DNA from: Fodinibius salinus
Lineage (GTDB): Bacteria; Bacteroidota; Rhodothermia; Balneolales; Balneolaceae
Length of the DNA stretch: 64,000 nt
Reading direction: 5' to 3'
Assembly: GCF_008124865.1 (NCBI RefSeq)
Contig: NZ_VNHY01000002.1
Coordinates: 372,001 to 436,000 of the forward strand
The position numbers and the translations under genes are program-made. The notes under the pieces were generated by a model. It worked only from the letters and a program-made list of their open reading frames with translations. It was not told where the DNA came from and did not search any database. Positions 1 through 64,000 of this stretch are shown here, piece after piece; the stretch's first letter is position 1; the number at the start of each line of letters is the position of its first letter.

Positions 1-251
1 CCGCTTATTTTCGGCTTTAACTGTACAGACTGGTTAGCTTCTACCACGCCCTGACTTTCGACATACTGGTAGATAGGTTTATCATCGGCTATAGCAAAAG
101 TCACCTGCGGACGCACTTTGGCAGATTCCTGCTCTTCTTCGGAAAGAGGATTTTCGTTTTCAGTTTCACTTGTTTGACAGCCACTAAACAAAAGTGCCGC
201 GCAACACACAAGTAGCGCAATCTGATAAAATGACGAATAGTTTTTTAGCAT
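1..251 (-). CDS. RND efflux periplasmic adaptor (MFP/HlyD family), N-terminal part
   Basis: Partial gene running off the left edge; only the first ~83 residues are visible. ATG is at 249-251. The protein opens with a signal peptide and a lipobox ending in SGC, so it is probably an outer- or inner-membrane-anchored lipoprotein. An acidic linker follows, then the start of the barrel-sandwich region (YVESQGVVEANQSVQLKP), which is the usual first strand of membrane-fusion proteins that bridge RND pumps to TolC. It lies on the same strand as the RND permease at 6905-9952 but 6.6 kb downstream of it, with the peptide cassettes in between. Its own permease could instead lie left of the window. Family assignment is firm; partner is uncertain. 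Confidence 0.8.
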   Translation of the reverse strand, partial: MLKNYSSFYQIALLVCCAALLFSGCQTSETENENPLSEEEQESAKVRPQVTFAIADDKPIYQYVESQGVVEANQSVQLKPKIS

Positions 252-338
252 AATCGGTAGCATTCAGGGTTCTTATTCACAATAATGTATTGAGAAGCAA
301 AGCTTTGGGCAAACCAAAAAAGATTGCAATAAAATGAG

Positions 339-977
339 TTATAACCACTTGGGCGGCCAGGGCCAAATTTTGGCTTCAGCTCGGCCAATTAAATTCTTTT
401 GGGGCACCAGACCAAAGTATCGACTGTCAAAGCTTTGAGTACGATTATCTCCTAACATAAAATAACTATTGGATTTTTTTTGAGGAATAGCAAAAACCTT
501 TAATAATGTATCAGACTTTGTATTAATCATCACGTTGTGTTTATGGTCTATTATTTGGCTATTCAAAGTGGTATGAGCAAGGTATATTTGAATAGTATCT
601 CCCGGAAGCCCAACACATCTCTTAACTAAATTCCGTTTTGATACTATCTCTGAATTATTTTGCCCTACAGGATCCTCAAAAACGACAATATCATTATGAT
701 TCATGTTCCCTATACCATTTATAGACAAATCTGGGAATGGAACATTAGTTAATGGCCAGTGGGCAGGAGTATGAAGTCGATAGGGAAATTTAAGTACTAT
801 AATATAACTGTTCGGCTGAATAGTTGGGGACATTGACTGAGTCGGCACATAATAGACCGAAAAAAGCAGTGCCTTACATAACCAAGAGATAATGACTATT
901 GCTCCAATAAGTTTAAGCCACCGGACTAGCTTTTTAGCCCGAACAGAAAACCAATAGTGTCGATTGCTAACTTTCAC
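339..977 (-). CDS. lepB: Signal peptidase I (S26A)
   Basis: Membrane-bound serine protease that removes signal peptides from Sec-exported proteins. The 212-residue protein has one N-terminal membrane segment (about 22-42). All S26A boxes are visible: nucleophile Ser48 in QSMSPT, general-base Lys119 in VKRCVGLPGD, and the C-terminal box GDNRTQSFDSR. It starts at a GTG (975-977) that overlaps the stop of the redoxin-like gene (GTGA), so the two are translationally coupled. It is the last gene of peptide cassette B. Position suggests a peptidase dedicated to the small secreted peptides, whose AxA-like sites precede Cys-rich cores; that role is inference. It could also be a second general LepB. 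Confidence 0.9.
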   Translation of the reverse strand: MKVSNRHYWFSVRAKKLVRWLKLIGAIVIISWLCKALLFSVYYVPTQSMSPTIQPNSYIIVLKFPYRLHTPAHWPLTNVPFPDLSINGIGNMNHNDIVVFEDPVGQNNSEIVSKRNLVKRCVGLPGDTIQIYLAHTTLNSQIIDHKHNVMINTKSDTLLKVFAIPQKKSNSYFMLGDNRTQSFDSRYFGLVPQKNLIGRAEAKIWPWPPKWL

Positions 978-1531
978 TTATACACTGAATTAAATAATGA
1001 ATTCACCCTCCTGAAAAACCAAGTGCTTTTTTGTGGATTTTTGTCATTGCTTACATAAGATAATTGCACAAGTCCATTCTGGTCAATAACTAACATAATA
1101 GGTACGGTCACTTGTTTTTCGTTTATCGGAATTAGTTGACTTAAATCATCTATAGAAACCATTTTCAACTTTTTACCAACTAATTTATTAATATCATATC
1201 TCATCCCAATATCTAAGACCGTAATCGCTTTTGAATAATCTTGAGCTAACTTTTTGAGCTTGGGCAATTCTAACTCTATCGAAGCAGGACAATATGACTT
1301 TGGGAACAAAGTAATTAATTGAAGCTCAGACCTATTTTTTGATAGCAGTAATTTATCAACAAAGATATTTTTATTTGTCTGGCTGAAAATCACCTTTTGC
1401 TTAATTTCCTTGGCCGTTTTGTCATTATTTATGTCACTACTTGTTATAAATAAGAAATAACAATTTAGTGAAAATAACGCTGCCACTGCTAACCACAATT
1501 TAACATTATGAGTGAGTTTTGACTTAAACAT
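974..1531 (-). CDS. Membrane-anchored redoxin-like protein (TlpA/AhpC-TSA-like)
   Basis: One N-terminal membrane anchor (KLWLAVAALFSLNCYFLF) followed by a thioredoxin-fold-like periplasmic part. Visible pieces are the strand/helix start TLFPKSYCPAS with a single Cys at the peroxidatic/thioredoxin position, an ITVLDIG strand, and a cis-Pro-like TVPIMLVID followed by NGLV, typical of TlpA or redoxin C-terminal halves. There is no CxxC, so it would be a one-Cys redoxin. I chose the ATG at 1529-1531; an upstream TTG at 1577-1579 would add 16 residues. It lies 3 to 50 bp after the beta-propeller gene and overlaps the signal peptidase start. A role in oxidising or reducing the neighbouring Cys-rich peptides is inferred. 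Confidence 0.65.
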   Translation of the reverse strand: MFKSKLTHNVKLWLAVAALFSLNCYFLFITSSDINNDKTAKEIKQKVIFSQTNKNIFVDKLLLSKNRSELQLITLFPKSYCPASIELELPKLKKLAQDYSKAITVLDIGMRYDINKLVGKKLKMVSIDDLSQLIPINEKQVTVPIMLVIDQNGLVQLSYVSNDKNPQKSTWFFRRVNSLFNSVYK

Positions 1532-1581
1532 GTTATTGAATTTGTTGAGATTCAAAACAACTACGTGATTCCACAGCAATG

Positions 1582-2622
1582 TTAATTTGGCAATTTGTAA
1601 ACAGCCAGCCTGCGATTATCATTTTTAGAATCCCATTCAATTACAAATATCTTAGTATCAGACATCGTAAAATCCTCCACCGGATGGTTAAAAATATAAG
1701 ACCGTAAATAACCCCCATCCTCAATATTATAAGTATCCAAACAATAATACCATGAGTTTTTATTGCCTGAAAAACCAGCATAAAGCTTATTATTCCGCAC
1801 CCACACATCTCCGCTCACGCGACGTGCATCATCAGAACGAGTATACCATTTTCCATCTTTGGTAACCATTGGTTCTTTGTTCGGTTCAAAAGACTGGACA
1901 CTACGTGAAAATATAATGCTACCTCCAGAATCGTACTTTCGGATGTAATTTTTATAAGAACCTACGATAAAAAGGTTCTCATTATGGCAGGTTACCTCTC
2001 CATTCATATAAGCCGGAAATCGCTGCATCCGATCCTCAATTTTTTGAAATGAGTTGAGTAATTTACCTCCTTTTGTTAACACACTCATGACCCCACTCGG
2101 CAGATATTGCTCAGATACTGTGTAAAGTTTGAAATTACACACTGCTAATTTAGCAGGTCGTACATAATTTCGATTGGCCGGAAGACTTTTAAGTAATTCC
2201 CCGCTTGGAGACCACTTGGTTATTCGACTAGCATTCTTATCGGTTACCCAAATATTACCATCCTTGTCGAACTTTACGTCACTTGGATAGCGGAATTCTT
2301 TAGGACCATTCCCAACCCCGTTTCCCAAAAGCTTTATATCAGAAAGACTGTCATGGGGAAAATATACAATATGCTCTAGCTGATAGTCATAGCCGGCTAT
2401 ATTTCCTTTGGAGTCAACAGTCAAAAATGCAAGCTCATAAAGTTCAAAATCACTTAAGGTAATTTTGGGACCGATCGATACCAAGCTATCTTCCAGTCCT
2501 ATTCGTTTATCAGTTTTTTGGGGTTGAGACTCATAATTTTGATAAAAAGATTTTGGCACCTGGGCACTAATATTCGAGACTAAAAAAAACGTAAGAACAA
2601 TAGCTGATATTCTAATTTTCAT
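1582..2622 (-). CDS. 6-bladed beta-propeller protein (NHL/DUF5128-like), secreted
   Basis: 346 residues with a signal peptide (about 1-20, ending SAQ) and then repeated NHL-like blades. One blade reads GPKEFRYPSDVKFDKDGNIW, the classic PF17170/NHL signature of a Gly-Pro-x-Glu-Phe loop followed by an Asp-x-Asp-Gly-Asn turn. No lipobox Cys is seen, so it is probably periplasmic or surface-exposed without a lipid. In Bacteroidota such propellers are recurrent neighbours of NVEALA-type secreted peptides, which fits the peptide gene 75 bp upstream. Function is unknown; binding or display of the peptide is a reasonable guess. It is the second gene of cassette B and separated from the peptide by a strong hairpin. 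Confidence 0.75.
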   Translation of the reverse strand: MKIRISAIVLTFFLVSNISAQVPKSFYQNYESQPQKTDKRIGLEDSLVSIGPKITLSDFELYELAFLTVDSKGNIAGYDYQLEHIVYFPHDSLSDIKLLGNGVGNGPKEFRYPSDVKFDKDGNIWVTDKNASRITKWSPSGELLKSLPANRNYVRPAKLAVCNFKLYTVSEQYLPSGVMSVLTKGGKLLNSFQKIEDRMQRFPAYMNGEVTCHNENLFIVGSYKNYIRKYDSGGSIIFSRSVQSFEPNKEPMVTKDGKWYTRSDDARRVSGDVWVRNNKLYAGFSGNKNSWYYCLDTYNIEDGGYLRSYIFNHPVEDFTMSDTKIFVIEWDSKNDNRRLAVYKLPN

Positions 2623-2650
2623 ATTAATTTGGTTATGGTTACAAATAGAA

Positions 2651-2682
2651 TAAGCTGGTTAGATACCTATCTAACCAGCTTA
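2651..2682 (-). terminator. Perfect 15-bp hairpin between peptide and propeller genes (attenuator-like)
   Basis: TAAGCTGGTTAGATA and its exact reverse complement are separated by 2 bases. The hairpin sits just after the stop of the 112-aa peptide gene and before the beta-propeller gene, in the direction of transcription. The T tract is weak, so it may be a partial terminator or a 3'-end stabiliser that gives peptide mRNA an excess over the downstream genes. Confidence 0.65.
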
Positions 2683-2697
2683 AAATTATTATTCCGT

Positions 2698-3036
2698 TTA
2701 CCGCTCTTTCTGGAATGATTCCTCCCCTTGATCAATACTTTCCTTTTTGGGTTCATCCATATCCGTCCCGTTACAATGTCTGATTATTTCTATAGGCCCA
2801 ATTTCAATTACAGTATGACTTTCACCACAATCTCCTTTGGAGCCTTCACATCCGCGTCTGCCACACGGTCCGGCAAAAGCCTTTTGGGTTTGTACTAACG
2901 GTATTACATTAGCACGTTTTGCAACTTCTCTTTTAGCATCCGTTTCATTATTGCTAACTTTAATATTGAAAATTAATAAACATACGAATGCAGATATCAA
3001 TAAGATATTAGTGAAAATATTAGTCAAATTTTTCAT
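2698..3036 (-). CDS. Small secreted Cys-rich peptide, NVEALA-like (cassette B)
   Basis: 112-residue precursor. There is a hydrophobic segment at about 10-25, then a 25-residue polar spacer, then the motif KAFA followed by a Gly/Cys-rich core. Core cysteines are C58, C63, C70 and C88, an even number that suits two disulfides. The tail is acidic. This layout (membrane-like leader, spacer, A-x-A element, Cys core) matches Bacteroidota NVEALA-family putative secreted peptides; the exact NVEALA letters are not present, so it is a relative or analogue. The 5' leader ACAGAGAGTATT before ATG is shared with the cassette A peptide. The gene is followed by a hairpin and a beta-propeller gene. Function unknown: signal, toxin or surface ligand are all open. 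Confidence 0.7.
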   Translation of the reverse strand: MKNLTNIFTNILLISAFVCLLIFNIKVSNNETDAKREVAKRANVIPLVQTQKAFAGPCGRRGCEGSKGDCGESHTVIEIGPIEIIRHCNGTDMDEPKKESIDQGEESFQKER

Positions 3037-3186
3037 AATACTCTCTGTATTAATTAGATTTACTATTAATAAATAGTGTAATTATTTGTCAACCAATGAG
3101 GTTAGTAATAACTATATTGAAATTTTAAATACTTTAAATATCCCATTCATGAATTAACTACTGAAATAGTTGTTGAATTATTTATT

Positions 3187-3615
3187 TCAACTTTTCTTTC
3201 GCCATTTGCCAGGCGAAACTCCTTCCTGACGTTTAAAGGCCTTGATATACGTCGATGGCCTGCGATATCCGACATGGTAAGCAACCTTCAGTATTGACAT
3301 CTTTCCCAATTTCGGCAATCTGAGTAATTTTTGGGATGCGCTAACCCTATGCAAATTAATATACGATTTGGGTTTTAGCCCTGCATAATATTCAAATTGC
3401 CCCGACAACCGATGACTCTTAATAATACCGCGATCTTTCATATAGGAAATATCTAAATCGGGATGATATAACCGACGGCTTATAAATCGGGAAACCGCTG
3501 TAACTTCATGCGGCCACGGAATGCCGTTTTCATTCTTCATTTTAAGTAAACAACCGGATAGCTGTGATCGATAATCCTCAAGTTTCTGCTTAATGATCTT
3601 CCTATATATGCTCAT
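3187..3615 (-). CDS. Short AraC-type HTH regulator (cassette B)
   Basis: 142 residues, essentially a stand-alone AraC DNA-binding domain. The second helix-turn-helix is clear at the C terminus (ILKVAYHVGYRRPSTYIKAFKRQ, then SPGKWR). There is no recognisable ligand domain; the first ~60 residues are basic and nearly identical to those of the regulator at 6303-6737, whereas the C-terminal halves are only moderately alike. It probably controls the peptide gene 150 bp downstream. A lone AraC domain of this size resembles the short regulators seen beside redox and secretion loci in Bacteroidota. Inducer unknown. Confidence 0.75.
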   Translation of the reverse strand: MSIYRKIIKQKLEDYRSQLSGCLLKMKNENGIPWPHEVTAVSRFISRRLYHPDLDISYMKDRGIIKSHRLSGQFEYYAGLKPKSYINLHRVSASQKLLRLPKLGKMSILKVAYHVGYRRPSTYIKAFKRQEGVSPGKWRKKS

Positions 3616-3760
3616 TGGAATAGTATGTGATAAAAGTTAGCATCGAAAGGTCTGGCTCTCCTTTACATACAGGATTATCGGGAAGGGCAATTGTTACAGA
3701 TGTTTTACGACTATTAAAGCAACCTAATCTTATTTCTGCTTTATCCAGAAGTGAAAGAAA
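3436..3760. repeat. Direct repeat, copy 1 (AraC 5' half plus upstream region)
   Basis: About 325 bp that match 6558-6884 at roughly nine bases in ten by eye. It covers the codons for the first ~60 residues of the AraC-type gene and ~145 bp of its upstream noncoding DNA. Similarity falls sharply at both edges. It marks the border between the two cassettes and probably includes the shared promoter. Confidence 0.85.
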
Positions 3761-3770
3761 TCAATTCATC

Positions 3771-4055
3771 TCATCTTTTTCGCACCAAATTAAACAGGTC
3801 CGTAGTATCATCCATCGAAGGCGTCGTCAGTGGAATAGACAAATCGATCCTGTGATCTTCGCTCATAAATTGCAAAAACGTGCGCTCCTGAATATTAAGG
3901 CGTATATTTTTGAGATTATTGGCAAGATTAGTCTTCTTAACTCTAAGTTTTTCGTTTGTCTGCTCGATTTTATTTCGCTGATAAAGGCTGTACATATTCA
4001 ACAAAACCAATATAATCCCAATTGTCCATACCCATTTTGAATTTATTTCCTTCAC
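3771..4055 (-). CDS. Small membrane protein with coiled coil, possibly a truncated redoxin
   Basis: 94 residues: one membrane segment (KWVWTIGIILVLLNMYSLY), then a Lys/Asn/Glu-rich coiled coil (about 26-60) and a short tail. It begins 11 bp after the beta-propeller lipoprotein gene. The N-terminal anchor plus coiled stalk resembles the start of membrane-tethered redoxins such as the one at 974-1531, but no thioredoxin fold follows. The stop codon lies within about 10 bp of the edge of the duplicated AraC block, so the gene may have lost its 3' part when the second cassette was created. It could also be a genuine small anchor protein. Confidence 0.55.
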   Translation of the reverse strand: MKEINSKWVWTIGIILVLLNMYSLYQRNKIEQTNEKLRVKKTNLANNLKNIRLNIQERTFLQFMSEDHRIDLSIPLTTPSMDDTTDLFNLVRKR

Positions 4056-4066
4056 GACAATACAAT

Positions 4067-5275
4067 TTAGTCTGTAAATTTCGTTTTTATTTGCGCAAAC
4101 ATTAATACTGGATTATCTAGTGGGTCTAAATTTTTAGCAAATTCAAGTAATTCTTTTTCATGTTTATTGCGTTTGCTTTCTGGCATTTTTTTTATGGCTT
4201 TGGCCTTTTTTAAAAGATCACTGGGCTGTATTTCAGTTACCAATTCGTTTTTATATTTAGCTTTAAAATACGGCGTGAGCCCATTGTCAATATCATTCAC
4301 CAGTTTTTTAGCAACAACCGATTTATCCTTCTTCTTCAAATAGAATACAGGATATGACTTTTGTCTGTCCCAAAAAATAGAAAAATAAATTAAGTGATCT
4401 GTTTCTAGAAATCGGGATATGTACGAAGCATATTCTCTATTAATTGTTTTTTCAATAAATTTATAACCTTTTTTTAAATTTTTCCTCTCCCTAAACAATG
4501 ATTCCGGTACATTATATGGCCCGAAATCAAGAGTATATCTCACAGCAATTTTATCTTTTTTTAATTCATAAATATTATAAGAAGGATGGAAGTATAATAG
4601 CTGTTTGCCATTATAACGGGGGAAATTATTAGTTACCCCAAAACCTAAGCCCGACTTATACTTTTCAATTTTTAGAAACCGTCTGAATACTTTTTCTTCA
4701 TCGAAGTACAATAAATTAAATCCTGTATTTTCAATTTCCCCACTGCTATAAGTACTATTATTCATAAATAATGCATAACCACTCCCAGGCAATAATGTAA
4801 TTTTATCGGGATCAATCTTTATAGATATTCGATCTAAGAATTCACCTTTATAAGAATATTTATGAATTTCTTGAAAACCTAATACTATGATTTCATTTAG
4901 CTGTGTATTAACCGTAAAATCCCTTGCATATAGCATTTCCTGTGGCCCACGACCTTTTGTTATTTTAATCTGGTTAATAAACTTACCTGAAAAGCCATAA
5001 ATAAATATCGAAGGTGTGTTTTTTTCAAAAATAAATATTTTACTATCCCGGATTAATATTTTTCGGACTTTCCCAATGAGTTGTTCTTTTTTGTTCTCAA
5101 GCTTTAAATACTGGATATTCTGAAAAATATCAGACATTTGAACAGTTTTACTACCTTCCAGATCTATTGCCAGTTTTTTCTTATTTCTTTCAATTACTTT
5201 ACTCTTAGTCGTATGATTACAAAAATTTAGAAAAAGTAATGTCAGGAATAACAATAAATAATTTAAAATTTTCAT
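4067..5275 (-). CDS. 6-bladed beta-propeller lipoprotein (PF17170/DUF5128-like)
   Basis: 402 residues with a lipoprotein signal peptide ending FLNFC at about residue 19. Blade hallmarks are YLKLENKKEQLIGKVRKI, SIFIYGFSGKFI and KGRGPQEM.YARDF, the standard order of the Bacteroidota 6-bladed beta-propeller family. It should be a surface or periplasmic lipid-anchored propeller. The C-terminal ~60 residues are Lys/Glu-rich. It follows the Cys-rich peptide gene with a terminator-like hairpin in between, exactly as the propeller in cassette B does. The co-occurrence suggests the propeller receives, retains or senses the peptide, but no activity is known. Confidence 0.85.
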   Translation of the reverse strand: MKILNYLLLFLTLLFLNFCNHTTKSKVIERNKKKLAIDLEGSKTVQMSDIFQNIQYLKLENKKEQLIGKVRKILIRDSKIFIFEKNTPSIFIYGFSGKFINQIKITKGRGPQEMLYARDFTVNTQLNEIIVLGFQEIHKYSYKGEFLDRISIKIDPDKITLLPGSGYALFMNNSTYSSGEIENTGFNLLYFDEEKVFRRFLKIEKYKSGLGFGVTNNFPRYNGKQLLYFHPSYNIYELKKDKIAVRYTLDFGPYNVPESLFRERKNLKKGYKFIEKTINREYASYISRFLETDHLIYFSIFWDRQKSYPVFYLKKKDKSVVAKKLVNDIDNGLTPYFKAKYKNELVTEIQPSDLLKKAKAIKKMPESKRNKHEKELLEFAKNLDPLDNPVLMFAQIKTKFTD

Positions 5276-5340
5276 AATGAGAGGCTGATACTGAATAAAA
5301 AAATTGAGTTATTAATTACTCATTTTATACATAAACTTTC

Positions 5341-5385
5341 ATAAAAAAAGAATAACCTGCCCCAAGTTAATCTAGGCAGGTTATT
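5341..5385 (-). terminator. Hairpin with T tract after the cassette A peptide
   Basis: AATAACCTGCC (5351-5361) pairs exactly with GGCAGGTTATT (5375-5385) and is followed on the minus strand by a CTTTTTTTAT tract. It lies between the peptide stop (5397) and the propeller lipoprotein start (5275), so it probably ends most peptide transcripts and lets some read through. Confidence 0.75.
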
Positions 5386-5396
5386 AATATTTATAT

Positions 5397-5696
5397 TTAT
5401 TGAAAACCCACATCACCTCCACCACATGTAGTTTGTGAACTCACATCACATCCATCTCCTCCAGTAACACATCTGTAAGTATGGTCCCCATTACTACAGG
5501 TATATGGCTCCATCGTTAAGTCAGATGGATCTGGACACGTCTGACATTGAGCATGGGCGACTTGCGTTCCCAAAGTAAAACCCATGTGATCCAAATCTAT
5601 GTTGGGAAAAGAATTAACATTCAGGTTTAGACTAACTAATGCCAATAGCATCAAAAGGCCTGTACTATTGACAAGAATTGATTTGTACTTTTTTAT
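5397..5696 (-). CDS. Small secreted Cys-rich peptide, NVEALA-like (cassette A), non-ATG start
   Basis: The open frame extends upstream of the TTG at 5654 and gives a good signal region (KKYKSILVN, then LLMLLALVSLNLNVN) only if translation begins at ATA (5694-5696) or the preceding ATT. The leader ACAGAGAGCATTATAAAAAA aligns base for base with the leader plus ATG of the cassette B peptide, so an ATG-to-ATA change is likely. The 99-residue precursor has a spacer, then VAHA at 46-49 and a core with six Cys (51, 54, 67, 76, 83, 91). LNLNVNS plus L..L..VAxA closely resembles NVEALA-family precursors. If AUA does not work, TTG at 5654 gives an 85-aa form with a shorter leader. Confidence 0.65.
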   Translation of the reverse strand: MKKYKSILVNSTGLLMLLALVSLNLNVNSFPNIDLDHMGFTLGTQVAHAQCQTCPDPSDLTMEPYTCSNGDHTYRCVTGGDGCDVSSQTTCGGGDVGFQ

Positions 5697-5742
5697 AATG
5701 CTCTCTGTTTATTTAAAATTAACACCCTAACAAGGGTTCATT

Positions 5743-6210
5743 TTACAAATGCGATTTTCGCATCCATAAAAAGCCTGCTGCACAAAACAGTACCAAATTT
5801 CTTACTGCCATCGCCCATCCAAAACCACTTTCAGCCAGGTCTCCAAAACATCCGCAATCTCCCTGCAGTCCGCTAACCAGACCGTATATGCTAAAAGCAA
5901 AAAAGATTGCAAATAACCCGGCGGTAAGCCCAAGCATCAATTCCGGGTGGTAGTTTATCAGCAATGCTGCGGCCAGCCCCACTTCAAGTAACGGCAGAAA
6001 TGTTGCCGTGAGAGTAATAAACGTATCGTTGAAAAATACTACCTGCTGCATGGCTGAAACCAACCCCGAGGCGTCATAAATTTTAAGCATTCCGGCAATG
6101 ATCAACACAAACGAAATAGCATAATAAAGCCCACTGTAGAATAATTTTGTGACCGGTGGAAGCTGGCCGGGCAAACTTTCTAAATCAAAACTTTGTAGTC
6201 TGTTACTCAT
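5743..6210 (-). CDS. MauE/DoxX-type redox membrane protein
   Basis: 155 residues with four predicted membrane helices (about 27-42, 66-86, 90-111, 132-150) and the vicinal motif GDCGCFGD (Cys119, Cys121) in the loop before the last helix. This is the MauE-family signature; MauE-like proteins support disulfide formation in periplasmic partners, such as the Cys-rich small subunit of methylamine dehydrogenase. No methylamine genes are present. Its position directly upstream of a six-Cys secreted peptide suggests it passes electrons from that peptide or a thioredoxin-like partner. Cassette B lacks this gene and has a redoxin instead. Confidence 0.8.
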   Translation of the reverse strand: MSNRLQSFDLESLPGQLPPVTKLFYSGLYYAISFVLIIAGMLKIYDASGLVSAMQQVVFFNDTFITLTATFLPLLEVGLAAALLINYHPELMLGLTAGLFAIFFAFSIYGLVSGLQGDCGCFGDLAESGFGWAMAVRNLVLFCAAGFLWMRKSHL

Positions 6211-6302
6211 GTTAATAAACGCTTTGTTTTTTAAAACCTAACAAATCATAAGACCCGCTACATGAAATTTTTGCTGAAATAATTACTGAATATTTTACAG
6301 CG

Positions 6303-6737
6303 CTACGTCAAATTGATATCCTTCCACCGACCGGGCGGGATATCCTCACATCGTTTGAACGCTTTTATATAAGTTGAAGACCTGCGATATCCGACCTTAT
6401 ACGCGAGATCGGTGACGGTAACTGCGGTAAGTTTGGGATTGCAAAGAATTCTCTGGGAAGCTTGTACCCGGTGCCGGTTGATATAAGTTGTAATCGACAC
6501 ACCTATATGATAGCTGAATAATGAAGGCACTTTCCGACTTTTGATTACCTTATTTTCTTTCATATAGGCAATATCTAAATCGGGATGATATAACCGCCGG
6601 CTTATAAATCGGGAAACCGCAGTAACGTCATGCGGCCACGGAATGCCGTTTCCATTCTTCATTTTAAGTAAACAACCGGACAGCTGTGATCGATAATCTT
6701 CAAGTTCCTGCTTAATGATCTTCCTATATGCACTCAT
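6303..6737 (-). CDS. Short AraC-type HTH regulator (cassette A)
   Basis: 144 residues, a stand-alone AraC DNA-binding domain with the C-terminal HTH VTDLAYKVGYRRSSTYIKAFKR. Residues 1-60 are almost identical to the regulator at 3187-3615, while residues 61 onward have diverged, including the recognition-side sequences before the second HTH. The two proteins therefore may bind different sites while keeping a common N-terminal surface. It lies about 90 bp upstream of the MauE-like gene and heads cassette A. Regulation of the peptide operon is inferred from position. Confidence 0.75.
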   Translation of the reverse strand: MSAYRKIIKQELEDYRSQLSGCLLKMKNGNGIPWPHDVTAVSRFISRRLYHPDLDIAYMKENKVIKSRKVPSLFSYHIGVSITTYINRHRVQASQRILCNPKLTAVTVTDLAYKVGYRRSSTYIKAFKRCEDIPPGRWKDINLT

Positions 6738-6884
6738 TGGAATAGTATGTCATAAAAGTTAGCATCTAAAAACCTGGCTCTCTTTTACATATCAGGATTA
6801 TCGGGAAGGGTAACTGTTACAGCTTGTTTTACGACTATTAAAGCAATCTAATCTTGTTTCTGCTTTATCCAGAAGCAAAAGAAA
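6558..6884. repeat. Direct repeat, copy 2 (AraC 5' half plus upstream region)
   Basis: Partner of 3436-3760. The noncoding part (6740-6884) lies directly downstream of the RND permease stop and upstream of the AraC-type gene. Its conservation outside coding sequence suggests a promoter or leader kept in both cassettes. Confidence 0.85.
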
Positions 6885-6904
6885 GCTCCGAAAGTGAAGA
6901 AGTT

Positions 6905-9900
6905 TCAATTCCTTGCTCGCATTCCTTCTACCCACTGGAAGATAATTGGTACCAAGTAAAGGGTTAGCAGTGTACTTGTAACCATCCCGCCCATCAGCGC
7001 CACAGCCAACGACTGGCGGAAGGCATAGCCATCGCCAATGGGCAACAGCATAGGTATAAGCCCAAAAATGGTTGTCAGGCTGGTCATTACTACGGGACGA
7101 AAACGATGCAGGCCTGCCTGCGTAATGGCCTGATGCAGATTGCCGGTATCGGCATAATAGCGGCGCATAAAATCTACTTTAAGGATAGAATCGTTAACAG
7201 CGATGCCGGTTAAAATCAAAATCCCCATAAACGAAAGGGCATTCAGACTAATACCGGTCATCCACAAAATGATGACTGATCCCACCCAAGCAAAGGGGAC
7301 GGCAGTCAAAATAATAAGCGGATGCCGCAGGCTTTCGAACTGTACAGCCAAAATAATGTAGATAATAATAACGCTGATAAGCAGCAGTAATCCCATATCC
7401 GCCAGCAGCGCGGCTATGTTTTTTACCGACCCGCCGACCTTTACCTCAATACCGGTTTGGCGGGCAAAGTCAGTGAGTGTGTCTTGGATTTTTTGCTTAT
7501 TCCACCACCAGTCAGTAAAACTCAAATCGGCCTTATAACTTAGTACCGGGGTCTGATTGACCCGCTCAAGCTGCTCCGGCTCAGAACTGCGTTCAATAGC
7601 TACCAGTTGTGAGAGTGGTATTTTAAAGTTGTTAAGCTCGAGAGTAATATTATGAGGATCAAAAATACGTTGGTCTTTACCTACCAGCCGAACAGGCACA
7701 TTTTCATCCTGCCGGTTCCAGTCGGTAATCCAACTTCCGCGGGTCAGTGATTCGAGGTACTCTATGATCTGCCGCTCGGAGATCTCCAGCTGCATCATCT
7801 TCTTCTTTTTAAACTGCAGCTGATAGGTATTTATTTGCTGCTTGTATTGCTTTGAGAGCTGTATATCCAGTCCTGCATGCTGTAAATCTTGCTGCAGGCG
7901 GTTGATATTACGTTCGGCTTGTCGGCGATCATTACCCACCAGCCTAAAAAGTATTGGCGGTTCTGAGGACGACGGCAGCACATTCAGTGCGCTTTGTGTT
8001 GCCAGCGGCTGACTACTCCATTCCGGATGGTCATCAATATATGTTGTGAGCCGGCGCCGCACTTGTTCGGCCGTAGCATATCCCTCTACCGGAATACTTA
8101 TAGTAAATTTATTGCGTCCCTCTTCGGAGAGGTTTGACAAATTTGTCTGATCGGTATAGCCACCCAGCACTTGTATGGAACGGTCATTGGCCTTTAAAGA
8201 CATAGTCTGACGAATAGTGCTTTCGGCCGCCTGACGGGTCGTTTGCAGTGATGTATTACCGGGCAGTTGCACCTGATAGCGTACCTGCTTGGGTTCAGTG
8301 TGGGGCAATACGCTCTTGGTAACGGTAATGAGTAACAATCCGGCAAGAACCAGCAGCACCATCATAATTCCCAAAAACAATCCTTTGTGTTGCAAGGCCC
8401 ACTGCAGGCTTTTTTCATACCGATCCCGCAGCCGATCAAAGTAACGGTTAAAGCCAAGCACAGAAGATTGCTGCTCCTCTTTTTGTACTTGGGTAACCAA
8501 GACAGGTAAAATGAGCAAGGCCACCCCAAGTGATGCCAACAAACTTATTGAGAGTGTCCACGCCTGGTCTTTGAAAAAGGCACCTTCGAATCCCCCTAAA
8601 AACACCAGGGGCAAAAAGACCGAGATAGTAGTAAAAGTAGAAGCCGTAACGGCCAGTGCTATTTCGCGCGTTCCCAGGTCAGCAGCCTCAAATATACTGG
8701 CAGCCTCCCCGCGGTGCCTGTTAATATTTTCCAGTACAATAATGGCATTATCAACCAGCAGGCCAATGCCGAGAGTAAGTCCACTGAGAGAAACAATATT
8801 AAGCTGGATATCCGAGAGGTACATCACAAAAAAGGTCAGGAAAATACTCACGGGTATAGCTACGCCAATAGTGAAGGGCGTCCGCCAGTTATCCAAAAAC
8901 AAAAAGAGAATAATGAAAGCCAGCAGCGCCCCATACAACAGGGTTTGCAATAGATTATTTATGGCATTTCGAATGAAACTGGCATTTTCTTGCAGTATGG
9001 TAATGCCGATGTTAGCGTTTTGGGAACGAAGTTCATCAAGCAGGGGCTGCATAGTATCAAAGGCTTCGACGGTATTGGCCCCGTATTCTTTTTTGACGAG
9101 CACACTCAGCACTTCTTTACCATCTACCAGCGAAAAGGAACTTGGGTCGGCCTGGCCCAGCTCTACTTCTGCTACATCACTCAACTTAAGTACACGTCCG
9201 GTACCAAGTGTTTTCAGCGGTACTTCCTCAACATCCTCAATAGATTGTATGCGACTTTGGATTTTTAGAGAGTAGCGGTACCAACCGTCCCGAAGTTCGC
9301 CGGTGGCGGTAAAAAGATTGGCATCAGAAACCAGATTCTCTACTTCGCTGAGTGAAACCTCAAACCGGTTAAGGGTTTTGGGCTGATAATTTATTTTTAC
9401 TTCAGGCTTTACTTCTCCCACCAGTACCGTTTGGGCGATACCTTCGGCCTGCTCCAGCCGACGGGACAATACTTGTTCTGACCATCGCTTTAGATCAAGA
9501 CGGGTTTTAAAATCGGGATTAGCTTCATTGACGCTGGTAATACCTAAAATAGCTATGGGCTCGTCGGAAGAGTTATTCTGAACCAGCTGGGGACGATCTG
9601 CCTGCTGGGGCAAGGCATACTGCACCTGGTCAAGCTTTTCGCGGACATTCAAAAAGGACAGATCCATATTCTGCCCCCATTTAAATCGCAAAGAGATAAT
9701 ACTTTGCCCTTGTCGCGAAAAACTATGAATACTTTCCAGTCCCTGTACAGTACTCAACGTAGCTTCCATGGGTTCATTGATGCGCTGCTCGATTTCCTGT
9801 GGGGCAGCTCCACTCCAGTCGGTACGTACTAAAAGGGTGGGAGAGTCAACCTGCGGAAGCAGGCTTACGGACAACTCACTTAAGGCAATCGTCCCGAAGA

Positions 9901-9952
9901 TGAGCGTCGCTATAATAAGCATTATGGCTGTGATAGGGCGTCTTAGTAGCAC
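6905..9952 (-). CDS. RND-family efflux permease (AcrB/HAE1-like)
   Basis: 1015 residues. Proton-driven inner-membrane exporter that normally works as a trimer with a periplasmic adaptor and TolC. The N-terminal helix LRRPITAIMLIIATLIFG, the pore-domain start SLLPQVDSPTLLVRTDW, the paired periplasmic loops, and the central helices with GLTLGIGLLVDNAIIVLENI (TM4 Asp pair region) and GILILTGIAVNDSILKVDF are all visible. It starts at GTG 9950-9952; an in-frame TAG lies five codons upstream. No adaptor or TolC lies next to it. The nearest adaptor is the fragment at 1-251. Substrate unknown; export of the neighbouring peptides is possible but unproven. Confidence 0.93.
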   Translation of the reverse strand: MLLRRPITAIMLIIATLIFGTIALSELSVSLLPQVDSPTLLVRTDWSGAAPQEIEQRINEPMEATLSTVQGLESIHSFSRQGQSIISLRFKWGQNMDLSFLNVREKLDQVQYALPQQADRPQLVQNNSSDEPIAILGITSVNEANPDFKTRLDLKRWSEQVLSRRLEQAEGIAQTVLVGEVKPEVKINYQPKTLNRFEVSLSEVENLVSDANLFTATGELRDGWYRYSLKIQSRIQSIEDVEEVPLKTLGTGRVLKLSDVAEVELGQADPSSFSLVDGKEVLSVLVKKEYGANTVEAFDTMQPLLDELRSQNANIGITILQENASFIRNAINNLLQTLLYGALLAFIILFLFLDNWRTPFTIGVAIPVSIFLTFFVMYLSDIQLNIVSLSGLTLGIGLLVDNAIIVLENINRHRGEAASIFEAADLGTREIALAVTASTFTTISVFLPLVFLGGFEGAFFKDQAWTLSISLLASLGVALLILPVLVTQVQKEEQQSSVLGFNRYFDRLRDRYEKSLQWALQHKGLFLGIMMVLLVLAGLLLITVTKSVLPHTEPKQVRYQVQLPGNTSLQTTRQAAESTIRQTMSLKANDRSIQVLGGYTDQTNLSNLSEEGRNKFTISIPVEGYATAEQVRRRLTTYIDDHPEWSSQPLATQSALNVLPSSSEPPILFRLVGNDRRQAERNINRLQQDLQHAGLDIQLSKQYKQQINTYQLQFKKKKMMQLEISERQIIEYLESLTRGSWITDWNRQDENVPVRLVGKDQRIFDPHNITLELNNFKIPLSQLVAIERSSEPEQLERVNQTPVLSYKADLSFTDWWWNKQKIQDTLTDFARQTGIEVKVGGSVKNIAALLADMGLLLLISVIIIYIILAVQFESLRHPLIILTAVPFAWVGSVIILWMTGISLNALSFMGILILTGIAVNDSILKVDFMRRYYADTGNLHQAITQAGLHRFRPVVMTSLTTIFGLIPMLLPIGDGYAFRQSLAVALMGGMVTSTLLTLYLVPIIFQWVEGMRARN

Positions 9953-10117
9953 CGTCTCTGAGTTCTATAACAATTGCAAATCATGAACAGTGTAGTATTT
10001 ATTAGATGGAGGGGCAAATATAGTCTTGGAAATTATGTTGCTAAAAGGAAAGCCCTGTTGGAAAATTGTATCTCCTTGAAAGAAAATATTTCAATCTCAA
10101 AAATCCGATAGCTAGCG

Positions 10118-10288
10118 TTACTCTTTCTCAAACGGCAGATCAGTTATTTTCCCTTTCATAACCCGAAGACTGTATGCAATAGATTCATGGGCTTTTACGA
10201 AACGATAGGCAAGCCATGCTAAAAACAAAAGTACACCAATATTTATTATACCGGAAACAATAGCTAAACCAGCAAATTGAGTAAACAT
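10118..10288 (-). CDS. Small single-pass membrane protein (56 aa)
   Basis: Open frame from ATG at 10286-10288 to TAA at 10118-10120. It has one long hydrophobic stretch (about residues 4-28, AGLAIVSGIINIGVLLFLAWLAY), then a basic amphipathic tail ending LPFEKE. The composition (outward N terminus, Trp/Tyr at the membrane border, Arg/Lys inside) looks like a real small membrane protein. It lies about 165 bp upstream of the RND permease on the same strand. No family is recognised. It could be a small pump-associated protein, but that is only position. Confidence 0.5.
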   Translation of the reverse strand: MFTQFAGLAIVSGIINIGVLLFLAWLAYRFVKAHESIAYSLRVMKGKITDLPFEKE

Positions 10289-10622
10289 AAGGAATCGAAT
10301 TTAATTCGTATTCAGATTACCAAGTTGGTTAAAACCACTAGTTAATATAGTTGAATCGTCTAAGGCTTGTAAGATGAAGTCTTTTTGCTATTTACAGGAT
10401 GATCAAACAAAGCAAATGTTACAAAAAGCTTGATTAATTTCTTTTAATCTGACTGCCTATATACATTCGAAGTTTTAAAAAGAGGGAGAGATAGAAATAC
10501 TATCCAATTAAAAACCTCTGTAATGCAAAATATATCCTGCCCACACAACCCTTTACTTTATTGATTAGTCATTGAGCTAAGCTATTTTAAAACTGTCAAA
10601 AGTTATATCGGCGAATTGTTAA
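10289..10622. other. Noncoding gap
   Basis: An AT-rich stretch of about 330 bp. I see no convincing open frame, hairpin or repeat. It must hold the promoter for the minus-strand 56-aa gene and RND permease. Confidence 0.5.
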
Positions 10623-11360
10623 TTAATTTGCCGTATATGAAATAATAAGGGTCCCCGAACTAGCTCCCGATACCGTATATGATGAACTGTTGGTCATATC
10701 CTTTTCGAAGGATCCACTTTGGTCAGTCAAAATTAAGTCATCCCCATCCAGAGACTGGTCTTGAACCGACAGGTTCCAACTTAAATTCAAATCTTGGCCG
10801 CTGCTTAGCTGGTATTTTAACGTCCAGTCAACTTGTTGGACCGTACTGCTACGATAATCTTTTCTCAAGTTGTCACTCTGTGTTACAAAACGTGCATCAA
10901 AGGCTCCCTGAGGAGGGGACGGGGGTGCATCCTTATCAAGGTTCTCATCAAAGGATGCAGTGGCATCATATGATTGTCCTGTTTCCAAATCATTGATTGT
11001 TTCCGTTCCATCTCCTGCTGTTATCACCATCGAATACCGTGGACCGGTTTGCACAAAGTTAGCCGTAAGGTTGGTCTGTTCATTAATGGTAAATGTCAGT
11101 GGATTATCTTGCGACTGCTGGTCGCCGGTCCATTCTCCAAAGCCATATCCATCATTGGCATCAGCTTTAACTGTTACCTCTTCGCCTACATCGAAAGTAC
11201 CACGAGCCGGATCAACCGAACCGCCTTCACTGGGGTTTTCAGTAACTAAAAGCCTCACCTGTTCTGAACTTTTATCATCTCCACCAGTACTGGATCCGCC
11301 ACATCCCATTATCATTACGCTCATAGCTACCAGCCAACAAAACACCTTACTTACCCGCAT
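10623..11360 (-). CDS. Lipoprotein with divergent InlB B-repeat domain
   Basis: 245 residues. Signal peptide with lipobox MIMGCGG (Cys at about 20). Residues ~38-108 form one divergent InlB B-repeat (SEGGSVDP...GTFDVGEEVTVKA...GYGFGEWTGD...TFTINEQTNLTANF), a beta-grasp module common in surface proteins of Bacteroidota. The C-terminal ~130 residues are a beta-rich domain that I do not recognise. It should be an outer-surface or periplasmic lipoprotein with an adhesive or structural role. It stands alone, transcribed away from the operon that starts at 11620. Confidence 0.75.
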   Translation of the reverse strand: MRVSKVFCWLVAMSVMIMGCGGSSTGGDDKSSEQVRLLVTENPSEGGSVDPARGTFDVGEEVTVKADANDGYGFGEWTGDQQSQDNPLTFTINEQTNLTANFVQTGPRYSMVITAGDGTETINDLETGQSYDATASFDENLDKDAPPSPPQGAFDARFVTQSDNLRKDYRSSTVQQVDWTLKYQLSSGQDLNLSWNLSVQDQSLDGDDLILTDQSGSFEKDMTNSSSYTVSGASSGTLIISYTAN

Positions 11361-11619
11361 AATAAATATACTCTTTTGAGTTTAGATCTTATACTTACAC
11401 TTTATGTAAACGTCTGAACAAATTGAAAATATATTATACACATTCATCTGAACATTTGATACCCTCATTTTAACACAAATGCCACCATCTCCTTTGTGTG
11501 GGATTTAAAACAATCCCAAATATTCTTTTTATCGTATTTTAATTTATACAATAATCGTGTAAGCTTTTTTCTTAACGGATCATCTATTTATCTATAATTT
11601 CAAAAAGAAGTCATATTAG

Positions 11620-12321
11620 TTGGATATAGCAAATTCACATACAGCCGTGCTGTTTTTTAGCCGATCTGCACAAGTAGACGCAGACGCTAAAACCTTTTCT
11701 GATGACGGCCGGCACAGCAAAGACTGCCAAATTGCTCAGCAGCTCATTGCTCACACCCGCAAAGAGATTTCCAAAACAGAATTACCCTATTTTATTATTG
11801 ATGAAAGCCAACAAAAAGGTCATTCATTCGGAGAGCGATTTTCTAATGCCTTTGAAGAAATATTCGATCGGGGATTTGATTATGTGATCGCAGTAGGCAA
11901 TGACACTCCGGGGCTATCAAAAGAGCACATCATCGATACTGCCCAAAAGCTGCGTTCGGGATTTGATGTGGTATTAGGCCCCTCAACCGACGGGGGAATC
12001 TGGCTATCGGGCTACAGTAAAGGGGCTTTTAACAAAAAAGCATTCAAACAGCATCCTTGGCAGACAAATCAGCTTCTGTCAGCTATACGGCAATATACCA
12101 ATGCTCTTTCGGTATATGAACTACCGCAACTGGGTGATATCGACTCTCCGCAGGATCTTAACTCTTTTATAAATAGTGCTCCATACATTCTTCGGTCGCT
12201 GGCTACTCTTCTACTATCTATTCTCTCCACTACTTTAGGAGATATAAATAAGTTGCCGCCCACAAGATTAATTACCTTTTTTAATAAACCGAATGCCCTT
12301 CGCGCCCCTCCTTTAGTGTAA
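11620..12321 (+). CDS. DUF2064 / TIGR04282-type glycosyl- or nucleotidyltransferase-like protein
   Basis: 233 residues. GT-A-like fold shown by AVLFFSR at the N terminus, VIAVGNDTPGLS (metal/nucleotide Asp) in the middle, and VLGPSTDGGIWLSGYSK, the DUF2064 hallmark. Members are annotated as glycosyltransferases or CofC-like nucleotidyltransferases and are rarely characterised. It begins at TTG 11620, about 11 bp after AAAGAAG; there is no ATG in a better place. The last ~45 residues after DIDSPQDL are extra. It is the first gene of the operon that continues into the TonB receptor 43 bp later, so it may activate or modify the imported compound. Confidence 0.75.
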   Translation: MDIANSHTAVLFFSRSAQVDADAKTFSDDGRHSKDCQIAQQLIAHTRKEISKTELPYFIIDESQQKGHSFGERFSNAFEEIFDRGFDYVIAVGNDTPGLSKEHIIDTAQKLRSGFDVVLGPSTDGGIWLSGYSKGAFNKKAFKQHPWQTNQLLSAIRQYTNALSVYELPQLGDIDSPQDLNSFINSAPYILRSLATLLLSILSTTLGDINKLPPTRLITFFNKPNALRAPPLV

Positions 12322-12364
12322 GTGAACTTCTTTTCTTCTTTTCACTTACATCTATCCAATAAAT

Positions 12365-15300
12365 ATGTTTACCGGTATGAAACGACTTCTGTGCACTCTA
12401 TTTACTTTAGTCATTGCTACAACTGCATTCGGTCAGTCTAGGCTTGAAGTTTCTGTCATAAATAAAAACGACGGTCAGGTCGTAAAAGACTTGGCAATCA
12501 TTCTCGAAAACCAAGGTATTGGCTATCGACAAATTGACTCTACCAATGCCCAGGGCAAAGCATTCTTTGGCGGCCTGTCAACCTCTGGTTCTTATCGGGC
12601 GATAGCTGTTGAAAATGGTTCATACTACTCGCTCAACGCTGATGATATTGTATTTCGCTCCAACGATAAAAAGAGTATTACAATGGCACTGTTGCCCAAA
12701 GAAACACGCCAGTTGGAAGAGGTTAAAGTACAAGCCAGTAATGCTATTTCTCGTATTAATACTATCGATGCTGAGGTTTCATCGGAGCTTCAGGAACAGG
12801 ATATTGAAAATATCCCAATCGAAGGACGTACGGTAAGCAATTCTCTGCACCGCCTGCCTAATGTCACAAAATCTACCGGCTTTTATTCCGAGGCTCCCAA
12901 AGTAACCATCAACGGTGCTAACTCACTGTACACTAGCTATCTCATTGACGGCATGGACAACAATGAACGATTTCTGGGCGGCCCTCGCTTCCGGATTCCC
13001 ATTGGCTTTTCAAAAAACATCACCGTGCTGGCTAATAACTATTCTGCCGAATATGGACAAACAAGTAACGGCCTATTCAATGTAACAACCAAGTCGGGCA
13101 GCAATAAAATAAGTGGAGAAACTTATTATAATGTGCGTCCCGGTTCTGTTATTGATGCCTCTTCTCCCTTCAATCAAACCGACCTTTCCGGAAATGCCGT
13201 CGACGACGGCTTCCAACGGCACCAGTTTGGACTGGGCGTTGGTGGACCTATCAAAAAAGATAAAACCTTCTTCTACCTTAACGCAGAACAGACCATCGGT
13301 ATAAAAGATAACCTGCTCAACGTTCCCGAGCTGGGCGTTAATACCACTGTTCAGGGTCGCAATAACTACAGCCTACTCTCCGGCAAAATTGACCACAACT
13401 GGAGCGGCAACTTTCGTTCTTCACTGCGCCTGCACAAAGGGTTTGTGAGTATTGACCGGCAGGGCGGTGGACTCAACGGCGGCGTGACTTTCCCCGAAGC
13501 AGCTAATGAGCAAAGCCGTAATTCTTTTACCGCTGCATTACGTAATGTCTATAACGGCAGCGGCTTTACCTCCGAAACAAATTACCAGTATGCTACCTTC
13601 AACTGGATTTTCACCAAACCCAATACCACCGGCGTACCCTCCGTTAATGTGCTAGATCCGCAGGGACAAACGATTGCAAAGCTTGGTGAATCTTTTGGGA
13701 ACTTTGACATCCTGCAGACCATACACCAGGTACAGCAAAAATTCACCTTCTACCGCGGCAAGCACACCATTAAAGCCGGGCTGGATTTTATTGGTTCTAT
13801 CCACAATGATACCCGCGGTGGCAACGCCAAAGGCTTCTACAGGGTACAGCTCAACCAACAGCAACTCAACAATTTACGGTCACAAAATCTGGGCCGTGAT
13901 CTGTCGTACCGGGATATCCCCTCGGGCGTGCAGGTATTGTCGAATACGATAGAGCTTCATCCCAATACCTTTAGCGGCAGTCAATCTATTTACAGTGCGT
14001 ACATTGAGGATCTATACTCGGTTAATAATCAGCTGAATCTAACTTTTGGGCTGCGTTATGATTATGACAACCTCTCAAAAGCCGGCGCCGATCAGGGAGA
14101 TTTCAATAATATATCTCCACGCTTTAACCTTAACTACCGCCTGAATGATAAAAGTAGTTTCCGCGCCGGGTATGGGCTTTTTTATGGACGCATCCCATAT
14201 ACTATTTACAGTGATGCGGTAGCCGGCAGCTCTAATGCACCCGATTTTAAAGAACAGCTTCGACTACTCAGGCAGCAAGGCTTTTTACCTTCCGATACCA
14301 ATATTGACAGGATCACATCTAATGGTAATGCCAGTGCTACCGAGACTAATGTTGCTTACCTTCAGGGATCAACAAGTAAAGATTTTGCCAACTCCGACGG
14401 CTATGCATTTAGTAATCAGAAGACCATTCTTAATCCCAATGGTCTTGATAATCCCTATTCGCACCATTTTACCCTGGGATACCAGCGGCAGCTCCGCGAA
14501 GATGTGCTCTTTTATGTTGATCTGATTCACAAACGCGGCTTTAACAAATTCCGGCTGGCTGATGTCAATACCCCCTCACCATACGAAGTGAATGACCCGA
14601 ATGCGGGCCCTTCTGATGTTCGATCTCAACGGGTGGCTGATGCTACGCGTCGCGTTCCCATCCGGTATGACAACCAAGGCAATCCCTTTGCTCTTAGCAA
14701 TGGCGATACGCTGCGCAATATAGCCCGGCGCGTGACCATGACCCAAAGTAAAGGCGAATCGCGGTACTGGGCCGCCAATTTCAATCTACTTAAAAGTAAG
14801 GGTAGCAGTAGTTACAGTTATCGTATCAGCTATACAATTTCGAGCCTGCGTAACAATACCGAAGACATCAATTTTGAAGCCGAAGACGCTAATGACTTTT
14901 CGGATGAATGGGGACCATCAATCAACGACCGGCGTCACGTACTAAGCGCAGTTGGCACATATTATCCCATTGACAATTTAGGCATCACGCTTACTTCGCT
15001 TATCCAAAGCGGTCAGCCCGTAAACCGCATTCCTGATGCCACTCAATTTGGCGGTACCACTGATCTTAACGGGGACGGCAGCAGTCGCGCCGTACAATAC
15101 ACCGGCAAAACCGATCGCGCGCCGGGTGCTACACGTAACGACAAACGACTGCCGTGGTCTTACACTTTTGATATGAGCCTGCAATACCGTATCTCTATTT
15201 TTGGAAATAACGCCCTACAGTTACGAGCTGATGTTTTTAATGTGCTTAACACCACGAACTATAGCGGCTACACTAGTAATGCTACAGTCAGTAATCAAAT

Positions 15301-15391
15301 CCAGGTAGGCCTTATTGATCAAGACCAGTTTGTATATCGTAATGCTGCACCACCCCGGCAGTTCCAGTTCAGTCTGAGCTATAAATTTTAA
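12365..15391 (+). CDS. TonB-dependent outer-membrane receptor with N-terminal carboxypeptidase-like domain
   Basis: 1008 residues. Signal peptide (cleavage after AFGQ, residue ~24), a CarboxypepD_reg-like beta domain (~25-115), a plug domain with PKVTINGANSLYTSYLIDGMDNN, and a 22-strand-type barrel ending FQFSLSYKF with the terminal aromatic needed for outer-membrane insertion. It transports a substrate across the outer membrane using TonB energy. An internal ATG at 12377 could be the true start. It sits between a DUF2064 gene and a complete ABC importer, so it most likely feeds the same substrate to the YnjB-like binding protein. Confidence 0.93.
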   Translation: MFTGMKRLLCTLFTLVIATTAFGQSRLEVSVINKNDGQVVKDLAIILENQGIGYRQIDSTNAQGKAFFGGLSTSGSYRAIAVENGSYYSLNADDIVFRSNDKKSITMALLPKETRQLEEVKVQASNAISRINTIDAEVSSELQEQDIENIPIEGRTVSNSLHRLPNVTKSTGFYSEAPKVTINGANSLYTSYLIDGMDNNERFLGGPRFRIPIGFSKNITVLANNYSAEYGQTSNGLFNVTTKSGSNKISGETYYNVRPGSVIDASSPFNQTDLSGNAVDDGFQRHQFGLGVGGPIKKDKTFFYLNAEQTIGIKDNLLNVPELGVNTTVQGRNNYSLLSGKIDHNWSGNFRSSLRLHKGFVSIDRQGGGLNGGVTFPEAANEQSRNSFTAALRNVYNGSGFTSETNYQYATFNWIFTKPNTTGVPSVNVLDPQGQTIAKLGESFGNFDILQTIHQVQQKFTFYRGKHTIKAGLDFIGSIHNDTRGGNAKGFYRVQLNQQQLNNLRSQNLGRDLSYRDIPSGVQVLSNTIELHPNTFSGSQSIYSAYIEDLYSVNNQLNLTFGLRYDYDNLSKAGADQGDFNNISPRFNLNYRLNDKSSFRAGYGLFYGRIPYTIYSDAVAGSSNAPDFKEQLRLLRQQGFLPSDTNIDRITSNGNASATETNVAYLQGSTSKDFANSDGYAFSNQKTILNPNGLDNPYSHHFTLGYQRQLREDVLFYVDLIHKRGFNKFRLADVNTPSPYEVNDPNAGPSDVRSQRVADATRRVPIRYDNQGNPFALSNGDTLRNIARRVTMTQSKGESRYWAANFNLLKSKGSSSYSYRISYTISSLRNNTEDINFEAEDANDFSDEWGPSINDRRHVLSAVGTYYPIDNLGITLTSLIQSGQPVNRIPDATQFGGTTDLNGDGSSRAVQYTGKTDRAPGATRNDKRLPWSYTFDMSLQYRISIFGNNALQLRADVFNVLNTTNYSGYTSNATVSNQIQVGLIDQDQFVYRNAAPPRQFQFSLSYKF

Positions 15392-15463
15392 TTAGAATAA
15401 CAGCTTACACAATATATCGTCTTTAAATTTTTGACATCTTATTCCATACTTAAAAATTGTTAG

Positions 15464-16678
15464 ATGAAATTCTTTTTCTATTACGTTCTTATTTTTTCTG
15501 TACTGCTGTTTGCTTCATGCAGCAGTTCACCCGATAACCAAACTGATCTGCAAAACCTTTCTTGGGATCAAATCCTGCAAAAGGCCGAGGGACAATCTCT
15601 GAATATGATGATGTGGCAGGGTGATCCCAACATCAACAAATACATGCAGCAGTATGTAGTGCCGCAGGTTAAAAAGCAATTCGATATTGACCTGAATGTT
15701 TCCAACGGGCAGGGGAGCACCATCGTGTCAGTGCTCATGAGTGAGCTTGAGGCCGGTCAGCAGCAAAGCGAACTAGATCTGGTATGGATCAATGGGGAAA
15801 CCTTTTATCAGCTACGAGAAATCGACGCCCTCTATGGTCCCTTCGTTTCGCAACTGCCCAACAGCAAATTTATCGACTTTAGTAATCCCTTCATAAAATA
15901 CGATTTTCAACAATCCATCAATGGCTATGAAGTTCCCTGGGGCAAGGTACAGTTTACCATCATCTATGATTCGGCCCGTGTATCATCACCACCCACAAAT
16001 CGACAAGCCCTCAGGCAGTATGTCAAAACCCATCCCGGGACATTTACCATCGCCAACGACTTTTCGGGAATGACCTTCCTTAAGTCATTGCTCATTGGTA
16101 TGGCCGGTAAGGGTACGCTAAGCGGTGAGTTTAATGAACAAGCCTATCAAAAATACTCCGAGCGTCTCTGGAATTATATCAACGATATAAAGCCATATTT
16201 TTGGAAAAATGGAGAAACTTTCCCTTCGAACGTGACGGCTATGCACCAGCTTTTTGTTAACGGAGAGCTCAATTTTACGATGAGCAACAACGATACCGAA
16301 GTGGATAATAAAATTTTGGAAGGATTCTTTCCCCAAACAGCACGTGCGTATGTATTTCAAAAAGGTACTATTCGAAATTCACACTATGTGGGCATACCCA
16401 AAAATAGTACCCACAAAGCAGCAGCGATGGTTGTCAGTAATTTTCTAATTTCTCCCGAAGCCCAATATCGCAAAGCACGTCCCGATATCTGGGGCGACGG
16501 TACAGTATTAAGTAAGTTGAAGGTTCCTCCAAAATGGCAACAAAAATTTGCGGCTATGCCCCAACGGTATTATGCTCCACCGCGGGATTCCCTGCAGGAC
16601 CACGCCCTGCGTGAACTGGCCCCGGAATATATGATTCGACTTTATGAGGATTTTCGAACAGAAATTATTCAAAAATAA
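15464..16678 (+). CDS. ynjB: ABC transporter substrate-binding lipoprotein, YnjB-like
   Basis: 404 residues. Lipoprotein signal ending LFASC. The mature part follows the E. coli YnjB pattern: a WDQILQKAEGQS start, LNMMMWQGDPNINKYMQ, SELDLVWINGETFYQL, YGPF and a VPWGKVQFTIIYD segment. YnjBCD systems are catalogued as putative thiamine-type importers, but the true substrate is not established. The permease gene begins inside its last 35 bp. The upstream TonB receptor and the downstream phosphorylase and kinase argue for a nucleoside-like ligand here. Family firm, substrate unknown. Confidence 0.88.
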   Translation: MKFFFYYVLIFSVLLFASCSSSPDNQTDLQNLSWDQILQKAEGQSLNMMMWQGDPNINKYMQQYVVPQVKKQFDIDLNVSNGQGSTIVSVLMSELEAGQQQSELDLVWINGETFYQLREIDALYGPFVSQLPNSKFIDFSNPFIKYDFQQSINGYEVPWGKVQFTIIYDSARVSSPPTNRQALRQYVKTHPGTFTIANDFSGMTFLKSLLIGMAGKGTLSGEFNEQAYQKYSERLWNYINDIKPYFWKNGETFPSNVTAMHQLFVNGELNFTMSNNDTEVDNKILEGFFPQTARAYVFQKGTIRNSHYVGIPKNSTHKAAAMVVSNFLISPEAQYRKARPDIWGDGTVLSKLKVPPKWQQKFAAMPQRYYAPPRDSLQDHALRELAPEYMIRLYEDFRTEIIQK

Positions 16679-17525
16679 AGTAGAAGCTACGGGCTTGCTC
16701 CTTTTCCTTCTGCTTGCAGTGCTTCCGCTGCTGCTGGGTATTATCTATGCGCTGCTGTATAGTCTGGGCATCACCGGACTGGTCAGCGACGGCTTTACCC
16801 TGAAATACTGGCAACAGGCATTCACCGATATTGAGCTCTGGTATTCCATGGGCTACACCTTCTATATTGCCCTTGCTACCATCACGCTGACTATCGCGGG
16901 CGCACTGTTGTTAACTATTTATCTTAAAGAACCCTTACAACAGGGCTTTGCCGGCTTTTCAATCTATGTGCCGCTGGCTTTTCCGGCAATTGTTGTTGCT
17001 TTCCTGATCTTCCAGCTGGCTTCTCAATCGGGATTTTTTGCCCGCATTATCTATCAACTGGGATGGATATCCAGTACAGCTCAGTTTCCCGAATTAGTCA
17101 ATGACACCTATGGTATTGGAATTATTGCCGCTCATACCTTTATGGCACTGCCTTTTTTTACGCTCTATTTTATAAATCTCTATGATCAGGAAAATATTAA
17201 TCAGCTTGCAAAAGTTGGGCAAACGCTGGGAGCATCGAGCGCCCAGCAACACCGGCGGATCGTCGTACCCATTCTGCTAAGGCGTGCCTTTCCAACTCTT
17301 ACCCTATACACCATTTTTGTCATGGGATCTTACGAGATTCCACTCATTGTTGGTCGCCAATCTCCGCAGATGATATCGGTACTTGTCATTCGCAAACTGC
17401 GTAAATTTAATCTCTCCGATATTCCGGAAGCTTATATTTCGGCACTGCTTTTTATAACGCTAATCATTATTGGGCTTACGCTTATTTTTAAGAACCGAAA
17501 CTTCAGCTATGACCTCGATCAGTAA
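16644..17525 (+). CDS. ABC transporter permease, YnjC-like (first half)
   Basis: 293 residues with about six membrane helices and a BPD_transp_1 EAA loop (GQTLGASSAQQHRRIVVPILLRRAF) that docks onto the ATPase. ATG 16644 overlaps the binding-protein stop by 35 bp. In E. coli YnjC both permease halves are fused in one protein; here they are two genes, this one and the next, overlapping by 17 bp. Together they would form the channel. Confidence 0.9.
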   Translation: MRIFEQKLFKNKVEATGLLLFLLLAVLPLLLGIIYALLYSLGITGLVSDGFTLKYWQQAFTDIELWYSMGYTFYIALATITLTIAGALLLTIYLKEPLQQGFAGFSIYVPLAFPAIVVAFLIFQLASQSGFFARIIYQLGWISSTAQFPELVNDTYGIGIIAAHTFMALPFFTLYFINLYDQENINQLAKVGQTLGASSAQQHRRIVVPILLRRAFPTLTLYTIFVMGSYEIPLIVGRQSPQMISVLVIRKLRKFNLSDIPEAYISALLFITLIIIGLTLIFKNRNFSYDLDQ

Positions 17526-18288
17526 ATCAAAATCAATGGCCGCTCGGATGATCGCTTTGGCCTTTGTATTTCCGGTGTTGTATCTGCTAGTACTTTCGCT
17601 AGCGGACAGCTGGATTTTTCCTCAGCTTCTTCCCGAAGCGCTCACTCTAAAACGATGGGGAACACTTGTGGGCGGAGCTAATAATCTTTGGGGAAGCCTC
17701 TTGTTATCACTGATAATAGCTTTTACCGTTGCTACAGTTTCTACTATTTGCGGATTTTTTACGAGTAAGCACCTTGCCTATCACCCTAACCGTAGCCTTT
17801 GGATGCGGCTTTCTTACTTCCCCTTTGTGCTGTCGCCGGTGATATACGCTGCTGTACTTTATTATTATTTCATTCGGCTTGGACTATCCGGCAGTATTAT
17901 GGGCGTGATTCTTGGGCAGCTGCTCATTGCTTATCCCTACAGTGTTATTCTTTTTAGCGGCTTTTGGAGCAAACGGATGCTCCATATCGAAAAGCTGGTA
18001 CAAACACTGGGCGGCCACCGATGGCAAACCTACCGGCGTGTGCTATTGCCGATGGCTCAGGGTCTGCTTCTGGTTTGTTTCTTTCAAACTTTTCTAATTT
18101 CCTGGTTTGAATACGGTCTCACCACCATCATCGGGGTAGGGAAAGTGCAAACGCTAACACTGAAAGTTTTTCAATATATTAATGAAGCCTCCTTTTACAA
18201 TGCGGCTTTAAGCAGCTCACTGCTTGTACTTCCGCCTATAATTCTTCTTTATTTCAACAAGCGCTATCTTTTTCAAAAACGATGGTAA
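17509..18288 (+). CDS. ABC transporter permease, YnjC-like (second half)
   Basis: About 259 residues with six membrane helices and an EAA loop (VQTLGGHRWQTYRRVLLPMAQG). I chose ATG 17509 over the TTG at 17470 because the extra 13 residues would only re-read the tail of the previous gene. It partners the preceding permease. Its stop overlaps the ATPase start as TAATG. Confidence 0.9.
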   Translation: MTSISKSKSMAARMIALAFVFPVLYLLVLSLADSWIFPQLLPEALTLKRWGTLVGGANNLWGSLLLSLIIAFTVATVSTICGFFTSKHLAYHPNRSLWMRLSYFPFVLSPVIYAAVLYYYFIRLGLSGSIMGVILGQLLIAYPYSVILFSGFWSKRMLHIEKLVQTLGGHRWQTYRRVLLPMAQGLLLVCFFQTFLISWFEYGLTTIIGVGKVQTLTLKVFQYINEASFYNAALSSSLLVLPPIILLYFNKRYLFQKRW

Positions 18289-19016
18289 TGCCCTTACAAG
18301 CTAATAATATATCAAAACAATTTGGTGGAGAAACAGTGCTCTCGGAACTGAGTCTTCAGCTTAAGGATCAAGAAACACTCAGTATCCTTGGGCGGTCCGG
18401 TTGTGGAAAAACAACCCTTCTTAAAATTTGCGCTGGCCTACAAGATTCAGACTCAGGATTGGTTACCATTGAAGGTACCAAGATCTGTTCGCTGTCTCCA
18501 CAGAATCGTCCGGTGGTCTATCTGTATCAAGAAGCCTTGCTGTTTCCTCATTTGAATGTATTTGAAAACATTGCTTTTGGTCTTCGTCTCAGAAACAAAG
18601 CTGAGGAGGATATCTCAACCCAAACTAATGATATGATTACCAAACTGGGGCTTGATGGCATGGCTCAAAAAATGCCGCATCAGCTATCTGGCGGACAAAA
18701 GCAGCGGGTTTCTTTTGGGCGGGCACTCATTACCAATCCCAAAGTACTATTGCTGGATGAACCATTTGGGAACCTTGATGCCGACACGCGCAGCCAAATG
18801 CAACGCTTTTTCAAAAAAATTGCCCAAGAATTTGAAATTACCGCCATTTTTGTGACACACAATATTAAGGAAGCCATACTGATGGGCGACCGTATCGCCA
18901 ATATGAATAACGGGAAGCTAACTATTTATCCATCACTGGAAGAATTTTTAGCCGCTGACCATAAGGCCGTACAAGAAGAAATTAAGTTTTGGAAATTAAT
19001 AAGCAATACTAACTAA
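18288..19016 (+). CDS. ynjD: ABC transporter ATPase, YnjD-like
   Basis: About 242 residues. All ATPase motifs are present: Walker A GRSGCGKTT, Q-loop LYQEALLFP, signature LSGGQKQR, Walker B VLLLDEP, D-loop and switch His in THNIKEA. The start is taken at the ATG of TAATG (18288); the ATG two codons earlier is also in frame. It energises the two permeases before it. A 15-bp gap leads to the phosphorylase gene, so it is in one transcript with the salvage enzymes. Confidence 0.92.
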   Translation: MPLQANNISKQFGGETVLSELSLQLKDQETLSILGRSGCGKTTLLKICAGLQDSDSGLVTIEGTKICSLSPQNRPVVYLYQEALLFPHLNVFENIAFGLRLRNKAEEDISTQTNDMITKLGLDGMAQKMPHQLSGGQKQRVSFGRALITNPKVLLLDEPFGNLDADTRSQMQRFFKKIAQEFEITAIFVTHNIKEAILMGDRIANMNNGKLTIYPSLEEFLAADHKAVQEEIKFWKLISNTN

Positions 19017-19031
19017 ACAGTTGTTTAATAT

Positions 19032-19820
19032 ATGGAATCCCTGGCTGTGATACTTGGAAGTGCATTTGGAGATGAAATCCCTAATTCTCTAGACATGCAG
19101 CCCATTAACATTGACACCCAATGGGGTACGCAAAAAATTTACGGTACTACCAATAAAGAAGGCCGCAAAATATATACTATTTTGCGGCACCAGCACCCGC
19201 ACCGACTACTGCCCAATCAAATTAACTACCGGGCACAGGCTGCGGCATTGCAATCTGTAAACTGTGGCGCGCTCCTTATAAACAGCTCTGTAGGAGTTCT
19301 AACCCCTGACTTACCCCTATACAAACCCCTTATACTAACCGATCAGTTAATGCCCGAAAATCGGCTTCCTGACGGATCTACCTGTACTATGTTTACAGAA
19401 CCTTCGGACAGCCAGGGACACCTTGTACTGAATGACGGACTGTTTAGCCGTGCCCTTTCGCAACAAATAGCCGGTAAGCATTCAGGCAGGATTCACAATC
19501 CCGATGTAGATATTGTCTTTGTGTATGCGGGTGGCCCCCGGAGCAAAACAGCAGCTGAAAACCAAATGTGGGCACAACTGGGCGGGGACGTCAACTCGAT
19601 GACCGTGGCCCCTGAAGTAGTCTTGGCTAACGAACTTGAAATACCAACGGCCGGACTGGTGGTGGGGCACAAATATTCGGTACCAGAGATTGACAACCCT
19701 GAAGAAGCCGATATCGCGGATACTCTGAATGAAGCGAAGTCAGCTACTAAAGATATTATTATTGATTTCTTACAACACGGTTCACCGGTTGAATTCCAAA
19801 ATCATATTTACCGCTTTTAA
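19032..19820 (+). CDS. MTA/purine-nucleoside phosphorylase family enzyme (PNP_UDP_1)
   Basis: 262 residues matching 5'-methylthioadenosine phosphorylase/PNP class I. Signatures are the N-terminal ILGSAFG phosphate loop, RHQHPHRLLPNQINYRA (counterpart of the RHG.H..P..VNY segment), LINSSVGVL and QLGGDVNSMTVAPEVVLANE. The family cleaves a nucleoside with phosphate to a base and a sugar 1-phosphate. The usual MTAP substrate-site residues are altered (RHQHPHR instead of RHGRxH), so the substrate may not be MTA itself. It ends in TAATG overlap with the kinase gene, implying the two enzymes act together on what the ABC system imports. Confidence 0.85.
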   Translation: MESLAVILGSAFGDEIPNSLDMQPINIDTQWGTQKIYGTTNKEGRKIYTILRHQHPHRLLPNQINYRAQAAALQSVNCGALLINSSVGVLTPDLPLYKPLILTDQLMPENRLPDGSTCTMFTEPSDSQGHLVLNDGLFSRALSQQIAGKHSGRIHNPDVDIVFVYAGGPRSKTAAENQMWAQLGGDVNSMTVAPEVVLANELEIPTAGLVVGHKYSVPEIDNPEEADIADTLNEAKSATKDIIIDFLQHGSPVEFQNHIYRF

Positions 19821-20872
19821 TGCTGAGTAAGCAACAGATTTTAAAAATTGTTTCTGAAAAACTGCCCGATTTTGAGCCTGAGTCATCGTTGCAGTCTCTT
19901 GAAGGTGGGAATCTTAATCACGTTTGGAGACTAAAAGGATCATCCCGCAATTTAATTTTGAAGATGGCTCCTCCTTATATTGCAGCCAATCCCGAGGTCC
20001 CGCTGGATCCAAAGCGCATACAATTTGAATCCAAAGCGCTTCAGCTTTTTGGGAATAGGGAATTGCTGAATCCTCTTGCCTCCAGAGAAATACGCCCGCC
20101 GAAACATGTTTTTTATGATAATAAGCAACACCTGTTAGCTACTGAAGATCTGGGGCACCTACCAGATATTAGTAGATTGTCGAATACAGAAATCTCTCCC
20201 CAACAAGCCGGCAGAAGGCTCGGTAGTTTTATTGGCAATATACATAGGCTGAGCTACAATGATCTTGATCTTAAAAAGCAGTTTACCAATACCAGTATCC
20301 AAAAAACCCGGCGCGAAGTGCAGTATAATGCTGCAGCTGAGTATGCCCAAAGGGGAGGGGGTACGGAATTAAAAGCTATTCAGTCAGAAACACAGAAGCT
20401 GGGGAAAGATTTGCTTGAATCCGGCTGCTGTTTAATTATGGGCGACCTGTGGCCCTCTTCCATATTAATAGATAATGACAAGCTTCGCATTATTGACTGG
20501 GAGTTCAGCCACTTTGGGCGTCCACTACAGGATGTAGGTCATTTTGCCGCTCATTGCTGGATGCTGGCACATACATCATCAGAAGCCAATAGAAAAAAAA
20601 TGTTCAGAGAGCTGTGGCAATATTTTTGGGAAAGTTACCAGGAGGGCACAGAAAGTAACTTTAGCCATCTTTATGACAACCAAGAATACCGGGATACAAC
20701 TACCCACATTGGGGCGGAAATTTTAATTCGGGCAGCAGGTTCCTTTAAGAACGGCTACGTGTATGACGGGTATGATAAGGGACACCCAATGGTGAAAGAA
20801 GCCGTCGAACAAGCCGCATCGCTGATTAGGGCAGATAATCTATCGGATTTATGGCAAGCAGACTTCAAATAG
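19820..20872 (+). CDS. APH-fold kinase, S-methyl-5-thioribose kinase (MtnK)-like
   Basis: 350 residues. Kinase features are EGGNLNHVWRL (glycine loop region), LILKMAPPYI (Lys), MGDLWPSSIL (catalytic loop; MtnK has HGDLWxxNI) and IIDWEF (Mg-binding Asp). The order and the KMAPPYI segment are typical of methylthioribose kinases; more distant relatives include thiamine and choline kinases. The catalytic-loop H is Met and the Asn is Ser (SSIL), so activity needs checking. It is last in the operon, overlapping the phosphorylase stop. Known MtnK uses MTR made by a nucleosidase, not a phosphorylase product, which makes the pairing odd. Confidence 0.75.
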   Translation: MLSKQQILKIVSEKLPDFEPESSLQSLEGGNLNHVWRLKGSSRNLILKMAPPYIAANPEVPLDPKRIQFESKALQLFGNRELLNPLASREIRPPKHVFYDNKQHLLATEDLGHLPDISRLSNTEISPQQAGRRLGSFIGNIHRLSYNDLDLKKQFTNTSIQKTRREVQYNAAAEYAQRGGGTELKAIQSETQKLGKDLLESGCCLIMGDLWPSSILIDNDKLRIIDWEFSHFGRPLQDVGHFAAHCWMLAHTSSEANRKKMFRELWQYFWESYQEGTESNFSHLYDNQEYRDTTTHIGAEILIRAAGSFKNGYVYDGYDKGHPMVKEAVEQAASLIRADNLSDLWQADFK

Positions 20873-20953
20873 ATATTAAAATTTCTCTTTTGGACGGGCA
20901 ATAACTAGCCAAACTTTGAATGCTTGATACAAAAGCACAGCACTAAAAATTAA

Positions 20954-21658
20954 TCAGTTAGTTAGCATCTTTCCACATCCCTTATGTTCCTCTTTGTTGG
21001 CTTTCATATGTACGGTTACAGGGAATTGAGCGCCATTCATCGTATCGGTGCATGGTGAGTCCCAGACCTCTATCTTAAGGGTATCATCTTCAGTTGATAC
21101 ACGATAAACGGTTTTGCCGGAGGTCTGTACTGCAGGCTCAGGGGCGGGGGTATAAACCGTATCCTGTCCATAATTCCCTACATATTTAATTTGCTTGCCC
21201 TTAGTAATCTCAAGAACCCAGCCGGGCTCTTGACCCATGGCCCGAAAATCAACTCCGCGAAGTTTTGCTACTGCCCATGACTTTTGCTTGGGCTGCAAGC
21301 TACAGCTCATCAACGAGCCCTTGGGCAGCTGTAACAGTGCTTCGTCTCCTTTGGTCCAGTATAAGTGGTTGTCCGCCTTATATTTTTCTCCGGATGCAGA
21401 TTTTTGGCGGGACATTTTCAGGGTAGTGTCGGGCAATAATACCCAAGTACTGTCAGTGCTCGCATAGGACACCGTCCTCAATGAATCGCCACACTGATAA
21501 ACCAACACACGGTCGGTAGCTACAGTATCAAGTTGTGGGCTGATGGCTGTTTTCTTGGATGGCGATTTTACTGTGGTTGCCTTTTCGGAATTATTTGAGT
21601 TACAACCTATTATCAGAAACAAAAAACAACCGGTAAGTAATAGTTTTGGGTAAAACAT
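20954..21658 (-). CDS. Lipoprotein with MliC-like and COG3650-like domains
   Basis: About 234 residues from ATG 21656-21658; a longer frame begins at 21730 but would put 24 residues before the signal peptide. Lipobox FLIIGCN. The middle (about 50-115, VYQCGDSLRTVSY.. to GDEALLQLPKG) resembles MliC, a lipid-anchored inhibitor of C-type lysozyme, and includes a YQC start. The C-terminal ~100 residues (DFRAMGQEPGWVLEI to DTMNGAQFPVTVHMK) match the COG3650 small-lipoprotein domain. Probable periplasmic or outer-membrane location and a role in envelope defence. Confidence 0.7.
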   Translation of the reverse strand: MFYPKLLLTGCFLFLIIGCNSNNSEKATTVKSPSKKTAISPQLDTVATDRVLVYQCGDSLRTVSYASTDSTWVLLPDTTLKMSRQKSASGEKYKADNHLYWTKGDEALLQLPKGSLMSCSLQPKQKSWAVAKLRGVDFRAMGQEPGWVLEITKGKQIKYVGNYGQDTVYTPAPEPAVQTSGKTVYRVSTEDDTLKIEVWDSPCTDTMNGAQFPVTVHMKANKEEHKGCGKMLTN

Positions 21659-21679
21659 AAAAGACAAGCAATATTTATA

Positions 21680-21712
21680 AGCTTTGGGAAATGTTAAAAA
21701 TTTCCCAAAGCT
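21680..21712 (-). terminator. Hairpin after the DoxX gene
   Basis: AGCTTTGGGAAAT (21680-21692) pairs with ATTTCCCAAAGCT (21700-21712) around a 7-base loop. It lies between the DoxX gene and the lipoprotein gene, both on the minus strand. The T tract is short, so termination may be partial. Confidence 0.6.
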
Positions 21713-21765
21713 ATAACAGTAGAAAAACATTCAATAAGGAAGGATCTGTCACTTCCAACAACTAA

Positions 21766-22194
21766 TCAAGCACTCCCTTCTTGAATAGTTTTGTCAATAG
21801 AATGGTCGCCGGGTCCAAGCAAAAAGATAATTAAGAACACCAGCATATACATTAGCGCCATTTCCATTCCTCCAAAACCATCACCAGCGGGTAGGTGATA
21901 AAAGAAAGCAGCAACAGCCATATTAATAACTAGAATGAGGGAAGCCAGGCGCGTCCAGAACCCTACAAGAACCAACAATGCACAGATACCTTCGGCCAGA
22001 GCAGCTAAAACAAGAGAAACTTCTGGACCTAAACCAATGGGATCCCCAAACTGAAAGTTGCCGTTTATCACATTCATTACTTTGCCAAAGCCATGATTGT
22101 AGATCATCAAAAAAGCAAAAAGCCGTAGCAACATAACGGAGGTATTGACATCGACAAACTCGCTAAGGGTAGAAGATTTTAGTCGTTGTAACAT
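21766..22194 (-). CDS. DoxX family membrane protein
   Basis: 142 residues, four membrane helices, with the DoxX pattern LLRLFAFLMIYNHGFGKV in helix 1, AEGICALLVLVGFWTRLASL in helices 2-3 and a final helix MYMLVFLIIFLLGPG followed by SID. DoxX proteins are quinone-linked or redox-stress membrane proteins. It stands about 110 bp upstream of the MliC-like lipoprotein gene and may be cotranscribed with it. Confidence 0.88.
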   Translation of the reverse strand: MLQRLKSSTLSEFVDVNTSVMLLRLFAFLMIYNHGFGKVMNVINGNFQFGDPIGLGPEVSLVLAALAEGICALLVLVGFWTRLASLILVINMAVAAFFYHLPAGDGFGGMEMALMYMLVFLIIFLLGPGDHSIDKTIQEGSA

Positions 22195-22315
22195 ATTATT
22201 ATCCTTGTTTAGATTAATAGGTTTACCATATTAAAAGGGTTCAGAATGAATAATGCTAATTTTTATTTTATGATCTTTAATTTAGTCATCCTTACATAAA
22301 CCAGTCCCCCTATAA

Positions 22316-23089
22316 ATGTACGAAAATGTAGATCCCCAAAACTGCAACCCACCCGGAACTTTTCTAACAAAGCTTCCTCATCCGGCAAACAGTAACCGGT
22401 CAGTAGAAAAAGCCGTAATTATGGAACACCGCTTCGCCTTTTTCTTTTGGATGAAGTGGCGAAATCAGCTTCAGGATATCCAATCGGATCAGCAAGCACC
22501 AACCTTGGTTACCATTGACTGGCACCGCGACTTTGCCCCACCTACTGATAAACAAAAAAAATCTCTGCTTCAGCTTGATCAATCGAACCTATCAGATGTC
22601 TCGAACTACGTATGGGCACGGTTTGCCCAAACCAATGACGCACACATTCGCTGTGCCACATGGCTGAACCTTGTGGGAGATGTGATTTTACTCAAAAATA
22701 CAGCGGAAGAAATGCATCAAACCATTATGGATCACGAGGGCAGGGAGCACACTTTTTATGAATTTGGAGATTTTGAGCGCTTTCAGAATTTTATCCTCGA
22801 TCGTGAGGATCAGCACATTTTTTTTGATATTGATTTGGATTACTTTATTCACGGGAAGGGCAAACGACACTACTCAGAGGATTTTAGTCGCTATACTGAT
22901 GAGGAAATTAAGACTGTAATAGATCCCCAGCAACCGGTGTTTCAACATATCCTACCCAAATGTGAAGGCATAACCCTTGCACAAGAACCGGGCTATTGTG
23001 GAGGGATGCTCAATTCTGCTCATATTATGACAGTCATATATGAACAATTGTTTGCAGCAAATGGGGACTGGCCACAGCTGCAGAACTAA
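22316..23089 (+). CDS. UPF0489 family protein
   Basis: 257 residues. Motifs VTIDWHRDF and FFDIDLDYF are the conserved Asp/His pairs of UPF0489 (C5orf22-like), predicted to have an arginase/deacetylase-like fold that binds divalent metal. Near the C terminus EPGYCGGML matches a further conserved block. No signal peptide, so it is cytoplasmic. No enzyme activity is known for the family in bacteria. It is a single-gene transcript facing the outer-membrane receptor, with a terminator between them. Confidence 0.75.
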   Translation: MYENVDPQNCNPPGTFLTKLPHPANSNRSVEKAVIMEHRFAFFFWMKWRNQLQDIQSDQQAPTLVTIDWHRDFAPPTDKQKKSLLQLDQSNLSDVSNYVWARFAQTNDAHIRCATWLNLVGDVILLKNTAEEMHQTIMDHEGREHTFYEFGDFERFQNFILDREDQHIFFDIDLDYFIHGKGKRHYSEDFSRYTDEEIKTVIDPQQPVFQHILPKCEGITLAQEPGYCGGMLNSAHIMTVIYEQLFAANGDWPQLQN

Positions 23090-23094
23090 TTATC

Positions 23095-23131
23095 AATAAA
23101 AAAGCTGCAAGCCCTATTCGGAGCTTGCAGC
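23095..23131 (-). terminator. Rho-independent terminator of the outer-membrane barrel gene
   Basis: GCTGCAAGC (23104-23112) and GCTTGCAGC (23123-23131) form the stem; on the minus strand it is followed by TTTTTTATTG. It lies between convergent genes and fits the minus-strand gene ending at 23212. Confidence 0.8.
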
Positions 23132-23211
23132 CAAAGGTCATAGCTTATGCTTAGAAAGCTACTCTGTATACATTACGAACGAAATCGCAAAATGTTTCCC
23201 AACAATTCAGA

Positions 23212-25668
23212 TTAATAACCTCCCCCTTGCTCCGGACCTTCCTGGGGGCCGCGCCGGTCGTTATCGCGACGCTTATTTTGGCGATCACCGAAAAAGTATT
23301 GGAAGCTCAACGAAAATGAACGCGACGACCAACTAAATTGCCGAGTGGAATAAAAGTCTGTCTGTTCATTTCCGTTTGTTGTAACAGTATTATTGAAGTT
23401 TTGTGAATTTAGCAGATCCCGAACATTTAGCGAAAGCTTCGCTTTTCCGTCAAGCATATCATAGGCAACGCCAACATCCATCATCGTCATACCTTCGCGG
23501 CTACCTTGCGGGGTATTACTGGGTCCACGATACCGCATTGACGCTTGGTAATTAAACCCTTCGACTATTTCCCACTGCAGGCGCATACGTCCCTGTACAT
23601 TGCGCGACTCGCTGTTAAATGCTTGGCTTTGATATGTACCATCCATATTAGATTTAAAAAGATTAGCATTGGCATTTACCGAAAGCCCATCAATAATTTC
23701 TTGGTCAGCCGAAAACTCAACCCCCCACGCTTTTTCTGTCGCAAAGTTGATAGGAAAGCGATATAGGTCTCCATTCCGCTGTTCAGTTATACGTTCTATA
23801 ACATCCGTGCGGTGCCGATAATAAAAGCTGGTCAACAGCGAGCCGGTCTCCCAATAATGGAGATAGCCTACCTCATAAGAATTGCTAAACTCTGGCGTTA
23901 GATTTGGATTGCCAATATACTGGCTTCGCGGATCATCAAAATCCACAAAAGGGATAAGCGAGCGTGACCATGGGCGACGCAGACGGCGACTGTAGCTCAT
24001 TTGCACCGACTGCTGATCGTTAAATGAATAATTTAAAGAGGCACTGGGAAATAGATTAAGATAGTGCTGCTCATTAACCTGACCGGTACCCTTTATCTCG
24101 GTACGGATATTTGTGTTTTCAGCGCGTAGGCCAATTTGGCCGGAAAAGGATCCGAATTCACCACCCAAGATGACAAAAGCAGCATTGACGTTTTCGTTAT
24201 ATAAAAAGTTTTGTGTAAAAGTCGGCTCGGTTACCCAGTTGCCATTCTTAAATGTTTCGGCGCTATAGCCGGTATCCATCCACTCAGTGTCACTACGGAG
24301 TCCGGCTTCCAGCTTACCCTTTTCGCCGAGCGGCTGTTTGTATTCAGCATTAATCCGCAGATCCATTTCTTCCTCCGTATCTTCGCTGCGTTGACGAAGC
24401 GGAGCGGCCGATCCCTGCTGGACCACCTCTTCTATATTTGTCTCTGCATTTTCTCGGCTGATATCAAAACTGGCATCTGCCACCAACTTGTGCTCATCAC
24501 CGTTAAACTTATTTTCATAATTGAGATTAAAGTCGAAGTTTCGTTCTCGGGCTTCTTCAATATTATCACGGCTTACTTGTTCAATGACAGGACCTGTTGT
24601 TGCACCGGTTGAATACTGATAATCAGTGTAGCGGATATCTTCGTCATTGGTCTCTTTCTCCATACTGATATAGCTACTGGCAGTAAGTACTTCATTCTCT
24701 GACAGATAAAAATCAGCACCGAACCGTAGATCTCCGTCTACTTCAGATTCTGTTGCCTCCGTACGTTCTCGATACATATAAGTTGTGTCAGGACTAGAAG
24801 CATTGGGACCTGCATAGCGCTGAAATGAACTGCCGGATTCCGGCTCCGAACGGTAATCAGCACCGGCATCAATAAACCAGTTAATATCATTCTTACGATA
24901 ATTAAGGTTCACAGACCCTCCGTATTCTTCGGGATATCCGCCCTCCACGCTGGCGCTACCATTAAGGCCTCCCTCACGTTCTTTTTTGAGGATAATATTT
25001 ATAATTCCTGCCGAACCTTCGGCCGCATATTTCGAAGAAGGATTGGTAATAATTTCCACTTTTTTAATCATGCTGGCCGGCAGACTGCGCAGGGCATCTA
25101 CATCACCGCTGACCATACTTGATGGTTTACCATTAATAAGTACCCGCACCGACTGATTACCGCGCAGGCTAATATTGCCATCAATATCCGTACTAACAGA
25201 GGGGACATTATCCAACACATTTACGGCAGAGCCGCCCAGGCTAGTGATATCCTGCCCCACATTAAAAACGCGCCGGTCGAAGCTCATTTCCATCTGCGAC
25301 TGTTCGCCCCGAACTACAACTTCATCCATACTTTCGGCGGTGGGCGTTAATACAATATCACCAAAATCTTTTGTTTCGCCCGCGCCAACCTCGAATGATT
25401 CGGTATGAGGCTTAAATGACAAAAAGGTTATCTTTAATACGTAACTGCCGCTCTCCACATCGATAGAAAAAGTACCCGTTGTATCGCTTGATGCACCTGT
25501 TAGCACCTGGGACTGGCTGGAATCATAAACCGCAACTGAAGCATAGGGCACAGGTTGTTCTTTTTCATCTAAAATGGTTCCGGTGAGCGTTGCATTATTT
25601 GACTGGGATAGTGCAATCGAACAAAATGTAAGTAATATAAATAACGAGAGGGCTAGCTTTTTCATCAA
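23212..25668 (-). CDS. TonB-dependent receptor-like outer-membrane beta-barrel protein
   Basis: 818 residues. Signal peptide ending ALSQ, CarboxypepD_reg domain (ATLTGTILDEKEQPVPYASVAVYD) at ~25-110, a plug with VNVLDNVPSVSTDIDGNISLRG and IEIITNPSSKYAAEGSAGIINI, and then a barrel of the PF14905 type. The C terminus continues past the last strand (SLSFQYFFG) into a charged Arg/Asp/Gly tail of ~25 residues, which is common in this family. Ligand unknown. The OmpR-type two-component system just upstream on the same strand (25872-27820) may regulate it. Confidence 0.9.
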   Translation of the reverse strand: MMKKLALSLFILLTFCSIALSQSNNATLTGTILDEKEQPVPYASVAVYDSSQSQVLTGASSDTTGTFSIDVESGSYVLKITFLSFKPHTESFEVGAGETKDFGDIVLTPTAESMDEVVVRGEQSQMEMSFDRRVFNVGQDITSLGGSAVNVLDNVPSVSTDIDGNISLRGNQSVRVLINGKPSSMVSGDVDALRSLPASMIKKVEIITNPSSKYAAEGSAGIINIILKKEREGGLNGSASVEGGYPEEYGGSVNLNYRKNDINWFIDAGADYRSEPESGSSFQRYAGPNASSPDTTYMYRERTEATESEVDGDLRFGADFYLSENEVLTASSYISMEKETNDEDIRYTDYQYSTGATTGPVIEQVSRDNIEEARERNFDFNLNYENKFNGDEHKLVADASFDISRENAETNIEEVVQQGSAAPLRQRSEDTEEEMDLRINAEYKQPLGEKGKLEAGLRSDTEWMDTGYSAETFKNGNWVTEPTFTQNFLYNENVNAAFVILGGEFGSFSGQIGLRAENTNIRTEIKGTGQVNEQHYLNLFPSASLNYSFNDQQSVQMSYSRRLRRPWSRSLIPFVDFDDPRSQYIGNPNLTPEFSNSYEVGYLHYWETGSLLTSFYYRHRTDVIERITEQRNGDLYRFPINFATEKAWGVEFSADQEIIDGLSVNANANLFKSNMDGTYQSQAFNSESRNVQGRMRLQWEIVEGFNYQASMRYRGPSNTPQGSREGMTMMDVGVAYDMLDGKAKLSLNVRDLLNSQNFNNTVTTNGNEQTDFYSTRQFSWSSRSFSLSFQYFFGDRQNKRRDNDRRGPQEGPEQGGGY

Positions 25669-25871
25669 TATTTATCGTTTCTGTGTTCGCTTTCTTATTT
25701 CTGAATTCAAGATAACAGATGAACTTGTGCCAACGTTGTATTAAAGCTGAACGAAATTTGAAGATTTGATATACGTTCACTCGTATATATTTCAATAGAA
25801 CGTACTAGGAAAAATAGATGAGGACGTTCTTTTTAGCTGTTACACCTTTCTTCTATTTTGAGCGTACCGAC

Positions 25872-27137
25872 TTAGCTAAATGTGACCTTTATATTATGCC
25901 AACCATCATTATAGCGATATGAAATTTGGTAGCCATTTTGATCTACAATCTGCTTGATGATCGACAGCCCCAACCCAATTGATTCAGTATTCTGAGCATC
26001 TTTTTTAAATCGCTCAAATAGCTTTTCGGGTTGCATATCGAGCGGTTTGCCGGTATTGCCAATAGTAAGCGTCTCTTCGGTTAGCGTTATACTTATTTTG
26101 CCCTCTTCAATATTGTGCTTAATTGCATTCTGGAATAAATTAGTCCACAAAATATCCGCCAGCGCCGGGTGGATGTGCACCATCACGTCTTCGGTAAGAT
26201 CTGTCTGTACCGACAAATCGTTGAGTTTTATAAACTCATGAAAAGACTGTGTGCTCTCCCTGATGAGCTTTGTCATATTTACTTCATCAGCATCACCAAA
26301 CTCATGGTTTTCGATTTTTGTAAGTAATGATAAGGACTCACTGAGCCGCGATAGTTTCTTAATGGCACGCTGGCTGTCATCCACATACTGATACTGTTCG
26401 GGGTTAAGATCTGTCTCAGTCAATAGCTCTAGCTTGCCTTTAATAATAGCGAGCGGTGTCTGTAACTCATGTGAAGCATTTTCAGCAAACTCTTTGAGAT
26501 TCTTATAGTCAGCTACGGCCTTACGGGTCATTTGCTCTACAAAGTGATTCAGGTCAGCAAATTCTTCTACATTGGCCTGTCCGGCTTCAATGGGTTCCTT
26601 ATTCTGCAAATTAAATGCTTTAAGTTGATTCAACGTCTCACGAAATGGCTTAAATAAGCGATTGGATACAATAAACCCCACTCCTATGGCACCAATCACC
26701 TGCATACCCAGAATCCAAAGCAATATCTTGGTAACCGCTTCGGTAATATCATCCGTCTCAATAAGTGCCCCGTATGTAGCAATATAATATGACTTGTTGT
26801 TAACATTGCGATGGGCTATCAGCTTTAAGTTCGGCTCTTTCTGCTGCAGTCGCTCGTGCCATACCATGGTATCACGGACTTCAACTTTAGGCTCTACTTG
26901 TCGGGAAAGCTGCCTAATCGTCAAGTTCCTATCCTCATCACTGACTGATGTAGTATCGTCCATAATATGGCCTTCTTCAATCAGGTATGTAATTCGTTCT
27001 ACCCGATCCATAAAACGCCACTTTAACTCGCTATCTACCTCGTCTTTAATAATATGATAGGACAGGTATCCGCCAATGCTCAACACAATAAGCGTTACGA
27101 CAAGGTAGATAAGCACAAATTTTGATGTTAGCTTCAT
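25872..27137 (-). CDS. Sensor histidine kinase (OmpR/PhoQ-like group)
   Basis: 421 residues: TM1 at about 7-27, a ~110-residue periplasmic sensor region, TM2 at ~138-158, a linker, HisKA with phospho-acceptor in ENASHELQTPLAII (about residue 222), and HATPase_c with LWTNLFQNAIKHN and SIGLGLSIIKQIV. ATG overlaps the regulator stop by one base (TAATG), so both are made together. Signal unknown; the outer-membrane receptor downstream is a plausible target. Confidence 0.93.
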   Translation of the reverse strand: MKLTSKFVLIYLVVTLIVLSIGGYLSYHIIKDEVDSELKWRFMDRVERITYLIEEGHIMDDTTSVSDEDRNLTIRQLSRQVEPKVEVRDTMVWHERLQQKEPNLKLIAHRNVNNKSYYIATYGALIETDDITEAVTKILLWILGMQVIGAIGVGFIVSNRLFKPFRETLNQLKAFNLQNKEPIEAGQANVEEFADLNHFVEQMTRKAVADYKNLKEFAENASHELQTPLAIIKGKLELLTETDLNPEQYQYVDDSQRAIKKLSRLSESLSLLTKIENHEFGDADEVNMTKLIRESTQSFHEFIKLNDLSVQTDLTEDVMVHIHPALADILWTNLFQNAIKHNIEEGKISITLTEETLTIGNTGKPLDMQPEKLFERFKKDAQNTESIGLGLSIIKQIVDQNGYQISYRYNDGWHNIKVTFS

Positions 27138-27820
27138 TACCTTCTTTTTACATTAAATTTATAACCAATGCCATACACGCTTTCGATATAATTCTCGGCA
27201 CCGGCCTCTTCCAACTTCTTTCGCAAATTCTTGATATGCTGATATACAAAATCCAAGTTTGTCAGATGATCTACGTAATCACCCCATAGGTGTTCGGCAA
27301 TTGTCTGCTTAGAGAGCACGTGATTTTTGTTGGATGCAAAATAAAGCAATAAATCGTACTCTTTGGGGGTCAGCTCTACTTCCGTATCATCTACGGTAAC
27401 CTCCATAGTATCGGTGTTAATCGCAATTTCGTTGACATTCAGGATCTCTTCTCCATCCCGCTGGTTACGGCGATTGATTGCCTTTATCCGTGCATGAAGC
27501 TCTGGTAGTTGAAAGGGCTTGGTGATGTAATCATCGGCTCCAAGCTCAAGTCCTTCTACTTTATCATCAAGTGCATTTTTCGCCGATATAATAATCGTTC
27601 CCGTCTTCGGATTTACTGACTTCAGCTCCCGCAGTACCTGCAGGCCCGAACCTCCGGGTATCATAATATCTATGAGCACTACATCATAAGTATAAGACAT
27701 AACCTTGTCGAAGGCCTGTGAATAATTTTGGGCATACTCACAGATATAGCCTTCACGTTCTAGGTAGGTACAGATGTTTTCCAGCAAATCTTCATTATCT
27801 TCGATAATCAACAATTTCAT
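27137..27820 (-). CDS. OmpR/PhoB family response regulator
   Basis: 227 residues. Receiver domain with phosphoacceptor Asp51 (VVLIDIMIPGG), acidic pocket ED at 7-8 and Lys in ITKPF; then a winged-helix Trans_reg_C domain with LTPKEYDLLLYFASNKNHVLSKQTIAEHLWG and the wing YIESVYGIGYKF. It is the partner of the kinase encoded immediately downstream. A DNA-binding activator or repressor, target unknown. Confidence 0.95.
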   Translation of the reverse strand: MKLLIIEDNEDLLENICTYLEREGYICEYAQNYSQAFDKVMSYTYDVVLIDIMIPGGSGLQVLRELKSVNPKTGTIIISAKNALDDKVEGLELGADDYITKPFQLPELHARIKAINRRNQRDGEEILNVNEIAINTDTMEVTVDDTEVELTPKEYDLLLYFASNKNHVLSKQTIAEHLWGDYVDHLTNLDFVYQHIKNLRKKLEEAGAENYIESVYGIGYKFNVKRR

Positions 27821-27945
27821 AATCTAAAATATAAAACCCGATTTTGAAGCAAAACTGAAGCTGTGAGAGGGAACAACCAAAATACAAGACATTAATTTGT
27901 AATACGCCTTTATCTAATTTTTGTTAGATAGATTAATATCACTAA

Positions 27946-28059
27946 ATGGAGAATAAATATCTTACTATTCTTCCTTGCTTTATTGCATTTCTAATACTTG
28001 CCTGCAACGATAAACAAAAATGTCCTCACCGATCTTTTAAAGGTTTAAAGCTATCATAA
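27946..28059 (+). CDS. Possible 37-aa small lipoprotein
   Basis: A short frame from ATG 27946 to TAA. It encodes MENKYLTILPCFIAFLILAC followed by a basic tail (NDKQKCPHRSFKG), which looks like a lipoprotein signal peptide plus a tiny mature peptide. No ribosome-binding site is evident and the frame is short enough to arise by chance. The rest of 27821-28319 holds no other recognisable feature. Confidence 0.3.
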   Translation: MENKYLTILPCFIAFLILACNDKQKCPHRSFKGLKLS

Positions 28060-28319
28060 CCAATTGATATACTTTAAATCTCAGCTACTTGAGCTACACA
28101 ACAATAGCGCTTAGATATCACACTTTTGGTTACATATAAATTTCAATTATTATACTCAAGCTATTGATAAATAAGCAATCCTGCTCTTTAAAGAGTTAAA
28201 ACAACACCCTAAGCAAAAATATTTTCTCAATATCTTAATTTTCTTGGCCTGACTACTGAACTCCTTGTTTGTTTTTGTAACTCATTAAATACGGAGTGAT
28301 AATTATAAAATGACTTTAT

Positions 28320-29495
28320 ATGCCCTCTAACTTCTACACACAATTGCCTGTCATCAAAAATTTCTTTGATGCATCAAATGAAAACAACTACCACTCATTA
28401 CCCTCTGACTGGTATGTAGCCGTTTCTGATATTGTGGACTCAACCACTGCAGTTGAAAATAATCTATATAAAAAAGTAAATATGCTTGGAGCCTCTCCTA
28501 TTGTTGGTATCCTTAATATTGCAGACCGTAACGAAATTCCCTATATCTTTGGGGGGGACGGCTGTTCATTTTGTACCCCCCCAACGCTGTACGATAGTGC
28601 AAAGAATGTACTAGCCCAAAGTCGTAAAATTGGGAAAAAAGAATACAACTTAGACTTACGAACAGCCCTCATTCCAATATCTCATATCGAAGACCAAGGA
28701 TATACAATAAAAGTAGCTCGCTACCGTGCCTCGGAATATTATATTCAAGGAGTTTTTTCAGGGGGCGGTATCAGCTATGCAGAGGAAATTCTTAAGGGTC
28801 CTAACATTCAACAATACGCCATCTATCCCTCTGATAGTACCGGCGACGTTGATTTTTCCGGGCTTGAATGCCGCTGGAAGGAGGTAAAACAACCCAACAA
28901 AGAAGTGCTTACCCTGCTGGTTAAACATAACCCAGCCACCGATTTTACAGAAGAAGCTTATCAACCTGTCTTGCAGAAAATGCGCGACATTTTCGGTTTT
29001 GATGACATAACAAATCCCATTGATCCCTCACAACTCAAAATGACCACCTCGTTCAATAAACTTATGAACGAGGTGAAATTTCGAACTTTCGAAGAGGGAT
29101 GGCTGAGCCGTATTATCTATCTCGTAAAAACAGAACTTCAAATTCTTATCGGAAAACTACTGATGGCCCTCAATTATGAAACTTCGGCGACCGATTGGTC
29201 GCTATACAAAAGGGATATGTCTCTGAATTCCGACCACCGTAAGTTTGACGATATGCTGCGCGTAGTTATAAGCGGTACCCCCAAACAGCGCCAACAGTTA
29301 GAAGCTTTTCTACAGCAACAACACAAAGAAAATAAGCTTGCCTACGGTATCCATATTGCTGATGCAGCGATGATTACTTGTATGGTTTTTCAATACCATC
29401 GTGAACACATCCATTTCGTTGACGGTAGCGGCGGGGGGTATGTATCAGCCTCAAAACAGCTCAAGGAACAGCTTAACTCACTTTCGAAAGGTTAA
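28320..29495 (+). CDS. DUF3095 family protein (nucleotidyl-cyclase-like)
   Basis: 391 residues of the DUF3095 family. The N-terminal half has a cyclase-like core: WYVAVSDIVDSTTAVE (first metal Asp region) and NEIPYIFGGDGCSFCTPP (second Asp). The C-terminal half contains the family blocks SGGGISYAE, ATDWSLYKRDM and HFVDGSGGGYV. Members are annotated as predicted adenylate cyclases, but activity is not established. Cytoplasmic; monocistronic, with an upstream AT-rich gap of about 260 bp after the small lipoprotein candidate. Confidence 0.82.
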   Translation: MPSNFYTQLPVIKNFFDASNENNYHSLPSDWYVAVSDIVDSTTAVENNLYKKVNMLGASPIVGILNIADRNEIPYIFGGDGCSFCTPPTLYDSAKNVLAQSRKIGKKEYNLDLRTALIPISHIEDQGYTIKVARYRASEYYIQGVFSGGGISYAEEILKGPNIQQYAIYPSDSTGDVDFSGLECRWKEVKQPNKEVLTLLVKHNPATDFTEEAYQPVLQKMRDIFGFDDITNPIDPSQLKMTTSFNKLMNEVKFRTFEEGWLSRIIYLVKTELQILIGKLLMALNYETSATDWSLYKRDMSLNSDHRKFDDMLRVVISGTPKQRQQLEAFLQQQHKENKLAYGIHIADAAMITCMVFQYHREHIHFVDGSGGGYVSASKQLKEQLNSLSKG

Positions 29496-29600
29496 TTTGC
29501 CAACAATAGAAACTATCCAACAACCCTTTTATATATTTGTATGTACAGCCATTTATAGATTTGTCAGTTGGGGATGGCTGTAAAAGTAGTTTCCCAAACA

Positions 29601-29640
29601 AAAAGCTACCTGCTGGTATATTCACCAACAGGTAGCTTCT
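29601..29640. terminator. Bidirectional hairpin between convergent genes
   Basis: AAGCTACCTGCTGGT pairs with ACCAACAGGTAGCTT (one G-T mismatch). It lies between the DUF3095 gene (+) and the S10 peptidase gene (-), with A/T runs on both sides. Confidence 0.7.
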
Positions 29641-29724
29641 TAGTATTGATAAAGGTGGCTAAAATGGTTCGTATCGAGCACCGGAACTTATTTAAAATCA
29701 GGTGCTCATAATTTTTTACTAATT

Positions 29725-31245
29725 TTAGTTTTGACCTGTTTGTTGGATGAAACGCTCTACATCATCATGCATTTTTTTCAACGAAGGCTTATGGATATAC
29801 ATCATATGTCCCGCCTTGTAATATTCCATTGAAATATTTTCCTCCAGCTCCGAGGGTATTTCCAAATGGTCCATTGTATATTCAGCTCCCATAAACGGCG
29901 TAGCTAAATCATAATATCCATTTAGTACCAACACTTCTAAATTGGGGTTTTTAACCATCGCGTCCGCAAGGTCTGGAGCAGTAGTCGGGCTTGTGGGAAA
30001 ATAACTTCCGGGCCGAGACCAGTCCCACTCAAAACCGGGCAGACTGTAAGCTGAGATGTTATACTGCATATCTTTTCCGAACTCCAACTCATTATGATAG
30101 TATTGCAAAAACATGGTCGTATAAGCCGGACTAATAGCGGAACTCTGTGGATCATAAATTGCATTCTGGGAAAGGTTATCCAGACTATATCCTTTATACC
30201 GAGAGTCGAGCCGTCCCACGGTTTTGCCTTTTTCACGGAGCAGCTGCTTAGTAAACTCCGACTGTGTTACACGCATGTTAGCTTTGTCCAGGTAGTCTTT
30301 GCTAAGTCCCGTGAAATAAGATAACCTATTGATGATTTCGTTGCGTCGCGCCTCCGACAGTTCTTCTCCTTTCATTAGTGCCTCCGTATATTCCGTTGAG
30401 GCAAACTGACGGGCATCCTCTATAAATGCCTCTAAACTTTCAGGAGAATGGCTTAACTCTCCATGATACTCAGCCACCGCTGCGTAAGTAGGCAAGTACA
30501 CCACGTAAGGCGTAAAGTCAGCATCACCGAAAGAAATAGTACGTAAATCAAGAACAGTAGAAACCAAGACCACTCCGTTCATGGCAATCCCCTGTTCCTG
30601 TAGGTGATCAACTATACCGGCCGACCGAGTAGTACCGTAACTTTCACCCAACAAATATTTTGGCGAATTCCATCGGTTATTTTCACTGATATAGGTCTTG
30701 ATGAAATTGCTAACTGAGCGAACATCCTGGCTTAATCCCCAGAAATCTTTGTTTTCCGCTTTGCCAATAGCTCGGCTTACTCCGGTTCCCACAGGATCAA
30801 CCATTACAATATCGGTAGCATCCAGCATAGAATACTGATTGTCGGTCAACTCATAAGGAGCAGGTGGTGTGCTGTTGGGATCGTCAACGACAACGCGTCG
30901 TGGCCCCATTACACCCATATGTAACCATAGAGATGAAGAGCCGGGTCCACCGTTATACGAAAAGGTAAGCGGACGAGTCGATTTGTCTTCTACCCCGTTT
31001 TTGCTGTAGGCTGTATAACCAAAAGAGGCAACTGGTTCCCCTTTATTATTTTTGAGAATCATTGTTCCAGCTGTGGCCGTGTATTCAATCTCTTCGCCAT
31101 CCACGGTAACAGTGTGCTGCGTCACCGACTGTTTAGCCTCTGGTATCGCTTTTGCCGAACTGTCAGTTTGAGCTTGTACATTGATAACGCTCAATCCTGC
31201 GGTGGAAATAACCACCATAAAAAAAGATAGTATTAGTTTTTTCAT
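29725..31245 (-). CDS. Serine carboxypeptidase-like peptidase S10, secreted
   Basis: 506 residues. Signal peptide ends VQAQ at ~26. Alpha/beta-hydrolase signatures of S10: oxyanion block SYNGGPGSSSLWLHMG, nucleophile in GESYGTTRSAG, acid Asp in LNGYYDLATPF and His in YKAGHMMYI. It should trim C-terminal residues from peptides in the periplasm or outside the cell. The catalytic triad is complete. Single-gene unit, followed by KptA on the same strand but 130 bp upstream. Confidence 0.92.
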   Translation of the reverse strand: MKKLILSFFMVVISTAGLSVINVQAQTDSSAKAIPEAKQSVTQHTVTVDGEEIEYTATAGTMILKNNKGEPVASFGYTAYSKNGVEDKSTRPLTFSYNGGPGSSSLWLHMGVMGPRRVVVDDPNSTPPAPYELTDNQYSMLDATDIVMVDPVGTGVSRAIGKAENKDFWGLSQDVRSVSNFIKTYISENNRWNSPKYLLGESYGTTRSAGIVDHLQEQGIAMNGVVLVSTVLDLRTISFGDADFTPYVVYLPTYAAVAEYHGELSHSPESLEAFIEDARQFASTEYTEALMKGEELSEARRNEIINRLSYFTGLSKDYLDKANMRVTQSEFTKQLLREKGKTVGRLDSRYKGYSLDNLSQNAIYDPQSSAISPAYTTMFLQYYHNELEFGKDMQYNISAYSLPGFEWDWSRPGSYFPTSPTTAPDLADAMVKNPNLEVLVLNGYYDLATPFMGAEYTMDHLEIPSELEENISMEYYKAGHMMYIHKPSLKKMHDDVERFIQQTGQN

Positions 31246-31378
31246 AATTGACCTTCGGATATTGATTTAAATAGAAGTATTAGAAATGAAGGTATAAAAT
31301 TTTCAGCAGATTGGAAGAATATTACATACGGTACGCTACTTCTTTACTACACTAAGTTTATGGCTACGTTATCCGCTT

Positions 31379-31930
31379 TTATTGGAAACCATCAATAAAT
31401 TTTGCTGGTACATACTTCGTCAACCAAATACTGGGCTCACTTTCGGATTGATAAAAATCATAGTTCTTTCGTGCCATTTTTATTGAGTTTACTCGTAAAA
31501 TTACCGATTCCCCGTGGCGTGCTCCCACCTGATGAGCATCAGCCTTGTGAACCGACAGGTGCACCAAATTACGGTTGGCGGAATGGAGTCCTTCAGCAAG
31601 AATATTATCTGCATTTCTCTGCGCTGTACCATGATAAAGAATTTCGGGCGGTTGCTGGGCACGCAGCTGCAGATCTACATCAATAGAATGCCCATAGCCC
31701 GCTCGAATATAATTTCCATCTTCTGAGAGGATAAAACGCTGCTTTGATCCATGACTGATAATATCATGCAACCGGTTGTAATTTAGTTTCTTGCCCTCCT
31801 CTTTAGCTTTATGGATCAACTTATCCACCGAAGCCCAACCATTTTCGTCAACAGAAAGCCCGATCGACTCGGGGTGGTCCCGTAGTACATAACTCAAAAA
31901 TTTACTCAGTGATCTTAGGCTTTTATCCAA
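31379..31930 (-). CDS. kptA: RNA 2'-phosphotransferase Tpt1/KptA
   Basis: 183 residues. Transfers an internal RNA 2'-phosphate to NAD+. Family blocks are LSKFLSYVLRDHPESIGL, GWASVDKLI, KQRFILSEDGNYIRAGYGHS, ILYHGTAQRN and VHLSVHKADAHQVGARHG. The first catalytic block normally reads R-H-x-P-E; here it is R17-D18-H19-P20-E21, so the conserved His after the Arg is replaced by Asp and a His stands one place later. The other Arg and HGT residues are intact. Bacteria with KptA usually lack a known source of 2'-phosphates. Family assignment is firm; activity is the question. Confidence 0.9.
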   Translation of the reverse strand: MDKSLRSLSKFLSYVLRDHPESIGLSVDENGWASVDKLIHKAKEEGKKLNYNRLHDIISHGSKQRFILSEDGNYIRAGYGHSIDVDLQLRAQQPPEILYHGTAQRNADNILAEGLHSANRNLVHLSVHKADAHQVGARHGESVILRVNSIKMARKNYDFYQSESEPSIWLTKYVPAKFIDGFQ

Positions 31931-32041
31931 AATTTTACTTTTTAAAAACCGGGGTTAACTTCCTAACAATTTCAACAGTTTTATTTTTAAAAATTAATTT
32001 GTAGCATTAAAAATCATAAATGCTATTCAAAATAGTTTGTT

Positions 32042-32515
32042 ATGGAAAAAAACGAACAGGAGTTTCAGCTTAGGTTACGATCAAAAATTTTAATTGGGTT
32101 TCTTTTTGCATTTGTGGGTATCCCTATGCTGTATGCCGCAGTACTTAATGTACAGGTACAGCAAGTTATTATGGGTACGGTCATGATCATGCTCTTTATG
32201 ATCTGGGCACTGGTCATCCTTAAAGCAATTGGATACACCGTAAAACTAACAGATGAAGAAATAAAAAAAGAAGGCGTTTTTGCTCCCAGTAACTTGTCTT
32301 TTGGAGAGGTAGAAAAGATAGATTTTGGTTCTACCTTTTCCAGTTTCTGCCTACAATCGGATGAAAATAAATTGTATATCAGCAATGACTTTAACAATTA
32401 TAAAGATTTAATTCAGGGTATTATCGATAAAGTACAACGTACGAAAAACCTTGAAGAGGTGACCCTTTCAGGCAATTCGGATGACATTGAAAAGTATATA
32501 GGAGAACAAGCATAA
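32042..32515 (+). CDS. Membrane protein with two helices and a PH-like cytoplasmic domain
   Basis: 157 residues. Two adjacent membrane helices (about 13-31 and 42-62) are followed by a beta-rich segment (YTVKLTDEEIKKEGVFAPSNLSFGEVEKIDFG) typical of bacterial PH/YdbT-like domains, then an acidic tail. No specific family is recognised. It is alone between a divergently oriented KptA gene and a terminator. Confidence 0.55.
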   Translation: MEKNEQEFQLRLRSKILIGFLFAFVGIPMLYAAVLNVQVQQVIMGTVMIMLFMIWALVILKAIGYTVKLTDEEIKKEGVFAPSNLSFGEVEKIDFGSTFSSFCLQSDENKLYISNDFNNYKDLIQGIIDKVQRTKNLEEVTLSGNSDDIEKYIGEQA

Positions 32516-32672
32516 TATTTCTTGGCAAGACTAATTAAAGGAGTTATTAAAACATCTGTTATTTACAAACGGAGTGGAACAATACTATTACTGTAGCAAA
32601 TTAAAGATAGGATTGTTTCTCACACTCTTAACACATACCGAGAAAACACTTTATAGCCTTTCTTTTAATAAC

Positions 32673-32699
32673 AAAAGCCCGCTTTAACAGCGGGCTTTT
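32673..32699. terminator. Bidirectional Rho-independent terminator
   Basis: AAAAGCCCGCT and AGCGGGCTTTT form a perfect 11-bp stem with a 5-base loop and T runs on both strands. It separates the convergent genes at 32042 (+) and 32722 (-). Confidence 0.9.
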
Positions 32700-32721
32700 G
32701 TTGTTCAAGACATCAGTTTCA

Positions 32722-34755
32722 TTATTCAACTGTAGTACCTTCAAGCTTCAATTCATCATCGGGACGCTCTTTGGGTTGTCCCTTCAGATACTCATTAAAC
32801 CAACGCATGCTGCGCAGATTGTAATCGTATTGCGCTGTAGCGTTAGCGTTACCATGTCCCTCTCCGGGATAAAGCACCAATCGAACGGGGGTATCAGTAC
32901 GCGTTTTAATGTGGCGATAAAGCTCATACGATTGGCCGGGATCAACGCGGGTATCCTGCTTGCCAGCCATAATCAGTAGGGGAGTGTCAGCCTGTCCTGC
33001 GTAGTAAATGGGACTGCGCTTTAAAAACGACTGATAATCTTCCCAAATACGCTCCCGGGCATGCACCAAGTACAGCTCTTCGGGGATGTCGCTGGTACCC
33101 CATTTCGAAATATTGTTGCTGATTCCTACAAACATTACACCTGCCGCGAAACGATCAGTATAGCGAGTGGACATCCAGCCCGTAGCATAGCCGCCATACG
33201 ATCCACCGGTTACACCTATTTTGGCGGAGTCGACCAGCCCAACCTCAACCAATTCGTCAACCCCAGCTACAATATCATCAAATTCGGCACCGGCCATATC
33301 TGCCTGACTACTCTTGGCAAAAGTTTCGCCCCGACCGGTACTGCCTCGGTAGTTAGGGTAAAAAACGAAATAACCCTGTGCCGCTCCTACCTGTCCGGCA
33401 TCGGAATAACCCGTTACCCAACCATTATTATAATGACTTTCGGGTCCACCGTGCACACTGGTTATCATCGGATACTTCTTATCTTTTTGATAATTAATCG
33501 GATATACCAGAATGCCCTGTAGCTCAGTACCGTCATTGCCATTCCACTTTACAACTTTCTGTTTACCAAGTTTTTTCTGATCAAGCCAAGGATTGCTGTT
33601 AGTCACTCTTTTAGCCTCATTGCCATCTAGCTTAAATAATTCCTGGGGATGGGAGGGAGTGCTGGCTGTAAAAATAGTAGTACCTGCTGATAAACGGTCA
33701 AAAGAATTAATACTGGGGCCGCTGGTATCCACAACAGTCTTCATTCCCATACCGTCGGTATTTATCCTTCCATAGGTTGACCATACGCCCTTGCTGGTTA
33801 AATAGTATAGAGTATTATTGTCGGCCCATTGGAACTGTTCAAACTTCTGTTTTAACTGCGGCTGCAACTGAGTTGTACTTCCATCATCAGCAGAAATTAC
33901 AAATAAACGTCCCGCAATAGGATCATGGATATCGGCACCGGCCAACATAGCCAGCTTGGAACCGTCGGGACTCCAGCCTATATGCCCCAACTTACCTTTG
34001 TGATCTACTTGAGTATGTACTTTTTCGCCGTGATGATCAGTAATTAACACCTGCTGGTGCATGTAATAGTCATCCACATGAGGTGTTGGTGCTACAGCAA
34101 TAGCCAGCCGCTTACCCTCAGGGCTCCAGTGCATTTGATAAATCGATCCTTCTACCTGTAACTGATGGGGTTGGTGTCCTTCTTTTGAAAGGTTGGTTAC
34201 ATAGCCGCGCCGCTGTGTTAGGTTTTCTTCATAAATTTCCGGCTCATAAGGTAATACAGAATCTTCTTGTCTGGTAGTATCGGCCGCCATATATGCAAGA
34301 TGATTGCCATCAGAAGCCCATGAGTATCCTGCAATGGGTGTGGGAAAAGAAAAAATCTTTTGTGCTTCTCCACCATTTAGCGATATCTCGAAAAGAGCTG
34401 TCGGCTTATCGGCAGAACGATGGCCCAAAAAAGTAATGGTATTATGGTTTGGTCGAAAAGCTATATCGCTGACGCTCATAGTCGTTACATACGGCAGAGA
34501 ATTTCCGCTGGCTAGATCTGCCAGGTACAAATGGTGGCTGGCAGGCTTATTTTCTTTGAGTGGATTCGCCGGAACCCGCAACGTATAAATGGCTTTTTCC
34601 CCAGAAGGACTAACCGCTATTTCATCAACCTGTTCAGTCTTGGCAACATCCAGGGGCGTCATCCCACGTGATGAGGATTGACCATTCACCAGTAATGGTG
34701 ATACGGAAATCAGACAGCATAATATTATTGCATATATTTTAGACCGTAAAAACAT
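32722..34755 (-). CDS. S9 family prolyl oligopeptidase/dipeptidyl aminopeptidase, secreted
   Basis: 677 residues. Signal peptide (cleavage near VNGQ, ~26), then a WD40-like beta-propeller (about 40-390) and a C-terminal alpha/beta-hydrolase. The triad is visible: Ser in GVTGGSYGGYATGW, Asp in GKQDTRVDPG and His in PGEGHGN. It cleaves short peptides in the periplasm, probably after exoproteolysis. Full length for the DPP-IV/acylaminoacyl peptidase-like subgroup. Single-gene unit. Confidence 0.93.
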   Translation of the reverse strand: MFLRSKIYAIILCCLISVSPLLVNGQSSSRGMTPLDVAKTEQVDEIAVSPSGEKAIYTLRVPANPLKENKPASHHLYLADLASGNSLPYVTTMSVSDIAFRPNHNTITFLGHRSADKPTALFEISLNGGEAQKIFSFPTPIAGYSWASDGNHLAYMAADTTRQEDSVLPYEPEIYEENLTQRRGYVTNLSKEGHQPHQLQVEGSIYQMHWSPEGKRLAIAVAPTPHVDDYYMHQQVLITDHHGEKVHTQVDHKGKLGHIGWSPDGSKLAMLAGADIHDPIAGRLFVISADDGSTTQLQPQLKQKFEQFQWADNNTLYYLTSKGVWSTYGRINTDGMGMKTVVDTSGPSINSFDRLSAGTTIFTASTPSHPQELFKLDGNEAKRVTNSNPWLDQKKLGKQKVVKWNGNDGTELQGILVYPINYQKDKKYPMITSVHGGPESHYNNGWVTGYSDAGQVGAAQGYFVFYPNYRGSTGRGETFAKSSQADMAGAEFDDIVAGVDELVEVGLVDSAKIGVTGGSYGGYATGWMSTRYTDRFAAGVMFVGISNNISKWGTSDIPEELYLVHARERIWEDYQSFLKRSPIYYAGQADTPLLIMAGKQDTRVDPGQSYELYRHIKTRTDTPVRLVLYPGEGHGNANATAQYDYNLRSMRWFNEYLKGQPKERPDDELKLEGTTVE

Positions 34756-34802
34756 AATTTGTAGAATATAAAATTAACATTTCCTGATAACCTTTATTAA
34801 GC

Positions 34803-35798
34803 CTAACCCAAAGATTCTTTTTCATCGACATCAAATGTTACCACAAAAGTTGTGCCTTCAGATGATGATGACGGCTCAAAGGTTCCCGATAGCTGACCCA
34901 CCAAGGCATCAATCAAGGTCATTCCTGTAGAGGATTTCGATTTCGACTCAAATTCATCCGGCAGTCCTATACCGTTATCTTTTATTACCAATGTTACAGT
35001 ATCTTCGTCTCTGGATAAGCTAAGATTTATTTTACCACTTTTTTGACCCTCAAAAGCATATCGGTAGCAGTTTTCAACCAGCTCATTTACAATGATTCCA
35101 AAGGGAACGGCCTGACTTATATTTAAAGATAACTGCTCCATATCAGTTGTTACCGTTACCTTAGAGCCATCGGCATATTTGCCCTCATCAATCTTTTCAA
35201 GCAGGTCATCTATATATTCACTGATGGGCACCTCAGAAAATAAGTTTGACTCATACATCTTTTCATGTACTCGGCCCATTGCCTGGATGCGCGATTGATT
35301 TTCATTGAGCCGTTGTAACAGCTTTTCTTCTTTAGTATTGAGAGCCTGCATTTCCAGCAATCCCGACATAATGGCCAAATTATTCTTCACACGGTGATGA
35401 ATTTCAGAAAGAAGTGTTTCTTTCTCTTCGGCTTCTTTTTCTTCCGTAATTTCTGTAGCCGTACCGATTATGGTATTCTCCCCGATATGTTTAATATGAC
35501 TGCGAAGCCAAACAAAATGCCCGCGCTGGTGTTGAAACCGAAAGATCAATTCCGCACTTTCCCCAGGAGCCAAGTTGTGGTAATGATCTTTCACTCTGGA
35601 TGTATCATCCACATGGATGCAATCAAACCAAGCTTTAGCATCCTTGATAAAAACGCTTTCTGAAAAACCCAGAACATTAGCCGTATTTTCACTAAAGTAA
35701 TTAAAGGTTAGTTCATCTTTAATTGTACCCCGATATACGAGCAATCGTGAGCTGTCATTAAGCAATTCCTGGAATTCTGAAAAATTCATGTCCTTCAT
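34803..35798 (-). CDS. PAS-domain histidine kinase of the HisKA_2 type
   Basis: 331 residues, no membrane segment, so a soluble kinase. PAS fold at about 20-120 (FRFQHQRGHFVWLRSHIKHIGE is its typical core), then HisKA_2 with phosphoacceptor in LLSEIHHRVKNNLAIMSGLLEMQA, and HATPase_c with IVNELVENCYRYAF and DNGIGLP. HisKA_2/HWE-type kinases answer light, redox or general-stress signals. No response regulator lies nearby. Confidence 0.9.
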   Translation of the reverse strand: MKDMNFSEFQELLNDSSRLLVYRGTIKDELTFNYFSENTANVLGFSESVFIKDAKAWFDCIHVDDTSRVKDHYHNLAPGESAELIFRFQHQRGHFVWLRSHIKHIGENTIIGTATEITEEKEAEEKETLLSEIHHRVKNNLAIMSGLLEMQALNTKEEKLLQRLNENQSRIQAMGRVHEKMYESNLFSEVPISEYIDDLLEKIDEGKYADGSKVTVTTDMEQLSLNISQAVPFGIIVNELVENCYRYAFEGQKSGKINLSLSRDEDTVTLVIKDNGIGLPDEFESKSKSSTGMTLIDALVGQLSGTFEPSSSSEGTTFVVTFDVDEKESLG

Positions 35799-36124
35799 TT
35801 TATCGTACCCTAATTTTATGGTTTACCCAATGATAATCATTATCCCGAGCAAATTTGAATTTAATGAATCGGTTAATGATTACTAAGCTTTTTTTAGCTA
35901 ATCACGGTTTTGGAGATGCTGACAGGTACAAAGAATACCACAATATATATGCCTGCACATACAAGTATTTTCTTTTCTGTAATATCTGCTATTCTACTAC
36001 CTTTCATCATATCCATTACAGTTGGCAAACCTTGGCAGTGAAAGAATAGTCGGACTGCTTCTGAATCACAAAACAGGGAGTAGCCGCAAAGACAGCTGAT
36101 TCAAAAAGTTGCTGGATCTAATCC

Positions 36125-36280
36125 TTAATTCCAGCGCACATAGCCGATAAATACGACCACTCCATCGTCCAACGTATCAGGCAATAAATTACATCAGAGT
36201 TGCTACTGTCGATATCAGACAGCACCGCTTTAAACGCCGGAAGAGTTACATGAATGTTACTAAGCGGTGCTATTTTTCAT
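36125..36280 (-). pseudogene. Decayed metallophosphoesterase fragment
   Basis: Reading the minus strand from ATG 36278-36280, an extra A in the AAAAA run shifts the frame. In the corrected frame one reads KIAPLSNIHVTLPAFKAVL then SDIDSSNSDVIYCL, which lines up with the start of Calcineurin-like phosphoesterases (MKIALLSDIHGNLPAFEAVL, then ADI..D.IYCLGD). The metal ligand D of SDIHGN is N and the G is V, and after YCL the frame ends within 20 codons in every phase. So it is a non-functional remnant of perhaps 50 codons from a ~240-residue gene. The rest of 35799-36435 has no recognisable gene. Confidence 0.5.
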
Positions 36281-36435
36281 ATTCTAACCTGCCCCTAGCA
36301 AAACCATACATTCTAAAATTGCCCTCACGGGTCCACATTTTTGGGGCGTGGTGATCCTCAATATAGTGGGATTGCTAGATTTCGCTCATTCCATTCACAA
36401 TGGCACAAAGTTTTGTAAAGCCCTGTCTAGGATAA

Positions 36436-37260
36436 TTATTCGGCTTTTTTTGCATATAAAGTAATTGAAAAGATGCCAGTCCCAGAATTTTTGAATGCTT
36501 CCAGCTCATCAGCAGCTAAATACTTGGAAAGAATTTCATCGGGAAGCCTAATACGTTTTTCTTTTTGAATTTTTAGATCTGTGAATCCTGCTTTCCGCAC
36601 AATTTCCAGATACTCTTTTTTGTTAATAGCACCGGACACACACCCAGCATACATTTCGGCGTCTTTATTAAGCTTTGGTGGTAAATCACCAGAAGTAACT
36701 ACATCCGAAATACTAAAATGCCCGCCTGGCTTTATAATACGATACGTTTCCGCAAAGGCTTTGGGTTTGTCAGGTACCAAGTTCATTACGCAGTTGCTTA
36801 CCACCACATCGGCCAGACCATCTTCAAGAGGCATGTCCTCAATATCCCCAAGGACAAACTCCACGTTTTCAAATCCCAGCTTGTCAGTATTGGCCTCAGC
36901 CTTATCAATCATTTTCTGCGTCATATCCAGACCAATAACCCGTCCTGTACTTCCTGTAAGCTCCCGCGCAACGAAACAGTCATTGCCTGCCCCCGATCCC
37001 AGATCCACAACGGTATCACCTTTAGAGATATGCGCATGCTCAGTAGGTAGACCACAGCCCAATCCCAGGTCGGCATCTTGATTGTAACCACCCATTTCTG
37101 AATAATCATCAGCAAAAATAGCATAATCTACAGTATCACAGCCGCAGGAAGTACCACAGCAAGATCCTTCATTTTCGGACCTCGATTGCTCACTGATAGC
37201 AGCATATTTTTTCTTAACTGTTTCTTTCAATTCGTCAGAAGTTTGTTTATCGGTTTTCAT
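36436..37260 (-). CDS. arsM: Arsenite methyltransferase
   Basis: 274 residues. SAM-dependent methylation of As(III) to volatile or less toxic methylarsenicals. Rossmann motif VVDLGSGAGNDCFVA, LDMT acidic loop, VVVSNCVMNLVPDK with the conserved Cys, and AGCVSGAI with the second catalytic Cys. An N-terminal Cys-rich stretch (ENEGSCCGTSCGC) adds arsenic-binding thiols. Starts 2 bp after the ArsR gene and so is cotranscribed with it. Confidence 0.92.
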   Translation of the reverse strand: MKTDKQTSDELKETVKKKYAAISEQSRSENEGSCCGTSCGCDTVDYAIFADDYSEMGGYNQDADLGLGCGLPTEHAHISKGDTVVDLGSGAGNDCFVARELTGSTGRVIGLDMTQKMIDKAEANTDKLGFENVEFVLGDIEDMPLEDGLADVVVSNCVMNLVPDKPKAFAETYRIIKPGGHFSISDVVTSGDLPPKLNKDAEMYAGCVSGAINKKEYLEIVRKAGFTDLKIQKEKRIRLPDEILSKYLAADELEAFKNSGTGIFSITLYAKKAE

Positions 37261-37262
37261 AA

Positions 37263-37598
37263 TTAGCAGGAGTCTTCGGAGATTGCAATTCGTAGATCAG
37301 TAGCAAAAGCAGTAATCAATTCCTCAAATTCTGTGACCACTTCTTCATTCAGACAGTAACAGGTACGCACGCCGTCCACTTCACCTTTGATAATTCCCGA
37401 CTTTTTGAGCGCTTTCAGATGTTGCGATATTGTGGACTGAGCAAGGGGTAGTTCATTGGTAATATCTCCGCAAATGCAGGTGGCACGCTCGGCCAGAAGC
37501 TCCAAAATAGCGATGCGCGCCGGGTGACCAAGCACCTTTGCCAGTTCGGCGGTACGTTTCTGTTTTTTATTAAAAAGCTGAGCTTTTGTAATTGCCAT
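37263..37598 (-). CDS. arsR: ArsR family arsenic-responsive repressor
   Basis: 111 residues, winged HTH with LAKVLGHPARIAILELLAE and QSTISQHLKALKKSGII. Candidate metal-binding thiols are in TCICGDI, RTCYCLNEE and the C-terminal DSC. It heads the two-gene operon with arsM and should repress it until As(III) binds. A palindrome overlaps its start region. No arsenite exporter gene is next to it. Confidence 0.9.
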   Translation of the reverse strand: MAITKAQLFNKKQKRTAELAKVLGHPARIAILELLAERATCICGDITNELPLAQSTISQHLKALKKSGIIKGEVDGVRTCYCLNEEVVTEFEELITAFATDLRIAISEDSC

Positions 37599-37623
37599 AA
37601 TCGTATATCGTAGTTTTACGATT
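37599..37623. promoter_or_regulatory. Likely ArsR operator
   Basis: AATCGTA (37599-37605) and TACGATT (37617-37623) form an inverted repeat with 11 bases between, directly upstream of the arsR ATG. Position and symmetry fit autorepression by ArsR. Confidence 0.5.
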
Positions 37624-37749
37624 AAATTAAATTATTCCGAACTGTATTGCAAACTTATTTGTGAAGTTTTTTTAGAGTCTGTCCATATCAACAATTCAAA
37701 AATAACCTCAGAGTGTGTATCTTTAGACTAAAATAAGACGACTATATTT

Positions 37750-37962
37750 ATGAGCTCTATTATCGAATCTTACAATCTTGGTTCCATCGAAGTGGAAATT
37801 ACCGAAACTGACCATCCAGAAAAACTGCAGGTGGTCTGCAATGACGGCAACTTTCGTTCTGAATTTACAGTACGGACTTATGAATACAAGAACTATAAAC
37901 GCCACATGAACCAGCGTATCAAAACAGCCTACGACGAACAGTATCAAGATGAAGAAGAGTAA
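37750..37962 (+). CDS. Conserved-looking 70-aa hypothetical protein
   Basis: 70 residues, beta-rich first half (IEVEITETDHPEKLQVVCN), then a basic helix (YEYKNYKRHMNQRIK) and an acidic tail (YQDEEE). No signal peptide or known domain is recognised. It begins 64 bp upstream of the PLP decarboxylase and may share its transcript. The codon use matches its neighbours, so I take it as real. Confidence 0.6.
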   Translation: MSSIIESYNLGSIEVEITETDHPEKLQVVCNDGNFRSEFTVRTYEYKNYKRHMNQRIKTAYDEQYQDEEE

Positions 37963-38016
37963 CTTCCTTTCTCAATGCGACCGCTCATTTAAATTGAACA
38001 GGCAATACTAGCATTT

Positions 38017-39453
38017 ATGAAGGCAAAAATTAAAAAACTGGAGAAACAAGCACGTAGTTTAGAACCTTCTGCCAAGGAGCGTAAAGAACTGCTTGAGCAA
38101 GCCCATGAATATGGACATCAATTTTTAGATGAACTGGACCATAAGCCAGCATATAAAGAATCAGATGCAATGGGCAGGGGGGTACTTGACCTGCCAATTG
38201 ACGATAATCCAACTGATTTTAATACCCTACTCCAAACCCTTGATTCCGAAGTTGATTCTCAGGGACTTAATCCTGCGTCAGGCAAACATGCCGGCTACAT
38301 TCCGGGCGGGGGACTCTATCCCTCAGCCATCGGGGACTATTTGGCTGCTGTAACCAACCGCTATGCCGGTGTTTTCTTTTCATCTCCCGGTGCTGTCCGC
38401 ATCGAAAACCAATGTATTCGCTGGATGTGTAACCTGCTTGGTTATCCGAAAGAGGCCAGCGGAAATTTAACATCAGGCGGATCAATTGCTAATCTCATTG
38501 CACTGGTAGCAGCACGCGACGATTCTGGTATTACCGCTTCTGACTTTAGCCGAGCCGTCATTTATACTACCCAACAAGTGCATCATTGCGTGATCAAGGC
38601 TATCAAATTTGCGGGGCTCGGAGATGCGACAGTCCGTACCATTCCGATGGATAGCCAGTATCGTATGCGTCCAAATGAGTTGGACAAGCAGATCATGACC
38701 GATAAGAAAGACGGCCTTATTCCGCTCACGATTTTTGCTTCAGCCGGAACGACTGATCTCGGTGCGGTGGATCCCCTACAGGATATTGCCCACATCTCAG
38801 ATCGGCACGACCTCTGGTTTCATGTGGATGCGGCCTACGGTGGCTTTTTTCTGCTTACCGAACACGGACAACGAGTTATGGATGGGATAGAATATTCAGA
38901 TTCAGCAACCATCGATCCTCATAAGGGACTGTTTTTGCCCTACGGGTCGGGAGCACTGCTCGTGAGGGATGGGCAGAAACTATATCACTCCCAGCACATG
39001 AGCGCCAATTATATGCAGGATACTTACCAGGCCACAGAAGAGATGTCTCCGGCAGATCTTTCGCCCGAGCTTTCCAAACACTTCCGGGGACTGCGCATGT
39101 GGTTGCCGCTCCAACTTTTTGGCATACAACCTTTCCGCGCCGCTCTCGAGGAAAAATTACTGCTGACGCGCTATTTCTATGACGAAATTCAACAAATTGA
39201 CGGTATCGAGGTGGGGCCCGAGCCCGAACTGTCGATCCTCTTTTTTCGATACGTTCCCAAAACAGGAAAAGCTAACGCATTCAATAAAAAGCTGGTTGAT
39301 GCCATTCACCAAGACGGACGCGTATTCCTGTCATCAACAGAAATTAATGGCACTACCTATCTTCGACTGGCTATACTTAATTTTCGCACGCATCTCGATG
39401 ATATTGATCTCATCATCAGCGTACTCAGTGAAAAGATTGAGGAGATTAAATAG
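38017..39453 (+). CDS. Group II pyridoxal-phosphate-dependent decarboxylase
   Basis: 478 residues. Decarboxylates an amino acid (aromatic amino acid, glutamate or diaminobutyrate type). PLP motifs: GNLTSGGSIANLIAL, VHHCVIKAIKFAG (His stacking on PLP), LWFHVDAAYGGF (Asp) and DPHKGLFLPYGSG with Schiff-base Lys about residue 303. Length and the HVDAAYGG and PHKG blocks put it with the AADC/PLP group II family. Substrate cannot be told from sequence. Convergent with the TetR gene downstream. Confidence 0.9.
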   Translation: MKAKIKKLEKQARSLEPSAKERKELLEQAHEYGHQFLDELDHKPAYKESDAMGRGVLDLPIDDNPTDFNTLLQTLDSEVDSQGLNPASGKHAGYIPGGGLYPSAIGDYLAAVTNRYAGVFFSSPGAVRIENQCIRWMCNLLGYPKEASGNLTSGGSIANLIALVAARDDSGITASDFSRAVIYTTQQVHHCVIKAIKFAGLGDATVRTIPMDSQYRMRPNELDKQIMTDKKDGLIPLTIFASAGTTDLGAVDPLQDIAHISDRHDLWFHVDAAYGGFFLLTEHGQRVMDGIEYSDSATIDPHKGLFLPYGSGALLVRDGQKLYHSQHMSANYMQDTYQATEEMSPADLSPELSKHFRGLRMWLPLQLFGIQPFRAALEEKLLLTRYFYDEIQQIDGIEVGPEPELSILFFRYVPKTGKANAFNKKLVDAIHQDGRVFLSSTEINGTTYLRLAILNFRTHLDDIDLIISVLSEKIEEIK

Positions 39454-39467
39454 TCTGCATATTGAGC

Positions 39468-40064
39468 CTAAGCTGTCAGCCAATTTAAAATGGTATCCAT
39501 AACAATACCCTTGCTGGGCATTTCTTCATCAACAGCTTCTTTAAATAGTGATCTATTAATATTACGAGACAACACCGGATAATAACACAAAGAGAAAATC
39601 TGAATGAGCAGTACGTGAGCATCCACCGCTGCAATCTGATAGTTTGAAGCAGCCTTCTGCAGTTCTTCGTCAAATCCCTGCAGATCAACAGTAATCTGAT
39701 CTTCCATAGCAGGTTGCAGCCAATCTGCCTTGCGTGTACCTTCGGTTATTACAAATGACACCACTTCGGGTTCATTCTTTGCTATCTGCAGACAATCCTC
39801 AATAAGTGATTCAATTTTTTTGAATAGCACCTCGTCGCTGTCAAGGGTATCCGATAGCTTACCAAAGATCTGCTCGGCTGAACGGCGATACACCTGCTCA
39901 AAAAGCTCTTGCTTGGTGTTAAAGTAGTAGTGGATCATCGCCTTTGTCACCCCTATACCATCAGCTATAGTTTGCAGCCGTGCTCCGTCGTAGCCATGAG
40001 CAATAAACTGTTCACGTGCTACATTAAGTATCTCTGAACGAGTATCCTGTTGATCTTTGGCCAT
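39468..40064 (-). CDS. TetR/AcrR family regulator
   Basis: 198 residues. N-terminal HTH (ILNVAREQFIAHGYDGARLQTIADGIGVTKAMIHYYFNTKQELF) followed by a ligand domain. Transcribed away from the NfeD gene; overlapping palindromes in the gap are a likely operator. It could repress itself and the NfeD/slipin unit, or act on the RND operon at 42904. Confidence 0.92.
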   Translation of the reverse strand: MAKDQQDTRSEILNVAREQFIAHGYDGARLQTIADGIGVTKAMIHYYFNTKQELFEQVYRRSAEQIFGKLSDTLDSDEVLFKKIESLIEDCLQIAKNEPEVVSFVITEGTRKADWLQPAMEDQITVDLQGFDEELQKAASNYQIAAVDAHVLLIQIFSLCYYPVLSRNINRSLFKEAVDEEMPSKGIVMDTILNWLTA

Positions 40065-40067
40065 AAA

Positions 40068-40087
40068 AACTAATTAGTTAATTAACT
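40068..40087. promoter_or_regulatory. Overlapping palindromes, likely TetR operator
   Basis: AACTAATTAGTT (40068-40079) and AGTTAATTAACT (40076-40087) are each perfect 12-bp palindromes that share four bases. They start 3 bp upstream of the TetR start codon, the usual place for an autoregulatory operator. Confidence 0.6.
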
Positions 40088-40212
40088 TTGTTATAAGCTA
40101 ACAGTTCAGTGCTTAAAGCTCAAGCTTACCATTAAACGAATAGTTAATAACCAATAAAACAACCCCTGGAAATACAATTGCTTTGAAAGCAGGATTTCAC
40201 CATGTTTAACCT

Positions 40213-41493
40213 ATGGCAAAACACGTTTTCCTCATATTGCTGTTCACTTTTGTAGCTTCGGCGGGGGTTGCACAGTCCAATACTGCAGACTCATCCCGAA
40301 AGAATGTTACAATGATTTCTGTTGAAGGATCTATCTCTCCACCCACAACAAATTATATCAACAGGGGCATACGTGAAGCAAAGAAAGCGAATGCAGAATG
40401 TTTGCTTATCCAACTGGATACGCCGGGCGGGCTGCTGGAATCCACAAAAAGTATTGTCCAGAGCTTTTTAGATTCTGACGACATGCCTATAGTGGTGTAT
40501 GTAGCTCCCGAAGGTGGACGCGCGGCAAGTGCAGGTACATTTATCACCATGGCATCACATGTTGCAGTAATGGCACCTACCACAACAATCGGCGCAGCCT
40601 CTCCCGTGCAGATGGGCGGGGGGCAGACGGATTCTGTAATGCAGAAAAAACTGTTCAATTATTCCGAAAGTTTTATTGAAAGTATAGCTAACCGGCGCAA
40701 CCGTAACGCTGACTGGGCACGTTCGGCGGTTCGCGAGGGAAAGGCAATAACGGCCGAAAAAGCACTGGAGCTCAATGTCATAGATTTTATAGCTCCAAAC
40801 CGAACAGATGTACTACGAAAAATTGACGGCCGGGTAGTTAACGGAGATACTCTTAATACCCGAAATGCTACTATTTCGAAACTCCCTACGAATCTTGCTG
40901 AATCACTGCTCAGCTTTATTATTCGTCCCGAGGTAATGCTTATCCTAACCATGATCGCCATCTATGGTATAATCGGCGAAGTCACCAATCCGGGTACTAT
41001 TATACCGGGAGTTGCGGGGGTTATAGCACTTATCCTTGTGCTGTATGCCTCTTCGGCTATGCCCATTAATATTGCCGGCTTCGCCCTGATCGGCCTGGCT
41101 ATTGTCTTGTTTACAGCTGAAGCTTTTACTCCAGCTTTTGGCGTACTTATTGCCGGCGGATCGGTTTCTTTCTTTCTGGGGGCGCTTATGCTTTTTCAGG
41201 ATCTTCCCGAATCGATGGAGCTCTCATGGGCCTGGCTAATCCCGGCTACTATTTTAACCACGCTCTTTTTTGCCTGGATTGTTACCGAGGGCGTACGTGT
41301 ACAGTTTACTAGCAACCAGACCGGCAAGGAATCAATGATTGGCAAACACGCTGAAGTTATTGAGCCGGTTACCGCTGAAGGGGGGACGCGTTTTCGTCAA
41401 CGGGGAATACTGGAATGCTGTCAGCGAAAAGAATATTCAAGAAGGAAAATGGTGCAAAGTTGTTTCTATCGACGGACTCACAATAACAGTTGA
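40213..41493 (+). CDS. NfeD-like membrane serine protease, 3' end frameshifted
   Basis: Visible frame of 426 residues. Signal peptide ends VAQ (~22), then a ClpP/S49-like protease domain with GGLLESTKSIVQ and the nucleophile in GRAASAGTFITMASHVAVMAP, then four or five membrane helices (about 242-360) and the start of the NfeD OB domain. At 41380-41385 a run of six G shifts the frame; with five G the protein would continue RVFVNGEYWNAVSEK and KVVSIDGLTITVEP and end at 41515, which is the expected OB-fold end. Thus the gene is either a natural frameshift or a one-base sequencing slip. It pairs with the slipin gene downstream; NfeD proteases act on stomatin-like partners. Confidence 0.88.
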   Translation: MAKHVFLILLFTFVASAGVAQSNTADSSRKNVTMISVEGSISPPTTNYINRGIREAKKANAECLLIQLDTPGGLLESTKSIVQSFLDSDDMPIVVYVAPEGGRAASAGTFITMASHVAVMAPTTTIGAASPVQMGGGQTDSVMQKKLFNYSESFIESIANRRNRNADWARSAVREGKAITAEKALELNVIDFIAPNRTDVLRKIDGRVVNGDTLNTRNATISKLPTNLAESLLSFIIRPEVMLILTMIAIYGIIGEVTNPGTIIPGVAGVIALILVLYASSAMPINIAGFALIGLAIVLFTAEAFTPAFGVLIAGGSVSFFLGALMLFQDLPESMELSWAWLIPATILTTLFFAWIVTEGVRVQFTSNQTGKESMIGKHAEVIEPVTAEGGTRFRQRGILECCQRKEYSRRKMVQSCFYRRTHNNS

Positions 41494-41541
41494 ACCTACG
41501 GATGACCATTCGTAATAAACTAATCAAAAAAAGAGGATCTT

Positions 41542-42369
41542 ATGGAAAGTGACAGCTCATTTTATGATATACTCGTTTGGATCGTAACCATTGCCGTACT
41601 TGCGGCCATCTTACTGCCGCAGATGTTCAAAATTTTGCGTGAGTACGAACGGGCTGTTGTGTTTCGGCTGGGAAAGTACCTTAAAACCAAGGGGCCGGGA
41701 CTCATTTTTCTGATTCCTTTCATTGATAAAATCGAGCGTGTAGATCTGCGTGTACTCACTATTAATGTAGATCGTCAGGAAGTTATCACTAAAGATAATG
41801 TGACGGTACATGTAGATGCTATTACTTTTTTTCGGGTAATGGATGCCGAACAAGCCGTTATCCAGGTAGAAAAATACATCCACGCTACATCTATGCTGGC
41901 ACAAACTACGCTGCGCAGTATCGTAGGACAGGTGGAGCTTGACGAGTTACTTGCCGAGCGTGAAAAGGTCAACAAGAACATCCAGGAAATTATCGACCGC
42001 CAAACTGACCCTTGGGGAATTAAAGTAGTATCCGTTGAGGTCCGGGATGTAGTACTACCCGAGAACATGAAGCGTGCTATGGCACGTCAGGCCGAGACGG
42101 AGCGCGACCGACGGGCAAAAGTTATTAATGCTCAGGGTGAGTACCAGGCTGCCGAACGCATGGTAGACGCTGCTCAAATGATGGAAAAAGCCCCCATGGC
42201 ACTACAGCTTCGATTTTTGCAAACAATGGCCGAGGTATCAGAAGAAAATGCCACCTTTGCTATGCTGCCACTGCCTATGGAAATGCTGGATGTTTTTAAA
42301 GGGATGTCTGACACTAATTTGCCTTCTTCATCAAATGGCGATGAAACAGATACAGGTGATGAAAGCTAA
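41542..42369 (+). CDS. Slipin / stomatin-like SPFH protein
   Basis: 275 residues. One N-terminal membrane segment (VWIVTIAVLAAILLPQM) then the SPFH domain: EYERAVVFRLGKYL, GPGLIFLIPFIDKIERVDLR, and NVTVHVDAITFFRV. The coiled C-terminal part (ARQAETERDRRAKVINAQGEYQAAERM) is typical. Slipins organise membrane microdomains and are cleaved by the NfeD protease encoded next to them. AGAGGATC 10 bp before ATG is a good ribosome-binding site. Confidence 0.95.
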   Translation: MESDSSFYDILVWIVTIAVLAAILLPQMFKILREYERAVVFRLGKYLKTKGPGLIFLIPFIDKIERVDLRVLTINVDRQEVITKDNVTVHVDAITFFRVMDAEQAVIQVEKYIHATSMLAQTTLRSIVGQVELDELLAEREKVNKNIQEIIDRQTDPWGIKVVSVEVRDVVLPENMKRAMARQAETERDRRAKVINAQGEYQAAERMVDAAQMMEKAPMALQLRFLQTMAEVSEENATFAMLPLPMEMLDVFKGMSDTNLPSSSNGDETDTGDES

Positions 42370-42903
42370 TGCATTTAATAGATAGAGAGGATTGCCATAC
42401 TGACTAAGTCAAAAAAGACTTCACCTAACAAGCATCCTCTCATAGATCCATCCCTTTTAATAAGTGAGTATTCTTTATATACGTTTGTCAGTTTATCCCC
42501 TGATCCCCTTGCTGTTTCTACCGAATGGTTCGGGACAGGTAAGGAGGAACCTATCTATACTGTTTTCGACCGATTACCCCAACATCTTTCGTGGGGAATA
42601 ACGCATAAAACCCACTCTACGGCGGATTAGCATAACTAGGAGAGAGATGTATAGTTGTTAATCTTTCTGTTCTTCTGAAACAAAGTTCAGTTTCATAAAG
42701 TCTGGCTTTCCGCCGGGGTAGGCAATTTTAAGGCAAATCCTTCAACACAACTGATTCTTTTTTAAAGATCCAAAGTTCAACTTTCCTTCAGAATTAAGTT
42801 GTTACTTTATGCTAACAAGATATTATATCATTAAATGAACGATTATACTCTATTCTTTCATTTTTTGATATCGTAATTACTTCAACTTATAAACTTTTGG
42901 TTC
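42370..42903. other. Noncoding gap before the RND operon
   Basis: About 530 bp without a convincing open frame. I see a short AAGTC/GACTT hairpin near 42405 but no terminator-grade stem. The promoter of the RND operon must lie in the AT-rich last ~120 bp. Confidence 0.5.
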
Positions 42904-44238
42904 ATGAAGATTGAAAACAGTAGGATCAAAACACTCTCCCGCGCACTAACTTTTTCTTTTGCTATGCTCCTTTTGATTTCCTGCGGGAATTATAACAATG
43001 ATAATCAAGGAGGCGAAAATGAACAGGAACTTTCAACTATCCCTGCAGTAGAAGCGGTCAAGGCCCGGTATGGTTCTTTACCTCTTTCACAGCGATTGAG
43101 TGGCACCGTTATAGCAAACAATCAGGTTTCACTTTATCCCGAGATTTCCGGAAAAATAACTGAAGTACACGTCCAAAGTGGAGATAAGGTAAAAGAGGGA
43201 GACCCTATTGTTTCTCTACAAGATCGGCAGTATAAAGAGCAGGTAGAACAGGCCAAGGCCAATCTTCGAATCAATCAGGCACGACTCAAACAGGCAAAAG
43301 CACGATACAACGAGCTGGAAGCACAATATAAACGAACTAAACAGCTGAGCGAAAAAGAACTGTCCAGTGATCTGGAGCTCGAAACACTACAAGCACAAAT
43401 GTCTTCTGCAGAAGCAGATGTTGAATTGGCAGAGGCACAGTTGCAACAGTCTCAATCAAATCTCAATGAGCAGCAAGAAATCTTTTCCAAAACAGTAATT
43501 CGTGCTCCTATCAACGGAACGGTGGGCCAGCGAAATGCTGAACGTGGCATGCAGGTAAATTCTAGCACTCGGCTATTTACGATCGGTGATCTCGATAACC
43601 TAAGGATAGAAGTAATGCTTACTGAAGACATGCTTAATTCTATTAAGGTAGGCCAAACAGCGCAGATTTACCCGAACCCCAATGGTAAAAAAAGTAAAAT
43701 GATTGAGGCTGACCTTTCTCGCATTTCTCCTTTCCTCAATAATATTACCCGCAGTACAGAAGGCGAAATCGATGTTCAAAACAATAATAACATCCTACGT
43801 CCGGGCATGTTTGTAGCAGTAGATATTTTGTATGGGGAGAGCCAGCAAGCAACTCTTATTCCAAGCAGTGCACTATTTACTGATCCGGAAACAGGTAAAG
43901 AGGGTGTGTACATGGTTACCTCGATGGGTAGTGAAGTAGAGCCGATAAAACAGCTAGACCCCGACAATCCCCCGCCACTGTCGGATGCTACACCAGTAGA
44001 ATTTAAACAAGTGGATGTTATTGCCGAAGGTCGCATGGAGTTGGGAGTGGCCGGCATCGATCCGGGAAGCTGGGTTGTAACCGTCGGCCAAAACTTACTG
44101 GATGAAGACAAGAGCAAAGCACGAGTACGCGCTAGTTCATGGAAGCGCATTCTGGCTATGCAAGGGCTACAGCGGCAAGACCTGTTACAGCGTATCTTAG
44201 ATGATATTAATACTGAGTCACCCACCACTACTAATTAA
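42904..44238 (+). CDS. RND efflux periplasmic adaptor, lipoprotein
   Basis: 444 residues. Signal peptide with lipobox LLISCGN. Barrel-sandwich start SGTVIANNQVSLYPEISGKITEVHVQSGDKV, a long coiled-coil hairpin (about 120-200, QARLKQAKARYNELEAQY), then the second barrel half TVIRAPINGTVGQRNAERGMQV and beta-barrel LFTIGDLDNLRIEVMLTE. An unusual extra loop (EPIKQLDPDNPPPLSDATP) lies in the membrane-proximal domain. It joins the permease 24 bp downstream to a TolC-like channel not encoded here. Confidence 0.94.
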   Translation: MKIENSRIKTLSRALTFSFAMLLLISCGNYNNDNQGGENEQELSTIPAVEAVKARYGSLPLSQRLSGTVIANNQVSLYPEISGKITEVHVQSGDKVKEGDPIVSLQDRQYKEQVEQAKANLRINQARLKQAKARYNELEAQYKRTKQLSEKELSSDLELETLQAQMSSAEADVELAEAQLQQSQSNLNEQQEIFSKTVIRAPINGTVGQRNAERGMQVNSSTRLFTIGDLDNLRIEVMLTEDMLNSIKVGQTAQIYPNPNGKKSKMIEADLSRISPFLNNITRSTEGEIDVQNNNNILRPGMFVAVDILYGESQQATLIPSSALFTDPETGKEGVYMVTSMGSEVEPIKQLDPDNPPPLSDATPVEFKQVDVIAEGRMELGVAGIDPGSWVVTVGQNLLDEDKSKARVRASSWKRILAMQGLQRQDLLQRILDDINTESPTTTN

Positions 44239-44262
44239 TTAAGATAACGAAATTTTGATATT

Positions 44263-47200
44263 ATGAAGATTACCGAAACTGCTGTTAACCGTCCTGTAGC
44301 TACTACTATGGTATTCCTGATTATCATAGTACTTGGTGTTATTTCATTTCGCTATCTACCCGTTGACCTTCTTCCTCCGGTCGAATATCCCCAGCTTACC
44401 GTTGCAACAGATTACCCTAATGTTGGTCCCGAAGAAGTGGAAAAGATTATCACTGAGCGAATAGAAAACGCGGTGGCCGGCGTACCTGGTGTAGAGCGCG
44501 TACGTTCTAGTTCAGAAGAAGGCGAAAGCCAAGTAACACTTGAATTTGCCCAAGGCTCCGATATTGATGTTGCCGCTAACGATATTCGGGCCGTACTTGA
44601 TCGTGTCCGTGATGAACTCCCTCCTGAAGCAGAACCTCCGCGCATTTGGAAGTTCGATCCGAATAACTTTCCCATTGTCATTGTGGGTGCCAATTCCGAC
44701 ATGAACCTGCAAAAACTAACGCAGGTTCTTGATCGTGAAATCACCAAACGGTTTGAACAAATTGCCGGTGTAGGATCCATAGGGATATGGGGCGGCGTTT
44801 ACAAAGAAGTACATGTATCACTAAAACGAGATCGGCTTATCGCCAGTGGACTTTCTTCGGCACAGGTGCAGCAAGCCATTACCAACGAAAATATTAATCT
44901 CCCGGGTGGTAATGTGAATTCTGGCGTACAACAATTATATGTACGAACGCTCGGAGAATATGAGTCCCTCGACCAGATTGCGAATACCATTATCTCTGTA
45001 ATTGACGGCAAGCCAATTAGGGTGAAAGATGTAGCCGAAGTTAAATGGGGCTTTGAAGATCTGAACCGGCTAGTGACTATTGACGGTAAGCCCATGGTAC
45101 GTTTTGGCATCCGAAAACAAACCGGCGCTAATACCGTAGCAGTAGCAGAAAGTATACGCGATGAGATCGACCAGATCAACAGTGAGCGCAGCGACATGCA
45201 ACTATTTGTTACAACCGACCAAAGTGAGTTCATCCAAAACTCCATTGACAATGTGAAAAGTTCTGCTATCTGGGGAGCCCTGCTGGCCATTTTTGTACTC
45301 TACCTGTTTCTGCGAAATGGGTCTTCGACCTTCATCATTGCCTTGGCAATACCCATATCTATTATTGCCACTTTTGCACTGCTCTATTTTAATGGACTTA
45401 CCTTAAATCAAATGAGTTTTGGCGGCTTGGCTCTGGGGGTGGGGCTTATTATTGATAATGCCATTGTAGTGCTTGAAAATATTATACGACTTAGGGAAGA
45501 GCGCGGAAAAGATCTCAAAAACAGTGCCCTTGTAGGTACACGCGAAGTGGGCGGCGCCATTGTTGCTTCTACTATCACCACCTCTGTTATCTTTCTGCCC
45601 GTCGTTTTTATGCAGACTATTTCAGGAACCATCTTTCAGCAGCTTGCACTTGTTGTCGTTTTTGCCCTGGTATGTTCGCTCTTTGTGGCCCTTACACTCG
45701 TTCCCATGCTGTGTAGTAAATTCTTGACTGTTCAACCCGAAGGCTCGGATAAAGCTCAGCAAAAAAGTTGGTTCCAGCGATTTTTTAATAAACTAGAAGA
45801 GCGTTATACAAACCTCATCGAATTTACCCTTTCCAAGAAACCTTTGGTTTTTACTTCTGCTGCAATACTTGTTATTGGATGTTTCTTGGTCTTGCCTACA
45901 ATTCCGGTAGAACTAGCTCCACAGTCAGATGCCGACGAAATTGATATCGATTTCATGATGGCTGAAGGCACAAATATTGCCGTACAAAATCAGTATCTGC
46001 AAGAGCTTGAAAAAGTAGTGCGGGCTAACTTGCCCATGGAAAACGTCGAACACCTTACTACCGATGTGCGCGACGGACGGGCCGAAGTTGAAGTTGCTAT
46101 GGTTGAAGCATCAAAGCGCTCTCAAAGCACCTCTAAAATTGCAGATCATCTACGTGAACAAGTATCCGGTACTATTCCCGGAGGCGATATCCGTGTGAGT
46201 GCCCAGTCGGGACTCTGGATTCTGCGACGCCTGTTTGGATCCGGTGGCGGAGAAGAAGTAGAACTCCAGCTTCGTGGTTACAATCTGGATCGAGCAAAAA
46301 AGATCTCTCAAAATATTAAACAGCGAATGGAACAGGTCCCCGAGATAAAAGGCGTACGCATCGGACGTCGAGAAGGGCAACCGGAAGAAAATATAACCTT
46401 TAACCGCGAAAAAATTGCAGATCTCGGTCTTTCAGTCAGCGAGGTTGCCCGGATCGTCCAAACGAATGTGGGAGGCAGCCGTGCCGGATCGTACCGTGAA
46501 GAAGGAGATGAATATCCCATTACGGTACGCCTGCAGCCCGAGGATCGGCTCAGCACCACAGACCTTGATAACATCTCCATAAGGACATCCAACGGAGGGG
46601 TAGTACCCATTTCGGCCATTACCTCTCAAACTAAAGGACGAGGCCCCACCGAAATTGAACGCGTAAACAGCCAACGCGTATCTTATATTTCAGCCAACCT
46701 CAAAAGTGGAGTAGCGCTAGGTGATGCAGTAGAGAAAATAAAAGCTAAACTTACTGATATGCCGCTGCCTGAAGGATTCTCCATTGTTTACAGTGGGCAA
46801 TACGAAGAACAACAGGAGGCAGCTTCCGACTTTCAACTTTCCATTATCATGGCGCTGATCTTAATTTATATGGTAATGGCAGCTCAATTTGAACGGTTCT
46901 TTGACCCATTGGTGGTTATGGTTTCGGTACCGCTGGCTATAATCGGAGTAGTACCTACCCTACTGCTTACCGGCACTACCATCAACATGCAGAGCATGAT
47001 GGGTATGGTAATGCTTATTGGGATTGTGGTGAACAACGCCATTGTCTTAGTAGATTATATCAATCTGATGCGCCGCGAACATGGTATGAAAGTACGAGAA
47101 GCCGTTATTTATTCTGGAAAACTACGCCTGCGACCCATTCTAATGACAACACTTACTACTATTTTAGGACTGTTACCGCTTTCTTTTGGGGTAGGAGCAG

Positions 47201-47385
47201 GAGCGGAAATACAAGCTTCACTAGCACGTGTTGTTATTGGTGGGCTTACCGCTTCTACACTTATCACCTTGATTTTCTTACCGGTTGTATATGTTTCCGC
47301 CGAACATCTTATGAACAAAATCAGCAACAAAAGCTGGATGCCTTCATTGGGCACCGATAAAGATATAAATCCCGCCAAAGCCTAA
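44263..47385 (+). CDS. RND efflux permease (HAE1/AcrB-like)
   Basis: 1040 residues. Start ITETAVNRPVATTMVFLIIIVLG; pore segment LPPVEYPQLTVATDYPNVGPEEVE; the TM4 block GGLALGVGLIIDNAIVVLENI with its conserved Asp pair region; and the C-terminal TM10-12 block MGMVMLIGIVVNNAIVLVDYINL. Complete length. Proton-driven efflux of hydrophobic compounds is the family role; substrate unknown. Second gene of the operon with the adaptor. Confidence 0.95.
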   Translation: MKITETAVNRPVATTMVFLIIIVLGVISFRYLPVDLLPPVEYPQLTVATDYPNVGPEEVEKIITERIENAVAGVPGVERVRSSSEEGESQVTLEFAQGSDIDVAANDIRAVLDRVRDELPPEAEPPRIWKFDPNNFPIVIVGANSDMNLQKLTQVLDREITKRFEQIAGVGSIGIWGGVYKEVHVSLKRDRLIASGLSSAQVQQAITNENINLPGGNVNSGVQQLYVRTLGEYESLDQIANTIISVIDGKPIRVKDVAEVKWGFEDLNRLVTIDGKPMVRFGIRKQTGANTVAVAESIRDEIDQINSERSDMQLFVTTDQSEFIQNSIDNVKSSAIWGALLAIFVLYLFLRNGSSTFIIALAIPISIIATFALLYFNGLTLNQMSFGGLALGVGLIIDNAIVVLENIIRLREERGKDLKNSALVGTREVGGAIVASTITTSVIFLPVVFMQTISGTIFQQLALVVVFALVCSLFVALTLVPMLCSKFLTVQPEGSDKAQQKSWFQRFFNKLEERYTNLIEFTLSKKPLVFTSAAILVIGCFLVLPTIPVELAPQSDADEIDIDFMMAEGTNIAVQNQYLQELEKVVRANLPMENVEHLTTDVRDGRAEVEVAMVEASKRSQSTSKIADHLREQVSGTIPGGDIRVSAQSGLWILRRLFGSGGGEEVELQLRGYNLDRAKKISQNIKQRMEQVPEIKGVRIGRREGQPEENITFNREKIADLGLSVSEVARIVQTNVGGSRAGSYREEGDEYPITVRLQPEDRLSTTDLDNISIRTSNGGVVPISAITSQTKGRGPTEIERVNSQRVSYISANLKSGVALGDAVEKIKAKLTDMPLPEGFSIVYSGQYEEQQEAASDFQLSIIMALILIYMVMAAQFERFFDPLVVMVSVPLAIIGVVPTLLLTGTTINMQSMMGMVMLIGIVVNNAIVLVDYINLMRREHGMKVREAVIYSGKLRLRPILMTTLTTILGLLPLSFGVGAGAEIQASLARVVIGGLTASTLITLIFLPVVYVSAEHLMNKISNKSWMPSLGTDKDINPAKA

Positions 47386-47410
47386 TTCCCACCCTTCATT
47401 TCTATACAAT

Positions 47411-47443
47411 AAAAAGCCCGCTGATATTTTTAGCGGGCTTTTT
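47411..47443 (+). terminator. Rho-independent terminator of the RND operon
   Basis: AAAAAGCCCGCT (47411-47422) and AGCGGGCTTTTT (47432-47443) pair perfectly around a 9-base loop, 26 bp after the permease stop. Confidence 0.92.
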
Positions 47444-47486
47444 ATGATTGAAAATTAATCTTTGTCAAAATCATTAGCCTATACCA

Positions 47487-47523
47487 TTGCAGCATTGCAA
47501 AGACCATCATTGCAATACTGCAA
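47487..47523. promoter_or_regulatory. Pair of enhancer-type palindromes upstream of the porin-like gene
   Basis: TTGCAGCATTGCAA (47487-47500) and TTGCAATACTGCAA (47510-47523) have the form TTGCA-N4-TGCAA and start 23 bp apart. They lie about 130-160 bp upstream of a -24/-12 promoter, the normal distance for sites of NtrC-type activators. The second site is identical to one at 49809-49822. Confidence 0.75.
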
Positions 47524-47650
47524 TGTCAACTTGATTTCAGCCCTTGACCAGTACCGAGCAAAATATTCCCTCCTGTTATAAATAGCCTCTATTAGCTTCA
47601 AACACCCTTTTCATCGGAAACATAAATTTATTTCTCCATTTTGCTTTATC

Positions 47651-47667
47651 TGGAACGGATGTTGTAA
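47651..47667 (+). promoter_or_regulatory. Sigma-54 (-24/-12) promoter of the porin-like gene
   Basis: TGGAAC-GGATG-TTGTAA: GG at -24 and the TTG of the -12 element are correctly spaced. The -12 has T instead of C (TTGT for TTGC), so it is slightly weaker than the copies at 49643 and 49928. It is about 60 bp upstream of the start codon. Confidence 0.65.
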
Positions 47668-47725
47668 TAGCACTAGTAGATGCAACAATTGATAATCATT
47701 AAACCTTAAAATTCAGGTGTTTACC

Positions 47726-49066
47726 ATGAAAACCTTACAAAATATCATAAAACAGATCGTACTAGTACTCGTCGGTATATTTGTAGTTGTGGGTACCTCC
47801 TCTGCTCAAAAATTAGACAGAGACCTACAATACTTTACATCTCCCGACCAGCGCGGATTAAACCAGTTTGAAGCCCCATTTGAAACAGATGTAGAATTTG
47901 ATGGCGTACACGTCAGAATTGGTGGAGCAAACACACTACAGTTCCAGGGATTATCCCAAGAAAACACGGGTAACCCTTATTATGCAGGAACTGATAACCA
48001 AGGTAATCCAATTTTCAAGACCTTGCCCAATCTCGAATCCAACTTTAACCTGGCTACTTCAAACTTAGATCTTGATGTAGGCTTAGGCAGTGGGATCCGT
48101 ATGCACTTGCGTACATATTTAACCTCACAACACCACACAGAGGCGTATGTTAAGAGTGGTTATATGCAGGTGGACCGTCTTGATTTTATCCAGGAAGGCC
48201 TCTTAGCAGGTTTAATGGACAATCTCCGTATAAAGGTAGGTCACATGGAGCTTAACTACGGCGACAACCACTTCAGAAGAAGTGATAACGCTTTTACAAC
48301 CCATAACCCCTTTGTAGGTAACTACATAATGGACTCCTTCACGACGGAAGTAGCTGGTGAGATCTATTATTATACTGGAGACCTATTTGGAATGGTTGGT
48401 GTCAGCAATGGTAAACTGAACCAATCTGTTACTGACAAAGCAGCTAGCGGTTTTAAAACACATGCTACCCTTTATGGTAAGCTAGGTTTTGACAGTCAGA
48501 TCAATGAAGATATGCGATTCCGTCTAACGGGCTCCATTCTGAATGTAAGCCAATCTCCATCCATCTACCTGTATTCAGGTGACCGTGCAGGATCCAGATA
48601 TTATTCTGTTATGGATGACGGCTTCCGTGCCGGACGATTTGCGCCTAGCTTCACTCCCGGATATGGACAGCCTCCAGCTGCCGGTGAAATGACGGCTTTC
48701 ATGATCAACCCTTTCATTAAGTATAATGGACTTGAGTTCTATGGTGTATTTGAAAATACCAGCGGTAATATCGTAGGCAATGACAGCCGTACCTTTAACC
48801 AATACGGTGCTGAGCTTCTTTATCGTTTCGGTGCCGGGGAAGATTTCTACCTGGGCGGCCGTTATAACTTAGTGAGTGGAGAAATGACCAGCGGCGACAT
48901 CGAAATCGACCGAATCAACTTCGGTGGTGGCTGGTTCCTCACCAAAAACGTACTGGCTAAGCTTGAATATGTAACACAATCCTATAGCGGCGACGGTTAC
49001 ACTGGATCAAAATATGAAGACGGTAAGTTTAACGGCGTCATGATGGAAGCTGTAATCAGCTTCTAA
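47726..49066 (+). CDS. Outer-membrane porin-like beta-barrel protein
   Basis: 446 residues from ATG 47726, preceded by AGGTG at 6 bp; the GTG at 47717 is in frame but has no ribosome site. Signal peptide ends SSAQ (~27). The mature protein is a sequence of amphipathic strands with alternating Tyr/Phe/Gly, aromatic girdle residues and the C-terminal ending MMEAVISF. Phrases such as RIKVGHMELNYGDNHFRRSDNA and TDNLEFYGVFE-like strands recall phosphate-selective porin O/P and related carbohydrate-type porins. Control by sigma-54 with the NtrC-type system at 51267-53924 is read from the promoter and enhancer sites. Confidence 0.8.
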   Translation: MKTLQNIIKQIVLVLVGIFVVVGTSSAQKLDRDLQYFTSPDQRGLNQFEAPFETDVEFDGVHVRIGGANTLQFQGLSQENTGNPYYAGTDNQGNPIFKTLPNLESNFNLATSNLDLDVGLGSGIRMHLRTYLTSQHHTEAYVKSGYMQVDRLDFIQEGLLAGLMDNLRIKVGHMELNYGDNHFRRSDNAFTTHNPFVGNYIMDSFTTEVAGEIYYYTGDLFGMVGVSNGKLNQSVTDKAASGFKTHATLYGKLGFDSQINEDMRFRLTGSILNVSQSPSIYLYSGDRAGSRYYSVMDDGFRAGRFAPSFTPGYGQPPAAGEMTAFMINPFIKYNGLEFYGVFENTSGNIVGNDSRTFNQYGAELLYRFGAGEDFYLGGRYNLVSGEMTSGDIEIDRINFGGGWFLTKNVLAKLEYVTQSYSGDGYTGSKYEDGKFNGVMMEAVISF

Positions 49067-49090
49067 GCTACACCTGAAACAAAGCAACAC

Positions 49091-49127
49091 AAGGGCGGAT
49101 CCCCTAATCGGGATCTGCCCTTTTTTT
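49091..49127 (+). terminator. Rho-independent terminator of the porin-like gene
   Basis: AAGGGC-GGATCCC and GGGATC-TGCCCTT form the stem, followed by TTTTTTT. It begins 25 bp after the stop codon. Confidence 0.9.
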
Positions 49128-49251
49128 GTTACATAATTTTTTGAAATAAAAGGAGGACACAAGACCTTCATCTGTTTCCGCTACTCTGCTGTAAAAACAG
49201 ATATGATTGTTATTCCTTACATTTTGTGAGAGGAGGGTAAGCTGTTCTATT

Positions 49252-49608
49252 CTACTTAGAATACTTGCTTACCTTATGGATAAGCTCTGCAAACTCCATC
49301 GGCTTAATTATAAAATCATGAGCTCCTTCCGACAAGGTACGCTGCATGACTTCAATTTCGGCATAACCGCCCATCACGATAACACCTACTTCGGGGTAGG
49401 CTGATAAAAGAGAGGGCAGGGATGATGGTGATCGCACCAGTAGGCTGTCAATAAGGAGAATATCGACCGTTTCTGCTGCCAATATTTGTTTCGCCTCAGT
49501 CAAATCTTTTGCAATGAAACAGCAATAGCCTTCCTCTTGTAAGACAAGCTGAAAAGACTCTCGGATGGCCTCTTCTTTATCTATAATTAGGATACATTGC
49601 TGTTTCAT
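49252..49608 (-). CDS. Stand-alone receiver-domain protein
   Basis: 118 residues, a single CheY-like domain: first acidic position in ILIIDKEEA (one Asp only, followed by Lys), phosphoacceptor Asp54 in ILLIDSLLV, and Lys in FIIKPMEF. There is no output domain. The sequence is closest to the receivers of NtrC-type regulators, such as the one at 51267-52625, and its promoter is sigma-54 type and shares the enhancer with YceI. It could act as a phosphate sink or competitor for the kinase at 52629-53924, giving feedback in the regulon. This is inferred from position. Confidence 0.85.
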   Translation of the reverse strand: MKQQCILIIDKEEAIRESFQLVLQEEGYCCFIAKDLTEAKQILAAETVDILLIDSLLVRSPSSLPSLLSAYPEVGVIVMGGYAEIEVMQRTLSEGAHDFIIKPMEFAELIHKVSKYSK

Positions 49609-49642
49609 ATTCAGGATCTTTTATTGCATTCACCTTTATACC

Positions 49643-49659
49643 ATGCAATTTTGAGGCCA
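49643..49659 (-). promoter_or_regulatory. Sigma-54 promoter of the receiver gene
   Basis: On the minus strand TGGCCT-CAAAA-TTGCAT, with exact GG and GC doublets 12 bases apart. It ends 34 bp upstream of the receiver start codon. Together with 49928 it makes a divergent pair around the shared enhancer. Confidence 0.7.
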
Positions 49660-49776
49660 CTCTTTCCCAAGTGACCAAACTATCCTGAAAAACTCCCTTA
49701 ACTTATAGTATTAGCATGTTCAGCAGGACTTTACGCATCATACTACCGGCCATACCCGTTTGCTAAAATCGTCTTT

Positions 49777-49822
49777 TTGCAGTACTGCAGTATTACAAAT
49801 AATTCTGGTTGCAATACTGCAA
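49777..49822. promoter_or_regulatory. Shared enhancer palindromes between two divergent sigma-54 promoters
   Basis: TTGCAGTACTGCAG (49777-49790) and TTGCAATACTGCAA (49809-49822), both of TTGCA-N4-TGCA form, 32 bp apart (three helical turns). The first lies about 118 bp from the 49659 promoter and the second about 106 bp from the 49928 promoter, so one set of activator sites could serve both directions. Confidence 0.75.
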
Positions 49823-49927
49823 ATAATAATTTGGGCGGCGATAATACCTCCTTATTCGTTTTATAAATAGTGCCCTTTAGGCTTTTACAATGACCTTTTA
49901 CAAAAAAGTATTGGCCAGAGTGAATTT

Positions 49928-49944
49928 TGGAACGATGGTTGCAT
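49928..49944 (+). promoter_or_regulatory. Sigma-54 promoter of the YceI operon
   Basis: TGGAAC-GATGG-TTGCAT, the best -24/-12 match in the window. Start codon follows 44 bp later. Confidence 0.8.
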
Positions 49945-49987
49945 TACTACTAACAGAACAATTAACCACCTTAAAAAAGAGGCTATT

Positions 49988-50602
49988 ATGAAATCGATCA
50001 TAACCATACTCCTTCTCATGTTTACGTTGGGCGGGACAGTTCAGGCACAGAATCAAAACTTAACGCTGATGGATAAAAGCACCATGCAAATTGATGGAAC
50101 ATCTAACGTCCATGACTGGACAGCAGATGTCACTGAGTTTTCAACATCCATCACTATGAATAGCGATACGATGGATGCCGGCGCCCCTGCACGGCTTGTA
50201 AAATCCTTTACACTAACCGTCCCCGTAGACAAGATCAAAAGCGGTAAGGGCAGAATGGATAAAAAAATTCGTGGAGCACTCAAAGAAGAAGAGCATCCAA
50301 CCATTAACTTTTCATTGTCGTCTGTTGATAGTACGTTATCATCTGATAGTACAGCCACTGCTGATAGTACTCGGACTGTAACTACGAATGCCACCGGAGA
50401 GCTTACCGTATCCGGAGTAACACGCAACATTACACTGCCCGTAGAAAGCATGTTGACCGAAGAGGGATCCGTTAAGTTTATGGGTAATTACGAACTTAAT
50501 ATGAAAGATTACGATGTTGAACCACCTTCTGTTATGTTTGGTGCCATCAGTAGCGGAGAGAAAGTCACTATCACTTTTGAACTCTTTTTTGCTAAAAAAT
50601 AA
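49988..50602 (+). CDS. YceI family protein (polyisoprenoid-binding fold)
   Basis: 204 residues. Signal peptide ends VQAQ (~20). YceI features: MQIDGTSNVHDWTADV near the start of the mature part, KIKSGKGRMDKKIRGALKEEEHPTINF in the middle and ELNMKDYDVEPPSVMFGAISSGEKVTITFEL at the end. The fold is a lipocalin-like barrel that binds isoprenoids or fatty acids in the periplasm. A Ser/Thr/Asp-rich insertion (DSTLSSDSTATADSTRT) of about 20 residues lies in one loop. First gene after the sigma-54 promoter; the second YceI gene follows within 5 bp. Confidence 0.9.
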   Translation: MKSIITILLLMFTLGGTVQAQNQNLTLMDKSTMQIDGTSNVHDWTADVTEFSTSITMNSDTMDAGAPARLVKSFTLTVPVDKIKSGKGRMDKKIRGALKEEEHPTINFSLSSVDSTLSSDSTATADSTRTVTTNATGELTVSGVTRNITLPVESMLTEEGSVKFMGNYELNMKDYDVEPPSVMFGAISSGEKVTITFELFFAKK

Positions 50603-50607
50603 TCGTG

Positions 50608-51261
50608 ATGCATCCTGCTTTACATAAATCAGTTAATGTCAGCAATGTGGTCGGCTTGTTAAGTCTGATCACATTGCTATTTATATCATCATTAACGAAC
50701 GCTCAGACTATCCCCGGAACCATCGCTATTGACGATGGAGCTAAGATATGGATAGAAGGTACTGCCGGTCCGGTCAACTTTCGTTGTGAGGCCCAGGAAA
50801 TATCTGGCAGTGGAATCATCAATAACACGATAAATCCAAAAGCTTCTGTTCAGGATAGCGGCAAAGTTCGCATCTCAGTTTCACTGCCTGTTACTTCTCT
50901 GGACTGCGGTAAAGACGCGATGAATGCCGATATGTATAACGCATTAAAAGCGGAACAGCATCCTCAAATATCATACAAACTGCTTGAGGCTACGCTCACT
51001 GATGGTGAACCCTCAAATGGGTGGTTAAACATCTATACACAGGGTGTTATGGAAATTGCAGGTGTGCGCGATACAACAGAGATATCCATTCGAGGCAAAG
51101 TTATCGGTGAACAGCAGTTTAGAGTCACTGGTGATAAAAAGATACACATGGATACCTATGACATTGAACCGCCGAGTAAAATGTTTGGTCTTATTCGGGC
51201 AAGTAAAAAGCTACGGGTTCTGTTTGATGTGACGGTTACCCTGCAAGATAAGGGACAATAA
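50608..51261 (+). CDS. Second YceI family protein
   Basis: 217 residues from ATG 50608 (a GTG one codon earlier is also possible). Signal peptide ends TNAQ (~33). YceI-like signatures: DDGAKIWIEGTAGPVNFRCEA, DCGKDAMNADMYNALKAEQHPQISY, GVRDTTEISIRGKV and TYDIEPPSKMFGLIRASKKLRV. Shares the fold with the gene before it, and the two are plainly cotranscribed. Two different YceI proteins in tandem may bind different lipids or form a relay. It is convergent with the regulator at 51267 (6-bp gap, no terminator seen). Confidence 0.87.
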   Translation: MHPALHKSVNVSNVVGLLSLITLLFISSLTNAQTIPGTIAIDDGAKIWIEGTAGPVNFRCEAQEISGSGIINNTINPKASVQDSGKVRISVSLPVTSLDCGKDAMNADMYNALKAEQHPQISYKLLEATLTDGEPSNGWLNIYTQGVMEIAGVRDTTEISIRGKVIGEQQFRVTGDKKIHMDTYDIEPPSKMFGLIRASKKLRVLFDVTVTLQDKGQ

Positions 51262-51266
51262 TTCTC

Positions 51267-52625
51267 TCAATCAGACAATTCCAGACGCTCCATTTTGCGA
51301 TACAGCGTAGAAGGATCGATGCCCAACAGACGAGCCGCCTCCGATTTATTGCCGTCCGTCCGTTTTAGCATACTCTTGATATGATGCTTTTCAAACACCC
51401 GCACAGCTTCTTCGAGACGCTCGCTATCCATATCTATATCCTCAGTACCAGACACATTACGGATGGCTCCGGGCAAATTTTCAAGCTGCAGGTATTCATG
51501 ATCGCTCAACAATACCGCCCGCTCTATCACATTCTCTAGCTCTCGGACCTCTCCCTTCCATTCGTAGGCCATCATAGCACTCATCGCCTCACTTGTAATA
51601 CCTTTCAGATTTCGTTTAAGCTCTTTATTGTACTTTTTAAGAAAGTGATGAACCAACAGTGGTATATCATCCCGCCGTTGCGATAGCGGAGGCAAGGGTA
51701 GCTCTACTACATTCAACCGGTAGTACAGATCATCGCGAAAGTTTCCTTTTTCCACTTCCGCCTCCAAGTCCTTATTGGTGGCAGCAATAATGCGGGTATC
51801 AAACGATACCATATTATTAGCCCCTACCGGTTTTACTTCGCGCTCCTGTAATACACGCAGCAGGTTTACCTGAAGGTTAAGCGGTATTTCAGCCACTTCA
51901 TCCAAAAAGACCGTACCGCCGTGGGCAGCTACAAAAATGCCTTCTTTATCAGATGAGGCTCCAGTGAACGCTCCCTCCCTATGCCCGAATAGTTCCGACT
52001 CCACTAAATTTTCGGGAATGGCTCCACAGTTAATTGCCAAAAAGGGTTTTTTTGCTCTATCCCCATTCGAATGGATTGCCCTGGCCACAAGTTCTTTGCC
52101 GGTACCGCTATCGCCGGTAATAAGCACATTACTGGTAGCCCCACTCACCCGCTCAACCATCCGATACACCTCTTTCATGGGCTCACTTTCACCAATAATA
52201 TGATTAAAGTTGTACTCTTGATCGATCTGCTCACGCAAATACTTATTTTCCTGGATAATATCTTTTTGCTCCAGTAAGTTTTCTATGCGGATAAGCACCT
52301 CATCAAAATCCAGGGGCTTTAAGATATAGTCTGCCGCTCCCTTACGCAGTGCCTTAATGGCGGTTTCGACAGTAGCATGTGCTGTTATAATAATTGTCAA
52401 GGTTTCTGAAGAATGCTCCAGTGTGTGTTCCAGCACCCCCAACCCATCGGTATTAGGCATTTTTAAATCCGATATAACAATATCAAAACTACCTTCATCA
52501 ATAGCCGCAATGGCTTCATCACCATCCTGCACAGCTGTACACTGGTAGCCTTCTTCTTCCAGAATAATCGTCAACGATTCCCGGATTCCGACCTCGTCAT
52601 CCGCTATCAAAATTGATCTTGCCAT
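51267..52625 (-). CDS. Sigma-54-dependent NtrC-family response regulator
   Basis: 452 residues. Receiver with Asp53 (IVISDLKMPN), a central AAA+ domain with Walker A GDSGTGKE and the sigma-54 contact loop GAFTGAS (~213), Walker B GGTVFLDEV, and a Fis-type HTH at the C terminus (NKSEAARLLGIDPSTLYRKMERL). It is the obvious activator for the -24/-12 promoters and TTGCA-N4-TGCAA sites nearby. Starts 3 bp after the kinase gene, so the two form a two-component operon. Confidence 0.96.
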   Translation of the reverse strand: MARSILIADDEVGIRESLTIILEEEGYQCTAVQDGDEAIAAIDEGSFDIVISDLKMPNTDGLGVLEHTLEHSSETLTIIITAHATVETAIKALRKGAADYILKPLDFDEVLIRIENLLEQKDIIQENKYLREQIDQEYNFNHIIGESEPMKEVYRMVERVSGATSNVLITGDSGTGKELVARAIHSNGDRAKKPFLAINCGAIPENLVESELFGHREGAFTGASSDKEGIFVAAHGGTVFLDEVAEIPLNLQVNLLRVLQEREVKPVGANNMVSFDTRIIAATNKDLEAEVEKGNFRDDLYYRLNVVELPLPPLSQRRDDIPLLVHHFLKKYNKELKRNLKGITSEAMSAMMAYEWKGEVRELENVIERAVLLSDHEYLQLENLPGAIRNVSGTEDIDMDSERLEEAVRVFEKHHIKSMLKRTDGNKSEAARLLGIDPSTLYRKMERLELSD

Positions 52626-52628
52626 ATA

Positions 52629-53924
52629 CTATTCTATTGGTAATTCTATGATAAATGTAGCACCTTCGCCGGGCGTGGACTCAACCCATATGTTACCATC
52701 CATTTTTGTGATGATACCATGACTTACAGAAAGCCCCAAACCAGTGCCGGTACCTACTTCTTTTGTTGTAAAGAAAGGTTCAAATATACGACTTTGATAT
52801 TCTTTTTTTATGCCTTTTCCATTATCAGAAATAGTAAGTTGCACGGTGGAATTTTCTCTGCTTGTAGCCACTTTTATGCGCGGATTTTCTGTTTCTTGCA
52901 TCGCATCAACAGCATTTAACAACAGATTTACCAATACTTGGTGAAGTTGATCGGGCACGCATGAAATGGCCGGCAAATCACTGCTGAGGCTAAGCTCAAA
53001 ATCAACATCCCGGCAACGGGCATCATGTCGTAACAAGCCCACGGCCGAATTTATAATTTCATTTATCTGCACATGCTCGGTCTCCATACTCGAGGGACGA
53101 GAAAAGTCCACCAGATCTCGGACAATCTTATTAATCCGCTGAATATGCTCCCGTACTTTTTTAAGCTGATCTTGCAAAAAATCATCATCGGTTTTGCGTT
53201 GACATACCTGCACCAGCGATGAAATTGCAGTTAGCGGATTTCCAACCTCGTGCGCAACGCCCGCTGCCATATGTCCCACAGTAGCCAAACGCTCTGACTG
53301 CTGGATCTGCTCTTTGCGCATTTTTACCTCAGTAAGATCGCGCAGAATGAGTGACTTCCCCACAATCTCATCATCCCAATTTCGAATAAACGACTCGGTT
53401 AGGTTTATCAGCTTGGTCTCTCCGTGCTTGGTAATCCGTTCCGTCTCATAATTCCAGCCGTGTTCTTCCCCGTTTTTACCAAATGTATTGGCTTCACGAT
53501 CCTCACTTAGATTATCCGGTATGATAACTTCGATAGGCTTGCCAATCACTTCTTCCCGATCCCATTCCAGCATTTCTTCTGCACCTCGGTTCCAAGAGGT
53601 GATCACTTGCTCATTATCAATTGTGATAATGCCATCAGCAGAATGCTCAATGATATCGCGGTGCCGCATTTTTGTAGCTTCAAGCTGGTCCTCATAATAT
53701 GTCCGGTAATTATATACTGTCCACGCTGCCCAGACCATAAGAACCAACGCAACAGTCACACCACGGCTAAAATAGAGCCAGCGCATAGTCTGCAAATCGG
53801 CGTTGGTAAGCAACGTTTGATTCACAATTTCAAACGCACCGAAAAATAGCCCCAGAAGCAACAATGAGGTAAACAACAGATACCCCATGCGAGCCTCCCG
53901 AAGAAAACGAAGAATTTCTTTCAT
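52629..53924 (-). CDS. PAS-containing sensor histidine kinase (NtrB/ZraS-like)
   Basis: 431 residues. Two N-terminal membrane helices (~14-34 and 48-69) with almost no periplasmic loop, a PAS domain (HSADGIITIDNEQVITSWNRGAEEMLEW), HisKA with GVAHEVGNPLTAISSLV and HATPase_c ending GTGTGLGLSVSHGII. The small extracellular part suggests a membrane or internal signal, such as envelope or lipid stress, consistent with YceI and porin targets. Partner is the NtrC-type regulator downstream. Confidence 0.95.
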   Translation of the reverse strand: MKEILRFLREARMGYLLFTSLLLLGLFFGAFEIVNQTLLTNADLQTMRWLYFSRGVTVALVLMVWAAWTVYNYRTYYEDQLEATKMRHRDIIEHSADGIITIDNEQVITSWNRGAEEMLEWDREEVIGKPIEVIIPDNLSEDREANTFGKNGEEHGWNYETERITKHGETKLINLTESFIRNWDDEIVGKSLILRDLTEVKMRKEQIQQSERLATVGHMAAGVAHEVGNPLTAISSLVQVCQRKTDDDFLQDQLKKVREHIQRINKIVRDLVDFSRPSSMETEHVQINEIINSAVGLLRHDARCRDVDFELSLSSDLPAISCVPDQLHQVLVNLLLNAVDAMQETENPRIKVATSRENSTVQLTISDNGKGIKKEYQSRIFEPFFTTKEVGTGTGLGLSVSHGIITKMDGNIWVESTPGEGATFIIELPIE

Positions 53925-54043
53925 TCCGTGATTTTAGATAATTGTTCTACATATTAAAACTAGCAATTACCAGCTGCCAAGCAAATCCTGAATCAGCATC
54001 ATTTGGCCAATATCATAAACATACCTTTGTAAAACCTAGCTTG

Positions 54044-54126
54044 GTCATCCTGAATTCAGTTCAGGGTCTTGGTTCAGACGCCCACAACTGCATGTGAGAT
54101 TCTGAAACAAGTTCAGAATGACAAGG
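54044..54126. repeat. Palindromic interspersed repeat (REP-like or MITE-like)
   Basis: GTCATCCTGAATTCAGTTCAGG (54044 on) and, inverted, AGATTCTGAAACAAGTTCAGAATGAC (54098-54123) form imperfect arms of about 25 bp. The wording GTCATTCTGAACTTGTTTCAGAATCT is a repeat known to occur in many bacterial genomes between genes. It lies downstream of the kinase promoter and before the terminator of the DoxX-like gene. Confidence 0.7.
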
Positions 54127-54160
54127 TGGAGATAGTTTTGTAAAGTCCTCTTCAATTTAA

Positions 54161-54184
54161 AAACCCGCCAGCTACGGCGGGCTT
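54161..54184 (-). terminator. Rho-independent terminator of the DoxX-like gene
   Basis: AAACCCGCC and GGCGGGCTT make the stem; on the minus strand it is followed by TTTTTAAATTG. Lies 25 bp beyond the stop of the gene at 54209. Confidence 0.85.
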
Positions 54185-54208
54185 AAATTTTACTGCGTCA
54201 AGTTAAGC

Positions 54209-54583
54209 CTATTCCTCTGGCTGTATGATCATATCTTCAGCTTCATAACTGCCTGCTATAAACCAAGCACCACCGGCCATAACTAAATCTTTTAACAGCA
54301 TTGTCATGCTTGGCTGCATTTGTCCATTGATAACGCTTGGTAGATGAATACTTAGTACATAAATAAGCAGCAGCACACCCAACAAAATACAGGCTAGCCG
54401 TGCTTTTGTTTCAATAATAATACTTACACAGGCAGCAAGCATAGCTACTCCGGTTAAATAAATCCAGAATATTCCACCTGGGATGGGTACCATTCCAGCC
54501 ATTTGGCTGCCATTTATAAAATGGAAAAGCCCAAAAACACCAAACGGCAGTGCATACATATATCGACCAATTGTAGAAAGCAT
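54209..54583 (-). CDS. DoxX-like small membrane protein
   Basis: 124 residues with four membrane helices, DoxX-like order (YALPFGVFGLFHFINGSQMAGMVPIPGGIFWIYLTGVAML). It lacks any recognised catalytic residue. Monocistronic. Possibly redox-linked; distinct from the DoxX gene at 21766. Confidence 0.8.
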   Translation of the reverse strand: MLSTIGRYMYALPFGVFGLFHFINGSQMAGMVPIPGGIFWIYLTGVAMLAACVSIIIETKARLACILLGVLLLIYVLSIHLPSVINGQMQPSMTMLLKDLVMAGGAWFIAGSYEAEDMIIQPEE

Positions 54584-54703
54584 ATTATAACATCCTCATA
54601 GTTTTATTACGATTAAACGTACAATATAATGAAATTTAATTCAATGTTAAACTAAATAGGTTTTGTACAACTTCGGTGAGGTATAGCCAAGAACAAGAAC
54701 CTG

Positions 54704-55177
54704 TTACCAGATACCCATCATTCGGCGAATTTGTACAATTTGTCCAATATGATAGGCATTGTGATCTACAATAAGCATGGCCTCCCGGAATAGCGTCTGT
54801 CCGTCACCGTGGGGAAGCGGCTTTCGAAGATTATTCTTGGAATCTCGAATCAGCGCTTTCATTTCTTCGATACCATCCCGAATTGCCCGAATCGACTGCT
54901 CAAATGTTTCTTTGTCAGGCGGACTGCTATGTTCCGGCCAATAATCATTGGGCCAATCCAATTCTTTATAGTCGGGATTCCTGCAAAATTCAAGGATATC
55001 AGCCTGTGCAATGCGGATGTGATCTATAAGTTCCCAAATGGTATGTGGCACACCCTCTACTTTTATACCAGTCTGCTTATACGAAACTCCCTGTACAGCC
55101 TGATCAAAATCTACATGCGCTTGGTTACCTTCGAGCTGTTCAAGAAGTAATTCTCGAACGGTTTTCTGGGCTTTCAT
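54704..55177 (-). CDS. DinB superfamily protein
   Basis: 157 residues, four-helix bundle of the DinB/DUF664 type. Metal ligands: His in LIDHIRIA (about 49) and the pair in LIVDHNAYHIGQIVQIRRMMG (about 137-141). These are typically putative thiol S-transferases or metal-dependent hydrolases. The family block PLPHGDGQTLFREAM is present. Single gene. Confidence 0.88.
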   Translation of the reverse strand: MKAQKTVRELLLEQLEGNQAHVDFDQAVQGVSYKQTGIKVEGVPHTIWELIDHIRIAQADILEFCRNPDYKELDWPNDYWPEHSSPPDKETFEQSIRAIRDGIEEMKALIRDSKNNLRKPLPHGDGQTLFREAMLIVDHNAYHIGQIVQIRRMMGIW

Positions 55178-55479
55178 ACAGTAGGCTTAACTTTTGATTA
55201 ACGAGGTAAGCTATTAAAAATAAGTGAAAGCTGGAATAACTACTCAAAAGAAAGGAGTAAAAACAACAAAAGACCTGCGATTGCAGAGCTTTTTTCGATC
55301 AACTGTTTGTAATATACGAGGTTTACCCTATACAGAACAAGTAAATATTACAATCACTAACTAATCTATAACAAATAACAATTAATAGCATATAACATTT
55401 ACTTAATAGGTCAATATTATTAGTTTTACCTTTCAATATTTTAGAATTGTATGGTTATAAAAAACTGATTTTGTGCATT
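55178..55479. other. AT-rich noncoding gap
   Basis: About 300 bp between divergent genes at 54704 (-) and 55480 (+). No hairpin or reading frame stands out; the promoter pair must lie here. Confidence 0.5.
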
Positions 55480-55890
55480 ATGCCCAGACAAGTTGGTGAT
55501 CTTACTCTTTATTCTGTGGATGACTTACACGAACAGCTCGGCCTCAGCAAGATGACCATCCGTACGTATTTGCGGGAGGGTAAAATCAGGGGACGCAAGC
55601 TGGGCGTTAAGTGGTATGTTACTGAAGAGGCCCTGCGTGAGTATTTTGGTGAGCCGCCCCGACAGCGAAAATCAAAAGCTCAAACAAAGCCCCAAAATTA
55701 TCGCTATGTTATAAAAGGCATTAACGACTTGGTCAGCGAACAAGAAGAATGTTCTACTATTGAAGAGGCTGTCAATTGTATTAATGACCAGGCAATCATC
55801 AGTTTATTCCAGGTTGCCATTATAGACCAGCAAACAGATGAAGTTGTTGAACTTATTAAGGCACGCGATTTTTTAGATCGCCATCAGTAA
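55480..55890 (+). CDS. Helix-turn-helix protein (excisionase/MerR-like HTH_17)
   Basis: 136 residues from ATG 55480; a TTG at 55447 is in frame but the added 11 residues look random. HTH_17 signature YSVDDLHEQLGLSKMTIRTYLREGKIRGRKLGVKWYVTEEALREYF at residues ~9-55, then a basic linker and a ~70-residue acidic C-terminal domain that I do not recognise. Not linked to any integrase, so a phage origin is unlikely; it is probably a transcription factor. The acidic 97-aa gene follows 33 bp later. Confidence 0.8.
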   Translation: MPRQVGDLTLYSVDDLHEQLGLSKMTIRTYLREGKIRGRKLGVKWYVTEEALREYFGEPPRQRKSKAQTKPQNYRYVIKGINDLVSEQEECSTIEEAVNCINDQAIISLFQVAIIDQQTDEVVELIKARDFLDRHQ

Positions 55891-55923
55891 TCAGAACTAA
55901 CGATCATTAATATTTCATTACTT

Positions 55924-56217
55924 ATGCTCGATAAAGAGAATACTAAACTCGAGATTTTTGGATTCGGAGATGAAGAAAATGACGAAGACAGTTTTTACTG
56001 CCTCGTTAACCTTACAAAAAGCCCTGAGGGCATTGATCTTGAAAAACTATCGAATGCTGATCCACGGAAGTTTGATGAGGTGCTCAATGAGATGGGCTGT
56101 ATCTTACTGCTGCGCGGCGACGAAGTGGAAGAGCTCATCGAGCGCGGCGATATTTCGGATTCAAACCTGCATAAATCACTGTACGATTTAGCCGTAGAAG
56201 AAGGAATTATACAGTAA
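55924..56217 (+). CDS. Acidic 97-aa hypothetical protein
   Basis: 97 residues, strongly acidic (EENDEDS, DEVEELIERGD). No signal peptide, membrane helix or known domain. Alternating hydrophobics (CILLLRG, LYDLAVEEG) suggest a small alpha/beta fold. It follows the HTH gene closely and may be a partner or inhibitor of it. Confidence 0.65.
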   Translation: MLDKENTKLEIFGFGDEENDEDSFYCLVNLTKSPEGIDLEKLSNADPRKFDEVLNEMGCILLLRGDEVEELIERGDISDSNLHKSLYDLAVEEGIIQ

Positions 56218-56242
56218 GCAATTAGCAGTAGGCAGTTTCCCA

Positions 56243-56824
56243 TTAAGGGCTGCCTATCGGAAAAGGTTTGTGCTGCTGCCACCAGTGCCAAGTTCTAAGC
56301 AGGGCAATAATCGTTTTTCCATCCGTAATTTCACCTTGGTGTACCATCTCTATCACTTCGGAAAAGGGCATCCGCTCCCGTATCACAAATTCATCCTCAT
56401 CCACCTGCTGCTCAAAACTTGCAATATCCCAAGCGGCATAACAGTGAATAACCTCATCCGAATAACCGATTCCGGGATAAAAATGCCCCACATACGCAAA
56501 TGATCGACAGGCCAAACCCGCCTCTTCTTTAAGCTCACGCTCGGCTGTTGAGCCGGCTTCTTCATTAGGATCAATCTTTCCGGCCGGTACTTCGTAAAAA
56601 ATCTGCCGCACCGGGTAGCGAAACTGTCGCACCAGCATTACATCTCCATTTTCAAAAACCGGCACTACCGCCGATGCCCCAGGGTGTTTAATCCATTCCC
56701 GGGTAGATGTACCGCCGTCGGGCAATCGGACTTCATCAAAAAAAACGTGGAGCAGCCGGCCGTTAAAAATCTCTTTTGATGAGAGAGGGCGTTCTACTAG
56801 TTTTCCGGAATCGTTCATAGCCAT
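56243..56824 (-). CDS. NUDIX hydrolase, ADP-ribose pyrophosphatase type
   Basis: 193 residues from ATG 56822-56824; the longer frame to 56899 would overlap the opposite gene by 13 bp and adds no family sequence. NUDIX box complete: GKIDPNEEAGSTAERELKEEAGL fits Gx5Ex7REUxEExGU. Together with VRQFRYPVRQIFYEVPAG before it and FYPGIGYSDEVIHCY after it, this is the ADP-ribose/NDP-sugar pyrophosphatase group. Divergent from the phosphatidyltransferase gene. Confidence 0.92.
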   Translation of the reverse strand: MAMNDSGKLVERPLSSKEIFNGRLLHVFFDEVRLPDGGTSTREWIKHPGASAVVPVFENGDVMLVRQFRYPVRQIFYEVPAGKIDPNEEAGSTAERELKEEAGLACRSFAYVGHFYPGIGYSDEVIHCYAAWDIASFEQQVDEDEFVIRERMPFSEVIEMVHQGEITDGKTIIALLRTWHWWQQHKPFPIGSP

Positions 56825-56886
56825 ATTTTTTGTATCTTTACGTTCATCAGTTTGCGCTCGAATAATAACAAAGATATTGGTTTCCG

Positions 56887-57477
56887 TTGTCTGAAACATT
56901 CAACATCGATCAGCAGCAGTTTGAGGTAAAGCAAGACCTGTTCACATGGTCGAACCTGATCTCATTTTCGCGGATTCTCGTGGCCTTTCCCATTGTGTGG
57001 CTACATTATACCAACGGGCAACAAATTACCTGGCTGATTACGGTGCTGGTTTTGTACGGCATTCTGTCGGATTACCTGGACGGGTATATTGCGCGCCTTA
57101 CCCACCGTGTTACCGAATGGGGGAAAATTTTAGATCCCGTGGCAGACAAATTCTGCGCTTTTTTCCTCTTTTTATATGCCGTTTATATTGATATTATCCC
57201 GCTCTGGTTTTTCCTCGTTGAAATTGGGCGTGACCTGTTTATTGTGGGAGGATCTCTGTATATCCGCAAGCTGCGCGGCAAAGTGGCCATGGCGGTAATG
57301 TCGGGCAAAATAAGTGTTAATGTGCTGGGATTGTACTGGCTGTCGGCTTTTTTCTTTCCCGATGCCTACGCCGCTCACCAAATGCTGATGGGGGCATCGC
57401 TGGCACTTATGTTTTTCTCCTTCTTTGATTATCTTTATCGATTCAACTTGATCCTTAAAGGCGTAGAATTTAACTAG
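56887..57477 (+). CDS. CDP-alcohol phosphatidyltransferase (PgsA-like)
   Basis: 196 residues with about five membrane helices. The signature D-x2-DG-x2-AR-x8-G-x3-D-x3-D is complete (DYLDGYIARL then EWGKILDPVADK). This family makes phospholipids such as phosphatidylglycerol phosphate or phosphatidylserine from CDP-diacylglycerol; which alcohol is used cannot be read. The only possible start in frame is TTG 56887, since a TAA lies 7 codons upstream. Followed by a terminator, then ftsY. Confidence 0.9.
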   Translation: MSETFNIDQQQFEVKQDLFTWSNLISFSRILVAFPIVWLHYTNGQQITWLITVLVLYGILSDYLDGYIARLTHRVTEWGKILDPVADKFCAFFLFLYAVYIDIIPLWFFLVEIGRDLFIVGGSLYIRKLRGKVAMAVMSGKISVNVLGLYWLSAFFFPDAYAAHQMLMGASLALMFFSFFDYLYRFNLILKGVEFN

Positions 57478-57518
57478 GTTTATTTTAAAAAACTGGCAAA
57501 GTCTCCCATGAGGGGAGT

Positions 57519-57548
57519 ACTCTTCCGGCTTTCAGGAGAAGAGTTTTT
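57519..57548 (+). terminator. Terminator-like hairpin after the phosphatidyltransferase gene
   Basis: ACTCTTC (57519-57525) and GAAGAGT (57538-57544) form a short stem with a T tail TTTTT. The following ~70 bp before ftsY contains a half copy of the GTCATCCTG-type repeat (inverted, 57580-57596). Confidence 0.6.
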
Positions 57549-57622
57549 CACACCTGCAAAGATGCTGCCCCCAAACAATCGGGACAGGATGACATTTTAG
57601 TTTTTAACAGTTAGAAGTATTT

Positions 57623-58576
57623 ATGGGTTTTCTCGAAAAAATAGGTCTCAAGAAAAAAGAAAAAGTCGAAAAGGGCGTCAAAAAAAGCCGCTCCGGCATC
57701 ATGAAAAAGATCGGCAAAGCCGTTGCCGGCAAAGATACAGTAGATGCCGCCGTACTCGATGAGCTGGAGGAAATCCTTATCACTTCCGACGTAGGTGTTT
57801 CAACCACCATCGAAATTATCGATCGTATTGAAGCTCGCGTAGCAAAAGATAAATACCTGAACAGCGATGAGCTACAGCGTATTCTACGTGAAGAAATTAT
57901 CGGCCTGCTTAAAGATCATAATCCCGACAAACCCGCTGAGTTTGACGCCGAATTTCCCCAAAAACCGCACATCGTGATGGTTGTGGGAGTAAACGGAGTA
58001 GGGAAGACGACCTCCATCGGCAAGCTGGCTCACCTCTACAAAAAAGCAGGCAAAAAAGTAATGTTGGGAGCTGCCGACACTTTTCGCGCCGCCGCTGTTG
58101 ACCAGCTTAAAATCTGGAGCGAGCGCGCCGATGTACCCATCATTCAGCAGGGACAAAATGCCGACCCGGCGGCCGTTGCCTACGACACGGTCGAATCTGC
58201 CAATGCCAAGCAGGCTGATGTTGCACTGGTCGATACAGCAGGACGTCTTCACAACAAAAAATCACTGATGGAAGAACTGGCCAAGATCAAGCGCGTAATG
58301 GGCAAGGTCGTGGACGGCGCTCCCCATGAAGTACTGCTCGTACTCGATGCCTCTACCGGCCAAAATGCCATGCAGCAAGCCAGAGCCTTTACCGATTTTG
58401 TGGACATTACAGGGTTGATACTCACCAAGCTTGACGGTACGGCCAAAGGAGGGATTGTAATTGGCGTTTCCAACGAGCTGGATGTACCGGTTAAATATAT
58501 CGGGGTGGGTGAAGAGATTGAAGACCTGCAGGTGTTTGACCGTGAGCTATTTGTAAACTCGATGTTTGCTGATTAG
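57623..58576 (+). CDS. ftsY: Signal recognition particle receptor FtsY
   Basis: 317 residues. Docking partner of SRP at the inner membrane during cotranslational insertion. N-terminal basic A region is short (KKKEKVEKGVKKSR), then the N domain and the G domain with GVNGVGKTT (~121-129), DTFRAAAVDQL, DTAGR, TKLDGTAKGG and a final VGEEIEDLQVF. All GTPase motifs are intact. Highly conserved housekeeping gene. Confidence 0.97.
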   Translation: MGFLEKIGLKKKEKVEKGVKKSRSGIMKKIGKAVAGKDTVDAAVLDELEEILITSDVGVSTTIEIIDRIEARVAKDKYLNSDELQRILREEIIGLLKDHNPDKPAEFDAEFPQKPHIVMVVGVNGVGKTTSIGKLAHLYKKAGKKVMLGAADTFRAAAVDQLKIWSERADVPIIQQGQNADPAAVAYDTVESANAKQADVALVDTAGRLHNKKSLMEELAKIKRVMGKVVDGAPHEVLLVLDASTGQNAMQQARAFTDFVDITGLILTKLDGTAKGGIVIGVSNELDVPVKYIGVGEEIEDLQVFDRELFVNSMFAD

Positions 58577-58586
58577 TAGAATAAAA

Positions 58587-58614
58587 AAAGGCCATGCCGC
58601 TAAGCATGGCCTTT
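58587..58614. terminator. Terminator after ftsY
   Basis: AAAGGCCATGC (58587-58597) and GCATGGCCTTT (58604-58614) pair perfectly around six bases. It also serves the minus-strand 34-aa gene at 58646, whose minus-strand transcript then meets TTTTTTTAT. Confidence 0.85.
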
Positions 58615-58645
58615 AAATAGTTAAAAAATAAAAACCAAACTTACA

Positions 58646-58750
58646 CTAGCTCTCTACAGTTGAATCATCGTCCTCACTTGTTCCAGTATCTTGGTCTGGC
58701 AGTGCTGCAATAACTGGTGAAAACGGTTTGCTTTCTTTGAACTTGAACAT
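58646..58750 (-). CDS. 34-aa small protein with strong ribosome-binding site
   Basis: ATG 58748-58750 to TAG 58646-58648, preceded by CAGGAGATCATT, one of the best Shine-Dalgarno sequences in this window. The peptide begins MFKFKESKPFSPVIAALPDQ and ends in an acidic Asp/Ser tail. There is no hydrophobic signal, so it is either cytoplasmic or has a RiPP-like leader (basic N terminus, acidic end). It is divergent from the TPR-CHAT gene by 235 bp and followed by a terminator. No family is recognised. Confidence 0.5.
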   Translation of the reverse strand: MFKFKESKPFSPVIAALPDQDTGTSEDDDSTVES

Positions 58751-58985
58751 AATGATCTCCTGATTTTATTGTAATTAATGATGAGTGCACTCCTTGAAGC
58801 CGAGTACTGTTTTAATATTCTATAATTTGGAGCCAATGACAAACTTTTTAAATTGTGGTGTGCTTTTGTGACGTTTAAATTATTAGAAAATTGGGGTTAT
58901 AATATTGCAGAGTCCCTCAAAAGGGACCTTGTCATACCTTAATAACTACATGGCATTTGGGATACGGTTTTAGAATAACCAGCAG

Positions 58986-61916
58986 ATGAACAGGCTACAA
59001 TTTTTCTTACCTTTTACTCTGTTTTTGCTTATTCCCCTTTCGGGAATGAGCCAGAGCCTACAACTGGCGGACTCCCTATACCAGACCGGCCGAGAATTTG
59101 ACAAGAACGGCAAGATGCAGCAGTCCGAATTTTATTATCACGAAGCCTATAATATGTATAGGGAATTCCAGGACACTGCATCATGGCTGAAGGCCGGCAA
59201 GGAATACGCCAGCGCCATGATGTGGCGTTCAAAAAATGAACAAGCCTTAACACTCTACCAAAAACTCCTTGCTGTTGATCATCCCGCCAATGACGCTTAC
59301 AATCGCGGGGACTTATACAACAGTATGGGATTGGCTTCTAGACGCAAGGGAAATCTTGATCAGGCCAATCGCTATTACCAAGAATCACTCCCGTTTTCAA
59401 AAAAATCCGGGGACAGCCTTCTTATTGGCGTTGTGTATAGCAATATTGGAAAAGTACAACAAGCCAGGGGACATTATTCAAAAGCAATGCAGCGCTTTAA
59501 ACAATCCCTGCCTTACCTCCGCGGTATAAATCAAAATCGTAATTTTGCCACCTCACTTAGCAATATTAGCAGTATTTACGAAGAGTTGTCCTTGTTTGAT
59601 AAGGCCTTAGAATATGTTAATAGAAGTCTCGAAATACATAAAGAAAACGGCAATGTCTATGAATTATGTAGCAGCTATAATCAATTGGGAAGTGTGCAAC
59701 AAAGTTTGGGAAACTACGACCAAGCCCTGATTTCGTATAATAAGAGTCTCGACTACAGCCACAAGGCCGGCACCCCAAAACAAACGGCGAGCACTCTTAA
59801 TGGTATTGGTCTTTTATATAAACGGCTGGGGAAGTACGATAAAGCCCTGGACTATTACCGGCAGAGCCTGACAATAAAAAAAGAGACGGGCAATCCGGGT
59901 TCTGTTGCAACCACTACCAATAATTTGGGTCAACTGCTGTGGGATCAGGAAAAATATGACGAGGCTGACAAGTATTTTCACAAAGCCTTAGCGTTACGCA
60001 AAAAAATAGGGAACCCTTATAAAATTTATTATTCCCTAAATGCGATGGCCGGGATGTATCTCGTCAAGCAAGAATATGAAGAGGCCAAAAGTTATGTGGA
60101 CCAGATAAAAGCCATTGGGGATTCCACTGATAACTACAATATGTTAAAGACAGCCTCTACTTATTTGGGACGTATTACCTCCGCCTCAGGCAACAACCAA
60201 TTGGCAATTCATCACTTCCAAAAAGCGTATGCCTACAGCAAGTATCTATCTACGGGCGACCAACTGCCACCGCTTAAAAAGCTAGCCAAGGAGTACCACA
60301 AAATAAATTCCGACAGTGCTCTTTTTTACGGGGAAAAAGCCATAAACATCGTTGAAAAAAAGCGCTCCAATGCAGGAGCACTTTCGGAGCTCAAATCCGG
60401 TTTTTTTGGACAGCACACAGACTTCTACACCGAGATGGCTTCATGGATGCTCACGTACACCCAGGACCTGTCGCGCGCCTATAAGCTGGTGGAGCAGGCC
60501 AAAGCCCGGTCGCTCAGTGATGAACTGGCACAGGCATCACAAAATATTGACCAAAAACTGCCCGAAAAAGTTCGGGTGGAACGCAGGGAAAAACAAAATC
60601 AGATTGACCGACTTTACACAAAGCTCGAAAACGCCGACAACTCTAAACAACGATCCAACATTGAGGATAAAATACGATCTAAAGAACTAAATTATGCGGC
60701 CTATGAGAATGAGCTTCACCAAAAGTATCCCGAGCTAAAATCTCTACAGTCACCCGAACCTATCAGCCTGCAGCGTGCCCAGTCGTTGACAGATGACCAG
60801 ACAGCCGTGCTCGAATATGCCGTTGCAGAAAACCAGCTTATCACTTTTCTGATTACGCCCAATGAGATACGCGCCGAGCAGGTTTCACTCTCCGGCGATG
60901 AGCCGCTGGGCGAACAGCTAACCAGTTTAGTTGGAGATTTTAAGAGTGCTATCCTTTCGAATGCTCCGCGCTCGCAGCTTCGGTCGCAATCCGCCAAGCT
61001 ATATAGCAGCCTTATAAAACCGTTCGAAAAAAACCTTAAGCGCATCTCTAACCTGATTATCGTCCCGGACGGGGCACTGGCATACCTGCCATTCGAAGCC
61101 CTTTCGCGCGGCGACCAATACTTAATTGAACGGTTCAACATCAAGTACGAACCATCACTCACCAGCCTGAATTTGCTTAAAGAATCGGAAACGCCAGACC
61201 GGCAGGGTTTACTTGCCGTAGCAGGATCGAACTTCTCAGAGCAAAACAGCCGCCAGCGTTCTTTTCAACAGTCTAATTTGTCTGGCCTCCCTTCAACCCT
61301 GATGGAAGTTGACTCTATTGCTACGAAGTTCAAAGAGGCGGCTATCTTAAAAGAAGATGAGGTATCAGAGCAGCGGTTCAAAGAAATGCTCGAAAAGAAC
61401 AGGTACCGCTATATCCACATGGCTACCCACGGTATCATTGATGAAAATAACCCCAGCCGAAGTGGGTTGACGCTTTCCGCTAAAAGAAAAATAACGGCCT
61501 CATCAAAAGAAGACGGCATGCTGCGCAGTTCCGAAATTTTTGGGCTTGATATCGATTCGGATATGGTGGTACTCAGCGCTTGCAATACCGGGCTGGGCAA
61601 AGTAGTTAAGGGCGAAGGCATTTTAGGTATGCAGCGTTCGTTTTTCTACGCCGGCACTTCTACCGTAGTTGTTAGCCTCTGGAATGTATATGACCGCTCT
61701 ACGGCATCGTTCATGAATGAGTTTTATAAGGCTCTTGTCAACAGCAAACCCCAAGAGAGCTGGACCGACAGCATGCTCCGCTGGGTTGGATGGAATGAGT
61801 CTATTCCTTTTGGACAAAAAGCCTCAGCCATGCGCCAGGCAAAACTAAAGATGATTAAGCATCCACTTTTTAATCATCCGGTTTACTGGGCTCCTTTTAT
61901 TGTTGTGGGACGATAG
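58986..61916 (+). CDS. Secreted TPR-CHAT protease-like protein
   Basis: 976 residues. Signal peptide ending GMSQ (~23), about nine tetratricopeptide repeats (~30-430; each with YNxxGxxxxxxGxYxxAxxYYxxSL), a coiled-coil stretch (~510-590), and a C-terminal CHAT domain (~640-976). The caspase-like dyad is present: His in RYIHMATHGIID (~812) and Cys in VVLSACNTGLGKVVKGEG (~866), with the following VVSLWNV. TPR-CHAT proteins are peptidases controlled by partners bound to the TPRs. Export makes it a periplasmic or surface enzyme. Substrate unknown. Confidence 0.92.
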   Translation: MNRLQFFLPFTLFLLIPLSGMSQSLQLADSLYQTGREFDKNGKMQQSEFYYHEAYNMYREFQDTASWLKAGKEYASAMMWRSKNEQALTLYQKLLAVDHPANDAYNRGDLYNSMGLASRRKGNLDQANRYYQESLPFSKKSGDSLLIGVVYSNIGKVQQARGHYSKAMQRFKQSLPYLRGINQNRNFATSLSNISSIYEELSLFDKALEYVNRSLEIHKENGNVYELCSSYNQLGSVQQSLGNYDQALISYNKSLDYSHKAGTPKQTASTLNGIGLLYKRLGKYDKALDYYRQSLTIKKETGNPGSVATTTNNLGQLLWDQEKYDEADKYFHKALALRKKIGNPYKIYYSLNAMAGMYLVKQEYEEAKSYVDQIKAIGDSTDNYNMLKTASTYLGRITSASGNNQLAIHHFQKAYAYSKYLSTGDQLPPLKKLAKEYHKINSDSALFYGEKAINIVEKKRSNAGALSELKSGFFGQHTDFYTEMASWMLTYTQDLSRAYKLVEQAKARSLSDELAQASQNIDQKLPEKVRVERREKQNQIDRLYTKLENADNSKQRSNIEDKIRSKELNYAAYENELHQKYPELKSLQSPEPISLQRAQSLTDDQTAVLEYAVAENQLITFLITPNEIRAEQVSLSGDEPLGEQLTSLVGDFKSAILSNAPRSQLRSQSAKLYSSLIKPFEKNLKRISNLIIVPDGALAYLPFEALSRGDQYLIERFNIKYEPSLTSLNLLKESETPDRQGLLAVAGSNFSEQNSRQRSFQQSNLSGLPSTLMEVDSIATKFKEAAILKEDEVSEQRFKEMLEKNRYRYIHMATHGIIDENNPSRSGLTLSAKRKITASSKEDGMLRSSEIFGLDIDSDMVVLSACNTGLGKVVKGEGILGMQRSFFYAGTSTVVVSLWNVYDRSTASFMNEFYKALVNSKPQESWTDSMLRWVGWNESIPFGQKASAMRQAKLKMIKHPLFNHPVYWAPFIVVGR

Positions 61917-62108
61917 GATCCTCTTTTCTTTCTGCTCTTTTAAGAAACTATATGGAGATATCATTCTATTCTGTCTTCGCTTGTGGGAATAGTCAGCACC
62001 TGCCTGGTCTTTGCTCTCGTTTTTGGGGATTTTCACCGTCGTTGGCATCAATATGATTACAGCACAGTAACCCCAATTTCTTAGTAAGCGTAGCTAAATA
62101 ATATTGCG

Positions 62109-62534
62109 CTACTCTTGCATTCGGGTCCAGTTCTCAATTTCAATAAATTGGGTTTGACCATCCTTCAAATTATAGACCAACCGGTCCGACAACGCTACAT
62201 CATCTGAGGTCTTCACTAACAACGAAGAAGCAATAACAATACGAGCATTGATAACAACGGTAGAGTCTGTCTTCTGTGTCATCTTCGGTTTAGATGACTT
62301 GCGCTGATTATAGATAACAGAGGAGGGCGATGCACTATCGGGCCAGTTTTTAACAGTCAAGGTAATATCAACTCCTTTTTCGGGCACATCAGAGTTTTGC
62401 TTCGGCGGATCCGACCATTTGGCGTATTTAGCAGTTACAATCTGCATTTCTGGTTTTTGCGTAGTATGTTTAGTGGAAGAGCAGCTAACAACGGCAAATA
62501 ACAACAGTAAAAAACTAACAATGCTCGTTTTCAT
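62109..62534 (-). CDS. Small lipoprotein of unknown function
   Basis: 141 residues. Lipobox VVSCSS (Cys at ~18). Mature part is beta-rich with DITLTVKNWPDSASPSSVIYN and a C-terminal FIEIENWTRMQE. No domain recognised. Transcribed divergently from the S41 gene. The neighbouring 61917-62108 has no confident feature. Confidence 0.65.
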   Translation of the reverse strand: MKTSIVSFLLLLFAVVSCSSTKHTTQKPEMQIVTAKYAKWSDPPKQNSDVPEKGVDITLTVKNWPDSASPSSVIYNQRKSSKPKMTQKTDSTVVINARIVIASSLLVKTSDDVALSDRLVYNLKDGQTQFIEIENWTRMQE

Positions 62535-62611
62535 AACATAAGATCTTATTAATTAGATGCATCTATTAATATAACCAAGATATTTCAACGTACTAACTTA
62601 ATGAATGTGAT

Positions 62612-64000
62612 ATGAAAAAAGTAAGTATTTTATCTCTGGCATTCCTAGTTGCAGTCATTGTAACGGGCTGCGGGGATGATCCAACTAGCTCAGAGTCAGA
62701 AGACGTCTCCTCTAAAAAACAGTTTGTCTATAATGCAATGAACTACTGGTATTACTGGCAGGGAGATGTGCCAGCACTTGCTGACAATCGATTTTCCAAC
62801 AATCAGAAGTTGAGCAGCTTTTTACAGGGCTTTTCTGATGCAGAGCAGCTCTTTAATGCCCTGCAATATTCCGAGGACGAATTTTCTTTCTTTATCGATG
62901 ATTATGAGGAGTTCGCAGACCAACAGGACGGTATTAATGCAGCCTTGGGAGTAAATTATGGCTTCATCGGTTTTCAAAACAGTAACGATATTGTCGGTTA
63001 CGCGCGATACATTATATCTGGTTCCCCGGCTGACGATGCTGGGTTACAACGGCTGGATCTATTTACGAAAGTAGATGGCACAGATTTAAATACAAGCAAT
63101 TATCGTCAGTTGCTATCCGACAATTCCGCCCATACCCTAACGCTTGCAACGATTAAAGAAACTTCGCAGGGTGTTGCCTTTGAAGATTCAACCCAAAAAT
63201 CAATCCAATCCGAAAAGGTGATAGAAAATCCAATCTATCTTTCTACGGTCATTGATACCAGCAATACCAAAATTGGATATATGATGTATAATGCCTTTCA
63301 GGATAATTCGCACCATGACCTGAATAGTGCATTCAATGATTTTAACAACCAAAATATTGATGAGCTTATCCTCGACCTACGTTATAACGGGGGCGGTACT
63401 ATCTTGACAAGTCAGCTTCTTTCTAGCCTTATATCAGGGTTAGACAACTCTAGTAAGTTTGGTGAGTTTTCCTATAACCAGAAGCGATCTGATCAAAATG
63501 AATCCGTATACTTTCTAGATAAAGTCCCTCTACAAAACGGTGAAGGGGATTTTGAACGCAACGATCAGGGAGAGTTTGTCAACACAGAACCCATGAATGA
63601 TCTGGGGCTCAATAAGGTGTATGTATTAACCAGCGGAGGAACCGCCTCGGCCAGCGAAGCACTCATCAACAGCCTTAACCCATTCATTGATGTTATTCTT
63701 ATCGGAACCCAGACGGTCGGCAAAGACCAAGGGTCTCTTACCTTATATGATGCGCCTGAACCTTATCTCAACAAGGATAAGGCCAACCCCGACCACAAAA
63801 AAGCCATTCAACCCATTGTTTTAAAAATTGTGAATTCAGCAGGTGACGATTATCCCGATGGATTTACTCCCTCTGCCAGTAACAATATTAGCGAATTAAC
63901 GGTTGAAAATATCCAAAAAAAGCCCGCTATCGGGAGTCCTGATGATCCTCTTTTGGGACGTGCTCTCAGTCTAATTACAGGGCAGTCGAAGTTCCAACAA
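62612..64000 (+). CDS. S41 family C-terminal-processing peptidase, lipoprotein (partial, runs off right end)
   Basis: 463 codons visible, open at the edge. ATG 62612 begins a signal peptide with lipobox VTGCGDD (Cys ~20). An N-terminal helical region carries YNAMNYWYYW, then a PDZ-like domain (YIISGSPADDAGLQRLDLFTKVDG), and the tail-specific protease core: LILDLRYNGGG, VYVLTSGGTASASEAL (Ser ~341-349) and GTQTVGKDQGS (Lys). These are typical of Bacteroidota S41 lipoproteins that trim periplasmic or surface proteins. Its stop lies outside the window. Confidence 0.9.
   Translation, partial: MKKVSILSLAFLVAVIVTGCGDDPTSSESEDVSSKKQFVYNAMNYWYYWQGDVPALADNRFSNNQKLSSFLQGFSDAEQLFNALQYSEDEFSFFIDDYEEFADQQDGINAALGVNYGFIGFQNSNDIVGYARYIISGSPADDAGLQRLDLFTKVDGTDLNTSNYRQLLSDNSAHTLTLATIKETSQGVAFEDSTQKSIQSEKVIENPIYLSTVIDTSNTKIGYMMYNAFQDNSHHDLNSAFNDFNNQNIDELILDLRYNGGGTILTSQLLSSLISGLDNSSKFGEFSYNQKRSDQNESVYFLDKVPLQNGEGDFERNDQGEFVNTEPMNDLGLNKVYVLTSGGTASASEALINSLNPFIDVILIGTQTVGKDQGSLTLYDAPEPYLNKDKANPDHKKAIQPIVLKIVNSAGDDYPDGFTPSASNNISELTVENIQKKPAIGSPDDPLLGRALSLITGQSKFQQ

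Follow-up and report, generated by a model that had tools for sequence, protein, structure and literature searches.

The MTA phosphorylase and MTR kinase of methionine salvage act on 5-substituted ribose, and arsenosugars are likewise 5-substituted. For ABC importers of the YnjBCD type, which came up in one paper of the literature searched, we know of no proven substrate. In oxo-arsenosugar synthesis, arsenic is adenosylated by the radical-SAM enzyme ArsS (TIGR04167; Cheng et al. 2021, as cited in PMC12159101).

An eight-gene operon of Fodinibius salinus resembles each of these systems in part. Its phosphorylase has the fold and the phosphate- and ribose-binding residues of MTA phosphorylase, but lacks the adenine site and scores below the equivalog cut-off. 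The operon kinase shares the fold and the catalytic residues of MTR kinase and is also below its equivalog cut-off. A phosphorylase paired with a kinase, as in the operon, would be redundant in methionine salvage. The importer is of the same type as that of E. coli (PRK11622 / NF008633), with a binding protein above the family cut-off that nevertheless falls in a separate clade. Other YnjBCD loci carry genes for CMD, rhodanese, TVP38, an FAD oxidoreductase and a CDP-alcohol phosphotransferase, none of which is present in the operon. Finally, a DUF2064 protein is common to the operon and to the ArsS gene set (TIGR04167, TIGR04169, TIGR04282 and TIGR04283), and some ArsS loci have a purine nucleoside phosphorylase; unlike that set, the operon lacks ArsS and adds an importer and a kinase.

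The explanation that we favour, tentatively and a shade short of evenly balanced belief, is import of a ribosylated non-purine compound in place of ArsS, the cargo being most likely of arsenosugar type because the operon substitutes for ArsS. Riboside uptake and cleavage are probable. The narrower proposal, a cargo of the arsenosugar class (5-deoxy-5-dimethylarsinoyl ribosides), is plausible but rather doubtful.

Layout and conservation of the operon

The window analysed here is a stretch of 64,000 nucleotides (contig NZ_VNHY01000002.1, positions 372,001 to 436,000). An ORF check gave eight co-directional ORFs on its + strand, at 11620-20872. The first encodes a DUF2064 protein of an operon-specific subfamily (11620..12321; DUF2064, 65 bits) and the second a TonB-dependent outer-membrane receptor (12365..15391) with an OMP_b-brl_4 barrel (194 bits), a plug and a CarboxypepD_reg-like N-terminus. 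They are followed by a YnjB-type solute-binding lipoprotein with an invariant Cys19 (15464..16678; NF008633, 388 bits, cut-off 203), the ABC permeases YnjC-a (16644..17525) and YnjC-b (17509..18288), both assigned from family matches and orthologues, and the ABC ATPase YnjD (18282..19016), assigned from a family match. An MTAP-fold phosphorylase with an altered base site (19032..19820; PNP_UDP_1, 70 bits) and an APH-fold small-molecule kinase of MTRK/PsiK type (19820..20872) complete the operon. The intergenic distances, in gene order, are +43, +72, -35, -56, -7, +15 and -1. The mechanical start of YnjC-b is TTG 17470; ATG 17509 agrees with the orthologues and reduces the overlap with YnjC-a from -56 to about -17. 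A promoter scan gave a signal no better than that of shuffled sequence.

The identical gene order was found in three other Fodinibius genomes (protein identity 43-80%), and also in G354, GSL.Bin13, GSL.Bin8 and Tc-Br11. The grouping is not due to chance, since the same genes recur in the same order in relatives. The eight + strand ORFs and their conserved order bear out the initial annotation, which had described a single operon leading from the outer membrane to cytoplasmic enzymes. Receptor orthologues are 75-80% identical within Fodinibius and 45-52% in wider relatives. The two loci of GSL.Bin13 (L044 and L045) lie on separate contigs but agree in all gene coordinates and matches, which probably reflects duplication during assembly or binning. 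A ninth gene lies 3′ of the kinase in the three other Fodinibius genomes (L039:14557-15363, L040:14266-15063 and L041:14153-14947) and is absent from the window; it encodes a secreted protein of ~265 aa, apparently made of two similar halves, with no family match above cut-off. Exporter-like ABC-transporter genes are often found directly upstream of the operon (L047, L071, L073, L078 and L079). In the window, an ORF at 22316-23089 (+) bears a faint resemblance to peptide arginases, its 23.9 bits being far under the cut-off.

The co-occurrence search proposed with the initial annotation was carried out for the phosphorylase, kinase and YnjB genes. Among 58 related genomes, close homologues of the phosphorylase and YnjB are confined to the same four. 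A sample of 394 genomes from the phylum contains 15 with the phosphorylase; 14 of these have a strong kinase match, a strength approached in no other genome; in the remaining one (G175) the phosphorylase lies at a contig end. Ten of the 15 also have YnjB, as do 10 further genomes. A scan of about 85,000 species restricted the close phosphorylase clade to Bacteroidota in the wide sense, and many of the genomes concerned come from brines and salt lakes.

Loci of Salinibacter type consist of DUF2064, receptor, phosphorylase and kinase genes without ABC genes (L046, L048, L049, L072, L073 and L079), and no YnjB was found in five sampled genomes of the Salinibacter-like genus. Conversely, three loci (L074, L076 and L078) carry YnjBCCD with the phosphorylase, with or without the kinase, and no adjoining receptor. 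In G089 and G343 (L128 and L129) the ABC genes are sited elsewhere in the genome. The phosphorylase-kinase pair is the core of the operon and the ABC part is optional. Separation of the ABC genes from the enzymes had been named at the outset as evidence against a common pathway; this is partly the case, in the Salinibacter-type loci, G089 and G343. Other YnjBCD systems have quite different neighbours, but the operon YnjB forms a clade of its own.

Phosphorylase, kinase and the enzymes that replace them

The best NCBIfam match of the phosphorylase is MTAP (TIGR01694), at 92.2 bits against a cut-off of 274.85, and that of the kinase is MTRK (TIGR01767), at 82.4 bits against 275. Since both enzymes are far below the curated cut-offs, the names MtnP and MtnK are unsuited to them. 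The gene names given at first agree with our results at the level of fold throughout; as functional assignments, MTA phosphorylase and MtnK do not stand.

The predicted model of the phosphorylase (pLDDT 89) has MTAPs as structural neighbours, with a TM score of about 0.8. The residue roles in human MTAP we take to be established. The phosphate- and ribose-binding residues are kept (R52, H53, M190 and T191, corresponding to human R60, H61, M196 and T197), while the adenine-binding residues F177, S178, D220 and D222 are replaced by S/G/T, K, H and Y in 22 out of 22 homologues. The motif GPRFS(S/T) of MTA phosphorylase reads GPR(S/G/T)KT in all 22, and TDYD reads GHKY, except for GAKY in L044; the window enzyme has S171 K172 and H213 K214 Y215. 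Because the adenine-binding residues are gone and the phosphate and ribose residues stay, the sequence suggests that the aglycone is probably not a normal purine. The Lys, His and Tyr of the base site are suited to an anionic group or to a polar one of another kind. A phosphorylase family with a rebuilt base site lets a change of substrate be traced residue by residue.

The kinase retains K48, and its catalytic D209 and metal motif D226-W-E228 are invariant in four orthologues, in agreement with the D / D-x-E pattern of the APH fold. It matches structure 2olc. In G219 and G231, which have ArsS, relatives of the kinase stand alone, a point against the import reading.

Related loci carry other enzymes directed at the ribosyl bond. 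Among genomes with YnjB and no operon-type phosphorylase, DUF2064-YnjBCCD in three loci (L120-L122) precedes genes for an IU-type nucleoside hydrolase (107-117 bits) and an MTRK-like kinase, and SusC/SusD replaces the receptor; in a fourth (L123, from G223) the nucleoside hydrolase is in place and the kinase does not adjoin. L192 combines DUF2064, a receptor 49% identical to that of the operon, the kinase and a nucleoside hydrolase, without ABC genes. An ADP-ribosylglycohydrolase adjoins kinase relatives in L184, L190 and L191. In a third type of locus (L124-L126), the receptor and YnjBCCD are followed by a radical-SAM/SPASM-like protein, and DUF2064 is present in two of the three. This radical-SAM/SPASM-like family (motif ESIYWVFTQLCNDxCxHCYNLSGPRG; L124:6079-7041, L125:5228-6223, L126:12505-13404 and L131:8086-9252) is associated with YnjBCCD from two distinct YnjB clades, and its host genomes lack ArsS. 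A Peptoclostridium plasmid carries a divergent nucleoside hydrolase (FDCDNTFG..DVDDG) directly 5′ of YnjBCCD (L139:5026-5901).

The YnjB proteins of phosphorylase, nucleoside hydrolase and radical-SAM loci, that of the operon included, form one clade with full support (100/100), distinct from the E. coli type; the diagnostic residues of the operon YnjB are Q83, T113 and Q149, where the others have D, N and mostly G. The DUF2064 proteins of the three locus types all belong to one subfamily, which has lost KTRL and has an RxPP-like tail. Given the common YnjB clade, the diagnostic residues and the common DUF2064 subfamily, the three locus types likely share one kind of cargo. Ribosyl cleavage is the chemistry common to the phosphorylase and hydrolase types. 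In the hydrolase loci the same DUF2064 protein is accompanied by an importer or receptor and a kinase related to those of the operon, but a nucleoside hydrolase stands in for the phosphorylase, which supports the nucleoside-like (ribosyl) cargo of the initial annotation.

Distribution of the operon relative to ArsS

NCBIfam names the family of the operon's DUF2064 protein arsenosugar glycosyltransferase (TIGR04282), and ArsS was searched for on this account. The operon protein scores 92 bits against the TIGR04282 cut-off of 134. The N-terminal K-T-R-L loop is absent from all 16 operon copies and present in 8 of 8 ArsS-type copies, and the operon protein ends in an LRAPPL-like tail, with [RK]xPP in 15 of the 16 copies. 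The operon DUF2064 protein is a divergent paralogue of that in the ArsS gene set.

In 26 chosen genomes, ArsS was found in all five operon-negative Balneolaceae and in none of the five operon-positive ones. Of the 394 genomes sampled, 155 have ArsS above cut-off, comprising 0 of the 25 operon genomes (those with the operon's phosphorylase or YnjB) and 155 of the 369 others. The hypergeometric P, which ignores kinship, is 2e-6; it is 1e-5 without three doubtful genomes and 5e-4 for the phosphorylase alone. Within Fodinibius, the four operon-positive genomes all lack ArsS and the seven operon-negative genomes all have it (Fisher P 0.003). The same contrast separates G354 from nine congeners in genus g19, G195 from G134, G258 and G324 in g69, and G128 and G157, with the kinase plus an ADP-ribosylglycohydrolase, from G235 in g92. 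G195, G128 and G157 were noticed afterwards and lie outside the 25. Families f12, f29 and f32 likewise show the contrast. The mutual exclusion of operon and ArsS is a new finding, seen also inside four genera; it rests perhaps on six to eight independent switches, with kinship controlled only in part. A literature search for a link between ArsS and the phosphorylase found nothing.

The F. salinus genome (G000) itself lacks ArsS, and arsenosugar biosynthesis proper was for this reason rejected as the role of the operon. The neighbourhoods of ArsS indicate what is kept. An operon-negative Fodinibius (G002) has the cluster TIGR04283-TIGR04282-ArsS-TIGR04169 (peroxidase-like), and in G032, which belongs to a different genus, the genes are an MBL-fold-like one, one of 159 aa, CMD, ArsS, TIGR04282 and TIGR04283. 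At the place matching G032, the operon-positive genomes G000, G004, G009 and G354 have a 154- to 176-aa gene, TIGR04282 and TIGR04283, without CMD or ArsS; the MBL-fold-like gene is also found there in G000, G004 and G009. These four genomes keep the later steps of the arsenosugar pathway and not the first. Both glycosyltransferases are kept in G016 and G027 too, with neither ArsS nor the operon, which speaks against the import reading. The ArsS cluster of G258 further includes a purine nucleoside phosphorylase, an ArsM-like methyltransferase and an acyltransferase. The operon-type genome G223 has a cluster of CMD, GT2, phosphorylase, TIGR04282-like and kinase-relative genes that corresponds to the ArsS gene set without ArsS; its kinase relative ties the kinase to that set.

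ArsM above cut-off is missing from roughly a third of the operon genomes, a patchiness that fits import rather than general arsenic physiology. As a discriminating marker ArsM was uninformative, being found in operon-positive and operon-negative Fodinibius alike. In the window, an arsR-like regulator gene followed by arsM (344 bits, cut-off 263) lies at 36436-37598 (-), about 15.5 kb downstream of the operon.

Candidate cargoes and the importer

Under the arsenosugar reading, the receptor would move a ribosylated compound across the outer membrane and the YnjB lipoprotein would pass it to YnjC-a/C-b/D. The MTAP-fold phosphorylase, or the nucleoside hydrolase in relatives, would then split the ribosyl bond and free a probably 5-modified ribose, and the MTRK-like kinase would phosphorylate the sugar or the aglycone. 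The operon would in this way supply by import what ArsS makes de novo, a 5-substituted adenosine, and the released sugar would be used by the TIGR04282/TIGR04283 glycosyltransferases kept elsewhere in the genome. The aglycones of marine arsenosugars are glycerol, phosphate, sulfonate or sulfate, for which a base site remodelled to contain Lys and His would be suitable. Against this scheme, the phosphorylase already yields a sugar-1-phosphate, so that a kinase step after it is not accounted for, and we know of no precedent for phosphorolysis of a non-N-linked riboside by the MTAP fold. It is conceivable, though we regard it with considerable doubt, that this is the first uptake and salvage route for arsenosugars or their headgroup, in which bacteria that lost ArsS import preformed algal or cyanobacterial arsenosugars, cleave them by means of the modified MTAP-like phosphorylase or a nucleoside hydrolase, and supply their own glycosyltransferases with the 5-modified ribose. 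A 2025 review describes the mechanisms of arsenosugar uptake as largely unknown (PMC12608789). The strict and repeated exclusion merges operon and ArsS into one testable question with a short ligand list, and the proposal, if true, would provide a substrate class for a single branch of the YnjBCD importers.

The strongest alternative, although unlikely, is that the operon salvages some other unusual nucleoside, such as a charged-base modified nucleoside of tRNA. A phosphorylase, hydrolase or ADP-ribosylglycohydrolase together with a kinase is a general pattern of riboside salvage, and the Lys, His and Tyr of the base site suit a charged base; the ArsS exclusion would then be coincidental or ecological, and is left unexplained. 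The salvage of queuosine and queuine uses a nucleosidase plus a radical SAM enzyme, and the related loci also show nucleoside hydrolase and radical-SAM variants. Queuosine salvage, considered on account of these variants, was rejected as QueF does not track the operon: it is absent from 20 of 20 Balneolaceae tested, whatever their operon status, and several operon genomes outside that family have it. A literature search for a queuine link found nothing. The initial annotation had also suggested a search for riboswitches upstream in relatives; none of the TPP, preQ1, purine or other types was detected in the window or in eight related loci, and the lack of preQ1 and purine riboswitches speaks against unusual-nucleoside salvage.

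Uptake of a metal chelate or siderophore-like compound, with the enzymes opening a ribosylated ligand, is improbable. Such uptake usually involves a receptor together with an ABC importer, and ferric-binding proteins are among the Foldseek matches of YnjB, along with polyamine and sugar binders. The YnjB model, however, aligns best, and without discriminating between them, to binders of sugars and glycerophosphodiesters; moreover, no metal-regulated neighbours were seen, and the enzyme set is directed at ribosyl groups. Assignment of a ligand class from the YnjB model was abandoned, since maltose, glycerophosphocholine, sulfoquinovose, polyamine, iron and dinucleotide binders all align.

Salvage of MTA or 5′-deoxyadenosine has MTAP and MTRK as the closest curated families and MTAPs as structural neighbours in its favour. 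With both scores far below cut-off and the adenine site missing from all 22 family members, we consider it very improbable, and the thio- or deoxyadenosine cargo first envisaged is not upheld. The thiamine-type cargo raised there, by which the importer would take up thiamine or a precursor, is scarcely credible: ThiC is absent from 34 of 36 genomes tested and YnjD resembles ThiQ at the family level, but the absence of ThiC is seen regardless of the operon, operon-type loci are present in both genomes that do have ThiC, no TPP riboswitch was found, and the phosphorylase, hydrolase and DUF2064 protein would have no role.

Classic YnjBCD loci with the CMD, rhodanese, TVP38, FAD-oxidoreductase and CDP-alcohol phosphotransferase genes are represented by L133, L134, L140 and L144. 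CMD and FAD-oxidoreductase genes flank ArsS too, and because they adjoin both, the YnjBCD group as a whole may share a metabolism with ArsS.
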